A DNA stretch of 64,000 nt from Chloroflexota bacterium (lineage in GTDB: Bacteria; Chloroflexota; Anaerolineae; CG2-30-64-16): contig VGOD01000002.1 of NCBI GenBank assembly GCA_016876015.1, positions 1-64,000 on the forward strand, written 5' to 3'. The notes under the pieces are model-generated. The model was not told the DNA's origin. It made no database searches and worked only from the letters and a program-made list of their open reading frames with translations. Positions 1-64,000 of the stretch are shown one piece after another (position 1 is the stretch's first letter; each line of letters begins with the position of its first letter). Made by a program: the position numbers and the translations under genes.

Positions 1-1
1 G

Positions 2-1621
2 AACCGATACTCCAAACTTCGAGTTGGTTTCCTTCGGGCAGCCGCGGGACTTGGGCTGGCCCTGGTCATCCTGGGCAGCCTGGCGACGGCGTTGGCGGCC
101 CAGGCTCTCTGGAGCCGCGCAGCGTTGGCAGGCCAACCCGTCCGGTGGGTGGCTGCGGCGCCCGCGAACCCTGACCTGGTCTATGCCGGCGTGGATAGTC
201 TGGGGGTGTACCTCAGCACAGACGGCGGTCGCGCCTGGACGCGGCTGCCCACCGAGGGCCTGACTGATCTTTCAGTGCAGGTCGTCGCGGTGTGTCCGTC
301 CGGCGCGGTCTATGCGGGCGCTTGGGGCGGCGGCGTGTTTCGCTACCAGGGGAACTCCTGGACAGCCGCCAGCGCGGGCCTGGGCGAGACGTACATCACG
401 GCGCTGGAGTGCGACGCGCAGGGCGTCGTGTTCGCCGGCACGTATAGCCGAGGCGTCTATCGGTCAGCCAACAGCGGCGAGGGGTGGGAAGAGGCGTCGG
501 CTGGCCTGGGCAGCCCGGAGGTGCTCGTTTTGCGCGCGGGGGCTGGCCCGCTTCTTGCCGGCACGATGGAAGGCGCGTTCAGATCGGCGGACGGCGGCGC
601 CTCGTGGACCGCGAGCGGCCTGGCCGGACACGCTGTCTTCGACATCGCATTCGATTTCGCTCTGCCTGAACGCCTGTGGGCTGCGACCGTCACGCAGGGG
701 GTCTGGGCCTCGACCGATGGCGGCGGAACCTGGCAGTCGGTCGGCAACCCGCTGTTGGCGTATACCATCGCGCGCGATGGCGCGGGAAACCTCTATGCAG
801 GCACGCGCAACGCGGGCGCGTTTCGTTTTGAGGCCGGCCAGTGGATGCCTGAAGACCTGGGGGCCAGCCGGGTCTACTGCATGAGGCTGGTGGGCAGCGA
901 GCGCAGCCGATTGGCGGCCGGAACCATAGACGGGCTGTGGACGCGGCAGGGAGCGCCCCCGCCTACGCCCACGCCGACCGCCACCTCTACCTCGACGCCA
1001 AGTCCATCCCCCTCGCCAACGGCCACCCAGCCGCCCACTCCTGGCGTGCTCGTCGCGCTGCGGCGAGCGCCGGCCGGACCTGTCGCCCCTGGGGACGAGA
1101 TCACCTACTTCATTGACTACCAGGTGGTCGGCGCGGGCGTGGCAAGGAGCGTCGTCTTCACCAATGCCGTGCCCAGCCACACCGAGCGGATAGTGGCCCG
1201 CGGCCATTCGGAGCGGGACGGCGCTACGGTCACCTGGCTCTTCGACGATCTGGAGGCGGGGAGTTCCGGCACGCTTTCGTATCAGGTGCGCGTTGTCGAG
1301 CCCACTGTGGCGCCGCCGATCACGCCGACGCTCGAGCCGACTGTGACGCCGACCGCCACACCGATAGAAATACTGACCGTCAAAGCGATAGTCACCCCGA
1401 CTATCACCCCGACGCCGACCGAAGCTGCGATTCAAGATCGGAGCTCCAGCGCCAGACAAGACTCGCCGCAACGCGGAGATGCGGCCCAGGTGATCGTGGT
1501 CAATGAGGGCGTGTATGTCACCTGGTTGCACAATGATCGTTTGTATGAGGTGCGATCCAACATCGTCCTCAACGGACAGCTTCTTGTTTTCCCGGTGATC
1601 TACCAATGGACGCTACGCTGA
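2..1621 (+). CDS. Secreted beta-propeller protein (BNR/Ycf48-like sialidase-type repeats), Pro/Thr-rich linker, DUF11/CARDB-like C-terminal domain; 5' end truncated by the window
   Basis: ORF continues upstream of its first listed start to base 2, with a hydrophobic segment (GLGLALVILGSLATALAA). Repeats such as 'VYRSANSGEGWEEASAGL', 'AFRSADGGASWTASGL', 'VWASTDGGGTWQSVG'; linker PTPTPTATSTSTPSPSPSPTATQPP. Confidence 0.75.
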   Translation, partial: NRYSKLRVGFLRAAAGLGLALVILGSLATALAAQALWSRAALAGQPVRWVAAAPANPDLVYAGVDSLGVYLSTDGGRAWTRLPTEGLTDLSVQVVAVCPSGAVYAGAWGGGVFRYQGNSWTAASAGLGETYITALECDAQGVVFAGTYSRGVYRSANSGEGWEEASAGLGSPEVLVLRAGAGPLLAGTMEGAFRSADGGASWTASGLAGHAVFDIAFDFALPERLWAATVTQGVWASTDGGGTWQSVGNPLLAYTIARDGAGNLYAGTRNAGAFRFEAGQWMPEDLGASRVYCMRLVGSERSRLAAGTIDGLWTRQGAPPPTPTPTATSTSTPSPSPSPTATQPPTPGVLVALRRAPAGPVAPGDEITYFIDYQVVGAGVARSVVFTNAVPSHTERIVARGHSERDGATVTWLFDDLEAGSSGTLSYQVRVVEPTVAPPITPTLEPTVTPTATPIEILTVKAIVTPTITPTPTEAAIQDRSSSARQDSPQRGDAAQVIVVNEGVYVTWLHNDRLYEVRSNIVLNGQLLVFPVIYQWTLR

Positions 1622-2259
1622 TCCTGGCTTCCCAATCGCCGCGGCGCCAGGAGTTGTTGGCTGCCCTGGGATTGGCTTTCAGCATCGAGGTCGCGGACGT
1701 GGACGAAACCCCATGGCCCGCTGAAGCGGCCGATGACATGGTGATCCGCTTGAGCCGCGCCAAAGTGACGGCCGTAGCTGCGCGGCGGCCAACTGCGATC
1801 GTTTTGGCGGCCGATACCACGGTTGCGCTCAACGGTGCACTGCTGGGCAAACCGACCGATGCGGCCGAAGCGACGGCGATGCTGCGCGCGCTGCGCGGCA
1901 GCGTGCACCAGGTCTACACCGCGGTCAGCGTGGGGCGCAACAGCGTAGTGACCTGTGCGTTATCGCGCAGCGATGTCTGGATGCGATCGTACAGCGATCG
2001 GGAGCTTGCGGCCTACGTTGCCACGGGCGACCCGCTGGACAAGGCGGGCGCCTACGCCATTCAGCATCCCACTTTTGCACCGGTGGAGCGTTGGGAGGGC
2101 TGCTTTGCAGGGATCATGGGGTTGCCGTTGGGCATCGCGGCTGATCTGCTGGCCGCAGTCGCCGTGCCCATGATCAGCGATGTGGCGCAGGTCTGCGAGA
2201 CGATGAGCGGCGGCCCGTGCTGCCTGCGGCGCTGCCCGCGGCATGGGCGACTGGCCTGA
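1606..2259 (+). CDS. maf: Maf-like nucleoside triphosphate pyrophosphatase; last codons and stop lie in a repeat element
   Basis: LILASQSPRRQELLAALGL, VVLAADTTVALNG..LGKP, YTAVSV, DKAGAYAIQ motifs. Confidence 0.9.
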   Translation: MDATLILASQSPRRQELLAALGLAFSIEVADVDETPWPAEAADDMVIRLSRAKVTAVAARRPTAIVLAADTTVALNGALLGKPTDAAEATAMLRALRGSVHQVYTAVSVGRNSVVTCALSRSDVWMRSYSDRELAAYVATGDPLDKAGAYAIQHPTFAPVERWEGCFAGIMGLPLGIAADLLAAVAVPMISDVAQVCETMSGGPCCLRRCPRHGRLA

Positions 2260-2461
2260 AAATCGCCTGCCCGCCGCTCTGGTCTCGAGGCTGTGCGAAG
2301 CCTCCTTTAGGATCAGCCGGTTTCTGCCGCCGACCACCAAACCGGCTAAAGCCTCCAAACCGGGACATTTCTCCACGGGCCGTGGCGCCGCGGCCGGCAT
2401 GGGCGACTGGCCTGAAAACCGCTCACCAAGCGCCGGCGCTTGGCGGGTTTGTGAGCCGCTG

Positions 2462-4717
2462 CTATCGCTTTTCGCACACCTCCAGGTTGATCTGATCCAC
2501 GAAGAAGGCCGTGGTGTTGCTCTGATCGTTGTTGGCGCGGAAGTGGAGCTGGAGCGTCTGCCCGGCGAAGCTGTCCAGGTTGAACGAAGAAGTGTACCAG
2601 TACGGGTGCGCATCCCGGTTGTCGAGGGTCTGCACCGTGCTCAGCAGTTCTCCTGTGGCAGACCGGAGCTCTACGGTAAGGGTGTCGTGGCGGCGGCCAT
2701 CCGTCTCGGTCGTCACCACCGCCCACGCAAAACTCAGGTTGACGGTCGCCCACGGCTTGATAGACATCGCCTGATATACATCGTCCTCGATGTTCCAGCC
2801 CCGTCCCATGTAGAGGCAGTACGTACCCGCCATGCAGCCGTTGTTCATCAGGGTCACAAACTGCGTCGCGGTCCAAGGCGCCAGGTCGCCGCTTTCGAAG
2901 CCGCCATTCTCCACAGCATTGTGGCACGTGACCCCCACCGACTGGCCCGATTGAAACTGCGGGCCGCCGATCGCCGGCAGATGGCTGCGTGCGCCGGGGA
3001 TCAGCAGGTCGCGACCGAACCGGTTGTTGTCCGGTATCGGGTCGTTGACGCCGGCAGGCAGCGCGATCTCGGCCACGAGCGCGTGGAGGCCAATCGCTGG
3101 CGCATCCCAGGCGATCACGACTTCCCGCTGGCTGCCGGCGCTCAGCTCGCCGAGGGTCGCCTTGGCAAGCAACTGCGCGTTGTCCCAGAAGCGAACCTGG
3201 GCGCCTGCCACTGACATGCCGGCCAGATTCCGCACCGTGGCGACGAGGGACCGGCTTGACCCGGGGCTGCCGCCGTTCTGGGCATTGGTCTGGCCTTCGC
3301 GCACCTCCAGCGATTCCAGGTGAAGATCGGCGCGCGGTTCGATGAACACGCGATTGTCGCTTTCGTTGGCTTCTTTCACCGCATCGTCTGGGTCCACGAT
3401 CACCCTGACGCGCCATTGGCCGCCTACTGGTCGCTGCCAGATCGCTTCGACGAGCGCGTTGCCCTCATAGCGCGCGGGCATCCCGTTCACCACTTGGGAA
3501 TGGATCAGTTGGCCATTGCCGTCTTCGATCAGCACGCGGAACGCCTGCGCCACAGCCGTGTTGCCCCGATTCTGGATCATCGCGCGCAGGCGGACCGATT
3601 CGGTAGCGCCATCCGTTGCGGCTGTCGCGGCCGGAAGCTCTTGCACGCGCGCCACGACCAGGTTGCTGTAGGGCCGGCGCAGAGGCGTCGCCAGGTCGGC
3701 GAACGCCTGGCCCAGGGGTCGCATCTGCCGCGTGGCGGGATCCATCAGACCGGCGATGGTGTTGCCGGCGTTGTTGTAGTTCGTGTCGTCCAGGCTATAC
3801 CACATCCAACGCTGCACCAGGTGGTTGTCGTCGGCCGGATAACCGGTGTTCGGGTCGCTGGCGGTCAGCATCCAGTTCGCGGTGTTCACGAAGAAGTTGC
3901 GCACGCGCGTCAGATCGAAACCGGAGCTTTCGGGGAAGAGGATGCCGTATTCGGTGATGATCAGCGGCCGCTCCCGATAGCCGTTGTCGGCCATCCACCG
4001 GCGCATCGCGGTCACGTGCTCCTGGAAGATCGTCAGGCTGTCGTGATCGTTGAACGGATAGGTGGCCGCGCGCGCGCCGTAGTAGCCCGGCGGGATGCCG
4101 CAACCCCACTGGCCAGGCGTTTCCTGCAGAACGTAGTTGTGGATGTTCCACACATCGGCCGGCAACGGGCCGCCGTACAGTTGCCGATAGGCCGCCAGCG
4201 TGGCCGACAGCCAGCCCAGGCGCAGCGGCGTCGGCTGCACGATGCCGCCGGCCGCCACCTGGGCCGTCGGATCGGCCGCTTTGATTGCGAAGTATGCCTC
4301 GCGATACTGCGCGGCGTATTGGGTGGGGGTCACGTTGTCTTGCGCGAACATGTCCGGCTCGTTGCCGATGATCCACAGCCCGCCTGGATCCGCGTCGGCG
4401 ATGCGTTGGACGGTCGCGCGGTCAAGCGCCAGCCCCTCCGGCAGAACGCGGACCACATGCGCGGCCAATGCGCCGGCCGGATGCGAGGCGTTGAGCGCCA
4501 GCGACCAGTTCTGATACCAGCCGGCATTGAGGGGCGCTACGTTGTAGTTGTCAATGCCGTAAAGCACACCGTATCCGAAACGCTCATTGGGCGAAGGAAA
4601 AAGCGCGGTCGCGCCGGTCGGAGGCGCATCGGCGCTCGCGTGGCGGCCGGCCCACGCGCCGATCGCCAACCAGAGAATCAACCCAATGCGCAATACCAGA
4701 TCCAAACGATGTTTCAT
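2462..4717 (-). CDS. Secreted glycoside-hydrolase-like protein with CARDB-like domain and C-terminal carbohydrate-binding-like module
   Basis: ATG at 4717 preceded by GGAGGT RBS; signal peptide MKHRLDLVLRIGLILWLAIGAWAG; 'LIITEYGILFPE' catalytic-type strand; 'VENGGFESGDLAPWT' C-terminal module. Confidence 0.65.
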   Translation of the reverse strand: MKHRLDLVLRIGLILWLAIGAWAGRHASADAPPTGATALFPSPNERFGYGVLYGIDNYNVAPLNAGWYQNWSLALNASHPAGALAAHVVRVLPEGLALDRATVQRIADADPGGLWIIGNEPDMFAQDNVTPTQYAAQYREAYFAIKAADPTAQVAAGGIVQPTPLRLGWLSATLAAYRQLYGGPLPADVWNIHNYVLQETPGQWGCGIPPGYYGARAATYPFNDHDSLTIFQEHVTAMRRWMADNGYRERPLIITEYGILFPESSGFDLTRVRNFFVNTANWMLTASDPNTGYPADDNHLVQRWMWYSLDDTNYNNAGNTIAGLMDPATRQMRPLGQAFADLATPLRRPYSNLVVARVQELPAATAATDGATESVRLRAMIQNRGNTAVAQAFRVLIEDGNGQLIHSQVVNGMPARYEGNALVEAIWQRPVGGQWRVRVIVDPDDAVKEANESDNRVFIEPRADLHLESLEVREGQTNAQNGGSPGSSRSLVATVRNLAGMSVAGAQVRFWDNAQLLAKATLGELSAGSQREVVIAWDAPAIGLHALVAEIALPAGVNDPIPDNNRFGRDLLIPGARSHLPAIGGPQFQSGQSVGVTCHNAVENGGFESGDLAPWTATQFVTLMNNGCMAGTYCLYMGRGWNIEDDVYQAMSIKPWATVNLSFAWAVVTTETDGRRHDTLTVELRSATGELLSTVQTLDNRDAHPYWYTSSFNLDSFAGQTLQLHFRANNDQSNTTAFFVDQINLEVCEKR

Positions 4718-4956
4718 GCTTATACCTCCCAGTATATTATGAGCCGTCAGATTTCCGAAGTCTGTCCTTCCCACCAGGCGCCAGGCATCCTCTCAGGTGC
4801 CTGGCGCCTGGTGGGCTTCAAACTAGAATACTTGCACAGCTATTGTACCACACACTATGCACGGAGGTCTATAGGAGCAAAGCACCAACGGCGAGCGGCT
4901 TGCCAATTCTGGGTTGATCCTGTAATATTCGAGTAGAATTCCTCTTTGGAGCGATC

Positions 4957-7329
4957 ATGTACGATGACATCCTCGCCGGGCTGAACCCGGCGCAGCGGGA
5001 AGCGGTTACGACCGTGGAGGGGCCGGTGCTGGTGCTGGCCGGGCCAGGCTCTGGCAAGACGCGCGTGTTGGCGCATCGCGTGGCCTATCTGCTGCGCGCT
5101 GTCGCCGCGCACCCGCGCACGATCATGGCCGTGACCTTCACCAACAAGGCCGCACAGGAGATGCGCGAGCGGATCAATCGCTTGCTGGGCGAGAGCGTAC
5201 CCACGAGCACCGGCTGGCGCGGGCTGACCATCGGCACGTTCCACAGCATTTGCGCGCGCATTCTGCGCCAGGAGGCGCCCGCCGCACGGCTGAGCCCCAA
5301 CTACGTCATCTTCGACGACGGCGAGCAGTTGACCGCGGTCAAGCAGACCCTGCGTGATCTCAAGCTGGACGAGAAGCTATATCGGCCCGAGGCTATGCGC
5401 TCGGCGATCTCCACGGCCAAGAACGAGCTGATCCGACCTGAGCAGTTCGAGGCCGACACCTACTGGGCTGAAGTGGCGCGTCGCGTCTACACCCGCTACG
5501 AAGAGTTGATGGCCGCTAACGCCGCGCTCGACTTCGATGACCTCCTCTGCCGCACGGTGTATCTGTTTCGCGATGAACCTGTCGTCGCGCAGCGCTATCA
5601 GGATCGCTATCACTTCGTCCTGGTGGATGAATTCCAGGATACCAATACAGCGCAGTATGAGCTGACCCGTCTGCTTGCAGGCCGCCGGCGCAACCTCTTT
5701 GCCGTCGGCGATGAGGACCAGTCCATTTACGCCTTTCGCGGCGCGGATTATCGCAATGTGATGCGGTTTCGCGAGGACTTCCCGGAAGTGAAAGTCGTGC
5801 TGTTGGAGCAGAACTACCGCTCCACACAGACGATCCTCGACGCCGCGAACACGATCATCGCGCGCAACGTGCATCGCACCCCGAAGAAGCTGCGCACCGA
5901 CCGCGGCCACGGGCTGGACGTGACAGTTCACGAGGCGTATGATGAGTCGGATGAGGCGAACTACGTGGTGAACACGATCCGGCGGCTGGTCGGTCAGGGA
6001 GAGGCGAAGCTGTCCGATTGCGCGGTGATGTACCGCACCAACGCGCAATCGCGGCCTCTGGAGGACGCCTTCGTATCTTGGGGCATTCCCTACCGGCTGG
6101 TGGGGGGCACGCGTTTCTACCAGCGCAAGGAGATCAAAGACGCGCTGGCCTACCTGCGGCTGGTGCACAATCCCGCCGACAACCTCAGCCTGACGCGTAT
6201 CATCAACGCGCCGCCGCGGGGCATCGGCGAGAAGACGGTCAGCGCGCTGGCCAGTTGGAGCGCCGGGCTGGGCGTCTCGATGGCTGGAGGGTTGGCGCTG
6301 GTGGCCGGCGACCTGCAGAGTCCCACCCTGCCGGCGGAGATCATCGCACTCCATGCCAGGCCGCCTGAGCGTTCCAACGCCTCTGCTCAGGATCAGCCCT
6401 TCGGCCGCGCCGCACAACGTGCGTTGACAACCTTCTATCGCGGCCTGGCCGGCTGGCTGGCGGCGAAGGACGGCTTGACCGTGGCCGGTTTGCTGGACAA
6501 GATCGTGGAGGAGGCCGGCTATGCCACCTGGCTGCGCGACGGCACCGAGGAAGGGGAAGATCGCTGGGAGAATCTGCAGGAACTGCGCAGCGTGGCCGCG
6601 CACTACGATGAATTCCCGCCTGAGCTGCGCCTGACCGCCTTCCTGGAAGAGGTCGCGCTGGTCTCGGACCAGGATGAGCTGGCCGAGGAGAGTGACCGGG
6701 CCACCCTGTTGACGCTGCATACCGCCAAGGGGCTGGAGTTTCCGGTGGTCTTCATGGTCGGGTTGGAGGAGAACATCCTGCCGCACAGCCGCAGCAAGGA
6801 GGATCCTGACCAACTGGAGGAAGAGCGCCGCCTGATGTATGTCGGCGTGACGCGCGCCAGGGATCGCCTCTATCTGGCGCGCGCGTTCCGGCGCACTATC
6901 TGGGGCCGCAGCGAGGTCAATGAGCCCTCGCGCTTCTTGCGGGATCTTCAGAAGGCGCAGCGCGGGATGCTGAGAGACGAAGCACGCGCCGCGCAGAATA
7001 CAGAACCCAGGACCAACGAAAATGGACAGGCGACCCGCGACAACCTGAAGGCAAGGGACGACGGACGATCGTTGCCGGTCATGCCATCCCCGCTCCGCCA
7101 GCCGCAACCGGCGCCCCGTGCACCACAGCCCGCCAACCACAGCGCCCTAACCGCCGATCGCCAGCCGCAGTTCAAGCCCGGCAATCGCGTGGATCATGGC
7201 CTGTTCGGGCAGGGGATCGTGCTCAAGTCGGAGCTGACCGCAGACGACGAGGAAGTGACGGTGGCCTTTGCCGGGAAGGGCACGAAGACGTTGCTGGTGG
7301 GGTTTGCGAAACTGAAGAAGATCAGCTAG
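4957..7329 (+). CDS. pcrA: UvrD/PcrA-type ATP-dependent DNA helicase
   Basis: [118 protein letters not shown]. Confidence 0.95.
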
Positions 7330-7414
7330 AGACTACCCCTTTCTGGCCTTCTACGGTATAATTGTTCTTGTGTGTCGTGACGACCACTATCTCAATCTCA
7401 CGGAGGATATTTCG

Positions 7415-8203
7415 ATGGCAGCGATAATCAACTTCCTGACGAGTGCCGGGGTCATCATCCTGGCATTGCTCGCGCTGGCAAGTTCGGCGATCAAGGTCGT
7501 GCAAGAATACGAGCGCGGCGTGATCTTCCGTCTGGGTCGGCTTGTTGGTCCGCGCGGCCCCGGCCTGTTCCTCATCATCCCGTTCATTGACCGGATGGTG
7601 AAGGTGGATTTGCGCGTCGTCACCCTGGACATCCCGTCCCAGGAGGCGATCACCAAAGATAACGTGACCGTCAAGGTCAACGCAGTGGCCTATTTCCGTG
7701 TCGTGGATCCCGCCAACGCCATCGTGCGAGTGGAGGATTTCCGCCGCGCCACCTGGCAGATCGCGCAGACCAGTCTGCGGTCAGTGTTGGGCCAGTCGGA
7801 CTTGGATGAGCTGTTGATCCATCGGGACGAGATCAACCAGAAGCTCCAGCAGATCATTGATGAGCAGACCGAGCCGTGGGGCATCAAGGTCAGCATCGTC
7901 GAGGTCAAGGATGTGGAGCTGCCCGATACGCTGAAGCGCGCAATGGCTCGCCAGGCCGAAGCCGAGCGCGAGAAGCGCGCCAAGATCATCCATGCTGAAG
8001 GCGAGTTCATCGCCTCGCAGACCCTGAAGGATGCCGCCTCGGTCATCGCCCAAGAGCCAGCGACGATCCAGCTTCGCTATCTGCAAACTCTCACCGAGAT
8101 CGCCGTGGAAAAGAACTCGACGATCATCTTCCCTGTGCCGCTCGATTTCCTCAAGGCCTTTGGGAGCATCGCGAAGCCAGCGCCCGAGGAGTCTGCTGCA
8201 TAG
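7415..8203 (+). CDS. SPFH/stomatin-like slipin
   Basis: [33 protein letters not shown]…; N-terminal TM; ATG 7415 with upstream GGAGG. Confidence 0.9.
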
Positions 8204-8271
8204 GCTGTTGATGGGAGCGTCGGCCGGTGGAGGAGTGACTGAGCGTGGTGTGAGACGGGGGAGGGTCAGTC

Positions 8272-8895
8272 GTGAACGCCCTGAAGGGGATACGCGGCTA
8301 CATCGGACTCTCGTTGGCGTGGCTGGCGGTGCTGGCCGGCGCTCTGTTCGTCAGTCGCCAACCCTCTGGCCAACCCATCGAGATTGCGCCGGCCCCGACC
8401 GCGCTCCCGACTGCGACGCCTGCGCCCATGTCAACGCGCGGCCCCTTGCGCGTTGACGTGAGCGGCGCGGTGCGCTCGCCTGGCGTCTACAGTCTGCCCG
8501 CGGGCGCGATCGTTGCAGATGCGCTCGCGGCCGCAGGCGGGCCAGCGACCGATGCAGATCTCGACCGCCTCAACAAGGCCACGCCGCTGCAAGATGGTAT
8601 GCAGGTCCACGTGCCGCGCGTCGCTCAAGCGGGCCCGACTCCTCCAACCCTCTCCACAGCCGCCGCGCCTGCGGCAGCCTCGCCGACGAAAAGCGCAGGC
8701 GGCGCGGCGACGCATCTGATCAACATCAACACCGCCACGCTGGAGGAGTTGGATACGTTGCCCGGCATCGGCCCCGCGACCGCCCAGAAAATCGTCGAAG
8801 GCCGGCCCTACGCTGCGGTGGATGACTTGCTGCGCGTGAAGGGGATTGGCCAGGCCACTTTCGAGAAGCTGCGAGATCTCGTGACGGTGCGGTAG
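8272..8895 (+). CDS. comEA: ComEA-like protein: SLBB domain plus helix-hairpin-helix DNA-binding domain
   Basis: VDVSGAVRSPGVYSLPAGAIVADALAAAGG (SLBB); INTATLEELDTLPGIGPATAQKIVEGRPY (HhH). Confidence 0.85.
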   Translation: MNALKGIRGYIGLSLAWLAVLAGALFVSRQPSGQPIEIAPAPTALPTATPAPMSTRGPLRVDVSGAVRSPGVYSLPAGAIVADALAAAGGPATDADLDRLNKATPLQDGMQVHVPRVAQAGPTPPTLSTAAAPAAASPTKSAGGAATHLININTATLEELDTLPGIGPATAQKIVEGRPYAAVDDLLRVKGIGQATFEKLRDLVTVR

Positions 8896-9015
8896 GGGAT
8901 CCCCGAACGGTTCAGGTTATTTCTATCCTGGTTTTCTGAGAAATGGTAATCTCGCTCACTGGCGGCTACGGCGAGCCGTAGTACCCTGCAATCAGATTCT
9001 TCCTCCTCCTTTGCG

Positions 9016-9055
9016 CACGAACGCCGGGGCCCCAGCAACCCCGGCGTTCGTGTTT
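9016..9055. terminator. Strong hairpin, probable bidirectional/rho-independent terminator between comEA and the alpha/beta hydrolase
   Basis: Perfect 14-bp stem CACGAACGCCGGGG (9016-9029)…CCCCGGCGTTCGTG (9039-9052) followed by TTT. Confidence 0.65.
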
Positions 9056-9060
9056 AACTG

Positions 9061-9195
9061 ACAGGACTTACGCAGTGGCGCCGAAAACCAGCCACGAATG
9101 ACACGAATTGACACGAAAATGGGTTGACCAGGCGGCTGAATTCGTGAAATTCGTGCAATTCGTGGCTACTCCGCACGGCACTGCGTAACTCCTGT
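9061..9195. mobile_element. MITE-like element, 135 bp
   Basis: 17-nt TIRs ACAGGACTTACGCAGTG / CACTGCGTAACTCCTGT (1 mismatch), flanked by identical 5-bp AACTG (9056-9060 and 9196-9200); internal inverted CACGAAT/ATTCGTG motifs; no ORF. Confidence 0.75.
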
Positions 9196-9207
9196 AACTG
9201 AGAATCG

Positions 9208-9400
9208 CCCACGTGCCAGGCATCCTCTCAGGCGCCTGGCGCGTGGGCGGTTTTCGGGACAGTCGCCCATGCCGTGTGCGGCGCCAGTGCGAAGCCTCCC
9301 CGTGGGACGGCGCATGAAAACGTTCGTCGTAACGACTTCAGTCGTTCGGCGCGGGCCACGGCGACTAAAGTCGCTACTACGAACCCGCCCATTTGCAGGA
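9208..9400. repeat. Composite palindromic repeat: F1-type hairpin, boundary module, GACTTCAGTCG/CGACTAAAGTCG cargo, boundary module
   Basis: CCCACGTGCCAGGC…GCCTGGCGCGTGGG, CGGTTTTCGGGACAGTCGCCCATGCCG, GGCGCATGAAAACG, CATTTGCAGGACAGT. Confidence 0.7.
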
Positions 9401-10165
9401 CAGTTTCCTCAAGAACTGTTCGCCCGCGGCCGCGACGACCGCGGACTGTTCCACCAGGACCATGTGGCCGCCGCCGGGCACGATGACGAGCTCTGCGCCC
9501 CGGATGTGCTCGGCCAGATAGCGGCTGTACTTCACAGGGGTCATCTGATCCGCTTCCCCGCAGATGACCAGCGTGGGCAGGGCAAGGCTGGCGAGATCGG
9601 CCCGCCGATCGAAGGCATCGCACGCGAGGAAATCGCCGTGGGCGATCAGTGGATCCACCTCGCGCAAGCGACGCCGGTAGACCTGCAACGTGTTGGCATT
9701 GACGTGCTCGCCGTGCGCCCAAGTCGCCAGCAGCTCGACTGTGGCGTCGAAATCGGTCAGGATGCCCTGGAGAAGTTGTGGGGCCACGCGCAGCCTGGCG
9801 CCCGAGCTCACCAACACCAGTCCGGCCAGTTCCGCAGGATAGCGCAGCGCCAACTCCAGGCCAATCGCGCCGCCCATCGAGTGGCCGCAGATCACATAGG
9901 GCGTCAGCCCCAGCGCACGGCCGAATTCGCGCACGACTTCTGCGTACGCGGCGATCGCGGTCCGGCCGCGGCCGCCTGAACGACCGTGCCCTGGCAGATC
10001 GAGCGCACAGACAAGCCGGCCAGGCGCCCGGCGCAACGCGGTCGGCCAGTGCATCAGATTACCGCCCGCGCCATGGACCAGCACGAGCGCCGGCCCGCCT
10101 CGCTGCGCCGCAGCGCCATGCAATTGATAGTGGAGCTTCTCTCCGCCGACAACGATGCCAGGCAT
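9377..10165 (-). CDS. Alpha/beta hydrolase; C-terminal codons lie in repeat sequence
   Basis: LVLVHGAGGNLMHW, VICGHSMGGAIGLELALRYP, LVICGEADQMTPV, GGGHMVLVEQ. Confidence 0.85.
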   Translation of the reverse strand: MPGIVVGGEKLHYQLHGAAAQRGGPALVLVHGAGGNLMHWPTALRRAPGRLVCALDLPGHGRSGGRGRTAIAAYAEVVREFGRALGLTPYVICGHSMGGAIGLELALRYPAELAGLVLVSSGARLRVAPQLLQGILTDFDATVELLATWAHGEHVNANTLQVYRRRLREVDPLIAHGDFLACDAFDRRADLASLALPTLVICGEADQMTPVKYSRYLAEHIRGAELVIVPGGGHMVLVEQSAVVAAAGEQFLRKLSCKWAGS

Positions 10166-10187
10166 GAACTATACTTCCGCATCTCGC

Positions 10188-10257
10188 TTGACGCTCGACG
10201 TTTGGCGCTCGACGCTTCACGCTCGACTTTTGACGTTTCACGTCTCACGTCTCACAT
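10188..10257. repeat. Heptanucleotide tandem array (10 units)
   Basis: ttgacgc tcgacgt ttggcgc tcgacgc ttcacgc tcgactt ttgacgt ttcacgt ctcacgt ctcacat. Confidence 0.85.
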
Positions 10258-10732
10258 CCTCAATCGCATCTCTCAGCATCCCCGCGGTTTCGCGCAACGT
10301 CTGCGGGATCACGCGCACATCGGCGAACAGCGGCATGAAGTTCGTATCGCCTGCCCAGCGCGGTACGACGTGCAGGTGAACGTGATCCAGCACCCCCGCG
10401 CCTGCCACCTTGCCGATATTGAGCCCGATGTTGAAGCCGGCAGGCTTGAGACATCTCCGCAGGCTGCGCATGCTCAACGTGGTCAAGGCCATGATCTCAG
10501 CCAGTTCTGCCGCGGTCAGGTCTTCCAGTGAAGCCGCATGCCGATACGGCACGGCCATCAAGTGGCCGTTGTTATACGGATACTTGTTCAGCACCAGGAA
10601 CCCCAACTCGCCCCGGTGCAGGATCAGCGTCTCATCGCCATCTGCTGTCGCCAGCATCTCGCAGAAGATACAGCCGGCCTGCTTGTCGCTCAAGATATAC
10701 TCCATGCGCCAGGGGGTCCAGAGATGCTCCAT
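10238..10732 (-). CDS. HIT family protein
   Basis: CIFCEMLATADGDE, LVLNKYPYNNGHLMAVPYRH, HVHLHVVPRWAGDTNFM. Confidence 0.9.
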   Translation of the reverse strand: MEHLWTPWRMEYILSDKQAGCIFCEMLATADGDETLILHRGELGFLVLNKYPYNNGHLMAVPYRHAASLEDLTAAELAEIMALTTLSMRSLRRCLKPAGFNIGLNIGKVAGAGVLDHVHLHVVPRWAGDTNFMPLFADVRVIPQTLRETAGMLRDAIEDVRRET

Positions 10733-10745
10733 CCTTGAGCCTCCA

Positions 10746-12758
10746 TTACCGGCCCAGTACTCGCAACGCCTCCGCCGCCACGCGCTCGGCAGTGATTCCC
10801 AGGTGGGCCATCACGGCCGGGCCTTTGCCCGATTCGCCGAAACGGTTGATGCCGACGGCCGCGCCCGCGAGGCCGACATAACGCTCCCATCCGAGGGTAA
10901 CGCCTGCTTCCACCGAGACACGCGCGGCGACCGAGCGCGGCAAGACCTTTTCGCGATAGGCTGCATCTTGGGCTTCGAAGAGATCCCAACTGGGCATGGA
11001 GACGACGCGCGCCTGCACGCCCCGGGCCGCCAGCAGCTCGCGCGCAGCCAGGGCCACCGCAACCTCGGACCCCGCGCCGATCAGGATCACGGCTGGTTTG
11101 CCATCTGGCGCATCCGCCAGGACATAGGCGCCCTTCGCCAGGTCCTCGAGCGCGCCCGCGCCGGGAAGCACGGGAAGCGCCTGCCGGGTGAGCAGCAGCG
11201 CCACGGGCCGGTCGCGCTGGGTGAGAGCGTAGCGCCACGCAGCGGCCGTCTCGTTGGCGTCGGCCGGCCGGATGACGGTCAGGTTTGGGATGGCGCGCAG
11301 GCTGGCCATGTGCTCCACCGGCTGGTGTGTCGGCCCATCTTCGCCCACGCCTACGCTGTCGTGCGTCCACACGAAGATGACCGGTGCGCGCATGATCGCG
11401 GCCACGCGCACGGCCCCGCGCATGTAGTCGGAGAAGACCAGGAAGGTGCCGCCATAGGGGATGATGCCGCCATGCAGCGCCAGACCGTTCAGCATGGCGC
11501 CCATCGCATGTTCGCGGATGCCGAAACGGATGTAGCGGCCGCCGAACTCGCCGGCCGCGATGTCAACCGCGCCCTTGAACCGCGTGTTGTTGGAGGGGGT
11601 CAGATCGGCCGAGCCGCCCATCAGGCTTGGGATGCGCGGCGCGATCGCGTCGAGCACTTTGCCCGAAGCCGCGCGCGTGGCCAGCTTCTCGCCCGGCTTC
11701 CAGAACGGCAGTGCGGCGTCCCAGCCGGCAGGCGGTTGGCCGGCCAAAGCCTGCTGGAAGGTCGCGGCCAACTCGGGATGCTCCATGGCATAGCGGGCCA
11801 GGAGATCGTTCCATCCGGCCTGCCGTTCGGCGCCGTCCGCCAGCGCGCTGCGCCAGCGCGCCAACACCTCATCCGGGGTCCAGAACTGTTCGTCAGGCGG
11901 CAGGCCGAGCGCCTGCTTGGTCAGCCGCACCTCTTCGACGCCGAGCGGCGCGCCGTGCGCCTCGGCCGTGTCCTGCATGTTGGGGCTGCCGTAGGCGATG
12001 TGCGACCGACAGATGATCAGCGACGGCCGATCGGAGACCGACTGCGCCGCGCGCAGCGCCGCATCAATGGCCGGCATGTCATAGGCATCCACCTCCTGGA
12101 CGTGCCAGCCGTAGGCCGCGAAGCGCCGCGGCGCGTCGTCGCTGTACGAAAGGGAGGTCGGGCCGTCAATGCTGATCCCGTTGTCGTCGTAGAGATAGAT
12201 CAGCTTGCCCAGCTTCAGATGTCCGGCCAGCGAGGCCGCCTCGTGGCTGATCCCTTCCTCCAGGTCGCCGTCGCTGACGATGGCGTAGGTGTAGTGATCC
12301 ACGAGGGGAAAGCCGGGCCGGTTGAAGGTCGCGGCCAGGAACGCCTCGGCCAGCGCCATGCCGACGCCAGTGGCGAAACCCTGCCCCAACGGGCCGGTCG
12401 TGGTCTCGACGCCGGGCGTCACGCCATACTCCGGGTGGCCAGGGGTGCGGCTGCCGAGCTGGCGGAACTGCTTGAGCTGCTCCATCGGCAGATCATAGCC
12501 GGCCAGGTGCAGCAGGCTGTAGATCAGCATGGAGCCGTGCCCAGCAGAGAGGATGAAACGGTCGCGGTTGAACCACCGGGGATCGGCCGGGTTGTGGCGC
12601 AGGAAGCGCGTCCACAAGACGTGGGCCACGGTGGCCATGCCCATCGGCATGCCCGGATGCCCGGAATCTGCGCGTTGCACGCCATCCATCGCCAGGCCGC
12701 GAATCACGTTGGCCGCGAGGAGGTCGGTGGCGTCGTAGGGAAGGGGTCGTTGTGACAT
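10746..12758 (-). CDS. tkt: Transketolase
   Basis: [103 protein letters not shown]. Confidence 0.95.
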
Positions 12759-12771
12759 GGAGGCTCCGTGT

Positions 12772-12813
12772 TGCGTGATGCGTACTGCGTATTGCGTATT
12801 GCGTATTGCGTAA
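12772..12813. repeat. Heptanucleotide tandem array (6 units, TGCGTAT-type)
   Basis: tgcgtga tgcgtac tgcgtat tgcgtat tgcgtat tgcgtaa. Confidence 0.9.
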
Positions 12814-12944
12814 GGTTGATGTGAGAGATGCCCTGGGGGCGACGGTAGTTTACCAGAAAGAGGGGGATGCGTCAAAGCCAACGACGATGCAGGCAAGTGG
12901 ACGGTTTGGCGGATCGGTTGTATACTTCCAAATGTAACCATGTA

Positions 12945-13005
12945 CCCACCAGGCGCCGGCACTTCCGAAGCGCCGGCGTCTGGTGGGTGATTTTCAGGAC
13001 AGCAA
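12945..13005. repeat. F1-type palindrome plus GATTTTCAGGACAG boundary module
   Basis: CCCACCAGGCGCCGGCACTTCCGAAGCGCCGGCGTCTGGTGGG then TGATTTTCAGGACAGC. Confidence 0.8.
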
Positions 13006-13008
13006 CCC

Positions 13009-13812
13009 TTGACTAACGATCTATCTGCCCTCACGATCGGCGCTGTCCTTGCCACCCGGCGGCTCGGCCGGCCGGCGTTGTTTTTTCCCACCGTCGCCTC
13101 GACCAACGACGTGATCCACCAGCACGCGGCGGCCGGCGCGGGGGAGGGGTTGCTGGTCGTCGCCGACGAGCAGACAGCCGGCCGGGGACGCCTGGGCCGC
13201 TCCTGGTGGGCGCCGCCAGGGACCAGCCTGCTGATTTCGCTGTTGCTGCGACCGCCCATCCCGGCCGGCCGCGCCGGCCAGATGACGATGTGCCTGGGCC
13301 TGGCCGCGGCCGAAGGGATCGAGCAGACGACCGGTCTGCGGCCGGTCCTCAAGTGGCCCAACGATCTGCTCCTGGATGGCCGCAAGTTGGGCGGAATCCT
13401 GACCGAGCTGCGTACCACGGCCGATCGGCTGGAGTACGCGGCGCTGGGGCTGGGGGTGAATGTGAATGTGGGGCGATTTGCCAAATCGCCCCACATGCCT
13501 GCTGAGTTGGTCGCGACCGTCATCAGCCTCTCGTCGGCGCTGGGCCGGCCGGTAGAGCGGCTGGCGCTGCTGGTCGCGATCCTGGCCCGCTGCGAAGTCT
13601 GGTATGATCGCCTGCTGGCCGGCGAGTCGCTGCACCGGGCGTGGGCCGCCAGGTTGGACACGCTGGGTCGTAGCGTTACGGTGACGCTGGCCAGCGGCGC
13701 ATTGCAGGGGGTTGCGACCGGGGTGACGACCGAAGGCGCGCTGCTGGTACGCGACGAAGAGGGCCGCGTTCACACGGTCTGGGCCGGCGACATAGCACCG
13801 TCCGGTAGTTGA
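13009..13812 (+). CDS. birA: Biotin--[acetyl-CoA carboxylase] ligase
   Basis: [72 protein letters not shown]. Listed start is TTG; the exact start is uncertain. Confidence 0.9.
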
Positions 13813-13960
13813 TGATACCATACACGGCGCCAGGGCGGATGAAAAGCTCACGCCAAGCAGAGGCGGTCAGAAGAACTCAACGGTCCTTTGCGCCTTTGCG
13901 TGAGGCCAGGGGGACCGTTCTCAGCGCAGTTGTAGAACTGCAGGTCCTCGCCTGACGCTC

Positions 13961-13990
13961 TTGGTTGTTGCTGATCGGTCATGCTATAAT
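13961..13990 (+). promoter_or_regulatory. Sigma70-like promoter upstream of the 14000 CDS
   Basis: TTGGTT-18 nt-TATAAT. Confidence 0.5.
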
Positions 13991-13999
13991 CCGCCCGTC

Positions 14000-14716
14000 A
14001 TGCGAAACCATCAGCCCCAACTCCACACAGCCAACGACACGTCGCGTGTTTGTCCTGTGCGATCGGTGATCGCGCTGGTTGTTCTGGCTGCGCTGCTGAC
14101 CTGGGCGTTGCCTCGCGATGTCGTGGCGCGCTCCACGTTTCAATCGCCGCCCGCCGAGCAGGCCACGCCAACCCACACGGCCACTTCAGCGCCGCCGACC
14201 GCTACGGCTAGCGCCACAGCGGCGGGCGTGACCGCAACCGCTACGGCCACCCAGGCGGCCGCGACCGTCACACCGACCAGCGGTCGGGCCACAGGCACGG
14301 CCACGCCATCTCCCACCCGCCGCGGGACAGTGACCGGCACGGCTGTTGCGCAGCCATCGCCAACAGCAGGCGCTGCGGTCACAGTCACCGCGACTCTCGC
14401 CGCGCCTGCTCCCACGCCCGCGCCGAACATCGCCGGCACGCCGGCCGCGCCCGGCTTCTTGCCCGCGCCCACCTTGAGCGCGCCAGGCGGCGTGGTCCCG
14501 TTGTTGCCTGGGCCCCAACAGCCGCTGGCCGCGTCCCCGGCCGAGCGCCTGCGCCCCACCAGTCCCGCGACGAGCAACTCGCCGCCGGCCGTCGCGACCC
14601 TCATTGACAATGCGATCGTGGCGCTGAGTTATGTCTGGCTCTGTTGTGGGGTAATCGTGCTGGTCGTGGCCGGCCTGGTTCTGGTCTGGCTGGCGCGGCG
14701 GGGCCGGCGTGGTTAG
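14000..14716 (+). CDS. Hypothetical protein with N- and C-terminal TM segments and a long Ala/Thr/Pro-rich linker
   Basis: VIALVVLAALLTWALP; TATATQAAATVTPTSG…; C-terminal VWLCCGVIVLVVAGLVLVWLARRGRRG. Confidence 0.6.
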   Translation: MRNHQPQLHTANDTSRVCPVRSVIALVVLAALLTWALPRDVVARSTFQSPPAEQATPTHTATSAPPTATASATAAGVTATATATQAAATVTPTSGRATGTATPSPTRRGTVTGTAVAQPSPTAGAAVTVTATLAAPAPTPAPNIAGTPAAPGFLPAPTLSAPGGVVPLLPGPQQPLAASPAERLRPTSPATSNSPPAVATLIDNAIVALSYVWLCCGVIVLVVAGLVLVWLARRGRRG

Positions 14717-14724
14717 GGTCGGCG

Positions 14725-16308
14725 ATGACGAACATACGGCCACACCTTGCGCGGTCGCAGGCAAAGACGATCCTGTTGGCTCTTCTGCCCGTGGGCCTGA
14801 CGCTGTTGGCGTTTGGCCTCCGGGTCTATCATCTGACCTATCAGAGCCTCTGGCGCGACGAGGTTGACGCGTTGCTCTTCGCCACGCGGCCGCTCTCTGA
14901 GTTGTTGGCGACTTTCCGCAGGCCCGGCGAGAACGGGCCGCTGTTCTTCTTGATGCTGCGGCCCTGGATCGCGGCCGCCGGACAGAGTGAGTTCGCGCTG
15001 CGTTTTCCCTCGGCCCTGGCTGGCGCGCTGGCCGTGCCGTTGGCCTACGTTCTGACGCGTCGTCTGGCCGGTCGGGGGCCGGCGCTGGCGACTGCCGCGC
15101 TGATGGCGCTCGCACCCTACCTGGTCTGGTACGGCCAGGAAGCCAAGATGTACGCTCTGTTGACCGCGCTCGTCCCGCTGGCGCTGTGGCTGACCATCGA
15201 GGCGGCGGAGCGCGGCGGATGGCGGCGTTGGATCACGCTCTATGTCGTGACCAGCGTGTGTTTCTACACGCACGTGCTGGCCGCGCTGGTCGTTCCGCTG
15301 CAGGCGATCTGGTTTCTGGTTCTCCGGGGGGGATGGGGGGGGAGTGAAACCCACCAGGCGCCAGGCGCTTCCGAAGCGCCTGGCGCCTGGTGGGCGATTC
15401 TCAGGGCAATCCGACCCTGGCTGGCGCCGGTCATCTACCTGTTCGCGCTCGTGCTGCCCTATCTGCCGCTTGTCTGGTGGCAGGCGGTGCTGTGGCTGTC
15501 ACCGACCTTCGAGACGGGCCACCCGTTCGTGCCGCTGCCCGAGATGGCAACCGTGCTGGTGGTCGCGTTCAGCCGCGGCATCCTGCCGGTGCAAGAGCCG
15601 CTGACGCTTCTGCCGTTCGTGCTGGCCCTGCTCGCGGGGGCGCTGTTGTGGCCGGGGGGAGACAGGAGACAGGAGTCAGGGGGCAGGCGTCAGGAGTCAG
15701 GAGACGGCCGAGATCGTTGGCGGCCGCTCGTCCTTCTGTTGACCTGGCTGCTGTTCCCGGTGCTCGCTATCTACGGCGTTTCCCTGGGCATGCCGATCTT
15801 CGCCGATCGTTATCTGATCTGGATCATGCCGGCTTTTCTCGCATTGATCGGCATGGGGATCGTAGTCCTGGCTCGCGGCTGGCGGCCGCTGGCGCTAGCT
15901 GCTCTCGCCGCGATCATGGCGCTCAACCTGGCGGATGTGGCCGCGCACGCCAACCAGCCGATCAAGGCGGACTTTCGGGGCGCCGCGGCCTTTGTGCTGC
16001 CACAGTTGCAAAAGGATGATCTGGTGATCTTCCAAATCCCGTATAGCCGCTTCACGTTTCGCTACTACAGCGGTCGCAGCGTGAACAGGGTGGACGGGCC
16101 GTATACCAACGATGGCATGAGCGAGACTGAACTCGCGAACCAGATGGTGACTGCCGTGGGACAGGCCTCGGTCGCCTGGTTGGTAGCGTCTGAGGCTGAG
16201 CTGTGGGACGCACGCGGCCTGACCGAGAAGTGGCTGGCCGCGCACGGCGCCATCACCGACCGCGCGGAGTTCATGCGCGTGACCGTGACCCGTTATGATC
16301 TGAGGTGA
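14725..16308 (+). CDS. GT39/ArnT-like membrane glycosyltransferase carrying two repeat inserts
   Basis: 'YHLTYQSLWRDEVDALLFATRPLSELL', 'ENGPLFFLMLRPW', 'YGQEAKMYALLTAL'; multi-TM. Confidence 0.8.
   Translation: MTNIRPHLARSQAKTILLALLPVGLTLLAFGLRVYHLTYQSLWRDEVDALLFATRPLSELLATFRRPGENGPLFFLMLRPWIAAAGQSEFALRFPSALAGALAVPLAYVLTRRLAGRGPALATAALMALAPYLVWYGQEAKMYALLTALVPLALWLTIEAAERGGWRRWITLYVVTSVCFYTHVLAALVVPLQAIWFLVLRGGWGGSETHQAPGASEAPGAWWAILRAIRPWLAPVIYLFALVLPYLPLVWWQAVLWLSPTFETGHPFVPLPEMATVLVVAFSRGILPVQEPLTLLPFVLALLAGALLWPGGDRRQESGGRRQESGDGRDRWRPLVLLLTWLLFPVLAIYGVSLGMPIFADRYLIWIMPAFLALIGMGIVVLARGWRPLALAALAAIMALNLADVAAHANQPIKADFRGAAAFVLPQLQKDDLVIFQIPYSRFTFRYYSGRSVNRVDGPYTNDGMSETELANQMVTAVGQASVAWLVASEAELWDARGLTEKWLAAHGAITDRAEFMRVTVTRYDLR
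15350..15394. repeat. F1 palindrome, perfect 21-bp arms, in frame inside a CDS
   Basis: CCCACCAGGCGCCAGGCGCTT-CCG-AAGCGCCTGGCGCCTGGTGGG. Confidence 0.95.
15661..15702. repeat. Heptanucleotide array (6 units) inside a CDS
   Basis: gacagga gacagga gtcaggg ggcaggc gtcagga gtcagga; encodes GDRRQESGGRRQESGDGR. Confidence 0.9.
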
Positions 16309-16312
16309 CAAT

Positions 16313-16609
16313 ATGACGGCGACTTCACCGGAACTGAGCGTCGCGCTGTCCGCGGACGAGTATCGCCTGGCGCTGCTCGGTCTGGTGGATTTCGAGGGAC
16401 AATGGGAGGCGTTGGCGACGGCCGCGGCTTTCGTCGTGGATGGATCGCGCAAGGCCGCGCTCGTTCAGGAGCGTCTTGCGCCCATCGCCAGCCATCTGCC
16501 GGCGCTGCTCAAGCGCAAGGTGGACGCATTCGAGATGATTGCGCTTCGTCATTGGTTTCGCCACATGCGCCTTGATGAAGCGCCTGATCCAGAAGAGGCC
16601 ACGGCATGA
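16313..16609 (+). CDS. Small hypothetical protein
   Basis: 98-aa ORF with ATGA-type overlap to the next CDS (16606). Confidence 0.55.
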   Translation: MTATSPELSVALSADEYRLALLGLVDFEGQWEALATAAAFVVDGSRKAALVQERLAPIASHLPALLKRKVDAFEMIALRHWFRHMRLDEAPDPEEATA

Positions 16610-17355
16610 TAGGATTGGCGTCGTTCTTCTCTGCTGAACCGGACAGGCAAGGTTTGGGCGAGCCAGAATGGATGCCCAGCCTGGAGGTGGTCGCGCGCGC
16701 GCGGGCCAACCTGGAGCGCCGAGGCATCGTGCGCTGTCTGTCTCGCAGGGTCGGCGGACCGCAATGGGTGGCGCCGGGCGAAACCCCCTGGCTCTGGTGG
16801 GGCGCGGCGGCCCTCTGGATCGTCCTGTGGCCCGGCCTGATCGCGTGGAAGGCCGGCGGCGAGCTGGCCTGGTTGCCGTGGTGGCTGCCGGCGATCCTGG
16901 CCATGGTCCACATGCTCGGCCTGGCCGCGCCCGTGTGGATCAGCGAGCGCGCAGCTACCCGCGAAGACCTGCGCCGCAGATTCGGCAGAATCCGCACGAT
17001 CGCCGAGATGCTGGCGCTGGAGCCGAGCGAGTTCGAGAGCTGGACCGGCATGTTGTTCCAGTTGCTCGGCTATCGCGTGGAGAATACCCAAGATGTGGCA
17101 GACCACGGCATAGACTTGGTGGTGCGCAATGCGCAGACGCGGTATGGCCTGGTGCAGTGCAAACGCTATCGCGGCACGGTGGGCGAGCCGGTGGTGCGCG
17201 ACCTGTTCGGCACGCTGGTGCACGAAAACGCCGACCGTAGCTGGCTGGTCACGACCGGGGGCATCTCGCGACAGGCGCACCAATGGTCCACGGGCAAGCC
17301 CATCGAGCTGTGGGACGGCCAGCGTCTGGTAGACTTCGCGCGGCGGCTGAGATGA
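16606..17355 (+). CDS. Membrane-anchored Mrr-like PD-(D/E)XK endonuclease domain protein
   Basis: Two TM segments; 'QDVADHGIDLVVRNAQTRYGLVQCKRYRGTVGEPVVRDLFGTLVHENADRSWLVTTGGIS'. Confidence 0.8.
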   Translation: MIGLASFFSAEPDRQGLGEPEWMPSLEVVARARANLERRGIVRCLSRRVGGPQWVAPGETPWLWWGAAALWIVLWPGLIAWKAGGELAWLPWWLPAILAMVHMLGLAAPVWISERAATREDLRRRFGRIRTIAEMLALEPSEFESWTGMLFQLLGYRVENTQDVADHGIDLVVRNAQTRYGLVQCKRYRGTVGEPVVRDLFGTLVHENADRSWLVTTGGISRQAHQWSTGKPIELWDGQRLVDFARRLR

Positions 17356-17376
17356 TAAGAACCAACGAGGTGAGTC

Positions 17377-18111
17377 TTGAAACGACCTGATGTCAACCGC
17401 CCCTTGATCTTTGCGCACCGCGGCGCGTGCCGTGTGGCGCCGGAGAACACCCTGCCCGCGTTCGAGGCCGCCATCGGTCTGGGCGCCGACGGCGTGGAGC
17501 TGGATGTTCAATACAGCTCCGATGGCAAACTGGTGGTAATTCACAACCCACGGCTGGAAGAGACCACCAACGGCGCCGGCCGCGTGACTGCGCACACCTT
17601 CGAGGAGCTGCGCGGTCTGGACGCCGGCAGTCACTTCGGCCCCCAGTTCGCAGGCACGCCGATCCCCAGCCTGCAGGAAGTGCTAGACTTGCTCAAGGGC
17701 CGGCTGCTGATCAACATCGAGATCAAAGCGTTCGAGCTGGCCTCGACGCTGGGGCACGATGTCGTCGCGGCCGTGCGCGAGCGCGACATGGCGGATCAGG
17801 TGGTCATCAGCTCCTTCAACCCCTTCGCGCTGCGTCGCGCCAAGCGGGCCGGCCCCGAGATCGAGTGCGCGCTGCTGACCGCGGCCGATTTGGCCGGCTG
17901 GATGCGTTGGGAGTTGACGCGGCGCTTCAGTCGCGGGGACGGCATCCACCCAGAGCATACCATGGTGGACGCCGCCTACATGGCCTGGGCCAGGAAGCGT
18001 CGCCTGCCCGTGCGGGTGTGGACTGTCAACGAAGAGGCAGACATACAACGGATGATCGCGCTGGGCGTGGACGCGATCATCACAGACGCGCCCGACCTGG
18101 CGCGTGGATGA
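17377..18111 (+). CDS. ugpQ: Glycerophosphodiester phosphodiesterase
   Basis: IFAHRGACRVAPENTLPAFEAAIGLGADGVELDVQYSSDGKLVVIHNPRLEETTNG. Confidence 0.92.
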   Translation: MKRPDVNRPLIFAHRGACRVAPENTLPAFEAAIGLGADGVELDVQYSSDGKLVVIHNPRLEETTNGAGRVTAHTFEELRGLDAGSHFGPQFAGTPIPSLQEVLDLLKGRLLINIEIKAFELASTLGHDVVAAVRERDMADQVVISSFNPFALRRAKRAGPEIECALLTAADLAGWMRWELTRRFSRGDGIHPEHTMVDAAYMAWARKRRLPVRVWTVNEEADIQRMIALGVDAIITDAPDLARG

Positions 18112-18177
18112 TCGCCGCGCGCGGGTTGCCCGAACAGAGAAGGGCTTCGCCAGACACATTCAACAATGGAGTTGCAC

Positions 18178-20364
18178 ATGTCTTCCCTGCCGCCGCACTC
18201 AGCCTCTTTGCGTCCCTTTTTCACGCCCAACGGCGTCGCCGTGATCGGCGCGAGCCGCGATCCCACCAAGCTCAGCTATGCCATCATGGGCAACCTGACC
18301 GACCCTGGCCACGCCTATGCCGGCCCCATCTACCCGGTCAATCCCAAAGCCAGCGAAGTCTGCGGGCTGAAGTGCTACGCGGACATCGCAGACGTGCCCG
18401 ACCCGGTCGAACTGGCGGTGTTGGTCATCCCTGCGGCGCTCGTGCCGGCCGCCATCGGGGCGTGCGGACGCCGCGGGATCAAGGCCGCCATCGTGATCTC
18501 CGGCGGCTTCCGCGAGATCGGCCCCGAAGGCGCCGCCCGCGAGCAGCAGATGGTGGAGATCGCGCAGCGGTATGGCGTGCGGATCGTAGGACCGAACGGC
18601 ATCGGCGTGATTGACACCCACACGCCGCTCGATACGACCTTCGTGCGGGGGATGCCGCCCAAGGGCCACATCGCCTTCTTGTCGCAGTCGGGCGCGCTGT
18701 GCGGCGGCGTGATTGACTGGACGATCGGTCGCAGCATCGGTTTCAGCCGCTTTCTGAGCGTGGGCAACGAGGCCGATGTCAACGAGAGCGATGTGCTCAC
18801 GTTCCTGGCCGCGGATGAGACGAGCCGCGTCATCACGCTGTACCTGGAGGACGTCAAGGGCGGGCCGGCGTTCGTGGATGCGTTGCGCAGCGCCGCCGCT
18901 CGCAAACCGGTGCTGGCGCTCAAGACCGGCCGCACCGCCAGCGGCCAGGCCGCCACTGCATCGCACACGGGCGCGCTGGCTGGCGCGCACGCGGCGTTCC
19001 GCGCCGCGTGCAAACAGACCGGCGTGATCGAACTAGAAACCATGCAGGGCCTTTTTAACGCCGCGCTGGCGTTGGCCTACCAACCGCTGCCCGCCGGCAA
19101 TCGCATCGCGCTCGTCACCAACTCTGGCGGCCCTGCAGCCCTGGCAGCCGACACGCTAGAGGCAGCGGGGCTGCGGCTGGCGCATACCAGTCCCGCTGTC
19201 CAGGACCACTTGACCGGCGTCCTGGGCGCCGATGTCCAGGTGATGGGGCCGGTGGACTTGTTGGGCGGCGGCGGCGAACGGCACTACCGCATCGCGTTGG
19301 ATGCCATCCTGGCGGACCCGGCGTGCGATGGCGTGTTGGCGATCCTCACGCCCCACATGCTCGTGCAGCCCCCGGCGATCGTCGAGGCCATCGCCGCGGC
19401 CGCCGCGGGACAGGAAAGTGCGCCCCCGGGCGAGTCGCATCCGCCCAAGCCGGTGCTGGCCTGTTTGCTCGGCGACGCCAGCCTGGAGGCTGCGTTCCGT
19501 GCCGCGCACGCTGCGCACATCCCGGCCTATGCCTTTCCGGAAGACGCTGTGCACGCGTTCGGCGCGCTGTGGCAGCGCGGCCGCTGGCTGCGAACGGCAG
19601 GAGACAGGGGACGAGAGGCTGGGGACAGGAGGCAGGGGACAGGAGTTCAAGGGCGGTTGGCGGCGGGAGTTGCAATGCAGACCGCGCTCGCTGATCCCTA
19701 TGCTGGGCTCGTTGCGGCCTACGGCATTCCCACGCCGCCAGAGCGGCTGGCCACGACGCCAGAGGAGGCCGCCGCGATGGCTCGCGAGATCGGCTTCCCG
19801 GTTGTGCTTAAAATCGTCAGCCCGGACATCCTCCACAAGAGCGACATCGGCGGCGTGATCCTGGACGTGCGAGATGCGGCCGCAGCCCGCGCGGGGTTTG
19901 CGACCCTTGTCGCCCGCGCGACCACAACACAGCCTGCCGCAGTCGTGCGCAGGGTTCAGGTGCAGAAGATGGTCACAGGCGGCCAAGAGGTCATCGTCGG
20001 CGTCAAGCGCGATCCCATCTTCGGGCCGCTGGTGATGTTCGGGTTGGGCGGCATCTACGTCGAGGCGCTGGCCGATGTCAGCTTTCGCCTGGCGCCTCTC
20101 ACCGAGTTCGATGCCTGGGAAATGATCGGCGAGGTGCGATCTGCGAAGCTGTTGGCGGGCGTGCGCGGCGCGGCCCCGGCCGATCGGCCGGCGCTGGTAG
20201 ACGCCATCGTGCGCATCGGTCAGCTCGCGACCGAGCGCCCTGAGATCGCCGAGCTAGACGTCAATCCGCTGCTCGTGTTGCCAGAGGGGCAGGGCGTGGT
20301 TGCGGTGGATGTGCGCGTGATCATCGATCCCCGACTGATCCCCCGGTGTGACAAAAGTCAATGA
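18178..20364 (+). CDS. ADP-forming acetyl/acyl-CoA synthetase (CoA-binding, succinyl-CoA ligase-like and ATP-grasp domains fused)
   Basis: VAVIGASRDPTKLSYAIMGNL, 'GPNGIGVIDTHTPLDTTF', 'ALVTNSGGPAALAADTLE', ATP-grasp 'GFPVVLKIVSPDILHKSDIGGV'. Confidence 0.88.
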   Translation: MSSLPPHSASLRPFFTPNGVAVIGASRDPTKLSYAIMGNLTDPGHAYAGPIYPVNPKASEVCGLKCYADIADVPDPVELAVLVIPAALVPAAIGACGRRGIKAAIVISGGFREIGPEGAAREQQMVEIAQRYGVRIVGPNGIGVIDTHTPLDTTFVRGMPPKGHIAFLSQSGALCGGVIDWTIGRSIGFSRFLSVGNEADVNESDVLTFLAADETSRVITLYLEDVKGGPAFVDALRSAAARKPVLALKTGRTASGQAATASHTGALAGAHAAFRAACKQTGVIELETMQGLFNAALALAYQPLPAGNRIALVTNSGGPAALAADTLEAAGLRLAHTSPAVQDHLTGVLGADVQVMGPVDLLGGGGERHYRIALDAILADPACDGVLAILTPHMLVQPPAIVEAIAAAAAGQESAPPGESHPPKPVLACLLGDASLEAAFRAAHAAHIPAYAFPEDAVHAFGALWQRGRWLRTAGDRGREAGDRRQGTGVQGRLAAGVAMQTALADPYAGLVAAYGIPTPPERLATTPEEAAAMAREIGFPVVLKIVSPDILHKSDIGGVILDVRDAAAARAGFATLVARATTTQPAAVVRRVQVQKMVTGGQEVIVGVKRDPIFGPLVMFGLGGIYVEALADVSFRLAPLTEFDAWEMIGEVRSAKLLAGVRGAAPADRPALVDAIVRIGQLATERPEIAELDVNPLLVLPEGQGVVAVDVRVIIDPRLIPRCDKSQ
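19603..19651. repeat. Degenerate heptanucleotide array (7 units) inside a CDS, at an interdomain linker
   Basis: gacaggg gacgaga ggctggg gacagga ggcaggg gacagga gttcaag; encodes TAGDRGREAGDRRQGTGVQG. Confidence 0.75.
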
Positions 20365-20390
20365 CGGCGACCGCCTGTTGGTGGTATCTT
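20349..20390 (+). promoter_or_regulatory. Putative FNR/DNR-like box plus -10 element, class II architecture
   Basis: TGAC-AAAA-GTCA (centre 20354.5) and TATCTT at 20385; aligns with the 22009-22049 promoter. Confidence 0.5.
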
Positions 20391-20442
20391 CTGGGTGGGC
20401 GCTGAGAATGCCTGTCTGCATTGCGCCCAAGGAGGAATCGCC

Positions 20443-20682
20443 GTGCTCAATCACTACTGTCCTGGTTCGTCTTCGTTGCGTAACGACATCACGCTGACGA
20501 TCAAGACCTGTCCCGACTGCGGGTCTGACGTCGAGTTGTTTTCCATAGACAAAAAGGTCGCATGTGACAAGTGCGGCTTTGTGGTCTTCAACAATCTGCA
20601 ATCGTGCATTGAATGGTGTCGCTACGCGGAGCAGTGCGTGGGGACAGAGATGTACACCAAGATGAAGCGTCAGCCAGCCTGA
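20443..20682 (+). CDS. Small zinc-ribbon/rubredoxin-like protein (four Cys in CPDCG…CDKCG arrangement)
   Basis: GTG 20443 preceded by AAGGAGG; 'TCPDCGSDVELFSIDKKVACDKCGFVVF'. Confidence 0.65.
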   Translation: MLNHYCPGSSSLRNDITLTIKTCPDCGSDVELFSIDKKVACDKCGFVVFNNLQSCIEWCRYAEQCVGTEMYTKMKRQPA

Positions 20683-20701
20683 TGCTCGTGGAGATAGAAC
20701 A

Positions 20702-21556
20702 GTGACCAAGATCAAACGACAGATCATCACCATTGATGAAGAGAAGTGCGACGGTTGCGGCGCGTGTGTGCCTGGCTGCGCCGAGGGCGCGCTGCAAGTG
20801 GTGGATGGCAAAGCGCGCCTGATGAAAGAAAGCTTCTGCGATGGGCTGGGCGCGTGTCTGGGCGAATGCCCCCAGGGTGCGCTGCGTGTGGTGGAGATGG
20901 TGGTGGACGCATACGATGAGCCAGCCGTGCTGACGCACCTGCAGCGGACCGCGCCGGAGCTGGTTGAGCGCCATGTGGCGCACCTGCGCGAGCATGGCAT
21001 GGCATCTTCCTACAAGCCAGCGCCGGCCAGCGTGGTGGCCTGCCCGTCGGTGCAGTTGCGGGAATGGAATGAGCGCCCGCACGCTACAGGCCACGGCCAG
21101 GCGCATCGCCACGCATCGGCGGCCGGCGGCCGGCCAGCGGCAGCGGTCACGCCCATCTGGGACCGCGAGCCGCCCGCGGCAGCCGAGCCGCGCGTCCGGT
21201 CGGAGCTGCGCCAGTGGCCCGTGCAACTGCACCTGCTGCCGCCGCAAGCGCCCTTTTTCCAGGACGCCGATCTCTGTCTGGTCGCCGATTGCGCGCCGTT
21301 TGCCTATCCCAACTTCCATGCTGATTTTCTGAAGGATCACGCGCTGGCGATCGGTTGCCCGAAGCTCGATGATGGCCGCGCCTACATCGCCAAGCTGACG
21401 CAAATCCTGCGCCTCAACGATGTTCGCAGCCTGAAGGTCGTCCGCATGGAGGTGCCGTGTTGCGGCGGGTTGGAGTTCATCGCCCAGCAGGCCCTGGCCA
21501 ACAGCGGCAAGGAGATTCCGTTCGAGAGCGTGATCGTCAATATCCGCAACGGATAG
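20702..21556 (+). CDS. 4Fe-4S ferredoxin domain iron-sulfur protein
   Basis: CDGCGACVPGCAEGA…CDGLGACLGECPQGA; 'VPCCGGLE' near the C-terminus. Confidence 0.85.
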   Translation: MTKIKRQIITIDEEKCDGCGACVPGCAEGALQVVDGKARLMKESFCDGLGACLGECPQGALRVVEMVVDAYDEPAVLTHLQRTAPELVERHVAHLREHGMASSYKPAPASVVACPSVQLREWNERPHATGHGQAHRHASAAGGRPAAAVTPIWDREPPAAAEPRVRSELRQWPVQLHLLPPQAPFFQDADLCLVADCAPFAYPNFHADFLKDHALAIGCPKLDDGRAYIAKLTQILRLNDVRSLKVVRMEVPCCGGLEFIAQQALANSGKEIPFESVIVNIRNG

Positions 21557-21602
21557 CCCATTGCAGATCGGGGCGCAGACAGCCTGCCGCCCGCATGTGA
21601 AG

Positions 21603-21990
21603 CACTTCCGAGGCGCGCCAGGCGCTCACAAAGCGCCTGGCGCGTGCGCGTCAAAAGAGATTGCTTCGCAAACCATGTCCTGAGCTTGTCGAAGGATGCG
21701 CTCGCAATGACTGGCGGGGGCGATTTCCAAGGACAGTTGTTCATGCCGGCCGCGGCGCCAGCCTGCCCTGGCTGCGCCACGCAGGCCAGGGTGCGCAGCC
21801 TCCCTGTGGGATGGCGGATGAAAACGTAGCGCAAGATGCCATTTTGCACCATGCCGCTGCTCGCGCCGGTTCCGTGAACCGGCGGCGGGTCACGGAACCG
21901 CCCAGCGCGAGGAGTGGGGCCAGCGCCGCGATTCTCCTGCCCACGGGGAGGCGACTCAAGCGCAGGGGATGCGCGGTCTGTGATTCGTAT
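21603..21990. repeat. Intergenic composite of dispersed repeats
   Basis: F1-like GCGCGCCAGGCGCT…AGCGCCTGGCGCG; GATTGCTTCGC…CCTGAGCTTGTCGAAGGA…GCTCGCAATGAC; GATTTCCAAGGACAGTTGTTCATGCCGGCCGCGGCGCCA; GATGGCGGATGAAAACG; CGGTTCCGTGAACCG…GGTCACGGAACCG. Confidence 0.75.
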
Positions 21991-22008
21991 TTGTGCATAA
22001 TGTGTGCT

Positions 22009-22049
22009 TGACAAAAGTCGCTGACCTCGAACGGGTGTTGTGTTATACT
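22009..22049 (+). promoter_or_regulatory. Putative FNR/DNR-like box plus -10 element
   Basis: TTGAC-AAAA-GTC (centre 22014.5) and TATACT starting 22044 (29.5 nt downstream of the centre). Confidence 0.5.
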
Positions 22050-22084
22050 GCGAGCACTGTCGGACTGAGTGGGGCGTTAGCGAC

Positions 22085-22699
22085 GTGGCTGTGCAGCTCT
22101 ATGGCATGAGACTGGTGGAAGCTGAGCGGGAGGGCCGCATCATCCTGCTCTACCACACCATTGCCCTGGTGGTCGTCGCAATCGAGACCTACCTGATCAC
22201 TGCACTGATGCCGATGAAGCGGCACGAGCAGTCCACCATCAATGGCACGATCACCTTCGGTTACATCATCGCCCTGGTCTTTGGGCTGTGGTTCGGCTAC
22301 TTCGGCCACGATTTCGTGTTCCACGGTCTCTTCATATGCGGCCAATCGCTGGTCTTCTTTGCGGGGCTGCTGCTCGCAAAGGCGTTGTGGCCCTGGCGCA
22401 AGGAGTATCGCGCCAGGGGGTCTGCTTATGCGCAGACGGCCGGCGGCATTGACCTGGAGCGGGTCGCCTTCTTCACCATGGCGTGCGCCGCGCTCGGTTC
22501 GGCGCTCTTCGGCGCGGTGACCGCCTCGTACTGGGGCCGCGGCCAATGGACCGCCGACGTTCACGCGGGCATGCATGATCGCACCTTGCGAGGTGGCAGT
22601 AAATCGAATTATGGGTATAATCTACGTGTGTGGACGCGCAACAGCGCGCCCCCCGACTATGCCAGCCCGGACGTAGGATTTCGGTGTGTACGGAAATGA
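22085..22699 (+). CDS. Hypothetical multi-TM membrane protein, possibly C-terminally truncated
   Basis: IILLYHTIALVVVAIETYLITALM, FGYIIALVFGLWFGYFGHDFVFHGLF, VFFAGLLLAKALWPW. GTG start chosen to lie downstream of the predicted promoter. Confidence 0.5.
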   Translation: MAVQLYGMRLVEAEREGRIILLYHTIALVVVAIETYLITALMPMKRHEQSTINGTITFGYIIALVFGLWFGYFGHDFVFHGLFICGQSLVFFAGLLLAKALWPWRKEYRARGSAYAQTAGGIDLERVAFFTMACAALGSALFGAVTASYWGRGQWTADVHAGMHDRTLRGGSKSNYGYNLRVWTRNSAPPDYASPDVGFRCVRK

Positions 22700-23601
22700 C
22701 AACCACCCATCTCGAATCTGAAATCTCAAATCTGAAATCTCAAATCCACGCCTTCCTGACAGCGGGTCTGCGCGGCTTCTGGCCGCTCATCAAGAGCCTG
22801 CAGACGGGTCTGCTGCTGGCGACTGGCCTGGCCGGGTATCTGAGCGCGCATCGCGCTGGGCTGACCTGGCCGGGCTTGCTGGCGTTGGTGGGCAGCCTGG
22901 CGCTGGCCGTGGCCGGCAGCACGATGCTGAATATGTTCTACGACCGCGACATTGACGCCCAGATGCAGCGCACCTGCTGGCGACCGTTGCCCACTGGCCG
23001 CGTCGCCCCGCGCACCGCGCTGATCGTGGGGTCGGCGATGTCGGCCCTGGGGATCGCGTGGGGGTTGGCGTTGGCACCGCTGTACGGGCTGGTGCTGGCC
23101 GCAGGGTGGTTTTTCGATGTGATCATCTACACGGTCTGGCTCAAACGCCGCACGCCCTACTCCATTTTGATCGGCGGGCTGGCTGGCGGGATGCCGGTGT
23201 TGGCCGGCCGCGTGCTGGCGATCGGTCAGATTGATGCGGTGGGCGTGATGCTGTCGCTTGGAGTGTTGTTGTGGATTCCGACGCACATCCTCACCTTCAA
23301 CATGCGTCACTACGCCGACTATCAGGCCGCCAGGATTCCGACCCTGCCGGCGCTGTGCGGCTTCTACGTCACACGCGTGGTCATCGCCGCGTCGGGTCTG
23401 GCGGCCGCTCTGCTGATGGCCGGCGCAGCAGCCGCGATCGGCGCCAGGATCGGATTCTTGTACCTGCTCGGCGTGCTCGGCGCCGGGCTGTTGGGGTTGG
23501 CGCTCTGGACCTTGCTCCGGCCGTCCGATAAGGCTAACTTCGGGTTGTTCAAGTACGCATCGCTCTATATGCTGGGCGCGATGGTCGCCATCGCGGTCTG
23601 A
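22696..23601 (+). CDS. UbiA-family prenyltransferase, heme O synthase (protoheme IX farnesyltransferase)-like
   Basis: NMFYDRDIDAQMQRTCWRPLPTGRV, YTVWLKRRTPYSILIGGLAGGMPVLAG, 'NMRHYADYQAARIPTLP'. Confidence 0.8.
   Translation: MTTTHLESEISNLKSQIHAFLTAGLRGFWPLIKSLQTGLLLATGLAGYLSAHRAGLTWPGLLALVGSLALAVAGSTMLNMFYDRDIDAQMQRTCWRPLPTGRVAPRTALIVGSAMSALGIAWGLALAPLYGLVLAAGWFFDVIIYTVWLKRRTPYSILIGGLAGGMPVLAGRVLAIGQIDAVGVMLSLGVLLWIPTHILTFNMRHYADYQAARIPTLPALCGFYVTRVVIAASGLAAALLMAGAAAAIGARIGFLYLLGVLGAGLLGLALWTLLRPSDKANFGLFKYASLYMLGAMVAIAV
22711..22745. repeat. Heptanucleotide array (5 units) in the 5' coding end of the UbiA-like gene
   Basis: ctcgaat ctgaaat ctcaaat ctgaaat ctcaaat; encodes HLESEISNLKSQI. 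Confidence 0.85.
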
Positions 23602-23660
23602 TCAGTACAGCCCTGACCGTTTCAGCAACCTGACACGCTCTCCAGTCGAGGAGGTTCGTC

Positions 23661-24167
23661 ATGCAACAAGCTCCGCCGGAGCCCCGGATGCTCCGCCCGG
23701 CCAGCGTTTGGTTTCTCAACATCTTCCCACTCTGGATTTGGCTCACGATGGCGGGTTTGTTCGGCGGCGTGGTGGGTCTGGGGGGATTTACCTTTTCCTA
23801 CGCGCAGGGGTTCTCCTATCTCTCGAACGATCCCAAGGCCTGCGTCAATTGCCACGTGATGCGCGATGTCTACGACGGCTGGAACCGCGGCAGCCATAAA
23901 CACGTGGCTGTGTGTAACGACTGCCATACCCCGCATGACTTCGTTGGGAAGTGGGCCATCAAGGGACTCAACGGCTTGCGCCACAGCGCAGCCTTCACCC
24001 TGGGGAACTTCCCTGAACCAATCCGCATCACCGCGCTCAATCGCGACGTGACACAGCATACCTGCCTGTACTGCCATGGCGAGCTGGTCTCGACCATTGC
24101 GCACGAGAAGAGCAACGATTCCACGGACTGCCTGACGTGTCATGCAGGGGTGGGTCACGGCAAATAG
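23661..24167 (+). CDS. nrfH: NapC/NirT-family tetraheme cytochrome, cytochrome c nitrite reductase small subunit
   Basis: N-terminal TM; CVNCH, CNDCH, CLYCH, CLTCH; adjacent to nrfA. Confidence 0.9.
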   Translation: MQQAPPEPRMLRPASVWFLNIFPLWIWLTMAGLFGGVVGLGGFTFSYAQGFSYLSNDPKACVNCHVMRDVYDGWNRGSHKHVAVCNDCHTPHDFVGKWAIKGLNGLRHSAAFTLGNFPEPIRITALNRDVTQHTCLYCHGELVSTIAHEKSNDSTDCLTCHAGVGHGK

Positions 24168-24231
24168 CTCCTGGCGCGCTGTCGTCGCGCAGCTACGACG
24201 AGCGCCACGATTCATCCGACGGAGGAGACCA

Positions 24232-25536
24232 ATGACTTCATCTACGAACATCCCCCGCCGCTCCTGGCTCTGGATCGGCGCGGCGTTTCTGGTCGGCCTG
24301 CTGCTCATGGCCGGCATCGCGGCGTTGTTGACCAACATCCAGGCGCGCAAGGGCGAGGCGAGCCAGTATCCTCTGCGCATCGTCCAGATCGGCGCGAACG
24401 AGCTGGACCCCGCAGTGTGGGGCAAGAACTTCCCGCGCGAATACGATAGCTTCATCAAGACCAAGGATGACACGATCAGCACGCCCTACGGCGGATCGAA
24501 ACCGATCAATAAACTGGAGCGCTACCCGATCCTGAAGCGCGTGTGGGCCGGTTATGCCTTCAGCGTGGACTTCAACGAGGAGCGCGGCCACTACTACGCG
24601 CTGATTGACCAGAAAGAGACCAAGCGTCAGCAGGTCGTCAAACAGCCGGGCGCGTGCGCCAATTGCCATGCGGCCGAGGCGCCGCTGCTGGCTGCGGAGA
24701 TGGGGTGGGAGAAGTTCAACGCTGCGCCCTACAGCGAGATCGCTGACCGGCTGCACCTGGGTACTTCATGCCGGGATTGCCACAACCCCGCGACGATGGA
24801 GCTGTGGATCAGCCGGCCGGCGCTCCAGAACGCCCTGGCCGAGCGCGGGGTGGATTTGAGCCAGGCCACCCGCCAGGAGATGCGCACCTACGTCTGTGCG
24901 CAGTGCCATGTGGAATACTACTTCAAGGGTGATAACAAGGCACTGACCTTCCCGTGGAGCCAGGGCTATGCGATCGAGGAGATCGAGAAGCACTACGATG
25001 CCTATGGCTTCAAGGACTGGACGCACAAAGAGACGAACGCCGCGATGATCAAGATTCAGCATCCGGAGTTCGAGCTGTACACCACCAGCGTACACTATCG
25101 CTCGGGCGTGGCCTGCGCCGACTGCCACATGCCCTATGTCCGCGAAGGTTCCATCAAGGTGTCGGATCATTGGCTGCGCAGCCCGTTGACGAGCATCAAC
25201 CGCTCTTGCCAGACCTGCCACAAGCAGACCGAAGAGGAGCTGAAGGGTCGGGTGGCGCTCATTCAGGAGAAGACCGCGGGGCTGCTGCGCGCCAGCGAGA
25301 AGGCGCTGGGCGACGCCATGGATGCGATCGTCGCGGCGCAAGGATCAGGCGCAGGAGACGCGGACCTGGCGCAGCCTCGGCGCCTGCACCGCCAGGCATC
25401 CATGCGCTATGACTTCGTCATGTCGGAGAACAGCACCGGCTTCCACAGTCCGCAAGAAGCCGCGCGCGTCCTGGCCAACGCCATGGATCTCGCGCGCCAG
25501 GCGCAATTGGCTGCGGTGAAGGTGACCAAGAGGTAG
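24232..25536 (+). CDS. nrfA: Ammonia-forming cytochrome c nitrite reductase
   Basis: CANCH, CRDCH, CAQCHVEYYFKGDNKALTFPW, CADCHMP, CQTCHK; 'EFELYTTSVHYRSGVACADCHMPY'. Confidence 0.93.
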   Translation: MTSSTNIPRRSWLWIGAAFLVGLLLMAGIAALLTNIQARKGEASQYPLRIVQIGANELDPAVWGKNFPREYDSFIKTKDDTISTPYGGSKPINKLERYPILKRVWAGYAFSVDFNEERGHYYALIDQKETKRQQVVKQPGACANCHAAEAPLLAAEMGWEKFNAAPYSEIADRLHLGTSCRDCHNPATMELWISRPALQNALAERGVDLSQATRQEMRTYVCAQCHVEYYFKGDNKALTFPWSQGYAIEEIEKHYDAYGFKDWTHKETNAAMIKIQHPEFELYTTSVHYRSGVACADCHMPYVREGSIKVSDHWLRSPLTSINRSCQTCHKQTEEELKGRVALIQEKTAGLLRASEKALGDAMDAIVAAQGSGAGDADLAQPRRLHRQASMRYDFVMSENSTGFHSPQEAARVLANAMDLARQAQLAAVKVTKR

Positions 25537-25540
25537 GGAG

Positions 25541-25589
25541 ACTGCAAATTGCAGATGGCAGATGGCAGACTGCAAATTGCCTATGGCGG
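25541..25589. repeat. Heptanucleotide array (7 units)
   Basis: actgcaa attgcag atggcag atggcag actgcaa attgcct atggcgg. Confidence 0.88.
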
Positions 25590-25677
25590 AGTACAAGGTG
25601 AATAGCGCGTGGCGAGCGGCGCGACCGGTCAACGGCGCTTGGGTGTGGTTCAGGGTTCTGCGCCAGGCGCCCCCCAT

Positions 25678-26035
25678 CTGTCATGCTGAGCGGGGCAGCC
25701 ATCCCAGACACGGCGCACGCGAGAACCAGCGAAGCATCTCGGCTTTGGCTTGGACGGGTCAAGCACGAGAGATTCTTCGCTGGTCATTCGCTGTGACGAG
25801 AGTCTCGCCGCCCACCCGCTCAAAATGACGGCAGCTCAGAATGACGGCCCCTCGCAAAACTCTGAACGCGCCCCCGGCGCTCGCTCGCCGCAGCCTCCAA
25901 CTCTATAGCCGATAGCATTCGCGCGGGACGCGAGAATCTTCAGCGGCGTCATTGCGAGCGCCGGTTGCGAAGCAATCTCCAGCGCATGAAGGGGATTGCT
26001 TCGTCGCACAGACCGCTCCTCGCAATGACAGCCTA
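25678..26035. repeat. Intergenic cluster of dispersed inverted repeats
   Basis: GTCATGCTGAGC…GAAGCATCTC…GAGATTCTTCGCT…TCAAAATGAC and GTCATTGCGAGCG…GCGAAGCAATCTC…GGGATTGCTTCGTC…CTCGCAATGACA. Confidence 0.7.
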
Positions 26036-26062
26036 TCGGTTGCGGCAGGAGGCCACGCTATC

Positions 26063-26111
26063 TGACGTTTGCCGCCTCACGTTTGCCGCCTCACGTCTCA
26101 CGCCTCAACTC
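26063..26111. repeat. Heptanucleotide array (7 units), overlapping the 3' end of a CDS
   Basis: tgacgtt tgccgcc tcacgtt tgccgcc tcacgtc tcacgcc tcaactc. Confidence 0.88.
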
Positions 26112-27272
26112 CAACGCATAGCGGTACAACTCCTCATAACGCCGCACAGTGCCTTCGATGTTGTGCAGCCGCGCCGTGGCCAGGCTGGCCGCGCCCATCT
26201 CGGCCCAGCGGCAGCGCTCGTCCGCCAACTGGCTCATGCGCCGGGCTGCCTCGTGATGGTTGCCGGGCTCGAACAGGTAGCCGTTGACGCCGTTCTTGAC
26301 CAGTTCTGGCAGGGCGCGAGCGTTGGCTGCCAGCACTGGCCGGCCGCAGGCCAATGCTTCCAGGGTGGCGATGCTTTGCAGTTCGGCCTCGCTGGGCATG
26401 GCGAAGATGTCGGCGCTGTTGAGCAGCCCTGGCAGATCCTCGGCCGGCACGAAGCCGGTGAAAACGACGCCCTTGTCCAGGGCCAGTTCTTGCGCCAGGT
26501 CGTGCAGTACGCAGGCGTGCCGGCCGCGGCCGGCGATCGCCAATTGGACATCCGCGCGGTCGAGGCAGGCCATCGCGCGCAACAACACTTCAAGACGCTT
26601 TTCCTGGTCCAGCCGGCCCACGAACAGGAACAGGGTTCGATCCTCGGCCAGCCCGTATCTCCTGCGCAGCGCCGCGGCATCCACGGCTGGATCGGCGCGG
26701 AACAGCGCCAGGTCAACCCCGCACGAGATCGGATAGACCGGCGGCCGTGGATGTTGCCGCCGCAAGATGCTTGCCGCGGTCTCGGTGGGCGTCGTGGCCA
26801 CATCAGCGCGGTTGTACACGTCCAGCACCCAACGCCAGGCCAGGTATGTCAAGGGCCTGCTGGCCCAGCGCGGCATCTTCAGATAGTGCAGGATGTTCTC
26901 AGGCAAGAAGTGATTGGTTCCCACGACAGCGATGCGACGGCGCCGGCCGGCCGCCAGCACCGCACGACATAGTGGATAGTGATCCTGAATGTGTACGATG
27001 TCGGGCTGGAATTCGCCTAAGAGCCGACCGACCTGCCGGCCGGCCGGCAGATTGAGGTAGACATCGCCCAGGCCGCGGCCGAAAGGCACGGCAGCCACCT
27101 TCTCCACGCGCAGTTGGCCGTGCGAGACGACGTAGGGCCGTCGCAGGTCCGAAGGCACGATCACCAGCACTTGATGGCCAGCTTGCGCCAGTCCTTCTGC
27201 CAGGTGGACGGTGAAGACGGCCTGGCCGTTCAGCGCCGGATGATAGGTCTGGCCCGAGATGAGAATGCGCAT
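26091..27272 (-). CDS. Glycosyltransferase family 4 (GT-B)
   Basis: MRILISGQTYHPALNGQAVFTVHLAEGLAQAGHQVLVIVPS, FVGRLDQEKRLEVLLRAM, 'SEAELQSIATLEALACGRPVLAANARALPELV'. Confidence 0.9.
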   Translation of the reverse strand: MRILISGQTYHPALNGQAVFTVHLAEGLAQAGHQVLVIVPSDLRRPYVVSHGQLRVEKVAAVPFGRGLGDVYLNLPAGRQVGRLLGEFQPDIVHIQDHYPLCRAVLAAGRRRRIAVVGTNHFLPENILHYLKMPRWASRPLTYLAWRWVLDVYNRADVATTPTETAASILRRQHPRPPVYPISCGVDLALFRADPAVDAAALRRRYGLAEDRTLFLFVGRLDQEKRLEVLLRAMACLDRADVQLAIAGRGRHACVLHDLAQELALDKGVVFTGFVPAEDLPGLLNSADIFAMPSEAELQSIATLEALACGRPVLAANARALPELVKNGVNGYLFEPGNHHEAARRMSQLADERCRWAEMGAASLATARLHNIEGTVRRYEELYRYALELRRET

Positions 27273-27284
27273 CGAGAGGCGTTC

Positions 27285-27920
27285 CTAGGAGTTTGGGGAG
27301 TCAGAGTTCCCATTCAGAGTCGGCCGATGCCGAAGGAAGTAGCGCACCGCAAGCACCAGAAAGATGGCGATGCCGACGACCGCGACGATCTGGAGCCCCG
27401 CTTCCAGCCGCCGCAACGACAGCGTCAGATGATAGCCAATGAACACCAGACCGCCCGTCCACACGATCTCGGCGGCAAACACGCTGGTGAACCAGCGCCG
27501 CCATGGCACCCTGGCTATCCCGGCCGCGATCAGCGCAGGGATGGCGAAGCTCAGCGTCAGTTTGGCCAGGATCAAAATCTTGCGGGCGTGCTCGTGCATA
27601 CCGCGCTGCAGGCGGTGAATATGCGCCTCCTGGATCCCCAGACGGCTTCCGTGTTGAACCAGCCATTGTAGCTTACCCAGCCGTCCCAATGAGTACCAGA
27701 GCACATCAGCGAGGAGATTGCCGACGGAGGCGGCCACAAAGACCCATTCCGGCTTCAACACACCGCCCGACGCGGTCATCGCTGCCAGGAGCGTCGCGAT
27801 CGGCCCCTCGATCATCACCAGGATGGCTATTAAAAAGTAGTTCCAGTTGCCCAACGGCTGCAAGGTTCCGACGACCAATCCAGCCCAGAAATCCTGTAAT
27901 GCCTTGATCCAAGCATCCAT
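27285..27920 (-). CDS. DedA/VTT-domain membrane protein
   Basis: ILVMIEGPIATLLAAMTASGGVLKPEWVFVAASVGNLLADVLWYSLGRLG. Confidence 0.8.
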   Translation of the reverse strand: MDAWIKALQDFWAGLVVGTLQPLGNWNYFLIAILVMIEGPIATLLAAMTASGGVLKPEWVFVAASVGNLLADVLWYSLGRLGKLQWLVQHGSRLGIQEAHIHRLQRGMHEHARKILILAKLTLSFAIPALIAAGIARVPWRRWFTSVFAAEIVWTGGLVFIGYHLTLSLRRLEAGLQIVAVVGIAIFLVLAVRYFLRHRPTLNGNSDSPNS

Positions 27921-28045
27921 GTCTGTTAGCTCGATGTAGAGGATGCCGACAATGGCTGCCTGTCAGAGCAGACCCGGGCTTGCCGGTGGAGCCTATCATA
28001 TGCGGATTTGGCCGTTTGCGCTAATCTGGAGATGTATGGTGACGA

Positions 28046-31000
28046 TCAGTCGCCCAAGACCGCGGCTTCGGCCTGCGCGTTCCACATGCGGTGATATACG
28101 CCCCCGGCCGCCAGCAAGGCCGCGTGCCGGCCGCGCTCGACGATCCGCCCTCCGGCCAGCACCAGGATTTCATCGGCCGCCTCGAGCCCTGCCAGGCGGT
28201 GGGTGATGATCAGCATGGCGCGACCGGCGGCCTGAGCCTGAACCCCTTGCAGCACAGCGCGTGCTGTCAAGGGGTCGAGGTTGGCGGTCGGCTCGTCCAG
28301 GATCAGGATCGGCGCTTCTTTCAGCAGGGCGCGCGCGATGTTGAGGCGCTGGCGTTCGCCGCCGCTCAGACGTAGCCCTTGCTCGCCGACCCATGTGTCA
28401 TAGCCCTGCGGCAACGCGGCGATGAAATCGTGAATCTGGGCTGCGGCCGCGGCCTGCTCGATCTCGGCCTGCGTCGCGTCTGGCCGCGCCAGGCGCAGAT
28501 TTTCGCGAATGGTCGCGTTGAACAGATGGGCGCTCTGCGCCGCCGCCGCAACCAGGCGCCGGGCGTCCTCCGCTGTGTACTCACGCAGATCGCGACCCGC
28601 CAGTTCGATGCGGCCTTGCCCGCTTTCCCAAAAGCGCAGCAGCAGGTTGACGATCGTGGACTTGCCCGCGCCGCTTGGCCCGACGATCGCTGTGCGCTGA
28701 CCGGCCGCGATGGCGAAGGTGACGTCATCGAGCGCGGGCCGCGCGTCTGTCTCGTAGCGGAAACGCACCCCCTCGAAGCGAATCACCGGCCCGGCTTCTG
28801 CTGCCGTGGTATGCGGCTCGCTGGCGAGCTCTTTTTCTGGCTCCTCTGTCCTGAAAATCAACGCCCGCTCTGGTCTCGAGGCTGTGCGAAGCCGCCTTTC
28901 AGGATCAGCCGGTTTCTGCCGCCGACCACCAAACCGGCTAAAGCCTCGAATCCAGCCCGCCTGTTTTTCATGCGCCGTCCCACAGGGAGGCTGCGCACCC
29001 TGGACTGCATGGCGCAGCCAGGGCAGGCTGGCGCCGCGGCCGGTATGAGCAACTGTCCCGAAAATGGCCCGGCTGGCCTCACGCAAAGGCGCAAAGGTCG
29101 CCAAGGACCGTTGAGTTCTTCGGGCCGCCTCTGCGTCTTGGCGTCTTTGCGTGAGCTTTTCATCCGCACTGCCGCCGGCCGCGGCATGGGCATCTGCCCT
29201 ATCGCCCCTGCCCTCTTCCGTGGCCGTCAGATCGGACAGCCGACCGGCGGCCGTCAGGCAGCTCGCCAGGTGCTGTGCGGCCGCGGGCAGGGGAAAAACG
29301 GCTTCGAAGCTCGCAGCGGTCGCCAACGCCAGAACCGCCAGATCAACACCGCTCAGTCGTCCGCCGCCGATCAGCGGAATCGCCACGGCCAGCACGGCGA
29401 CGGTCGCCAGACCGACCAGAAGCACGTCGAGCGCGCTGTTCAGGCTGCCGAGCATTGCCAGGCGTTCCTGGGCCCCGATCAGCGTTTGGCTCAACCTCGC
29501 AACCCGGCCGGCGTGGCCGCGCGCCTGGCCGAAGGCGATCAGATCCGCCATCCCCTGGATGCTGTCCACCAGCGCTGCGTTCAGATCTGCGCGCAACAGC
29601 ACTGTCTCCCGGCCCGGTCTGCGGCTGAGCGCACGCGCGAGGAGCGGTACGCCGAGGCCGGCCAGCAGCAGGAACGACAGCAGCGTGAGCGCCAGGCGTG
29701 GATCGTAGCGCGCCATGAAGCCGGCCATCAGCAGCAAGACCAGCAGGGCGGTCAGCGGCGGCGCCAGCCCGCGCACGTATAGGTTCTCCAGGGTCGCCAC
29801 ATCCGCGACGATGCGGCTCAAGAGGTCGCCGCTGCGATGCGCTAGCAGACGCGCCGGCGCGAGCGGCTCGATCGCGGCGTAGAACCGCGTGCGCAATCGC
29901 GCCAGAATGCGAAAGGTCACATCGTGTGAGACCAGTCGCTCGGCATAGCGCAAGAGGCCGCGGCTGATGCCGAAGAAACGCACGCCCACGATAGCTATTT
30001 GCAGCTCGGCAATGGAAGGATGCAACGCTGCGCTCGCGATCAGCCACGCCGAGATCGCCATCAGCCCGATCCCGCTGCCCACCGTGAGAAATCCGAGGAG
30101 CGCCGCCAACGCCATGAGGGGGATTATTGATTTTGGATTTGCGATTTTGGATTTTGGATGGGCGATCTGCAGTTGGCGATTTGCAATCGGCAATCGGCAA
30201 TCCAACATCGGCAATCCAACATCGGCAATCCAACATCGGCAATCGGCAATCCGCAATCGGTAATACACCCCCTGCCGCGCCATCAATGCCGCATGGTCGC
30301 CCGTTTCGACCACGCGACCGGCATCCACCACCAGGATCTGGTCGGCGCGGCGCACGGTGTTGAGGCGATGCGCGATGACGATGACCGCACGTCCTACGAT
30401 CAGGCGTTCGATGGCCGAGCGGATCGCGATCTCCTGTTCGGGGTCCAGATTGGAGGTCGACTCATCCAGGATCAAGATGGGCGCATCCTTCAGAAAGGCG
30501 CGCGCTAGCGCGACGCGCTGCGCCTGGCCGCCGCTGAGCCGCGCGCCCCGCTCGCCGATGACCGTGTCGTAGCCCAGGGGCAGGGCCGCAATGAAATCGT
30601 GCGCGTGCGCGAGCTGCGCCGCGGCCATCACATCCGCCTGGCTGGCCCCTGGTCGGGCCAGGCGGATGTTCTCGCCAATGCTGGCGTTGAACAGATAGGG
30701 CATCTGCGGCGCCCAGGCGATCTGCTTCTGCCACTGGGCTGCTGGGATGCCCTCCAACGGTAGGCCATTGATGGCGATGGCGCCGGAGGTTGGCGCGATG
30801 AAGCGGAGCAGCAGTTGCGCGATGGTAGTCTTGCCGGCGCCGCTTGGACCCACCAATGCCACAGTCTGGCCGCTGGCGATGCTGAAGGAGGCGTCGCTGA
30901 GGGCCGGCCGCTCAGCGTTGGGGTAGGCGAAGCTGACGTTCTGAAAGTCAATGCGCCAGGGCGCAGGGGGCAACACGACAGGCTGGTGGGAGAGCGGGGC

Positions 31001-31987
31001 AGGCGCGGTCTCGAGAATGGCGAAGATCCGCTGCGCGGCGGTCGCCCCGGTCATGGCCGCGTGGAAGCGCAGCCCCAGGTTGCGCAGCGGCAGATAGAAT
31101 TCGGGGGCCAGGATCAAGACAAAGAAGGCTTGCTCGAAGGGCAGGTAGCCGAAGAGCAGGCGCAGGCCGACCTGCACCGCGACGACCGCGATGCTGAGGG
31201 TGCTCACTAGCTCAAGGGCCAGCGCGGACAGGAACGTCACGCGCAGCACGGCCATCGTCGCCGCGCGGTGCCGATCGCTGATCTCGGCGATCACGCCGAT
31301 CTGCTCGCGGCTGCGGTTGAAGAGCTTGAGCGTGGTCAGTCCTTGCAGAACATCCAGGAAGTGCGCGCTCATTCGGCTGAGCGCCGTCCATTGGCGTCGC
31401 GCCAGCGCATCGCCCAGACCGCCGATCAGGATCATGAACACGGGGATGAGCGGCGCGGTGAGGAACAGCACCAGGCCGGAAATGAGATCCAACGGCGCGA
31501 CGAAAACGAGGATGGTGAGCGGGGTCAGTACGGCCATGACCAGCGCAGGCAGATATTGGCTGAAGTAAGGGTCTAGCGCCTCGATGCCTTCGGTGAGGGT
31601 ATTGGTCAACTCGCCGGTGCGCTCGCCGTCTAGCGCGGCCGCCGGGTCGCGCACATGCGCCGGCCCCAGCGCTAGCAGATGTTCGAACAGTTGCTCGCGC
31701 AGGTTGCGCTTGACCCGGCTCGCGATGCGTACAGCCGCGGCCTCGCTGCCCCCAACGGCCAATGCGCGTCCCAGCGCCAGCGCAGCCAGGCCGATCAGCA
31801 GCGGTCGCGCCGAAGCCAGATCGCCGCCTGCCAGGAAAACCTGGCCCACAACTCGACTCAGCCCCTGGGCCTGAAGAACGGTCAGTACGCCGCCCAACAG
31901 ACCCAGGAGGATGGTCGCGGTCAGGTGGACTCGCGCGGTCTGCGCAAGCCGGAGGAGGCGGCGATCAAAGAAGGGCTGTGCGGACAT
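28046..31987 (-). CDS. cydDC: CydD-CydC fusion: heterodimer-type ABC exporter encoded as one polypeptide, with repeat-derived linker and insert
   Basis: Two TMD-NBD halves. First NBD '[18 protein letters not shown] … [28 protein letters not shown]'; second TMD '[51 protein letters not shown]' (CydC-type), second NBD '[19 protein letters not shown] … [28 protein letters not shown]'. No stop between halves. Confidence 0.88.
28846..29195. repeat. In-CDS composite of modular repeats (F2 cargo, long linker hairpin, boundary module, ACGCAAAG-type cargo, boundary module)
   Basis: Reverse complement reads …GCGGATGAAAAGCTCACGCAAAG…GTGAGGCC…ATTTTCGGGACAGTTGCTCATACCGGCCGCGGCGCCAGCCTGCCC…GCGCATGAAAAACAGGCGGGCTGGATTCGAGGC…AGCCTCGAGACC…TTGATTTTCAGGACAG. 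Confidence 0.9.
30129..30261. repeat. Heptanucleotide array, 19 units, at the CydD/CydC junction
   Basis: gattttg gatttgc gattttg gattttg … aatcggc aatccaa catcggc … aatcggt. Confidence 0.95.
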
Positions 31988-32037
31988 GGCTGCGGCGGTT
32001 GCTCCTGGCCGGGCGGAGAGGGAAATCCGTTCGGCCT

Positions 32038-33321
32038 TCACTCGGCCGCCGCGGGCGCAGTTGTGCGCGAGGCCGTCACACGCCAGAATGCCGGCGCGAC
32101 CGCAAGGCGCAGACACTCGGCGGCGATCAGCGCGTGGAGCGCCGTGCGTGCAACCACCGAGAGGATCAGAAGCGGGCGGAACTCCGGGAAGAAGGAGAAA
32201 TATCCAGGCAGCTCGATCAGATTAAACAGGCTCAGCCATCCCAGGTAGAGCGCGCCGCGCCGATTCGGGAAAAGGATCGCCAGCAGAGGTGCTGTCCACA
32301 GCAGGTACTGCGGGCTGTAGCCTTTGGAGTAGAGCAACAGCAAGTGCAGGGAAAACGCGGCTGCCGCGACGATCTCCTGCGGCTGACGGATGCGCCATGC
32401 CTGGCGGTAGAAGATCGCATAGGCCAACGCAAAGAAGATCGTGATTTGGGTCCAGGGCAGGTCGCTGGGATGATTGGCCGCCAAGGCTTGACTCGCATCC
32501 ATGTGTTCGGCCAGCGGAGCGACCATGCCGTAGCCATAATAGCCGTCCATCAGCGCCCAGATCGTCTCCCAAGAGCTGCGGCCCAGTTGATTGCGCAGCG
32601 AGGCCAGCGTCATTTCAGGGCTGGCGAGCAGGAACGGCAGCCAGCAGGCCCCCACCAACGCGACGACGATGAGGGCGCAGATGAGCTTGTTACGCCAGCC
32701 GCGGGCAATGGCGAAAGCCAACGGCAGCAGCACGGCAGGAAAAACCTTGGCGACGATGCCCAGACCGATCATCAGCCCGCTCCAGCGCGTCCGGCTCTTC
32801 AGGAGCAGGTAGAGCGCGGCCATGAAGAGCAAGGTCGGCAGCGGATCGAACCAGCCGGCCACCACGTAACCCGGAACCGTCAAGAGGAGATAGATCAGCG
32901 CGCTGCGCCGGGCAGCCTGCGCGCCATGGAGTTGCAGCGCGATGGCATGCAACAACAAAAAGGTTCCGGCCTCGCACAACACCAGGAGCACGCCGAATGC
33001 GGCATAGAACCACGCTTCGATGGCACCCTCGGCCACGAGCCAGCGGCCTGCACGGTACACGCCGACCGCCAGCCAGGGATGGCCGGGCGGGTATTCCATC
33101 CAGAATCCCAGGTAAGGATAGAGTCCCTGATCTGAGAGTCGGGCCGCGTCCAGGATGTAGCGCAGGTCATGGGCGATGGCTGTACCGGTCAACGCGGGGA
33201 TGCGCCATAGCAGGAGCGCCAGACGCGAGAGCGCCAGGACTCCCAACATAAAGCGCAGGCCGACCGTTTGCCGGTCAAGACGGCGGTCGCAGACCGCCTG
33301 CAAGCGGGATGTGAGTGACAT
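32038..33321 (-). CDS. GT87/DUF2029-like multi-TM glycosyltransferase
   Basis: Multi-TM; 'PYLGFWMEYPPGHPWLAVGVYRAGRWL', 'KGYSPQYLLWTAPLLAILFP'. Confidence 0.7.
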   Translation of the reverse strand: MSLTSRLQAVCDRRLDRQTVGLRFMLGVLALSRLALLLWRIPALTGTAIAHDLRYILDAARLSDQGLYPYLGFWMEYPPGHPWLAVGVYRAGRWLVAEGAIEAWFYAAFGVLLVLCEAGTFLLLHAIALQLHGAQAARRSALIYLLLTVPGYVVAGWFDPLPTLLFMAALYLLLKSRTRWSGLMIGLGIVAKVFPAVLLPLAFAIARGWRNKLICALIVVALVGACWLPFLLASPEMTLASLRNQLGRSSWETIWALMDGYYGYGMVAPLAEHMDASQALAANHPSDLPWTQITIFFALAYAIFYRQAWRIRQPQEIVAAAAFSLHLLLLYSKGYSPQYLLWTAPLLAILFPNRRGALYLGWLSLFNLIELPGYFSFFPEFRPLLILSVVARTALHALIAAECLRLAVAPAFWRVTASRTTAPAAAE

Positions 33322-33351
33322 CGGGACCCTGACTGGGCCGGAACCGGAGAA

Positions 33352-34365
33352 CTAATACTTGAGCGCTTGCTTGCCGCTGACGCGCGCCCGGAATACCCAA
33401 TAGTTCCAGGCCTGGTAGAGCAACACGATCGGCACGAAGATCAGCGCCACGATGCTCATCACCCTCAGTGTGTATTCACTGGACGAAGCGTTGGCGATCG
33501 TCAGGCTCCAATCAGGGTGCAGGCTTGACACCAGCACACGTGGATAGAGGCCGCGGAAGGTTGTGACTACGGTGAGAACGATCGTCAGACCGGTCATCGC
33601 GAAGGCCCAGCCCCACCGCTGGCCGCGAATGAACCAGCCGCCGATCAGGAAAGCCGCGCCCGCAGCCAACGCGCTGACGCCGGGATTGATGCCCAGGCGC
33701 ACGAAGATATCGGTTGCGAAGTAGCTGGCGATCACTGTCGCGCCGCCCACGACCAAGACTGGCAGCCAAAGCCGCCTGGCGACGGCCTGCGCTCGCTCTA
33801 GCAAGACATCTGTCGTGCGCAGGCTGAGGAACAGCGCGCCGTGCAGGGTGAAGACGCCCAATCCTGCCAGCCCGCCCAACAGCGCGTAGGGGTTGAGCAG
33901 GTTGAAGAAGCCGCCCACGTAGTGCATATCAGCGTCAATCGGGACGCCGGCCACGATATTCGCCATGGCCACGCCCCACAGCAGCGCGGGCGTGAAGCTG
34001 CCGACGAAGATACAGCCATCCCAGGCCACACGCCAGCACGGGTGGGCGTCCTTGCTGCGAAACTCGAAGGCCACTCCGCGCACGATCAGGGCCAGCAGCA
34101 TCAGCATCAGCGCCAGGTAGAAACCGCTGAACATCGTGGCGTACCAGTGCGGGAACGCGGCGAACATCGCGCCGCCGGCCGTCAGCAGCCACACTTCGTT
34201 GCCGTCCCAGAAGGGGCCGATCGTGTTGATGATCACCCGGCGCTCTTCGTCCCGCTTGCCGACGAACGGCAGCAGGATGCCGACGCCGTAGTCAAAGCCT
34301 TCCAGGAAGAAAAAGCCAGTGAAGAGAACGCCAATCAGGATGAACCAAAGGGTTTCCAGGTTCAT
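33352..34365 (-). CDS. cydB: Cytochrome bd oxidase subunit II
   Basis: MNLETLWFILIGVLFTGFFFLEGFDYGVGILLPFVGKRDEERRVIINTIGPFWDGNEVWLLTAGGAMFAAFPHWYATMFSGFYLAL. Confidence 0.95.
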   Translation of the reverse strand: MNLETLWFILIGVLFTGFFFLEGFDYGVGILLPFVGKRDEERRVIINTIGPFWDGNEVWLLTAGGAMFAAFPHWYATMFSGFYLALMLMLLALIVRGVAFEFRSKDAHPCWRVAWDGCIFVGSFTPALLWGVAMANIVAGVPIDADMHYVGGFFNLLNPYALLGGLAGLGVFTLHGALFLSLRTTDVLLERAQAVARRLWLPVLVVGGATVIASYFATDIFVRLGINPGVSALAAGAAFLIGGWFIRGQRWGWAFAMTGLTIVLTVVTTFRGLYPRVLVSSLHPDWSLTIANASSSEYTLRVMSIVALIFVPIVLLYQAWNYWVFRARVSGKQALKY

Positions 34366-34377
34366 GGTCGTCTCCTG

Positions 34378-34433
34378 TCAGGGATCAGGTGTCAGCGTTC
34401 AGGCGTCAGGTTTCGGGCGTCAGGAGCCAGGTA
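34378..34433. repeat. Heptanucleotide array (8 units) at the cydA 3' end / cydA-cydB gap; includes the cydA stop codon
   Basis: tcaggga tcaggtg tcagcgt tcaggcg tcaggtt tcgggcg tcaggag ccaggta. Confidence 0.88.
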
Positions 34434-35847
34434 TGGCATCCTCGGCCACTTGCGCCGGGTCCGCCTTCGCGTACTTCGCCAATAGATAGACGTCGGCGAC
34501 CATCAGGATGCCGTACACCAGGGTGAAGAGCGCCAGCGAGAGCAGTACCATGGCGCCGGGAACGTTCGGTGAGACCGCATCCGTGGTCTTCAGCAGGCCA
34601 TAGACGATCCATGGTTGCCGGCCCATCTCCGTCAGGATCCAGCCGCTGCTGTTGGCCACATAGGGGAGGAGAATGGCCAACGGCAGAGCCCGCCAGAAGA
34701 GCGATTGCGAGGAGGTCAGGCGATTGCGCCACACGAGATACAATGCGGCCAACGCCAGCAACGTCATCAGCCCACCTGCGCCCACCATCGCGCGAAAGCT
34801 CCAATAGATCAGCACGACGAACGGCATGTAATCGCCGGGGCCATAGCGTTTCTCGTATTCGGCCTGCAACTGGTTGATGCCCTTGACCTCGCCGGACGCC
34901 CGGTTGTAGGCCAGCACGCTCAAAAGGGCCGGTATCCGAACGGCGAAGACATCGCGACGATTGGTCATGTCGCCGATTGTGAAGAGCGACAGCGAGGCCG
35001 GGTCCTCGCTGTCCCACAACGCCTCGGCCGCGGCCATCTTCATCGGCTGCGCTTGCACCATGTGTTGCGCCTGGCTGTGACCGACCAGCCCCACCATCAG
35101 GCTGCCGATGAGCGCGGCCGCCGCCGCCACCTGGAACGATTTGCGGAAGAAGAGATTGGTAGATTGGGACTTGGTGGATGGGGACGCTCCTGACCCCTGA
35201 CTCCTGTCGCTTGACTCCTGGTTCTTCAACAGCCGATAGGCCGAAATCCCCAGCATGAAGAAGCCGGCAGTCGCCAGGCCCGAGAAGAAGACGTGCGGCC
35301 ACTGCACCCAGACGTGCGGATTGGCCAGCAGCGCGCCGAAGTCATTCATCTCGGCGCGGCCCGTGGCCGGGTTGATGACATAGCCGACCGGTTCATGCAT
35401 GAACGAGTTGGCGATCAGGATCCACAGCGCCGACAGGTTCGACCCGATGGCGACCAGCCAGATCGTGAGCGCGTGCAGCCGCTTGGAGAGCTTGTCCCAG
35501 CCGAAGAGCCAGATGCCCAGGAAAGTGGATTCCAGGAAGAACGCCATCAGCGCCTCGATGGCCAGCGGCGCGCCGAAGATGTCGCCGACAAAGCGCGAGT
35601 ACTCGGACCAGTTCATGCCGAACTGGAACTCCTGCACGATGCCGGTCACGACTCCCATGGCGAAGTTGATCAGGAACAGCTTGCCCCAGAACTTCGTCAT
35701 ACGTTTCCACATCTCATCCCCTGTCCGCACGTAGCTGGTTTCCATCACGGCGACCAAGAGCGCCAGCCCCAGCGTGAGGGGCACGAAGAAGAAGTGGTAG
35801 ACGGTAGTGATAGCGAACTGCCAACGAGCGAGGATGAGACTGTTCAT
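34420..35847 (-). CDS. cydA: Cytochrome bd oxidase subunit I
   Basis: LARWQFAITTVYHFFFVPLTLGLALLVAVMETSYVRTGDEMWKRMTKFWGKLFLINFAMGVVTGIVQEFQFGMNWSEYSRFVGDIFGAPLAIEALMAFFLESTFLG; GRQPWIVYGLLKTTDAVSP. Confidence 0.95.
   Translation of the reverse strand: MNSLILARWQFAITTVYHFFFVPLTLGLALLVAVMETSYVRTGDEMWKRMTKFWGKLFLINFAMGVVTGIVQEFQFGMNWSEYSRFVGDIFGAPLAIEALMAFFLESTFLGIWLFGWDKLSKRLHALTIWLVAIGSNLSALWILIANSFMHEPVGYVINPATGRAEMNDFGALLANPHVWVQWPHVFFSGLATAGFFMLGISAYRLLKNQESSDRSQGSGASPSTKSQSTNLFFRKSFQVAAAAALIGSLMVGLVGHSQAQHMVQAQPMKMAAAEALWDSEDPASLSLFTIGDMTNRRDVFAVRIPALLSVLAYNRASGEVKGINQLQAEYEKRYGPGDYMPFVVLIYWSFRAMVGAGGLMTLLALAALYLVWRNRLTSSQSLFWRALPLAILLPYVANSSGWILTEMGRQPWIVYGLLKTTDAVSPNVPGAMVLLSLALFTLVYGILMVADVYLLAKYAKADPAQVAEDAIPGS
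35154..35223. repeat. Heptanucleotide array (10 units) inside cydA
   Basis: gattggt agattgg gacttgg tggatgg ggacgct cctgacc cctgact cctgtcg cttgact cctggtt; encodes NQESSDRSQGSGASPSTKSQSTN. Confidence 0.9.
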
Positions 35848-35887
35848 AGGCGGCTGATCTACCTCCTGATCATGTCTTGGCGGCCCC

Positions 35888-35916
35888 ATCCTAACGCGAC
35901 CGCGCCGCCTTGTCAA
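35888..35916 (-). promoter_or_regulatory. Sigma70-like promoter for cydA
   Basis: Minus strand TTGACA-17 nt-TAGGAT. Confidence 0.5.
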
Positions 35917-35956
35917 GTTCTTCACGGGTCGCGTACCTAACGCCCGGGAGTCGGGA

Positions 35957-35985
35957 TTGGCGACTGCGCGAAAACTGGCTATAAT
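35957..35985 (+). promoter_or_regulatory. Sigma70-like promoter giving a probably leaderless mRNA
   Basis: TTGGCG-17 nt-TATAAT-6 nt-ATG (35992). Confidence 0.6.
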
Positions 35986-35991
35986 AACCCC

Positions 35992-36834
35992 ATGACTCGC
36001 CGGATCGCCTGCCTGACACTGGATGTCGAAGCCGATCATCACGACCTCGCGCGTGGGCGCTTCTACGAGGCGCTGGATCATGAACCATCCTGGGAGTGGC
36101 TGCTGCGCTTCAGCCGCGACCGTGGCCTGCCGTGGACCGCTTTTGTGGTGGGTGAATTGCTGGAGGCGCGGCCCGATCTGGCGTCGCGGCTGGCCGCCGC
36201 CGGTTGGGAGCTCGGACTGCACGCCTACAGCCACGATCCTGCGCAGCCGGATACGCTGGATGAGATTCAGCGCGGTAAAGCAGCCTTTCGCGCCGCATTC
36301 GGTTACGATCCAGCCGGCTATCGGGCGCCGCTAGGTCTGGTGACGCTTGACGGTCTGCGACGGCTGCAAGCCGAGGGCTTTCGCTATGATTCCAGCCTCT
36401 TCCCTGCCTGGCGCCCCGGCGCATTCAACCATCTCAGCGTGCCCACCCTGCCGTTCGCGCCGGTGGCAGCCGCCCCGCTGGCAGTCGGCGCGCCGCGGCT
36501 GATCGAAGCGCCGTGCGCTGTGGTTCCGCGGCTGCGCGTGATCGTGAGCGTCAGCTATCTGCGACTGCTGGGGCTGGCGTTCTTTCGCCCGGCTTTGGCG
36601 CTGTTTGGGCTGCCCGATGTAGCCGTGATTGATTGCCACCTGCACGACCTGGCGCCCGCGCCGGCGGCCCATCGGCAGTTGCCGCTCTTCTGGAAGCTCG
36701 TCTACCGCCGCAATCGGGGTCGCGGGCCGGCGCTGCTGACGTGGCTGGTGGACTGGTTGACGCAGGCCGGTTACGAATTCACCACAGTTGGCGCAATGAC
36801 TGATTGGGCAAGAGAGACCATCATCCATGACTGA
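35992..36834 (+). CDS. Polysaccharide deacetylase (NodB-type)
   Basis: ACLTLDVEADHHD, WTAFVVGELLEARPDLASRLAAAGWELGLHAYSHDPAQ, AFGYDPAGYRAPLGL. Confidence 0.85.
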   Translation: MTRRIACLTLDVEADHHDLARGRFYEALDHEPSWEWLLRFSRDRGLPWTAFVVGELLEARPDLASRLAAAGWELGLHAYSHDPAQPDTLDEIQRGKAAFRAAFGYDPAGYRAPLGLVTLDGLRRLQAEGFRYDSSLFPAWRPGAFNHLSVPTLPFAPVAAAPLAVGAPRLIEAPCAVVPRLRVIVSVSYLRLLGLAFFRPALALFGLPDVAVIDCHLHDLAPAPAAHRQLPLFWKLVYRRNRGRGPALLTWLVDWLTQAGYEFTTVGAMTDWARETIIHD

Positions 36835-37582
36835 TCCCGGTTCCGGCGGCTCACAGGCCGTCCGCCAATCGGACGGCGCCGATGGCGTCGTCATCATCCC
36901 CGCCTATCGCGAAGAGGCCAACCTGGCGGCCGTGATCGGCCGCGTGCGGGACCAACTGTCCGGGGCGACCATCGTCGTGATAGATGACTGCTCGCCCGAT
37001 CGCACGGCCGCGGTCGGCCGGGCGGCCGGCGCGGTCGTGCTCAGTCATCCGATCAACCTGGGCGATGGCGCGGCCCGGCAGACCGGCTTCAAGTACGCGG
37101 TTCGGCTGAACGCCAGGTGGATCGTGCAGCTCGATGGCGATGGGCAGCATCAGCCGGAGAGCATCCCCGCGCTCCTGGCGCCCATCCTGGCCGATGAGGC
37201 TGACCTGGTCATCGGCAGTCGCTTTCTGGGGGTGGGCGACTATCGAGCGCAGCGGGGAAGGCGCATCGGAATGCGCATTTTCGCCGCCATCGCCTCTTGG
37301 GCCACCGGCCGCCAGATCACCGATCCCACCTCTGGCTTCCGGGCGATGAACCGCCGGGCGTATCGCTTCTTCTGCGGCAGCGCCTACCCCCAGTGGTACC
37401 CCGACGCCGACGTGTTGATCGCGGCGTATCGCGCGGGGCTGCGGCTGAGCGAAATACCTGTGCTCATGCGGCAGAGCGCCACCGGCCAGACGATCCACGC
37501 CGGACTGCGACCGCTCTATTACGTCTACAAGATGGCGCTCTCGATTTTCGTGACCATGTTGCGCGGGGATCGGGCGACTTGA
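36827..37582 (+). CDS. Glycosyltransferase family 2
   Basis: VIIPAYREEANLAAVIGRVR, VVIDDCSPDRTAAVGRAAGAVV, VQLDGDGQHQPESIPALLAPI, ITDPTSGFRAMNRRAYRF. Confidence 0.92.
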   Translation: MTDPGSGGSQAVRQSDGADGVVIIPAYREEANLAAVIGRVRDQLSGATIVVIDDCSPDRTAAVGRAAGAVVLSHPINLGDGAARQTGFKYAVRLNARWIVQLDGDGQHQPESIPALLAPILADEADLVIGSRFLGVGDYRAQRGRRIGMRIFAAIASWATGRQITDPTSGFRAMNRRAYRFFCGSAYPQWYPDADVLIAAYRAGLRLSEIPVLMRQSATGQTIHAGLRPLYYVYKMALSIFVTMLRGDRAT

Positions 37583-37652
37583 GGCTCGGATGGATGCTCG
37601 CAGGCCCGTCCTCGGTGGTCGTCCCGGCGGGCGGGCGCAAGGCCGCGCCCCG

Positions 37653-37755
37653 ACCGCCGGTCACAGACCGGCGGTGAGCTGCCGAAAGGCTTAGCTTGAT
37701 GCCTATGGGGTCGCAGACCCCCTGAAAGCAGGCTCGTAGGCGGTCTGTGACCGCC
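37653..37755. repeat. Cluster of three GGYGGTC-NNN-GACCRCC-like hairpins
   Basis: ACCGCCGGTC-ACA-GACCGGCGGT (37653-37675); GGGGTC-GCA-GACCCC (37707-37721); GGCGGTC-TGT-GACCGCC (37739-37755). Confidence 0.85.
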
Positions 37756-37810
37756 GTTTCCCCGGATTATTGAGAGGATACATTGAGAGGATACATTGTG
37801 GAGATATGCT

Positions 37811-38212
37811 ATGCCCATCCGACAAGTGATCTTCCTCCTGATCATCAGCGCGGCATTGCTGCTGATCGTCATCGAATTGGTGCGCCGGAGGCGGCTGCGC
37901 GAGGAGTACGCCTGGTTGTGGCTGCTGGCCGCGATCGCCGCGCCGCTCGTGGTCGCCGGGTTTCCGCTCATCCGGCGCTTCACCCGTCTGGTCGGCGCCG
38001 ACGAGCCGGTTTCGATCCTGTTCTTTCTCACCTTGATCTTCCTGATGGTGGTGAATATCCACTATTCGACCAAGATTTCGCAGCTCACAGAGCAGGTGAA
38101 GGACCTGGCGCAGGCGATCGCTCTCGCGACCGCAGATAGCGGGCGCGCGATACCCGACAGAGGCTGCACGACCGCGGACGAAACGTCCGCCATCCCACAA
38201 CTTAAGAGCTGA
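37811..38212 (+). CDS. DUF2304-like small membrane protein
   Basis: Two TM segments, coiled C-terminus 'ISQLTEQVKDLAQAIAL'; sits between GT2 and GT39 genes. Confidence 0.7.
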   Translation: MPIRQVIFLLIISAALLLIVIELVRRRRLREEYAWLWLLAAIAAPLVVAGFPLIRRFTRLVGADEPVSILFFLTLIFLMVVNIHYSTKISQLTEQVKDLAQAIALATADSGRAIPDRGCTTADETSAIPQLKS

Positions 38213-38216
38213 TCAT

Positions 38217-39986
38217 ATGTCTTTGAGAACTCTCTGTCGCTCACATCGCGAATGGCTCGCGGTGGCCGGCCTGCTGCTGGTTGCGCTGGTCATGCACCTG
38301 CTCTCTCTGGTTGGAACGCGCGTTGTCTGGGGCGATGAGCCGTTCTACCTCTGGCTGGGCCGCAATTGGCTGACCGGACAGGGCTACCAGTTTCTCGGCT
38401 TCACCGATGTTCATCACCCGCCGCTCTTTCCGCTGCTGGCCGGCCTGCTCTATCTGCTGACGGGCAGCCTGGAGATCGCCAGCAACGTCCTCTACATCGT
38501 GTTCGGGTCTCTGGTCATCTTGCCGGTCTATGGGATCGGCCGGCGGCTGTATGGGCCGACAGTCGGGCTGCTGGCCGGGCTGTTGGCGGCGCTGTGGCCG
38601 GCGTTCAATGCCGCGGTTCCCTGGTGGGGCAGCATGACCGAAGCGCCGTTCTACTTCTTCGTTGTGCTGGGACTGTGGGCCGCGGCCGCGGCAGCTGGGC
38701 TGGACGGCGATGCCCGGCGCGATGGGCCGGAACAGGCAGCCGCCGCGACCGCCAGCCGGCCGCTGTGGTCCTGGGGATTGGCCGGGCTTGCCTTTGGGCT
38801 GGCGTATCTGATTCGGCCTGAAGGGATCTGGTATGCGCCCACGGTCGGCGGCGCGTTGCTCGTAGTGGTATGGCTGCAGCGTTGGGCATGGCGGCGCTGG
38901 CTGGTCGGCGGCGCGTTGTTCGCCCTGGGCTTTTTCCTGGCCTTCACCCCCTATGCCATCCACACCCGCATTCACAGCGGCGCCTGGATGGTCAGCGAGA
39001 AGGTGGGCATCACTTTTCAGGACGCGCTGGCCCTGGCGCGCGGGGACATGGCCGAGCACGATCGCGTGCTCTGGCAGCTCGACACCACAGGCGCGCAGGT
39101 CTTCTTCTTCAGCCCGGAAAGCTTTCACCTTTCGATGTGGGATCAGATCAGGGCCAATCCGCGCAGATACGCCGGCGTGCTCTATCTGAACGTACAAAGC
39201 CTGCTGCGACGGTTCTTCACGGTCGAGGGCTTCCTGCCTGTCATGCTGCCGATCTTGGGGTTGGGGCTTTTCGGCGCGGCGTGGACGCAGAGGCGTGGAC
39301 GCGGAGAGCTGCTGCTGCTCGCGGCGTGTCTGCCGCCGCTCACCTTCGTGCTCTTCTTTATCTTCACACGCTACCTGTCGCCGCTCCTCTTTCCGATGCT
39401 GTTGTGGACCGGCCTGGGACTGGCCCGGCTGGGCGATTGGGCTGCGGCGACGTTGGTCGCACTCTGTCCCCGGCTGGCGCGCAGCGGCGACTTTGGTCGT
39501 CCTGCCATCGGCCTGGCTGTGACTGAGGCCGCCGAGGCTCAGGGGAGGCCGCCTGATGGGAAGTCGGCTTGGGAGCGGTGGGCCTGGCGGCTGCCTGTGT
39601 TGGTCGTTGCTGTCATTCTGCTGGCCGCTCATCCCCAGACGCGGGCTTCTGTCGCCGGCACGCAGGCCGTCAGGCAGGAGCACCGGGCGGTGGGCGAGTG
39701 GCTGGCGACTCACACCGCGGCTGATGCGGTGGTCATGGCCCGTTACCCGGCCATCGCGTTCCACGCCGACCGTCACTGGATTCCCAGCCCCAACAGCGAG
39801 TACGGCGCGGCGCGGCGCTACGCGGCGATCAACCGCGCTGACTACTGGGTGGTAGATGGCAATGAAAAGACCTGGCGGCCGCAGCTCGGCTTTCTATCCG
39901 ATGGCAAGCCGCCTGCGGAGCTCGAGCTGATCTATAGCGCGCCGACGACGGGCCGGCCTGTGTACGTCTATCGGATCAAGCCATGA
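38217..39986 (+). CDS. GT39-family membrane glycosyltransferase
   Basis: VVWGDEPFYLWLGRNWLTGQGYQFLGFTDVHHPPLFPLLAGLLYLL; multi-TM. Confidence 0.82.
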   Translation: MSLRTLCRSHREWLAVAGLLLVALVMHLLSLVGTRVVWGDEPFYLWLGRNWLTGQGYQFLGFTDVHHPPLFPLLAGLLYLLTGSLEIASNVLYIVFGSLVILPVYGIGRRLYGPTVGLLAGLLAALWPAFNAAVPWWGSMTEAPFYFFVVLGLWAAAAAAGLDGDARRDGPEQAAAATASRPLWSWGLAGLAFGLAYLIRPEGIWYAPTVGGALLVVVWLQRWAWRRWLVGGALFALGFFLAFTPYAIHTRIHSGAWMVSEKVGITFQDALALARGDMAEHDRVLWQLDTTGAQVFFFSPESFHLSMWDQIRANPRRYAGVLYLNVQSLLRRFFTVEGFLPVMLPILGLGLFGAAWTQRRGRGELLLLAACLPPLTFVLFFIFTRYLSPLLFPMLLWTGLGLARLGDWAAATLVALCPRLARSGDFGRPAIGLAVTEAAEAQGRPPDGKSAWERWAWRLPVLVVAVILLAAHPQTRASVAGTQAVRQEHRAVGEWLATHTAADAVVMARYPAIAFHADRHWIPSPNSEYGAARRYAAINRADYWVVDGNEKTWRPQLGFLSDGKPPAELELIYSAPTTGRPVYVYRIKP

Positions 39987-41806
39987 GGCGCTACATCGGC
40001 CGAGGCTACCTGCTGCTGCGCTGGTTGCCCCTGGGCGTGCTGGCGCTGGCCGTCTTGTTGCTGTTGACTACGCCCGCTCTGCGGATGTGGTTCAAGTTCG
40101 CCATTGACTACAACGAGGGTTGGAACGCCTATCATGCAGCCCGCGCAGCAGCCGGCCAACCGATCTACGATGCGAGCAACGTGTGGACCCCGGCAGACTA
40201 TCCACCCCTCTCCTTCTACATCGTGGGACTCGCAGGTCGTATGGTCGGCGACCCGGTGATCGCGGGTCGGGTGATCTCTTTCCTGGCGCTGCTGGCGATC
40301 GGCCTGCTCGCGGGCAGGATCGTGCAATGTCTCGGCGGCGATCTTCACGCCCGCGTGTTGGCTGTGTTGCTCTGCATCGGCCCATTTGCCGCGTATGGAA
40401 CCCACTACGTGGGCATGAACGATCCCCAGATGCTGGGCAGCCTGTTCATGATGGTCGGGCTGTGGCTCTACGTTTCGCGCCTGCCGGCCGGCGCCAGCCT
40501 GCCCTGGCTGCGCCATGCAGTCCAGGGTGCGCAGCCTCCCTGTGGGACGGCGGATGAAGAACAGGTGGGCTGGATTCGAGGCTTTGGCCGGTTTGGTGGT
40601 CGGCGGCAGAAACCGGCTGATCCTGAAAGGAGGCTTCGCACAGCCTCGAGACCAAATCGGTGGGCGGCGATTTTCAGGTCAGGTCTTGCACGGACGGTGC
40701 TGGGGACAGAGAACCGCTGGCTCTTCCTGGTGGCGCTCTGCTGCGCGCTGGGGCTGTTGGTCAAATACAACCTTTTGCCTCTGCCCGCAGCGATCGGGCT
40801 GGACCTCTTGTTGCGCTCGCGCAAGGCGCTGCTGAAGTGGCTCGGCTTCGTCGCGTTGATCCTGGGCGGCTTCTTCGCGATCGCCTACCTGGTTTGGGGC
40901 GTCGAGTTCTTTCGCCAGATGCTGCTCAGCTCCACCACGTTCAGCCTGGGCAAGGCCATCGAGTGGAGCAGCGCGATGGCGCGGCGTATCGCGCTGCCGC
41001 TGCTGCTGACCGCGCCGTGGGCCGTGGTCGCCCTGCTCAACGCCCGCTGGCGGGTGATCGCGCTCTATCTGGGGCTGGCGGCCCTGTTTGGCGTCTATAC
41101 CTCGAGCAGCACCGGCACCGATGTCAACGTCTTCTTCGATCTGTTCATGGCGCTGGGTATGGCTGGCGGGCTGCTGGCGACGTGGACTGCCGGCCGCGGC
41201 GCCATGGCGGATGAAAAACGGGTGGGCTGGATTCGAGGCTTTAGCCGGTTTGGTGGTCAGCGGCAGAAACCGGCTGATCCTGAAAGGAGGCTTCGCACAG
41301 CCTCGAGACCGGAGCGGGCGGCGATTTTCAAGCCAGTCGTCTGCCTGCTGCCGCTTGTGTTGGGTTTTGGCCTGCTGCTGGCTGCACCGCAGAAAGCGGC
41401 GCGTCCCTGGACTCTTGACGACTTCAAGGCTCGAGAGGCTGCGTTTCTGGCCGATGCGGCCTTCCTGGCCGGGCAGCCGGGGCCGGCGATCTGTGAGACG
41501 ATTCTCCTGTGCTACTACGCGGGGAAGCCGTTTCTCTACGACCCTTACAATGCGGGCGAGATGCAGGTGAAAGGGATCAGGCCGGAGGGCGATCTGTTGC
41601 GTCAGTTGGAGGCGCAGGAATACGCGGTGGTCCAGCTCAACCGGCCCCTGCCCGACCGCTATCGGGAGGCGGCGGCCTACACGCCTGCGCCGCAGCGCGG
41701 GTCCAGCATCGGCGACCGGTTCACAGAGAACACCAAACGTGCGCTCGGAGCGCACTATCGGCTGGCCAGGCAGACGGGCCAGCGTTCTTTCTACTTACCT
41801 CGGTAA
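39983..41806 (+). CDS. GT39-like membrane glycosyltransferase with two in-frame repeat inserts
   Basis: Overlaps previous CDS by ATGA; 'WFKFAIDYNEGWNAYHAARAAAGQPIYDASNVWTPADYPPLSFYIVG'; inserts '[55 protein letters not shown]' and '[36 protein letters not shown]'. Confidence 0.8.
   Translation: MRRYIGRGYLLLRWLPLGVLALAVLLLLTTPALRMWFKFAIDYNEGWNAYHAARAAAGQPIYDASNVWTPADYPPLSFYIVGLAGRMVGDPVIAGRVISFLALLAIGLLAGRIVQCLGGDLHARVLAVLLCIGPFAAYGTHYVGMNDPQMLGSLFMMVGLWLYVSRLPAGASLPWLRHAVQGAQPPCGTADEEQVGWIRGFGRFGGRRQKPADPERRLRTASRPNRWAAIFRSGLARTVLGTENRWLFLVALCCALGLLVKYNLLPLPAAIGLDLLLRSRKALLKWLGFVALILGGFFAIAYLVWGVEFFRQMLLSSTTFSLGKAIEWSSAMARRIALPLLLTAPWAVVALLNARWRVIALYLGLAALFGVYTSSSTGTDVNVFFDLFMALGMAGGLLATWTAGRGAMADEKRVGWIRGFSRFGGQRQKPADPERRLRTASRPERAAIFKPVVCLLPLVLGFGLLLAAPQKAARPWTLDDFKAREAAFLADAAFLAGQPGPAICETILLCYYAGKPFLYDPYNAGEMQVKGIRPEGDLLRQLEAQEYAVVQLNRPLPDRYREAAAYTPAPQRGSSIGDRFTENTKRALGAHYRLARQTGQRSFYLPR
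40484..40682 (+). repeat. Modular repeat (long linker hairpin plus F2 cargo) in CDS
   Basis: GCCGGCGCCAGCCTGCCCTGGCTGCGCCATGCAGTCCAGGGTGCGCAGCCTCCCTGTGGGACGGCGGATGAAGAACAGGTGGGCTGGATTCGAGGC…CTCGAGACC…GCGATTTTCAGGTCAGG. Confidence 0.92.
41190..41342 (+). repeat. Modular repeat (short linker plus F2 cargo) in CDS
   Basis: GCCGGCCGCGGCGCCATGGCGGATGAAAAACGGGTGGGCTGGATTCGAGGCTTTAGCCGGTTTGG…AGCCTCGAGACC…GCGATTTTCAAGCCAGT. Confidence 0.92.
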
Positions 41807-41827
41807 AGCTGTGATTCGTTCCCGGCC

Positions 41828-44254
41828 TTATTGGGTCGGCGTCGTGAAATCAATCGTCGGCGCTTCGCGCGGCTGGAATTCGATCGGCAGCTCCACGTGG
41901 AAACGACTGCCGCGGCCGGGCACGCCGTCGCTTTCGACCCAGATGCGGCCTCCGTGTCGCTCCACGATATGCTTGCAGATGCTCAGCCCCAGCCCGGCGC
42001 CCCGATAGGCTCTGCGCTCGCTGCCGTCCACCTGGTAGAAGCGGTCGAAGATCCGCTCCTGCTCCTCCGGCGGCACGCCAATGCCGGTGTCCGACACGGT
42101 CAATCGCACCCGATCGCCAAGCTGCGCGGCGCTGATCCTGACTTTTCCACCTGCCGGCGTGAATTTGATCGCGTTTTCCGCCAGGTTCGTAACCACTTGC
42201 TCTAACCGCACCCGATCGCCGCCGATCTCGGGCAGACCCTCGTCCATCTGAACAACCAACTGCAGGCCCGCTTCCGCGGCCAACGGCGTCAGTTTGCTGG
42301 CGACCGTCTGAGCCAGCCCGCGCAGCGACACTTCATCCACGTGAAGCTTCACGCGGCCGGCCTCCATGCGCGAGAACTCCAGCAGATCGTCAATCATGCG
42401 TTGGAGCACAGTGGTCTGGTCTTTGACGGTGCGCAAGAAGTCCTGCTGCAGGGCCGTCACTGGCCCGGTCTTGCCCATCAGGATGATCTCTACGAACCCC
42501 TTGATCGAGTGCAAGGGCGTGCGCAGCTCATGACTGACGGCTGACAGGAAGTTGGACTTCATCCGCTCCAGTTCTTTTTGAGCGGTGATGTCGCGCAGCA
42601 CTGCGACCACACCGGTGACCTCGCCATCGGCATCGAGCACCGGCGATGCGAGCGCGCCGTAGACGTGGCCCGCACCGTCGCCCACCGCCTCGCCCGAACC
42701 GGGCGCCGGCAGAACCAGTTCCCGGATTTGCTCGCTGGGCTCCTGACCGCCCATCGGCTGGCTGCGCAGCGCCTCGCTCAGCAATTCAGCAAGGGCCAGC
42801 GCGGTTCCAGAGGGCGCCTTGGATTCCAGATAGGAGCGCAACGGCGTACCAGCCAGCGGCTCTGTTCCTGGCGGCTGCAAGCCGCCGGCCGATCCCAAGA
42901 TGTCCCTGGCGACCGGATTCATCAGGATCAGATGTAGGTTCGGATCTACGACCACTACTCCATCGCCGATCCCCGCCAGCACCGCCTCGAGCTCCCGACG
43001 CTTCTCGGAGGCATCCTGATAGAGGCGGGCGTTCTCGATGGCCGTGGCCGCAAAGTACGAGAAGCTGTTGAGGAACTGCTCGATCTTATTTCTGTCGGCC
43101 GGCCTGGCCGCCGGCGCAGATTCCCCGTCTGCGCCGTCTTCGTCGGTTACATAGAGCGCGCCGATCTGCCGGCCGTGCGCCGCCAGCGGCGCAATCAGGT
43201 AGGCGCGGCGGCCGAGCAGTTGCGGGAGCGGTGAATGTCCGTTGGCGACGCGTACCATGCGATCGTTGCGCAACGCGTCGATCGTGGCTGGCTCGGCCGC
43301 CAGCGGCAGCCGAAAAGCTCGCGACGGTTCAGTCGTCCCCTCTTGCGTAACTGGCCGTTGATTGGCCGCAGTCGTCGGCGCATCTTCGGAGAGGATGCCA
43401 TTCAGATACCCTTCGCTCCAGGAAGACGCTGCGTTCTCCGCATCTATCAGGGCCGCAGCACAACGAGCGCTGCCCGTGACCCCGCGCAGGCGCTCCACGA
43501 TCACTTCCAGTATTTCATCCAGCCGGAGGGTCGAGGCCAGCGCACGCGAGACCTCTTGCAGCGAGCGCAGTTCCAACACCCGGTCGCCCAGGTCAGCAGC
43601 GGTCCGTTGCAGAACTTCGGTTTTTTGCGCCAGGGCGGCCTGTTGCTGCGCCATGGCTGTCTTCAGGGCATTGGCCTGGGCAGTGCGTCGTTCCAGTTCC
43701 CAAGCTAGAAGCGCCAGCCCCACCAGCCATGCCCACAGCAGCAGGTAGCGGCTGAGGAACACGCCGTCTGTCATGAAGGCGAAGCTGGCGGACGCCAGCC
43801 GCAGGGCCACGACATAAAGCGGGCCAAACGCAAACGGCGTCCAGACCATTCCCGGCAGGAACTGCGCCAGCCCGACCGCCTTCAGCGCCAACAAGCCCAA
43901 CAAGACATACAAGGGACTGCCCAGCCCGCGGTCGCGCCAGATCAGCGCAGAGACAAAAAGGGCGTCGGCCAGGCAGGCGACATAGATGGCCCAGGGAATC
44001 CACCGTCCGCGCTTTGCTTCCGTATTCTGCTGCCCGCCGGCGTTGAGCGCGCTGAGCCACAGCCCGGTGGTCAGCAGGGTGATGAGAGCATAGCTGGCGA
44101 CAATCGGCAGCCATGGCTCTTCCCAACCCGCGTCGCGCGTGCGCCACAGCACCCACAAGCCAACGCCGAAGAGCCCCCAGCGGCTGGGAGCGTCCACTCG
44201 TTGCATAAAGAGCTTCAGTTCGGGCAGGCGACGCGGCATCCGTGCACTCTCCAT
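41828..44254 (-). CDS. Membrane sensor histidine kinase (TM region, GAF, PAS, HisKA, HATPase)
   Basis: SNFLSAVSHELRTPLHSIKGFVEIIL, VVTNLAENAIKFTPAGGKVRISA, LTVSDTGIGVPPEEQERIFDRFYQ, RGAGLGLSICKHIVERHGGRIWVES. Confidence 0.93.
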   Translation of the reverse strand: MESARMPRRLPELKLFMQRVDAPSRWGLFGVGLWVLWRTRDAGWEEPWLPIVASYALITLLTTGLWLSALNAGGQQNTEAKRGRWIPWAIYVACLADALFVSALIWRDRGLGSPLYVLLGLLALKAVGLAQFLPGMVWTPFAFGPLYVVALRLASASFAFMTDGVFLSRYLLLWAWLVGLALLAWELERRTAQANALKTAMAQQQAALAQKTEVLQRTAADLGDRVLELRSLQEVSRALASTLRLDEILEVIVERLRGVTGSARCAAALIDAENAASSWSEGYLNGILSEDAPTTAANQRPVTQEGTTEPSRAFRLPLAAEPATIDALRNDRMVRVANGHSPLPQLLGRRAYLIAPLAAHGRQIGALYVTDEDGADGESAPAARPADRNKIEQFLNSFSYFAATAIENARLYQDASEKRRELEAVLAGIGDGVVVVDPNLHLILMNPVARDILGSAGGLQPPGTEPLAGTPLRSYLESKAPSGTALALAELLSEALRSQPMGGQEPSEQIRELVLPAPGSGEAVGDGAGHVYGALASPVLDADGEVTGVVAVLRDITAQKELERMKSNFLSAVSHELRTPLHSIKGFVEIILMGKTGPVTALQQDFLRTVKDQTTVLQRMIDDLLEFSRMEAGRVKLHVDEVSLRGLAQTVASKLTPLAAEAGLQLVVQMDEGLPEIGGDRVRLEQVVTNLAENAIKFTPAGGKVRISAAQLGDRVRLTVSDTGIGVPPEEQERIFDRFYQVDGSERRAYRGAGLGLSICKHIVERHGGRIWVESDGVPGRGSRFHVELPIEFQPREAPTIDFTTPTQ

Positions 44255-45870
44255 CAGCGGGGCACCGGCGTGGCAAACGGCGTTTCTGTCGGTGGAACGG
44301 CCGTTGGCGGCGGCGCAGTGGCGGTGGGCGGCCGCGGGGTGGTTGTGGGAGGCGCGGCCGCCGGCTGAGTGGGCGCGGGCGGTTGGGTCGGCGGCAGTGT
44401 CTCGGTGGGCGGCGGCGATGGCGTGATGGTGGATGTGGGGGTCGCAGTCCGCATCCCTGTCGGGGCAGGCGTCACGCTGCGAGTCGGCGTGCGGGTGGGG
44501 GTAGCCGCCGGCGTAGCTGTGGCGCGCACGGCGGGCGATGCCATATCTGTCTCAACGGTTGGCGTCGGCGATGCGACCGCGGTCGGTAGGGGCCACGGGC
44601 TGCTGGTAGCTGTGGGCCTGGTCGTCGCCGCAGGCTGCGGCGTGTGGGTTTCCGATGGGGTTGGCGCAGGCGTCGGCTGCAGCGGCGTGACCGTGCGCAC
44701 CCACACGCCGTCATCGGTGGCCGCATAGAGCAGGCCTCGGGTCTCCGGGTCGAGCGCCAGCGCGGTGATATTGCGTGCGCCAGGTCGGCCCAGGTAAAAC
44801 CAACCCAGCCTGGGGCCATCGGTGCGATAGACATCGCCGCCGACCAGGGCCACGTAGAGCGTGTCAGACACGCGCGTATCAACCAGCATGCTCGTGGCAT
44901 GGCCGCCAACCCTTCCCCCCTCATGAGACCAGGTCGAGGGTTGTGCAGTCCAGGTCGCGCCGTTGTCAGCGCTGTAGGCCACACCGGCCGTGGTAGCGGC
45001 CCAAATGCGCACGCCGAAATAGGGCGCAATCGCCAACGCGGTGAAGGGCTGGCCGGCTGGCCTTGCAGCGGCCAAGAAAGCGGCGTCGCCGGCTTCCTCC
45101 CAGGCTGGCACAATCCGCCAGGCCAGCCCGCCAGTCTCGCTTACCCAGAACGCGCCGCGTTCCGTCAGCGCGTAGAGGCGGTCAGCCGCGCTGGGATCGT
45201 TCAGCAACAGGCGCACAACGGCCCCCTTGACCGGCTCGGCGAGGGCCGATTGCGCCGCGTCGTCGGGCCATGGGCCGCCTGGCGACCAGGAGGCGCCGCC
45301 ATCCGTGCTGCGTTGCACGCGGCTATCGGTGACCAGCAGGATGGTGTCTGGGCCGCCGCCGAGACCGGGCACGACAACCAACGGCGGCCGCGCAGTCTGT
45401 CCGGGGGCAGGGCCGATCAGTTGCCAGGTCTCGCCGCCATCCTCTGTGCGATAAAGCTGGCGCGCCGTGCCGGCGCCCGTCACGGCATAGAGTTGCGTGG
45501 CGCGTCCGGGCGCAACGCGCCAGGTCGCCAGGGCCGGTCCGCCAAGAGGTGTCCGCGGCAGGGATGCGTCGCAGCGGACCCAACCAGGCTCGCCGGCTCC
45601 TGGACGGCTGGCCGGCGGCGGCCGGCGGCCTGACGTATAGCGCCAGAGCCCGGTGGCAGTTTCGGCGTAGACGATGCGCTCGCCGCCGCTGTTCGCCACG
45701 CTCAACATGCGCACCGTCTCGCCGCGCAAACCCAGAGGGGTCCACGCATCGGCGCTCGCGTCTTGGGCGTGGGGCCAGAGCAAGATCGGCAACAGAAAGA
45801 GCACGCTGGCGGCCGCGAGTTGCAGCGCACGTCGCAGTCTCGCGCTGCCAGGCGTTTGGGCGTGCTTCAT
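44254..45870 (-). CDS. Secreted BNR/Ycf48-like beta-propeller protein with Thr/Pro-rich C-terminus
   Basis: 'LYRTEDGGETWQLIGPAPGQ', 'VQRSTDGGASWSPGGPWP', 'AYSADNGATWTAQPSTW'; paralogous layout to the 2-1621 CDS. Confidence 0.75.
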   Translation of the reverse strand: MKHAQTPGSARLRRALQLAAASVLFLLPILLWPHAQDASADAWTPLGLRGETVRMLSVANSGGERIVYAETATGLWRYTSGRRPPPASRPGAGEPGWVRCDASLPRTPLGGPALATWRVAPGRATQLYAVTGAGTARQLYRTEDGGETWQLIGPAPGQTARPPLVVVPGLGGGPDTILLVTDSRVQRSTDGGASWSPGGPWPDDAAQSALAEPVKGAVVRLLLNDPSAADRLYALTERGAFWVSETGGLAWRIVPAWEEAGDAAFLAAARPAGQPFTALAIAPYFGVRIWAATTAGVAYSADNGATWTAQPSTWSHEGGRVGGHATSMLVDTRVSDTLYVALVGGDVYRTDGPRLGWFYLGRPGARNITALALDPETRGLLYAATDDGVWVRTVTPLQPTPAPTPSETHTPQPAATTRPTATSSPWPLPTAVASPTPTVETDMASPAVRATATPAATPTRTPTRSVTPAPTGMRTATPTSTITPSPPPTETLPPTQPPAPTQPAAAPPTTTPRPPTATAPPPTAVPPTETPFATPVPR

Positions 45871-45938
45871 AGGAATCTACACCATCGGTCAAGTAATCCG
45901 CCGCGGCAGCCAGCAGCTGGGCAAGCACACGTTGACCG

Positions 45939-47876
45939 TCAGCGCGGCGGGGTGGCTGTCGGCGCAGGTACAGGTGTGTCGGTGGGCTGTGGCGTCGCGG
46001 GCGGTCCGCCTTGGGCATCCCAGCGTTCATTCCAGAAGTCCATCACCTGGCAGGCAGCGCCGCGCGTGATCACCACGAGGCTGCTCTGTGGACTGATGGC
46101 GCGCCAGCCAACCTCCAGCCGCTCGCTGACGGTGTAGACGCCGGCCGTCAGATCGCCATAGCGGTAGTAGCCGTCGGCGTCAGTCACGCGAGCGCGTGTC
46201 ACGCCGTTGGGCGGAGTCAGCAAGATGGTCCAGCCGCTCAGCGGCCGGCCGCCGTGGGTATCGCGCACCTGGCCCGTCAGACAGATCATCTGGCCGCTGG
46301 GCGTAGGCGGTCGCGCGGCCGGGACGAGGGTGGGCGGCGGTGACGGAGTGATGATCGCGACTGCCGCCGCCGCGCCCCGGAGCTCCACCCATTCCGCGGC
46401 GACCCAGCCAGACTGTCCGGCCACGCAGCACACCTGCAGCCAATCGCCGTCGGCGTTGCGGCCAGTGAGGGTCAAGGCGTCTCCCGCCACGACCTGGTCC
46501 AGGATGGGGTAGCCCAAACCAGGGCCTGCGCGCAGGTTCAGGGCTGCCGAACGCACCACGGCATAGGGTGTGGCGGTGGGCGACGGGCTGGTCGGCCGCG
46601 GGGTTGCGGTAGGCGCGGGCGTGGGCGTGGGAGTAATGGCGCGGGCATACGCCTCGCCTGCGATAGCTGCAGTGTGATCGGCCACTGGGACGTTCTGGGC
46701 CTGTTGATAATAGCGCACCGCAGCCGAGATGTCGCCGGTTTGCGCGGCTGCCTGGCCCCGTTTGAGCAGCAAAGCATAGAGCTGTCTGGCGGCCTGGCCG
46801 TTGGCATAGGTTGGCGCCTCGCCTAGCAGCACTTCCAGGCGGGTCTGCGCTTCGGCTGTGTTGCCGGCGGCCAACGCCCGCGTGGCATCCAGGTAGAGGC
46901 TGCCGAGTCGACGTGCATCGGCGGCGGCCCGGTTGCGCGGCAGAAGGGCGAGCGCGCGGGAGAAATATTCGACGGCTCGTTGGACTTGGGGCGTCTGGCT
47001 CTCGGCGTTCTCGATGAGCGACTGGCCAGCGTTCAGATAGCAGACGAAGAGGAACTGGGCGACCGCCTCTGTCCGATAGGAGGCATCCAGCTCGCGAATC
47101 TTCTCGAACTGGCCGATGGCTTCAGCCCACTGACCCAGGTCGTAGAGCCGGCTGCCGTCGCCATAGAGACCGGCCAACCGGCGGCGCTGCGCGACGAAAT
47201 CGGCTTTGGCCTGCGCGTCGGCATAGCTGCCGTCGAGCGCCAACACCTTCCGCAGCTCCTCGGCCGCGGCATCCCAGTTTTCCAGGGCGATGGCGGCTTC
47301 GGCGGCCGCATAGCCCTGCGCCAGGGTCTGCATGCGCTCAGCGCGGGTGAGTCCCAGCCGCGCCTCTGGATCGTTTGGCGTAAGCTCCAGCAGTTTCTTG
47401 AAAGCGCCATAGGCGCCTTCATAGTCTCCCACTTGCAGCCGCGCCTGCCCGCGGTGGTAGAGGTCCTGCGCTTCGCGGTCAGCGGCGTTGACCCAGGGCA
47501 CGCGGCCCTGCAGTGCGATCAGCGCAATGGCCACGATGCCGATCAGACCCAACGCGATCAGCCCCCAGGTCTGCCAGCGCGGGCGCGGCGCAGGGCTGGC
47601 GTCTCGACGTGCGAGCGGACCTGCCAGCGAGTCGGCTGGCGGCTGGGGGGCGGCGGCCTGGAGCTGTAAGAACCACCGCGTTTCATCCAGCAGGGCATCC
47701 AGGCCGGGTCGGGTGGGTTGGAGCACCTTCAGGCGACTGAAACGCGCCAGCGCCTCCTCCCAATTCCGGTGCTGATAGGCCGCCATACCTTCGTAGTACA
47801 GGGCCTCGGCCGGATCGGGCGGAGGCGTCACGTAATTGCGGGGCCGCAGGGACGGGCGTGCATCTGGGTGCTCCAT
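45939..47876 (-). CDS. TPR protein with TM, SH3-like domain and carboxypeptidase-regulatory/SdrD-like module
   Basis: TPR-like 'ALYYEGMAAYQHRNWEEALARFSRL'; SH3 'VVRSAALNLRAGPGLGYPILDQVVAGDALTLTGRNADGDWLQV'; 'GWTILLTPPNGVTRARVTDADGYYRYGDL'. Confidence 0.75.
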   Translation of the reverse strand: MEHPDARPSLRPRNYVTPPPDPAEALYYEGMAAYQHRNWEEALARFSRLKVLQPTRPGLDALLDETRWFLQLQAAAPQPPADSLAGPLARRDASPAPRPRWQTWGLIALGLIGIVAIALIALQGRVPWVNAADREAQDLYHRGQARLQVGDYEGAYGAFKKLLELTPNDPEARLGLTRAERMQTLAQGYAAAEAAIALENWDAAAEELRKVLALDGSYADAQAKADFVAQRRRLAGLYGDGSRLYDLGQWAEAIGQFEKIRELDASYRTEAVAQFLFVCYLNAGQSLIENAESQTPQVQRAVEYFSRALALLPRNRAAADARRLGSLYLDATRALAAGNTAEAQTRLEVLLGEAPTYANGQAARQLYALLLKRGQAAAQTGDISAAVRYYQQAQNVPVADHTAAIAGEAYARAITPTPTPAPTATPRPTSPSPTATPYAVVRSAALNLRAGPGLGYPILDQVVAGDALTLTGRNADGDWLQVCCVAGQSGWVAAEWVELRGAAAAVAIITPSPPPTLVPAARPPTPSGQMICLTGQVRDTHGGRPLSGWTILLTPPNGVTRARVTDADGYYRYGDLTAGVYTVSERLEVGWRAISPQSSLVVITRGAACQVMDFWNERWDAQGGPPATPQPTDTPVPAPTATPPR

Positions 47877-47921
47877 CCGATTTGGCGGCCGATCAGTCGC
47901 GTCGAGCGTCAAGGGTGCCTC

Positions 47922-47956
47922 GTGAAACGTGAAACGTGAAACGTCAGGCGTCGAGA
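47922..47956. repeat. Heptanucleotide array (5 units, GTGAAAC-type)
   Basis: gtgaaac gtgaaac gtgaaac gtcaggc gtcgaga. Confidence 0.8.
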
Positions 47957-47974
47957 GTAATACGTGCTTCAGTT

Positions 47975-48426
47975 ATAGGATCTACGCAGTGGGCTCCTCG
48001 TCGCGGTCATTGCCCCTAGAACACCGGTCACGTAATCCGCCACGGGCGACCGAGGCTTCGTCGTGAGCTCAGCCGAACGGCCACTGCAACGCTGGCGAAG
48101 TCCCACAGGGATGCTTCGCAATCGCCCTGCGGCGACGAGAGCCAGCCGACGCCGAGCCTGTCCTGAGCTTGCCGAAGGATCGGCTGTGCAGTGGTGGCAG
48201 CGGTTTTCAACCGCCCGACCGTCGGGCTTGGCATTCCTTGCCCGACGTTCCAGGGGGTCTGCGGCTCCGAGGAGCGTAGTATGCGATTGCGCCAGCATCC
48301 TTCAGGACGAAGCAATCTTTCTCGCCAGACAGGGGATTGCTTCGCGGACTGCGCTCGCAATGATGTGCGACTGTGTAAGGCCGTGTCTTGCGTGGCGGGT
48401 TGTTGGCCCTACTGCCTAACTCCTGT
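47975..48426. mobile_element. Larger diverged relative of the 9061-9195 MITE, with nested dispersed repeats
   Basis: Ends ATAGGATCTACGCAGTG … TACTGCCTAACTCCTGT (3 and 2 mismatches to the 9061 TIRs); flanks CAGTT/CAGCT; internal CCTGAGCTTGCCGAAGGA and GATTGCTTCGC…CTCGCAATGA. Confidence 0.5.
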
Positions 48427-48448
48427 CAGCTAAAGGGCCATTATGGGC

Positions 48449-51400
48449 TCATCGTTTGCCCGGCAGGGCAGGCGATTTGTCCGCCTGGGACGCTGGTCCG
48501 CTTTGGCCGGCGGCTGTCTGCGATCCGGATCTGGTTATGATCGGCAGATAGCGGCGCTCATTGTACGGCCAATCCTGCACCTGGATGCCATCAACGAAGC
48601 TCCAGGTGTTGAAGAGATTATCTTCACGGTTCCAGTTCGAAAACTCAAGTTGCACGGTCTGGCCGGCGTAGGGTCGCAGGTCTAGCATCGCCAGCTTCCA
48701 GCCGGTGTCGTGCAAAACGCCGTATTGGTTGGTGGTGTTCCCATCGCGCAACAAGAGCGCCAGTTGCTGGCCTTTCTCGTCGAGGATGGTCACCTCGAAA
48801 GCATCCACATATCGCTGAAGCCGTTGGCTGAATACCACATCGTAGGAGAAGACGCGATACCAGAAGGTCAGTGTCGGCTGCGCCACATGGGCCAGGCCCG
48901 GCACGACGATGGTTTGCGAGAGCGTTGCGCTGCCTACGGGCACCTGCCCCGGTTCTTCCACGCTGGGGCCGTATTCGGGCGTCCCCAGCCGCGCAGCCAG
49001 TACCGTGTAGCTGCCTGGGCCATTTGTCGGCACAACCGCTTTGCGCAGCAGCCCACTGGTCCCCCACTCGCTGAAGTTGCCGGTATCGAAACTGCCGTTG
49101 CGAACCGTCTCGATCACGGTATAGGCATCGCCCGCGCTATACCCGGCCTGGTTGCCGGCGACGTCGCGTGCGCGCACTCGGAAGTAGTAGGCGTGACCGC
49201 GTTGCCCGCCGAAGACCGCCTGCGTCAACGTTGTGTCCACCAGCCAATCTTCCCACGCGCCTTGCAGACCGTTGCGCACCTGGACGTCGAAACTGGCCAG
49301 GCCTGAACCGGGTGACAGATCGCTCCCCGACCAACGCACGGTGAAGTTTGGAGCGGTGGAATACTTGCTGAGCGCACTCATCCGCGCCAGGGGCGGCTGG
49401 CGGTCAATGGCAATCGTGTAGAGGCGCGGCTGCTCCGCATTCCCGGCCCGATCGCGGGCGGCGATCTGCACCGTATGCAGGCCATCAGCGTTCAGAGAGA
49501 AACTTTCGCCCGTATTCCAGGCCCCGCCGTTGACCTGCCACGAGATAGTCTCGACGCCTGACGCCGCATCGGCGGCCGACATGGTAAATGTGACCGCGCT
49601 GCGATACCAATCATTTTGCCCCGCGCTGCCCGTCAGCGTCACGATCGTCGTCGGCGGCGTACCATCGTACCACAGAGCCGAAGGAAGCGCAACCGCCGTG
49701 AGATGATCGCTGTTGCCAGCCCGATCGCGCAACCAGACGAACAGGTCGTGTTGGCCTTCAGCCGGGACTTGCACCCCTTCCAGGATTTCGCTGGCCGGGT
49801 AAAAGACGCCATCAGATGCGTGAGCCGGCCCCGCGCCGAACCGCACGTAGGCGCCCGCGATGCCAGACTGATCGAGCGGATTACGCCACGTCAAACGGAA
49901 GTTGTTATAGTGCTGCCAACCGCCTGGCTCGGCCGCCAGCCGCTCGGGCGTGGCCGGCGGCTGCAGGTCAATGCGCACCGTGGTTTGGCGGATCGGCTCA
50001 ACGTTGCCCGCGACATCCTCGCTGGCATAGGCGAACACATACTTATCGGGCGCTGTCAGGGTCAGCGACGTTCCCGTGACCCAGTCGCCGGCATCCAGCC
50101 GGTAGCGCGTGGTTGCAACCCCCGAGCGCAGGTCCGCAGGTTCCAGGGTAAGCGTGACGGCCGACCGATACCAGCCATCCACGCCCGCCATCCCCTGGAT
50201 GCGCAGCGTGGTCGTGGGCGGCGTGGCATCGTAGCGCAACAACGGCGCCAACGCATGGTTGCGCTGGTCGGCGTTGCCTGCGCCATCGCGCAGCCAGAGA
50301 TATAGACGATGTACGCCTTCGGCCGGTACGGTGAGGTTGTCCAGACGATTCGTGACAGGCGAAAACACGCCATCATCTGGCGCGGCCGGCGCCTGGTTTA
50401 GCCGGTAGAAGACGCCCGCGATGCCGCTGAGATCGGTGGGGTTGGCCCATTGCACACCAAAACGGTTCGTACGGGTCCAGGCGGTGGGCATCGTCTCGAC
50501 GGCGGTGGGCGCGACCGGCGCAGCCTTATCCAGCCTGATCTGCACCGGGAAGCTGCGCTCGACGTTGCCGGCCAGGTCAACCGAGTAGAAATCGAGGGTA
50601 TAAAGACCATCGGCGGTCAGTTGGACCTGCGCGCCAGACTGCCAGGGGCCATCGTTGAGGCGATAGTGCGTCGCTGCAACGCCTGAGCCGGTATCGGTCG
50701 CGATCAGCCGGATCGTCAGCGGCGAAACGAACCAGCCGTTTTGACCCTGTGCACCCTCGACCAGATAGGCAGTGGCCGGCGGAGTCACGTCCAGCCGGGC
50801 CTGGGCCGAGCCGGTCGCGGACCGATTGCCCGCGGCGTCCTCGCCGTAGAAGTCTATCTGGTAGACGCCATCGGCCGGGAGCTGGAACTGTGAGGCGGTC
50901 TGCCATGCGGTGTTGTTTAGCCGATAGTAGCCGACCGGATTGCCCGACAGGGTGTCGCTGAGCGCCAGCGTGAACCGCACCGCCGCGGTGTACCAACCGC
51001 TGGCCGGCGGCGGCCGTTCAGCCAGCAACGCCACGGCCGGCGGCGTGAAGTCCAGGCCGATCGTGATCGTGCGCATCGGCTCGAGATTGCCGGCCACGTC
51101 CTGGGCGTAGTAATTCACGACGTGCAGACCTTCATTGGCAATCTGGACCGAGGGAAAAACGGTCCAGGGGTTGGCGTCAACCCGATTCCACACCACATCT
51201 ATGCCGGAGCCGCCCGGCCCATCGGATGCGCTGAAGCTGGCTGAGACGGCTGTGCTGTACCAGCCGCTGGCGGGCAGCGGGGGACTCAACTGCAGGCTGC
51301 TGACCGGCGGCGTGCCGTCGTACCAAAAGACCTGCGGGTCCACATTGCGATTGTTATGGTCCGCATTGCCGGCCGCATCCACGAGCCAGAGATAGAGATC

Positions 51401-53086
51401 GTGCTTGCCATCGGCCGGCACGACGATGTCAGTCAGCGTGCCGGTCGGCGGCCTGGGGCTATCGCTTATGCTGACGAAGATGCCGTCGGTCGGATAGAGG
51501 CCGGGGCGGTTAATGCGATAGTAGACGCCGACGATCCCAGAAAGATCAGGGGGATTGGTCCAACGCTCCGAGAAGCGATTGACATTGGTCCAGGTGCGCG
51601 CCGGATTGCCCTGCAAACCCGAGGGCGGCGAGGGGGATGTGCGATCCAGATAGAGGATGGTTGACGCCGTGCGAGTGTGATCCGCGCGGCCGAACATATC
51701 CTGCAGCCACACGTAGACAGGGTGCGCTCCATCATCTGTGGGCGCGATGCCGGCAATGTAGGGCGCAGCAGTGGGCACGAAGATGCCGTCGGTCTGGGTC
51801 GTCGGCGGTTGATCCAACTTGTACCAGGCGCCGGTGATCGTCGCCAGTTCGGGCGGATTGGTCCACGAAAGGGCAAAGCTGGCGAGGTTAGTCCAGTTGA
51901 CAGGGCTGGCCTGCAGGTTCTGCGGCGCGCCAGGCGCGGCGGCCGAGACGGTGAAAGCCGCATTGCTGCGGTCGGCGCCGCGGTTGCCAGCGCGATCTAT
52001 CGCCTCGACTTCGATTAAGACCTGGCTGCTGTTCACTGCCGGTGGGGTCCAGCCGTAGCTCCCGCCATTGGGGACGCCGGCCGCGATCGGCATCCAGTCG
52101 GCGCCGCTGTTGTACGAAACGCTGATGGTGATCGGATTAGCGGCCAGTCCTCCGGCATCCGCCGCGCTCCAGGTAATCGAGTACGGCCGGCCACTCGCCC
52201 ATACCTCTCCGCCGTTCGGCTTGAGCACCGTGACGGTTGGCGGCGTGCGGTCGAAGGTGAACGTCACGCCCGCGCCTGGGGTCTCGGTGTTGCCCGCAAC
52301 GTCGGTCGCGCGGCTGCGGATCACGTAGCTGCCATCGGCCCACGCCGGAGCTGCGCCGGCGTAGGTCCAGCTCGCTGCGCCGTTGGCATCCAGCCATTGC
52401 TCGCCGCTGGTCCAGGCTGCTCCGTTCCAATAGAGACCGGTCGCCGTGGATCGAATGCTCACCGCTGCCCGGTTCACCCCAGAGACGCCATCGGTGGCCG
52501 TTCCTTGAATCGTTGGCCCTGTGTTGAGCGCCGCGTTCTGCGCCGGGCTGGTGATGACGGAAGCCGGCGCCGTGGCGTCGACGCGCACCGTGTAGGCCGG
52601 GCTGGTTTCCAGCGCGGCGCCGAGCTCCTGAATCCGAAAGCGGATTTGATTGGCGGTCGCTGAGTCCCCGAAAACCAGGCCTGTGACGGTCAACATCTGC
52701 GTGGCGCTGATCGCGCCGCCCACCGTGAGGCTGGCGGTTGACCAGGATGACCAGTTGGCGCCGCCATCGGCGCTGATGGTATAGGCGGCAGTGGCGGGAT
52801 CCAATCCTCCTGGCGCCTGGACGGTGACAGTGCCTGTCGTCGGGATCGCGACGACCCAGGCGACAGGCGCGAAATTGCTCCAGGTCGCAGCGACGACCGC
52901 GACTGGCGCAGGTTTTGCAGTCAGTCTGTTCCCCGCGCTGATTGGCGTCGCGATGATCAACAGAGCGATCAGGAGCCATAGGCCGGGCAGGCGGACCGAG
53001 GCCAGATGCCAGTTCGTGGAACGCAGAGTGAACTGGCTGCCCGGTCGCCGTGAAGCGCCGCCGGCTCGGTGATCTTCGATGCGCAT
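48449..53086 (-). CDS. Large secreted multidomain protein with Ig/OmpL47-type repeats
   Basis: 1545-aa ORF; repeated 'WYRSAVTFTMSAADAASGVETISWQVNGGAWNTGESFSLNADGLHTV' and 'FRLTWRNPLDQSGIAGAYVRFGAGPAHASDGVF' modules. Confidence 0.75.
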   Translation of the reverse strand: MRIEDHRAGGASRRPGSQFTLRSTNWHLASVRLPGLWLLIALLIIATPISAGNRLTAKPAPVAVVAATWSNFAPVAWVVAIPTTGTVTVQAPGGLDPATAAYTISADGGANWSSWSTASLTVGGAISATQMLTVTGLVFGDSATANQIRFRIQELGAALETSPAYTVRVDATAPASVITSPAQNAALNTGPTIQGTATDGVSGVNRAAVSIRSTATGLYWNGAAWTSGEQWLDANGAASWTYAGAAPAWADGSYVIRSRATDVAGNTETPGAGVTFTFDRTPPTVTVLKPNGGEVWASGRPYSITWSAADAGGLAANPITISVSYNSGADWMPIAAGVPNGGSYGWTPPAVNSSQVLIEVEAIDRAGNRGADRSNAAFTVSAAAPGAPQNLQASPVNWTNLASFALSWTNPPELATITGAWYKLDQPPTTQTDGIFVPTAAPYIAGIAPTDDGAHPVYVWLQDMFGRADHTRTASTILYLDRTSPSPPSGLQGNPARTWTNVNRFSERWTNPPDLSGIVGVYYRINRPGLYPTDGIFVSISDSPRPPTGTLTDIVVPADGKHDLYLWLVDAAGNADHNNRNVDPQVFWYDGTPPVSSLQLSPPLPASGWYSTAVSASFSASDGPGGSGIDVVWNRVDANPWTVFPSVQIANEGLHVVNYYAQDVAGNLEPMRTITIGLDFTPPAVALLAERPPPASGWYTAAVRFTLALSDTLSGNPVGYYRLNNTAWQTASQFQLPADGVYQIDFYGEDAAGNRSATGSAQARLDVTPPATAYLVEGAQGQNGWFVSPLTIRLIATDTGSGVAATHYRLNDGPWQSGAQVQLTADGLYTLDFYSVDLAGNVERSFPVQIRLDKAAPVAPTAVETMPTAWTRTNRFGVQWANPTDLSGIAGVFYRLNQAPAAPDDGVFSPVTNRLDNLTVPAEGVHRLYLWLRDGAGNADQRNHALAPLLRYDATPPTTTLRIQGMAGVDGWYRSAVTLTLEPADLRSGVATTRYRLDAGDWVTGTSLTLTAPDKYVFAYASEDVAGNVEPIRQTTVRIDLQPPATPERLAAEPGGWQHYNNFRLTWRNPLDQSGIAGAYVRFGAGPAHASDGVFYPASEILEGVQVPAEGQHDLFVWLRDRAGNSDHLTAVALPSALWYDGTPPTTIVTLTGSAGQNDWYRSAVTFTMSAADAASGVETISWQVNGGAWNTGESFSLNADGLHTVQIAARDRAGNAEQPRLYTIAIDRQPPLARMSALSKYSTAPNFTVRWSGSDLSPGSGLASFDVQVRNGLQGAWEDWLVDTTLTQAVFGGQRGHAYYFRVRARDVAGNQAGYSAGDAYTVIETVRNGSFDTGNFSEWGTSGLLRKAVVPTNGPGSYTVLAARLGTPEYGPSVEEPGQVPVGSATLSQTIVVPGLAHVAQPTLTFWYRVFSYDVVFSQRLQRYVDAFEVTILDEKGQQLALLLRDGNTTNQYGVLHDTGWKLAMLDLRPYAGQTVQLEFSNWNREDNLFNTWSFVDGIQVQDWPYNERRYLPIITRSGSQTAAGQSGPASQADKSPALPGKR

Positions 53087-53181
53087 GGCGCAACCTCAAG
53101 GCTTGATGTGGAAGCAGGGGAACGCAACGCGTCCCCCTGCCCCAAGTGCGAGGATAGCAGGCGATAACCCCGGGCGACCGC

Positions 53182-53871
53182 TCACACGCCGGCGTCGAAT
53201 CTATAGCCGATCCCGCGCGCGGTCAGCAGGTAATGCGGTTCTTCTGGGTTCGGCTCGATCTTGGCGCGCAGGCGGCGGATGTAGACGGCCACCTGGTTGG
53301 AGTAGCCTTCGTAGTCGTAGCCCCAAACTGTGCTTAGCAACTGCTCGTGCGTCAACACGCGGCCACTGTTGCGTACCAGGTAGTGGAGCAGGCGGAACTC
53401 GATGGGCGTCAACTCGACGCTCTTGCCGCCGGGCGTCGTTGTCGTATTGTTGACGGGGTCGAGCCGGAATGCGCCGACCATCAGTTGGTTCTGCGGCTCG
53501 CCGAAGGTGAAAGCTTCGGCGCGGCGCATGACCGAGCGCACGCGCGCCAGCAGCTCAGCCGGCTCGAACGGCTTCGCCAGGTAATCATCAGCACCCAGGT
53601 CCAGGCCGTAGACCCGATCGCTCGTCTCGCCCTTGGCCGAAAGGATGATGATTGGCAGATTCGTCGTGCGCCGCAGCCGCTTCGTGACCTCCCATCCATC
53701 CAGGCCCGGCATCATCACATCCAGGATCAGTAGATCGGGCGCCTTCTCATCTATCAGGCGCAAGGCATCCTGGCCGTTCTCGGCTGTGAGCACCGCATAG
53801 CCTTCTTCCTTCAGCAAGAAGGCAGTCATCTTCAAGCTGGGACGATCGTCGTCCACAATCAAGACCCGCAT
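53182..53871 (-). CDS. OmpR/PhoB-family response regulator
   Basis: MRVLIVDDDRPSLKMTAFLLKEEGYAVLTAENGQDALRLIDEKAPDLLILDVMMPGLDGWEV; LTPIEFRLLHYLVRNSGRVLTHEQLLSTVWGYDYEGYSNQVAVYIRRLRAKIE. Confidence 0.95.
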   Translation of the reverse strand: MRVLIVDDDRPSLKMTAFLLKEEGYAVLTAENGQDALRLIDEKAPDLLILDVMMPGLDGWEVTKRLRRTTNLPIIILSAKGETSDRVYGLDLGADDYLAKPFEPAELLARVRSVMRRAEAFTFGEPQNQLMVGAFRLDPVNNTTTTPGGKSVELTPIEFRLLHYLVRNSGRVLTHEQLLSTVWGYDYEGYSNQVAVYIRRLRAKIEPNPEEPHYLLTARGIGYRFDAGV

Positions 53872-54125
53872 AATTCCCACACGCTCCTCGCCGGCAGGTT
53901 TGCTCCAGGCGGCCGGCTCCGATTTCGCAAGGGTATTATACCATCGGGATGAGGTATCGGCAAACGTCTCCCGAAATGCGGGATGTGCGGCGGGCGAGCG
54001 AGAGTTCACAGCGTGTTCCTTTCGATTCGATGCAGCGACTCTGCCCATCGTAGCCAGTACAGATGAACAGGATATGAACGCCCCGCCGGGTCACTTTGAC
54101 AGTCTTTTCACACCACAATTCTGCG

Positions 54126-54162
54126 CACACCTGTCAGGTTCTTGAAAGACCTGACAGGTGTG
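54126..54162. repeat. Perfect inverted repeat, 14-bp arms
   Basis: CACACCTGTCAGGT-TCTTGAAAG-ACCTGACAGGTGTG. Confidence 0.9.
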
Positions 54163-54283
54163 CAGGCCGAAAAGGTGCATTGCAAGCTGAATGTAAGGTT
54201 TAACTGTTGACATATGGTGTAAAATGAGTTAGCTTCTGGTTGAGCTGAGAGTGGGCTGCAATTATCAAATAAGGAGGATGTTC

Positions 54284-57200
54284 ATGGAAGTCATGAAGTA
54301 TCTCAAGGTAATTGGGTTGACCGTTCTTCTGATGGCCGCGTTGGCGCTGGCTGCGCCGGCGGGGGCGAAGGAACTCGATGCGCGCAGCCAGGCTGCGCCT
54401 TCGGCGCCTGCTGCGGGCAGCATCGGGGATCTGGTCTGGCGTGATGACAATCTGAACGGGTTGCCTGATGGCGGCGAGGCGGGCATCAACAACGTGCTGA
54501 TGCAGTTGTTCAGCAAGCCTTGTGTGAATGTCCTGCCCGGCGATACGCCGACGGCAACGGCAACCACCGCGGGCGGCGGCATATACGCGTTCTCTGGCTT
54601 GGGCGCGGGGCACTACTGTGTGAGGCCGGCCCCCAGCAACTTCGCTCCGGGCGGCGCGCTCTATCGCCTGGCCTACACTCCCGAACCATCCATCGCGCCT
54701 GAGGCGCGCGATGTGATCCTGGCGACTGGTCAGGTCTTCAACGACGCCGACTTCGGCTACACCGATAGCGGCCTCGCCCTCACCAAGACGGCTTCGACCA
54801 CCGGATCGTGCCCCGGCGTGGACCCGCTCACGATCTACGATCCGGGCACGACCGTCACCTACTGCTACGATGTACACAACACGGGGCATACCTATCTGAA
54901 AAATGTGCAGTTGTCCGATGACAAGCTGGGATTTCTGGGCTACTACCCCGGTCCAGGTCCGCTGGCGCCGGGCGCTCACTGGCTGTTCTCGACTTCGACC
55001 CAGATCTACACCACCACGGTGAACATCGGGTCTGTAACGGGCGATCCGAGTGACTTCAAGAGCCGGCCGCTTCCCGGCGATTCCCCCAGCGCGCAAGACC
55101 CGGCGACCGTCTACTACGTCCCGCGGGCGGTCATCGGAGACCGGGTGTGGGAGGATGTCAACGGCAATGGCGTGCAGGATGCCGGCGAGCCGGGCATCGC
55201 TAACGTCACGGTGAGGCTCTATGACAGCTCCGACGTGCTGCGAGGTACGACAACAACCAACGGCAGCGGCCTGTACAGCTTCAATCCGATCCCCGGCGAC
55301 TACTATGTGCAGTTCGTGCTGCCAGGCGGCTATGTGTTCACTTTCCGGGACCAGGGTGCGAACGATACCGCCGACAGCGATCCCGATAGGACCACCGGCA
55401 AGACGGCTGTGACCACCCTGGTTTCGGCCGAGTATGACCCGACCTGGGACGCCGGTATGTTCCGCTATGCGACGTTGGGCGACAAGGTATGGTCGGACAC
55501 CAATGCGAACGGCATCCAGGACGGGGGCGAGGCGGGCTTGAGCGGGGTGACGGTCAAGCTGTACAACAGCGCCAACGTCTTGCAGGGCACGACGACGACC
55601 AACGCCAGCGGGGTCTACAGCTTCACGAACCTGGTGCCTGGCGACTACTATGTGGAGTTCGTCAAGCCGGCGGGCTACGTGTTCAGCCCGCAGGATCAGG
55701 GCGCCAACGATGCGGTGGACAGCGATGCGAACACGAGCACGGGCAAGACGGCAGTGACGACGCTGATCTCGGGCGAGAGCGATCTGACCTGGGATGCGGG
55801 GCTGTATCAGTATGCGACGTTGGGCGACAAGGTATGGTCGGACACCAATGCGAACGGCATCCAGGACGGGGGCGAGGCGGGCTTGAGCGGGGTGACGGTC
55901 AAGCTGTACAACAGCGCCAACGTCTTGCAGGGCACGACGACGACCAACGCCAGCGGGGTCTACAGCTTCACGAACCTGGTGCCTGGCGACTACTATGTCC
56001 AGTTCACGCTGCTGACGGGCTATTACTTCAGCCCGCAGGATCAGGGTGCGAACGATGCGGTGGACAGCGATGCAGACACGAGCACGGGCAAGACGGCAGT
56101 GACGACGCTGATCTCGGGCGAGAGCGATCTGACCTGGGACGCGGGGATGTACTACCATGCGAGCCTGGGCGATTTCGTCTGGAATGACACGGACGCCGAC
56201 AAGGTTCAGGATCCTGGCGAGCTCGGTATCCCCGGTGTTGTGATCAGCCTGACCCTGCCGAGCGGCGCTGTGCTCACGACGACTACCGATGTTAACGGCC
56301 TGTACCTCTTCGACAACCTGCCGGCCGGGAACTTCGTGGTAGATGTGGTCTCGGTGCCCAGCGGCTACTTCCTGACCACTGCCAACGATCCGCTGCCGGT
56401 GACTCTGGCGCCGAGCCAGAACTACCGAGACGCCGACTTCGGCTATGCCGGCAAGGGACATATCGTCGGCGTGGTGTTCTATGATTGGAACAAGGATGGC
56501 GTGCAAGACCCCAACGAGACCGGCATTGACAATGTCGAGGTGTGCCTGTACCAGGATGTAGACGGCGACGGCGTGTTCGACAATCCAGGGGACGTGCAGT
56601 TGGCGTGCCAGAACACGACCGGCGGTGGAGGGTATGCGTTCAATAACTACATGCCTGGCCACTACCTGGTGGTGCAGACGCAGCCATCCGGCTTGCAGAG
56701 CTCACCGGCTTCGCCCAATGTGCGGCCGGTGCACCTGGTCGTTGTGGGACCCGGCGGCCAGTCGGAGCAGCGAGACTTCGGCGAATTCTATGTGGTGCGC
56801 GTGGGCGACCAGGTCTTTGTGGACGCCAACGGCAACGGCATTCAGGACCCTGGAGAACCGGGCATGATCGGTGTGCCGCTGCAACTGACGGGCATTGACG
56901 CCGCTGGAACGGCTATCAGCCAGTCGGTGAACAGCCTGAACGGCGCGTATATCTTCGATATCCTGCTGCCGGGCACTTACACCGTGACCGCGCCGACGAA
57001 CTTCAACAACTATCTGCGCATCTCGGCCAGCCCGCTGATCACGACCTTCGTGATCGGGTCGGCGGCCCGTGAGGATCTGACACTGGACTTCCGCTACGCA
57101 TACCCAACCGGCCTGAGCCTGCAGCGGTTCGATGCTGCGGTGCAGGGCGGCAAGGTGGTCTTGAGTTGGGAGATCATCGGCGCGGCGCCGCAGGGCTTCA

Positions 57201-57451
57201 ACGTGTGGCGCGCCGACAATGCGAAGGCCGCAGGGGCCGTCAAACTGACGGCCACGCCGCTGCTGAGCGCCGACAGCGCCTACCAATTCGTGGACAAGAC
57301 GGTCACAGCCGGCCAGAGCTATTGGTACTGGCTGGATAACGTCAGCGATGGTCAACGCTTTGGCCCACAGTCGGTTGCGGTGCCCGCTGGTCCAACCATG
57401 CGGGTGCGCGCCTTCTTGCCGATGGTGAGTGGGAGTGTGAGCGGCAAGTAG
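54284..57451 (+). CDS. Secreted SdrD B-like/Cna-B repeat protein
   Basis: AAGGAGG RBS 54271-54277; signal peptide; repeated 'LGDKVWSDTNANGIQDGGEAGLSGVTVKLYNSANVLQGTTTTNASGVYSFTNLVPGDYYV'. Confidence 0.88.
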   Translation: MEVMKYLKVIGLTVLLMAALALAAPAGAKELDARSQAAPSAPAAGSIGDLVWRDDNLNGLPDGGEAGINNVLMQLFSKPCVNVLPGDTPTATATTAGGGIYAFSGLGAGHYCVRPAPSNFAPGGALYRLAYTPEPSIAPEARDVILATGQVFNDADFGYTDSGLALTKTASTTGSCPGVDPLTIYDPGTTVTYCYDVHNTGHTYLKNVQLSDDKLGFLGYYPGPGPLAPGAHWLFSTSTQIYTTTVNIGSVTGDPSDFKSRPLPGDSPSAQDPATVYYVPRAVIGDRVWEDVNGNGVQDAGEPGIANVTVRLYDSSDVLRGTTTTNGSGLYSFNPIPGDYYVQFVLPGGYVFTFRDQGANDTADSDPDRTTGKTAVTTLVSAEYDPTWDAGMFRYATLGDKVWSDTNANGIQDGGEAGLSGVTVKLYNSANVLQGTTTTNASGVYSFTNLVPGDYYVEFVKPAGYVFSPQDQGANDAVDSDANTSTGKTAVTTLISGESDLTWDAGLYQYATLGDKVWSDTNANGIQDGGEAGLSGVTVKLYNSANVLQGTTTTNASGVYSFTNLVPGDYYVQFTLLTGYYFSPQDQGANDAVDSDADTSTGKTAVTTLISGESDLTWDAGMYYHASLGDFVWNDTDADKVQDPGELGIPGVVISLTLPSGAVLTTTTDVNGLYLFDNLPAGNFVVDVVSVPSGYFLTTANDPLPVTLAPSQNYRDADFGYAGKGHIVGVVFYDWNKDGVQDPNETGIDNVEVCLYQDVDGDGVFDNPGDVQLACQNTTGGGGYAFNNYMPGHYLVVQTQPSGLQSSPASPNVRPVHLVVVGPGGQSEQRDFGEFYVVRVGDQVFVDANGNGIQDPGEPGMIGVPLQLTGIDAAGTAISQSVNSLNGAYIFDILLPGTYTVTAPTNFNNYLRISASPLITTFVIGSAAREDLTLDFRYAYPTGLSLQRFDAAVQGGKVVLSWEIIGAAPQGFNVWRADNAKAAGAVKLTATPLLSADSAYQFVDKTVTAGQSYWYWLDNVSDGQRFGPQSVAVPAGPTMRVRAFLPMVSGSVSGK
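55466..56155 (+). repeat. Two near-identical 345-nt (115-aa) tandem units within the SdrD-like CDS
   Basis: 'tatgcgacgttgggcgacaaggtatggtcggacacc…' at 55466 and again at 55811. Confidence 0.92.
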
Positions 57452-57458
57452 GGTGGGC

Positions 57459-57535
57459 GTGAAACGTGAAGCGTGAAACGTGAAGCGTGAAACGTGAAGC
57501 GTGAGACGTCCAACGTCCAACTTTCAACCTTCATA
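57459..57535. repeat. Heptanucleotide array (11 units, GTGAAAC/GTGAAGC alternating)
   Basis: gtgaaac gtgaagc gtgaaac gtgaagc gtgaaac gtgaagc gtgagac gtccaac gtccaac tttcaac cttcata. Confidence 0.93.
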
Positions 57536-57545
57536 ACTCAGCAAG

Positions 57546-57581
57546 AGACCCGTCTTCGATGAGGAGGCGGGTCTTTTGTTT
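57546..57581. terminator. Rho-independent terminator between convergent SdrD-like and ATPase genes
   Basis: AGACCCG…CGGGTCT followed by TTTGTTT. Confidence 0.7.
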
Positions 57582-59794
57582 CAGTCGTGTCTCAACAGCC
57601 GCGAGGAGTTGCCCAGGATGCCCAGGTCCGGCAGCGACTGCGCCGCGGCCGCCAGGATCGGCGGCAGGATGCCCAGGGCAGCCAGCGTCAGGCCGACGAT
57701 GTTGTAGGCCGCGGTGAAAGCCAGGTTGATCCTGACAATCCTCAACGTGCGCCGCGCGATGCGAAATAGCTCCGGCGCCAGACGCCAATCGTCGCGCAAG
57801 AGCGCCACGTGCGCCGCCTCGATGGCCACATCAGAGCCAGCCGCAGCCATGGCCAGCCCCACATCGGCCTGAGCCAGGGCCGGCGCATCATTCACACCAT
57901 CCCCCACCATCACCACGACGCAGCCCTGAGTCTGATACTCCTGGACGATGCGGATTTTGTCCTCTGGCAGCAGATTGGCTCGATAGGGAATGCCCAGTTG
58001 CCCGGCCAGGAGTTGCGCGGTCGTCTCGTTATCTCCGGTCAGCAATTCGATGCGCCGAATTCCCAACCCGCGCAGCTCGGCCAGGGCCGCGGGCGCTTCT
58101 GGCCGCAGCGCATCGGCTGCGGCGATGACGCCCACCAACTCGTTGTTCACGACCACATAGAGCCGCATCTCCCCATTGGCCGCTGCGGTTGGCGGTTCTG
58201 CGCCCACCTTCCAGGGGCCAACTTCCGTCTCGATCAACCGGCGATTGCCTACGGCCACGGCCGCGCCGCCGACTCTGGCCCGCACACCCAAACCTGGCAG
58301 CGCCTCGAACGCCTCCGGTTCCGTCGGTTGCACACCTTGCTCGTGCGCCGCGACCCGGATAGCCTCGGCCAGCGGATGCTCGGAGTAGCGTTCGGCCGAA
58401 GCTGCCCAGTACAGGATGTCGGAGGACCCCCCAAAAGTGCCAGGCGCTTCCGAAGTGCCTGGCACCTGGGGAGCGATTTTCATGGCAGACGTCCCGGCGC
58501 CGGTCGCGGCTAACGGTCTCACATCCAGCACCTCGGTCACGCGTGGCTTTCCCAGCGTGACCGTGCCTGTCTTGTCAATGAGCAAGATGTCCGCACGCGC
58601 CAGCGTCTCCAAGTGGCGGCCGCCCTTGATCAGCAAGCCGCGGCGCGCACCCGCGCCAATGGAGGCGAGCATGGCGATGGGAGTGGCGAGAGCGAAGGAA
58701 CACGAACAAGCTACCACCAGCACGGCTGCGGTTGCCAGTGGATCTCGACGCAACAAGAAGGTCAGGCCGGCGATGCCAGCCACGATCGGCAAGTACCAGG
58801 TCGAGAACCGATCAGCGATCAACTGGACGCTCGCCCGATTCGCCTCCGCCTCTTCCACCAGCCGGACGACGCGGCCGAAGGTCGAGTCGGCGCCGATGTG
58901 CGTCGCGGCCACCCGCAGGCTGCCCAAGCGAGCGAATGACGCGGCATAGACGTGCGCGCCCGGCCCCACTTCGACCGGCATGGCTTCGCCGGTAATGGCC
59001 GCCTGATCCACAGTGGCTTGCCCGCTCACCACCTCACCGTCCACTGGAATGCGCTCACCGGGCCGCACGATTACCACCTCGCCGACCCGCGCCTGGCCCA
59101 CAGGGAGCGTCACCTCGCGACCAGCGCGCTCGATGCGCGCGGTCTGGGGCGCCAGCGCGGTCAGATCCCGCACCGCACGGCGGGCGCGCTCGGCGGTGAA
59201 GCGTTCCACGTAGTCGCCCACCCGCATGAAGAAGACCACTACGGCGGCCGTCGCCCATTCGCCCACGGCCAGCGCCGCGACCACGCCCAGTGTCATCAGG
59301 GTGTGCGAAATGATCTGCCCGCGCAGCGTCGCCCGCGCCACTTTGCGAAAGACCGGATACCCGCCGGCGATGACGATCGCCAGACCGAGCGGCCACGGCG
59401 CCCGCGCGGTGATCCGCTCGAACAGCCCCAGCCATTCGCCAAAGACCACGACGAAGAGAACCGCCGCGAAGAGAAGGCCCAGCAGCAAGCCCACCTGCCG
59501 GCTGAGGCCGGCCAGCGGCGGCCGGGCTGGCTGTTGATTGGGAGAGCCTCCGATCTGGTCGGCGGCTGTCGCAGCAGCGCCAGACGCCGCATAGCCAGCA
59601 TCGGTCACGGCTTTGACGATGGCATCCAGGCTCACCTGGGCCGGATCGAGCTGCACAGTCGCCCTCTCGGCTGCCAGCAATACTTCGACCGAGACGATGC
59701 CCGGCAATGCGGCGATGGCGCGACGAACGTGCTGTGTACACTCGGCGCAATCCATACCGGCGATGGGGACGACCAGCGTTTTCAGATCATTCAC
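57581..59794 (-). CDS. Heavy-metal-translocating P1B-type ATPase with N-terminal HMA domain
   Basis: GMDCAECTQHVRRAIAALPGI, 'VVACSCSFALATPIAMLAS', IDKTGTVTLGKPRV, ERYSEHPLAEAI, MVGDGVNDAPALAQADVGLAM. Confidence 0.92.
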   Translation of the reverse strand: MNDLKTLVVPIAGMDCAECTQHVRRAIAALPGIVSVEVLLAAERATVQLDPAQVSLDAIVKAVTDAGYAASGAAATAADQIGGSPNQQPARPPLAGLSRQVGLLLGLLFAAVLFVVVFGEWLGLFERITARAPWPLGLAIVIAGGYPVFRKVARATLRGQIISHTLMTLGVVAALAVGEWATAAVVVFFMRVGDYVERFTAERARRAVRDLTALAPQTARIERAGREVTLPVGQARVGEVVIVRPGERIPVDGEVVSGQATVDQAAITGEAMPVEVGPGAHVYAASFARLGSLRVAATHIGADSTFGRVVRLVEEAEANRASVQLIADRFSTWYLPIVAGIAGLTFLLRRDPLATAAVLVVACSCSFALATPIAMLASIGAGARRGLLIKGGRHLETLARADILLIDKTGTVTLGKPRVTEVLDVRPLAATGAGTSAMKIAPQVPGTSEAPGTFGGSSDILYWAASAERYSEHPLAEAIRVAAHEQGVQPTEPEAFEALPGLGVRARVGGAAVAVGNRRLIETEVGPWKVGAEPPTAAANGEMRLYVVVNNELVGVIAAADALRPEAPAALAELRGLGIRRIELLTGDNETTAQLLAGQLGIPYRANLLPEDKIRIVQEYQTQGCVVVMVGDGVNDAPALAQADVGLAMAAAGSDVAIEAAHVALLRDDWRLAPELFRIARRTLRIVRINLAFTAAYNIVGLTLAALGILPPILAAAAQSLPDLGILGNSSRLLRHD
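58427..58490. repeat. F1-type palindrome plus boundary module, in frame in the ATPase CDS
   Basis: AAAAGTGCCAGGCGCTT-CCG-AAGTGCCTGGCACCTGGGGAGCGATTTTCATGGCAGA. Confidence 0.88.
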
Positions 59795-59941
59795 AGGTTC
59801 AGCTCTCGCGGCGGGGAAGGATCAGCCGGCAGCGCCCCCGCAGCAACTCCTGGTCTGACGTTGCTGTGGCCGATTATACCCGGCGACGGGCGGGTTCGCA
59901 AACGCCTGGGGTTTCGTTTCCCTGCACCAGCAGGATGCGAA

Positions 59942-59970
59942 TTGCCGCCCCTGTGCGGAGATGCTATAAT
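59942..59970 (+). promoter_or_regulatory. Sigma70-like promoter
   Basis: TTGCCG-17 nt-TATAAT. Confidence 0.6.
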
Positions 59971-59989
59971 GATCGTCGGAGGTCGTTTT

Positions 59990-62779
59990 GTGAGCCAGAC
60001 GATGACCAGACGTTGGCGCAAGGTGATGTGGGGCTGCTTTCTTGGCGTGGCTGTACTCCTCTTCGTTGCGGGGTACTGGACCACGCGACCGCAACGTCCG
60101 CTTGTGGCGCTGACGCAGGCGCCAGAAGACGCTGACGCGGCGGCCAAGGCGGCCCTGGAGCGCATCGGCTATGCGCCTCTGGCTGCGGTTGGCTGGGCCG
60201 GTTACAGTCGAGACTGGCGCGCGCCGGCTGAGTATCGGCTCTTTTTCGCTGCCTCCGCATCAGAGGGACTGGCCGACATCTTCACGGCAAAAGCGCGCGT
60301 GGATAGCACAGGCCAGGTCGTCCGCCTGGGCTGGCCAACACCCGTGACGGATACCTCGGCGGGCGACGAGACCGCGCCGCTCTTGACCGATGGCTGGCTA
60401 GCGTTCGCCACGCGGGTGGATGGACGCTATCAGAGCGTGACCTGCATCCCCTTGGGCGATCTGACGCACCGCCTGGTGTTCGTGTTCGACCAGCCGCCAG
60501 AGCACGCGACGCTGCGCTGGCGGCCGGCCGGTCCGGCTGAGGCGTTGGCGCTGATCGCGACCGCGGCGCGATCAGCTGGCGTCAGCGAGTTCCTGATAGA
60601 TGTCAGCGGACCGGGCGTCCACCCGGCGGACAGCGGGTTGGGCTACCTGCCCGCGGTGCGGGGCGAGCAGGCCTGGCTGCCGAACCTGGTGAGCCGCGTG
60701 CGCGAGCTACCCTTCGTCGGCCCAGAGAAGATCGCCTTTGCGGAGAATGTCTTCTTCACCCTCGTTGATCGGGTGAACCGGCTGCTGCACGCCGCGCCGT
60801 CGGCGACAACCTCTGATACTGCGCCGCAAGTTGCGGAGCCGGTCGCCGCGCCGACCGAGGAGGATGCGCGACCGGAGGCGCGAACTGAGCTTCCCATCGC
60901 AGAGAAGCCCGGACCGACGGGCGAAGAGCGCAGCACACCTGCAGAAGCGCCAGCCGCAGCCGCAGCCACGGTCGCGGCTGAGGCGACGGACGTGCGATCG
61001 GGATCGGCTGTCACAGCGACCCTGGCCGCGACCCAAACCGTCGCTCCACCGGTTGCGGCGACCGATGCGCCCACGCTGACTCCTTCGGCCAGCCCGACGC
61101 CGGCTGGCATCCTGCTGGCCGAGGGGATCGTGCGCCGGCCGTCTGTGCGGCCTGACCCGCAGCGGCCCTACGCCGAAGTGGACATCATCGAGTTGGACCC
61201 GGCTCTGCTGCAGATCAAGATGATCCCGGGCACGATCGAGCCGAAGCCGACGACCGGGCTGATTGGGTCCGGCGTCATCCCGAAGGAGGACTGGCCCCAC
61301 CTGGTAGCAGGGTTCAACGGTGGTTTTGCGGCCATGCACGGCAAGTTCGGCATGGTGGTGGATCGCAAGGTGTATCTGCACCCGCGTGACGGCATCGCGA
61401 CGTTGGCTGTCTATGACGATGGCTCGCTGCGCATGGGGACATGGGGCAGAGATGTGACGCCGGCGGCCGACCTGGCCTCGTATCGCCAGAACTGCCCGCC
61501 GCTCATCGAGAACGGCATCATCACCGCAGAGACGGGCAAGTTGACGTTGTGGGGTCTGTCGGTCGCCAACGAGGTCTATCTCTACCGTTCGGGCCTGGGC
61601 CTGACCACGGATGGCAGGTTGATCTATGCGGCGGGCCGGCACCTGTCAGCCTACACGCTGGCGCGGGCCTTGCAGATGGCCGGCGCGGTGTATGCCATGC
61701 AGTTGGACGTGGACGAGTATCACGTCGCCTTCATCACCTACGAGGTCAAGCCCGGCAAGCCAAACGGGCCGCCGACGGTCGTGGGCAAGAAGCTGCGCGA
61801 TGATATGCGCGGCTTCGAGGGATTGTTCCTGCGGCCGTTCCAGCTCGACTTTTTCTACCTGGTGCGCCGGCCGCTGGCGCTGGCCCATCCTGTTCGCACT
61901 GCATCGGCTGAGACGCCAGAGGCCAGCCGCGAGCCAGCCGCCGCTCCCGCGAGCGCGGGGGCGCTGCCTGCTTTGCCTGGCCAACTGGCTTTTGCCTCCA
62001 ACCGGGAGGGCAACTGGGAGATCTACGCCATGCGGGCCGGCGCGCCAGAGACGGTACAGCGACTCACCGATCACCCGGCCGACGATCTCTATCCGGCCTG
62101 GTCGCCAGATGGCCGGCGGCTTGCCTTCGCCTCTCGGCGGGATGGCAACGCCGAGATCTACGTTCTGAACCTGGAGAACGCGGGGCTGCGCCGTGTTACG
62201 CAACAACCAGCGGAGGAGTGGTCGCCCGTCTGGTCGCCCGATGGTCTGCGCCTGGCTTATCAGTCCGACCGCAACGGCCAGTCGGACATCTACGTCAGCC
62301 TGGCTGACGGCAGCGGCGAGACGCGGCTGACGCCCTACGAAGGGAATCACGAAGCGCCGGATTGGTCGCCGGACGGCAAGCGGATCGTCTTCGACTCGGA
62401 TTTGGATGTCGGCGAGGCGGTGCACGCCTCGATCAACCTTTACTTCATGAACGCGGATGGCGGCCAACCTAGGCGCTTTCTGGCTCATGCCGAATCGCCG
62501 GCCTGGTCGCCGGACGGTCGGACGATTGCCTTCACGGCCGCGCGTGATGGCCGTTGGCAGGTGTTTCTGTTAGGGGTTGACGGCGGCGGCTATCGCCAGT
62601 TGACCACAGGCAGATACGATGCGCGCTACCCCGCCTGGTCGCCCGACGGCCAATGGTTGGCATTTGCCGGCAACGAGGAGGGGCGTTGGGAGATATACGT
62701 TGTGGCCGCTGCGGGGGGCCGGCCGGCGCGCCTGACTCGCAGCGCGGCGGATAGCTCATATCCAGCGTGGGGCAAATAG
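59990..62779 (+). CDS. Phosphodiester glycosidase-like (DUF2233/NAGPA-type) domain fused to TolB/PD40-like beta-propeller; membrane anchored
   Basis: GTG 59990 with GGAGG upstream; 'VAGFNGGFAAMHGKFGMVVDRKVYL'; repeats 'DLYPAWSPDGRRLAFASRRDGNAEIYVLN'. The listed ORF start (58952) is spurious. Confidence 0.8.
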   Translation: MSQTMTRRWRKVMWGCFLGVAVLLFVAGYWTTRPQRPLVALTQAPEDADAAAKAALERIGYAPLAAVGWAGYSRDWRAPAEYRLFFAASASEGLADIFTAKARVDSTGQVVRLGWPTPVTDTSAGDETAPLLTDGWLAFATRVDGRYQSVTCIPLGDLTHRLVFVFDQPPEHATLRWRPAGPAEALALIATAARSAGVSEFLIDVSGPGVHPADSGLGYLPAVRGEQAWLPNLVSRVRELPFVGPEKIAFAENVFFTLVDRVNRLLHAAPSATTSDTAPQVAEPVAAPTEEDARPEARTELPIAEKPGPTGEERSTPAEAPAAAAATVAAEATDVRSGSAVTATLAATQTVAPPVAATDAPTLTPSASPTPAGILLAEGIVRRPSVRPDPQRPYAEVDIIELDPALLQIKMIPGTIEPKPTTGLIGSGVIPKEDWPHLVAGFNGGFAAMHGKFGMVVDRKVYLHPRDGIATLAVYDDGSLRMGTWGRDVTPAADLASYRQNCPPLIENGIITAETGKLTLWGLSVANEVYLYRSGLGLTTDGRLIYAAGRHLSAYTLARALQMAGAVYAMQLDVDEYHVAFITYEVKPGKPNGPPTVVGKKLRDDMRGFEGLFLRPFQLDFFYLVRRPLALAHPVRTASAETPEASREPAAAPASAGALPALPGQLAFASNREGNWEIYAMRAGAPETVQRLTDHPADDLYPAWSPDGRRLAFASRRDGNAEIYVLNLENAGLRRVTQQPAEEWSPVWSPDGLRLAYQSDRNGQSDIYVSLADGSGETRLTPYEGNHEAPDWSPDGKRIVFDSDLDVGEAVHASINLYFMNADGGQPRRFLAHAESPAWSPDGRTIAFTAARDGRWQVFLLGVDGGGYRQLTTGRYDARYPAWSPDGQWLAFAGNEEGRWEIYVVAAAGGRPARLTRSAADSSYPAWGK

Positions 62780-62795
62780 AAGGGAGGGTGGGAAC

Positions 62796-63623
62796 ATGAG
62801 CCTTGTTTGGCCGCCAGTACAGGTTCGCCAGGAACTAGAGACCGTGTTCACTGAGAAACAGGTAGCCGTGCTGACCAAGGTCTATCTCGAGCCGTTTTCG
62901 CAGATGGTGCGGGTCGGCGATTTCACCGAGCTAAAGCTGATTGTCAAGGATCTGGCCGCGGCGCAGGGGCGCACCGAGGCGCGCGTCGAGGAGTTGGCCG
63001 TAGCGCAGCAGGGACTCACCGAAGCACAGCGGCGCACCGAGGCGCGCGTCGAGGAGTTGGCCGTAGCGCAGCAGGGGCTCACCGAAGCACAGCGGCGCAC
63101 CGAGGCGCGTATGGAAGTCATGGCAGCCGCGATCCAGCGCCTGGCGGAAGAGCAGGTCGTAATGCGCCAGGAGCAGCGCGAAATGCGCCAGGAGCAGCGC
63201 GAAATGCGCCAGGAGCAGCGCGAGATGCGCCAGGAAATCGGTGGTCTGGCGATGACCGTGGGGTATCGCCTGGAGGACGAGGCCTTCCGGGCTCTACCCG
63301 CTCTGCTGGCGCGCGATCATGGCCTGGAAGTCACCGGTCGCCTGCGCCGTGACTACGTCACCGATACGCGAGGACGTGCGTTGGAGGTCAACATCCTCGG
63401 CACGGCGCGGCGAGACGGTCAGGAAGTCACGATCATCGGCGAGAGCAAGGCGCAGTTGTCCAAGAACAAAGTGGACGAGTTCATCGCGCGCCGGGTACAC
63501 GCGCTGCGAGAAGTGTTCGCACACGTCTTCCCTGTCATCGTCACTCACATGATCAGCGAGCCGGACGCCGAGGCGTATGCCCGCGATGCCGGGGTCGCCG
63601 TGTATTACTCGTATGACTTCTGA
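62796..63623 (+). CDS. Coiled-coil protein with C-terminal PD-(D/E)XK-like (DUF3782-type) domain
   Basis: Heptad-rich repeats then 'RDYVTDTRGRALEVNILGTARRDGQEVTIIGESKAQLSKNKVDEFI'. Confidence 0.75.
   Translation: MSLVWPPVQVRQELETVFTEKQVAVLTKVYLEPFSQMVRVGDFTELKLIVKDLAAAQGRTEARVEELAVAQQGLTEAQRRTEARVEELAVAQQGLTEAQRRTEARMEVMAAAIQRLAEEQVVMRQEQREMRQEQREMRQEQREMRQEIGGLAMTVGYRLEDEAFRALPALLARDHGLEVTGRLRRDYVTDTRGRALEVNILGTARRDGQEVTIIGESKAQLSKNKVDEFIARRVHALREVFAHVFPVIVTHMISEPDAEAYARDAGVAVYYSYDF
62970..63240 (+). repeat. Intragenic tandem repeats: 63-nt unit (about 2.3 copies) and 21-nt unit (about 3.7 copies)
   Basis: cgcaccgaggcg… at 62970, 63033, 63096; aatgcgccaggagcagcgcga at 63161, 63182, 63203 and partial at 63224. 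Confidence 0.92.
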
Positions 63624-63633
63624 AGCGAGGTGA

Positions 63634-63927
63634 ATGGTGCCGCTGACCCTCACTGAAGTGGAGCACATCGCTGAGTTGGCCAGGCTCAGCCTGACCGAAG
63701 CAGAGAAGGTGCGCTATCGCGAGCAACTCGCTGCTATCCTGGACTACGCGGCGATCCTGCAACAGGTAGATACCTCAGCCATTCCGCCCACGACGACGGT
63801 TCTGCCGCTGCGCAACATCATACGGGACGATTTGGTAGCGCCATCTATGCCCATCGAAGATGTGCTGGCGAACGCGCCGGCTGCTTCCGAGGGCTGCTTT
63901 CAGGTGGCCGAAATCCTCGGCGCCTGA
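63634..63927 (+). CDS. gatC: Aspartyl/glutamyl-tRNA amidotransferase subunit C
   Basis: LTLTEVEHIAELARLSLTEAEKVRYREQLAAILDYAAILQQVDTSAIPPT. Confidence 0.92.
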   Translation: MVPLTLTEVEHIAELARLSLTEAEKVRYREQLAAILDYAAILQQVDTSAIPPTTTVLPLRNIIRDDLVAPSMPIEDVLANAPAASEGCFQVAEILGA

Positions 63928-64000
63928 GCCTTGAGAGTGAACGCTGGAAGCTCGATGTTACACACACTCACCATCCATGCGGCTGCGGACCTTCTCCGGG

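What the first reader, a model, noticed from the sequence alone, without database searches (positions are those of the whole stretch)
15350..15394. Perfect 21-bp-arm palindrome in frame inside a GT39-like gene
CCCACCAGGCGCCAGGCGCTT-CCG-AAGCGCCTGGCGCCTGGTGGG adds 'HQAPGASEAPGAWW' to the glycosyltransferase and is followed by the boundary-like GCGATTCTCAGGGCA. Near-identical copies occur intergenically (4770-4815 with 18-bp perfect arms, 9208-9247, 12945-12987). A strong hairpin inside an mRNA should affect translation or RNA stability.
Basis: partly seen in the sequence, partly recalled or inferred. Interest (0 to 1): 0.68.

Follow-up and report, generated by a model that had tools for sequence, protein, structure and literature searches.

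The report
In-frame mobile palindrome in Anaerolineae genes
A short mirror-image DNA repeat has spread through the genomes of a group of uncultured Chloroflexota bacteria and sits inside working genes without breaking them, almost always read in the one frame that gives a harmless flexible loop; this is something known mainly from Rickettsia and its relatives.

Summary
Confirmed. A 45-bp perfect palindrome (22-nt arms) lies in frame in a GT39/PMT_2 gene. Aligned orthologs lack the peptide; a structure model puts it in a loop between helices. It belongs to a dispersed palindrome family with at least 76 places in this 6.5-Mb Anaerolineae genome and copies in related genera.

Strongest result: of 50 gene-internal copies in seven genomes, 46 are read in one frame, (H/Q)(V/A)PG(T/A)SE(V/A)PG(T/A), 4 in a second and none in the third, although all frames are open. 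Hosts include ferrochelatase, SurE, RecQ and a B12 dehydratase. The arms covary, also in coding copies, where coupled amino-acid changes follow base pairing. In one relative the unit is exactly 33 bp (11 codons), with sharp ends and no target-site duplication. Non-coding copies mostly lie just after stop codons.

Best reading: a non-autonomous mobile palindrome that works like Rickettsia palindromic elements but differs in size, and in taxon. I found no report of this in Chloroflexota. How it moves is unknown; Y1/RAYT transposases do not track it. The claimed effect of the hairpin on mRNA is untested.

The parts
14725..16308 (+). host gene: GT39/PMT_2-like membrane glycosyltransferase, 527 aa (start codon uncertain; the open ORF begins at 14644)
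   Evidence: matches in 54 of 60 related genomes
15350..15394 (+). 45-bp palindrome, 22-nt perfect arms, codons 209-224, peptide HQAPGASEAPGAWW
   Evidence: absent from orthologs; loop of pLDDT about 57-62
15345..15349 (+). left border motif TGAAA of the element
   Evidence: consensus TTGAAA left of the palindrome
15395..15409 (+). right tail CGATTCTCAGGGCAA (consensus CGATTTTCAGGACAG), read in frame as ..AILRA..
   Evidence: the same tail follows other palindromic modules
4770..4815 (+). intergenic palindrome of the same kind, 18-nt perfect arms, other loop
9208..9262 (+). intergenic relative CCCACGTGCCAGGC..GCCTGGCGCGTGGGC followed by tail GGTTTTCGGGACAG and connector module
12944..13002 (+). 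intergenic member, arms 91% complementary, with tail TGATTTTCAGGACAG
58429..58490 (+). member with tail CGATTTTCATGGCAG; gene call here is weak, treated as non-coding
15658..15705 (+). second in-frame repeat insert in the same gene: 7-bp units GGAGACA/GGAGTCA, peptide RRQESGGRRQESGDG
   Evidence: absent from orthologs; low-confidence loop 311-330

Best explanation
The palindrome is one copy of a non-autonomous, REP-sized mobile palindromic element of one Anaerolineae lineage. The unit is about 33-45 bp, carried in this genome with a TGAAA left border and a CGATTTTCAGGACAG tail. Shown: it is dispersed, it is inserted relative to orthologs in this gene, its arms covary, and inside genes it is read almost only in the frame that yields a hydrophilic PG(T/A)SE(V/A)PG(T/A) loop. 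Inferred: new copies insert regardless of codon phase, and purifying selection keeps those that (a) preserve frame (unit length a multiple of 3, no stops), (b) fall in variable surface loops or termini, and (c) use the benign frame. Other tolerated landing places are just after stop codons, where the element's own TGA sometimes becomes the stop. Palindromy is kept by structure-dependent copying or by template-switch correction of imperfect palindromes, since base pairing, not the protein, explains the coupled changes. The copying enzyme is not identified.
For: Insertion: orthologs lack the peptide; the model has mean pLDDT 88 but 57-62 at residues 201-220 and 58-65 at 311-330, both inter-helix loops. 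Frames: own genome 19:1:0, G004 15:2:0, other family members 11:1:0, others 1:0:0; 46:4:0, chi-square p about 1e-17 if independent. Hosts by Pfam: ferrochelatase, SurE, RecQ, FGE-sulfatase, B12 dehydratase large subunit, CYTH-CHAD, amidohydrolase, pseudouridine synthase, nucleoside phosphorylase, ABC transporter. Extra residues relative to solved or related proteins: dehydratase, RecQ, SurE C-terminus. Covariation: 12 of 22 pairs with changes on both sides, 87 double-change cells against 34 in shuffles, collapse on sliding; in 34 coding copies the coupled codon changes fit pairing (Fisher p 4e-4 and 1e-4). Shared sites: fourfold differences 3/27 in the insert against 41/105 in near flanks, p 0.006. 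G004 unit: the same 33-bp limits in 19 copies, no target-site duplication of 3 bp or more.
Against: No excision or transposition event was seen and no dedicated enzyme found. Clean DNA-level empty sites were not obtained: in ferrochelatase and the dehydratase the loop itself varies in relatives, so some events may be insertion with deletion, or old and decayed. Gene calls are my own codon-based calls, not a standard annotation. Copies are not fully independent (three shared sites, some tandem copies). The frame bias could come from phase-specific insertion and not from selection.
Confidence: 0.8

Rival explanations
1. The palindromes are functional RNA hairpins (terminators or mRNA stabilisers) and the coding copies are incidental.
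For: Non-coding copies cluster 10-40 bp after stop codons and are enriched between convergent genes (14 of 51); strong predicted hairpin.
Against: Terminator function would not explain 50 gene-internal copies with one dominant reading frame; the palindrome core is not followed directly by a long T run in the consensus; G004 has 17 of 21 sampled copies inside genes; no Rfam family matches.
Confidence: 0.2
2. The peptide PGTSEVPGT is the selected unit (a useful linker or modification site), and the palindrome is a by-product of its codons.
For: Near-uniform frame; the same peptide in unrelated proteins.
Against: Non-coding copies carry the same DNA; the third bases of the first and last codons are complementary in all 34 coding copies listed, and T/V to A/A changes are coupled as base pairs; fourfold sites are conserved at shared sites.
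Confidence: 0.07
3. They are REP elements moved by a RAYT/Y1 (HUH) transposase.
For: REP-like size, hairpin, position after genes, asymmetric conserved tail; no target-site duplication; one Y1-like gene lies next to a gene that holds a palindrome (L050).
Against: Only two Y1_Tnp genes in this genome, one with no palindrome within the 2 kb searched; genome G005, 97% complete, has many palindromes but no PF01797 match, while many Y1-bearing genomes have no palindromes; no GTAG or CGTC tag was seen in the consensus.
Confidence: 0.2
4. DNA uptake signals or binding sites of a chromosome-organising protein.
For: Repeated palindromic core GTGCC(A/T)GGCAC; dispersed.
Against: Half-sites GTGCC(A/T)GGCAC occur 57 times in palindromes and 7 times outside in the sampled 1.07 Mb (the sample was chosen for palindromes); outer stems vary with compensation, which a fixed binding site would not need.
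Confidence: 0.05

Closest known systems
Rickettsia palindromic elements (RPEs) and Wolbachia palindromic elements
   Same: Dispersed palindromic repeats, both intergenic and fused in frame inside conserved protein genes; encoded peptide lies in solvent-exposed or unstructured parts; some insertion sites shared by related species (PMC10969869, PMC2229807, PMC3767692, PMC2996958).
   Different: RPEs are about 100-150 bp and in Rickettsiales; here 33-45 bp, G+C-rich, Chloroflexota. RPEs are described as losing repeat identity with time (PMC6649704); here arms stay complementary, with compensatory changes.
REP / BIME elements (GTAG- and CGTC-tagged)
   Same: Size, hairpin, copy number, placement just downstream of genes; some REPs are reported inside genes (PMC3733652).
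   Different: No GTAG/CGTC tag seen in the consensus; high share inside genes (17 of 21 sampled in G004); strong single-frame use; no link to Y1/RAYT genes found.
Coding palindromes of nematomorph mitochondria
   Same: Perfect palindromes kept inside coding sequence (PMC6649704).
   Different: Those are long (up to 284 bp), mitochondrial, and not described as one short dispersed unit like this.
Bacterial MITEs (NEMIS, ERIC, YPAL)
   Same: Small non-autonomous repeats, some with open frames fused to genes (PMC2229807).
   Different: Those are about 100-200 bp, most with terminal inverted repeats and target-site duplications; here the whole unit is one palindrome and no duplication is seen.

Membership tests
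Rickettsia/Wolbachia palindromic element (protein-coding palindromic repeat) | dispersed repeat with dyad symmetry | tested here: met
Rickettsia/Wolbachia palindromic element (protein-coding palindromic repeat) | in-frame insertion in unrelated conserved genes without breaking them | tested here: met
Rickettsia/Wolbachia palindromic element (protein-coding palindromic repeat) | length about 100-150 bp | tested here: not met
   33-45 bp core
Rickettsia/Wolbachia palindromic element (protein-coding palindromic repeat) | sequence homology to a named RPE family | not tested
   no RPE library was searched; size and base composition make it unlikely
Rickettsia/Wolbachia palindromic element (protein-coding palindromic repeat) | peptide at a solvent-exposed, unstructured part of the fold | tested here: inconclusive
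   met for the window protein: low-pLDDT inter-helix loop; for the others only inferred from variable loops in alignments
REP element moved by RAYT | GTAG or CGTC tag at one end of the hairpin | tested here: not met
   no tag visible in the 68-nt alignment of 48 copies
REP element moved by RAYT | cognate Y1 (RAYT) transposase gene in the genome, flanked by the repeats | tested here: not met
   two PF01797 genes, no flanking pair; palindrome-rich G005 has none
classical MITE | target-site duplication | tested here: not met
   none of 3 bp or more in 19 G004 copies; one 4-bp repeat in 27 copies of other family members

The most novel reading that the evidence does not exclude
A mobile DNA has evolved to be 'protein-safe': a unit of exactly 11 codons, open in every frame, whose favoured frame gives an inert PGTSEVPGT loop in both orientations. 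A structure-dependent process keeps it palindromic inside coding sequence across genera, so that amino-acid pairs in unrelated proteins co-evolve by DNA base pairing.
Probability: 0.35. Interest if true: 0.8.

Novelty: new variant of a known kind. Interest (0 to 1): 0.62.

Why it matters
Protein-coding palindromic repeats were described as a feature of Rickettsiales, with single reports elsewhere. A family in large-genome Chloroflexota with about 50 sampled gene-internal copies, one dominant frame and compensated arms suggests that the phenomenon is not tied to reduced intracellular genomes. It makes old questions testable by counting: does insertion choose the codon phase or does selection, how are palindromes maintained inside genes, and do such elements supply new protein loops and C-termini. 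It bears on annotation too: the inserts are lineage-specific loops that could be mistaken for functional ones.

Tried and rejected
Y1/RAYT transposase as the mover: no co-distribution. Rfam families: none in the window. Phage, plasmid and viral collections: no match to the element. Phylum-wide exact search for GTGCCAGGCAC..GTGCCTGGCAC in 400 Chloroflexota: only this genome in that evenly drawn sample, so the family looks lineage-restricted; the looser model rings in 53 of 150 Anaerolineae, the weak ones possibly other palindromes. DNA uptake signal: half-sites rarely occur alone. Target-site duplications: none convincing. Paper searches on Chloroflexi/Anaerolineae with palindromic repeats in genes found nothing relevant. 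The 2002 RPE paper was not held, so RPE features come from reviews and later papers.

Full report
WHAT IS THERE. The palindrome at 15350-15394 is real: 22-nt perfect arms with one base between, 45 bp in all, the longest perfect inverted repeat in the window. It starts at the second base of codon 209 of a 527-aa gene (14725-16308) that scores as PMT_2/GT39. On one strand it folds with -55.3 kcal/mol including flanks, z -8.1.

IT IS AN INSERTION. The genome is an uncultured Anaerolineae MAG of 6.53 Mb in 533 contigs (98.4% complete, 5.5% contamination). Matches to the gene are found in 54 of 60 related genomes. An alignment of 25 ortholog sequences (some are the same contig from two collections) shows that none has the palindrome peptide; the site lies between two helices where relatives have a few variable residues. 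The same alignment shows a second in-frame insert made of 7-bp repeats (15658-15705). An AlphaFold2 model from 24 sequences has mean pLDDT 88.4; the only internal 10-residue blocks below 70 are 201-220 and 311-330, that is, the two inserts, both in loops.

THE FAMILY. Exact copies of the 23-nt core occur 41 times in the genome, none in the reversed control. The consensus is TTGAAA-CCCACCAAGTGCCAGGCACTTC-C-GAAGTGCCTGGCACTTGGTGGG-CGATTTTCAGGACAG. The tail CGATTTTCAGGACAG also closes other palindromic modules, and a connector GCCCATGCCGGCCGCGGCGCCACGGCGGATGAAAAC joins modules into composites. Related genomes of the same family carry the element too, strongly in G004, G005, G006, G007 and G009, plus some other Anaerolineae. 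In G004 the unit is sharply 33 bp, ACGTGCCAGGCACTTCSGAAGTGCCTGGCACGT, with unrelated flanks and no target-site duplication.

THE ARMS COVARY. With the full hairpin imposed on 44 distinct copies, 12 of 22 pairs show changes on both sides and 87 cells carry double changes, against 34 in shuffles; sliding the partner by 1-3 columns destroys the signal. The caveat is that related copies inflate this. In 34 coding copies two amino-acid pairs change together (V..T to A..A outside; T..V to A..A inside) as base pairs require, Fisher p 4e-4 and 1e-4, and the third base of the first codon is complementary to that of the last in all 34 listed.

READING FRAME. I called genes with a codon-usage model (coding fraction 0.79-0.89). 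Of 142 distinct palindromes sampled, 50 lie inside called genes, in seven genomes. Frames: own genome 19:1:0 (the single exception sits in a weak, probably false, gene), G004 15:2:0, other family members 11:1:0, one other family 1:0:0, in total 46:4:0, against an even expectation p about 1e-17 if copies were independent. None of the three frames of the core has a stop, in either strand, so the bias is not forced by stops. The favoured frame reads (H/Q)(V/A)PG(T/A)SE(V/A)PG(T/A). Pfam supports many hosts as real genes: SurE, ferrochelatase, methyltransferase, FGE-sulfatase, CYTH-CHAD, RecQ, amidohydrolase, B12-dependent dehydratase; pseudouridine synthase, pyrimidine phosphorylase, FAD-binding protein, ABC transporter, radical SAM/epimerase. 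The two frame-1 copies in G004 also lie in Pfam-supported genes.

INSERTIONS IN CONSERVED ENZYMES. In the dehydratase the own protein has 13 residues more than the solved homologue, just after GDYLQPAAIF and before LRVLSAIND; relatives L310-L312 lack them and G007 has a shorter, unlike segment there, possibly a decayed copy. RecQ, SurE (C-terminal extension) and a G004 nucleoside phosphorylase show extra residues against relatives. In ferrochelatase the net gain is smaller than the element, so the event there was not a clean insertion, or the loop changed later.

SHARED SITES. Three insertions are found at the same place in two genera (own/G007, G004/G005, G004/G006). In these the insert differs at 3 of 27 fourfold sites against 41 of 105 in the nearest flanks (p 0.006). 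Either the palindrome is held by selection or correction, or it was inserted twice at a hot spot; the data do not decide.

NON-CODING COPIES. Of 51 in this genome, 14 are between convergent, 31 between tandem and 6 between divergent genes (convergent gaps are 54 of 468 of all gaps), and the distance to the nearest stop codon is often 10-36 bp. Seven copies lie exactly 13 bp from a TGA; in most of them the element's own TGA (TTGAAACCC) is the stop codon of the upstream gene.

HOW IT MOVES. Unknown. Only two Y1 transposase genes are in the genome, and one palindrome-rich, 97%-complete relative has none, so a PF01797 transposase does not seem to be required at present. The lack of target-site duplication argues against a DDE transposase. 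I favour copying through a single-stranded hairpin by an unidentified enzyme or by replication template switching; this is inference.

COMPARISON. It works like the Rickettsia and Wolbachia palindromic elements: dispersed, palindromic, in frame in conserved genes, in exposed loops (PMC10969869, PMC2229807, PMC3767692). It is not a member of those families by size, and sequence homology was not tested. It resembles REPs in size and place but lacks the GTAG/CGTC tag and a matching RAYT (PMC3733652). Searches of the held literature found no report in Chloroflexota.

LIMITS. MAG data, own gene calls, copies partly related by descent, relatives sampled by palindrome hits, no expression data.

Noticed in passing
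window 15658-15705: A 7-bp tandem repeat (GGAGACA/GGAGTCA) forms a second in-frame insert in the same gene, absent from orthologs. Similar heptamer arrays recur in the window (10185-10249, 12767-12812, 30183-30264, 57457-57509).
   Followed up: partly
window 41183-41218 (+), 29156-29191 (-); L031:10052-10087, L021:8549-8584 and others: Connector module GCCCATGCCGGCCGCGGCGCCACGGCGGATGAAAAC: 24 copies in the sampled genome, 9 in genes, all 9 on the same strand and in the same frame, reading (I/V)FRTxAHAGRGATADEN, often just before a membrane helix. Composite modules are translated through (L031, L021).
   Followed up: partly
L016, L019, L020, L040, L041, L164 (distance 13 from palindrome): The element's own TGA (TTGAAACCC) serves as the stop codon of the upstream gene.
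   Followed up: partly
L015:9440-10465: Ferrochelatase carries another extra segment (DSTQQTTLRSAQDASGMGNGRG) that relatives lack, perhaps from a further repeat family.
   Followed up: no
L217:8073-8123 and L220:5722-5830 (genome G007): Short tandem arrays of the 33-bp palindrome spaced 50-54 bp apart.
   Followed up: no
window 55247-56151: 345-bp tandem repeat, 2.6 copies, 86% alike.
   Followed up: no
window 13466-13496 and 54125-54163: Two further perfect 15-bp-arm inverted repeats, unrelated in sequence; the first lies inside ORF 13009-13812 (biotin ligase-like by eye).
   Followed up: no
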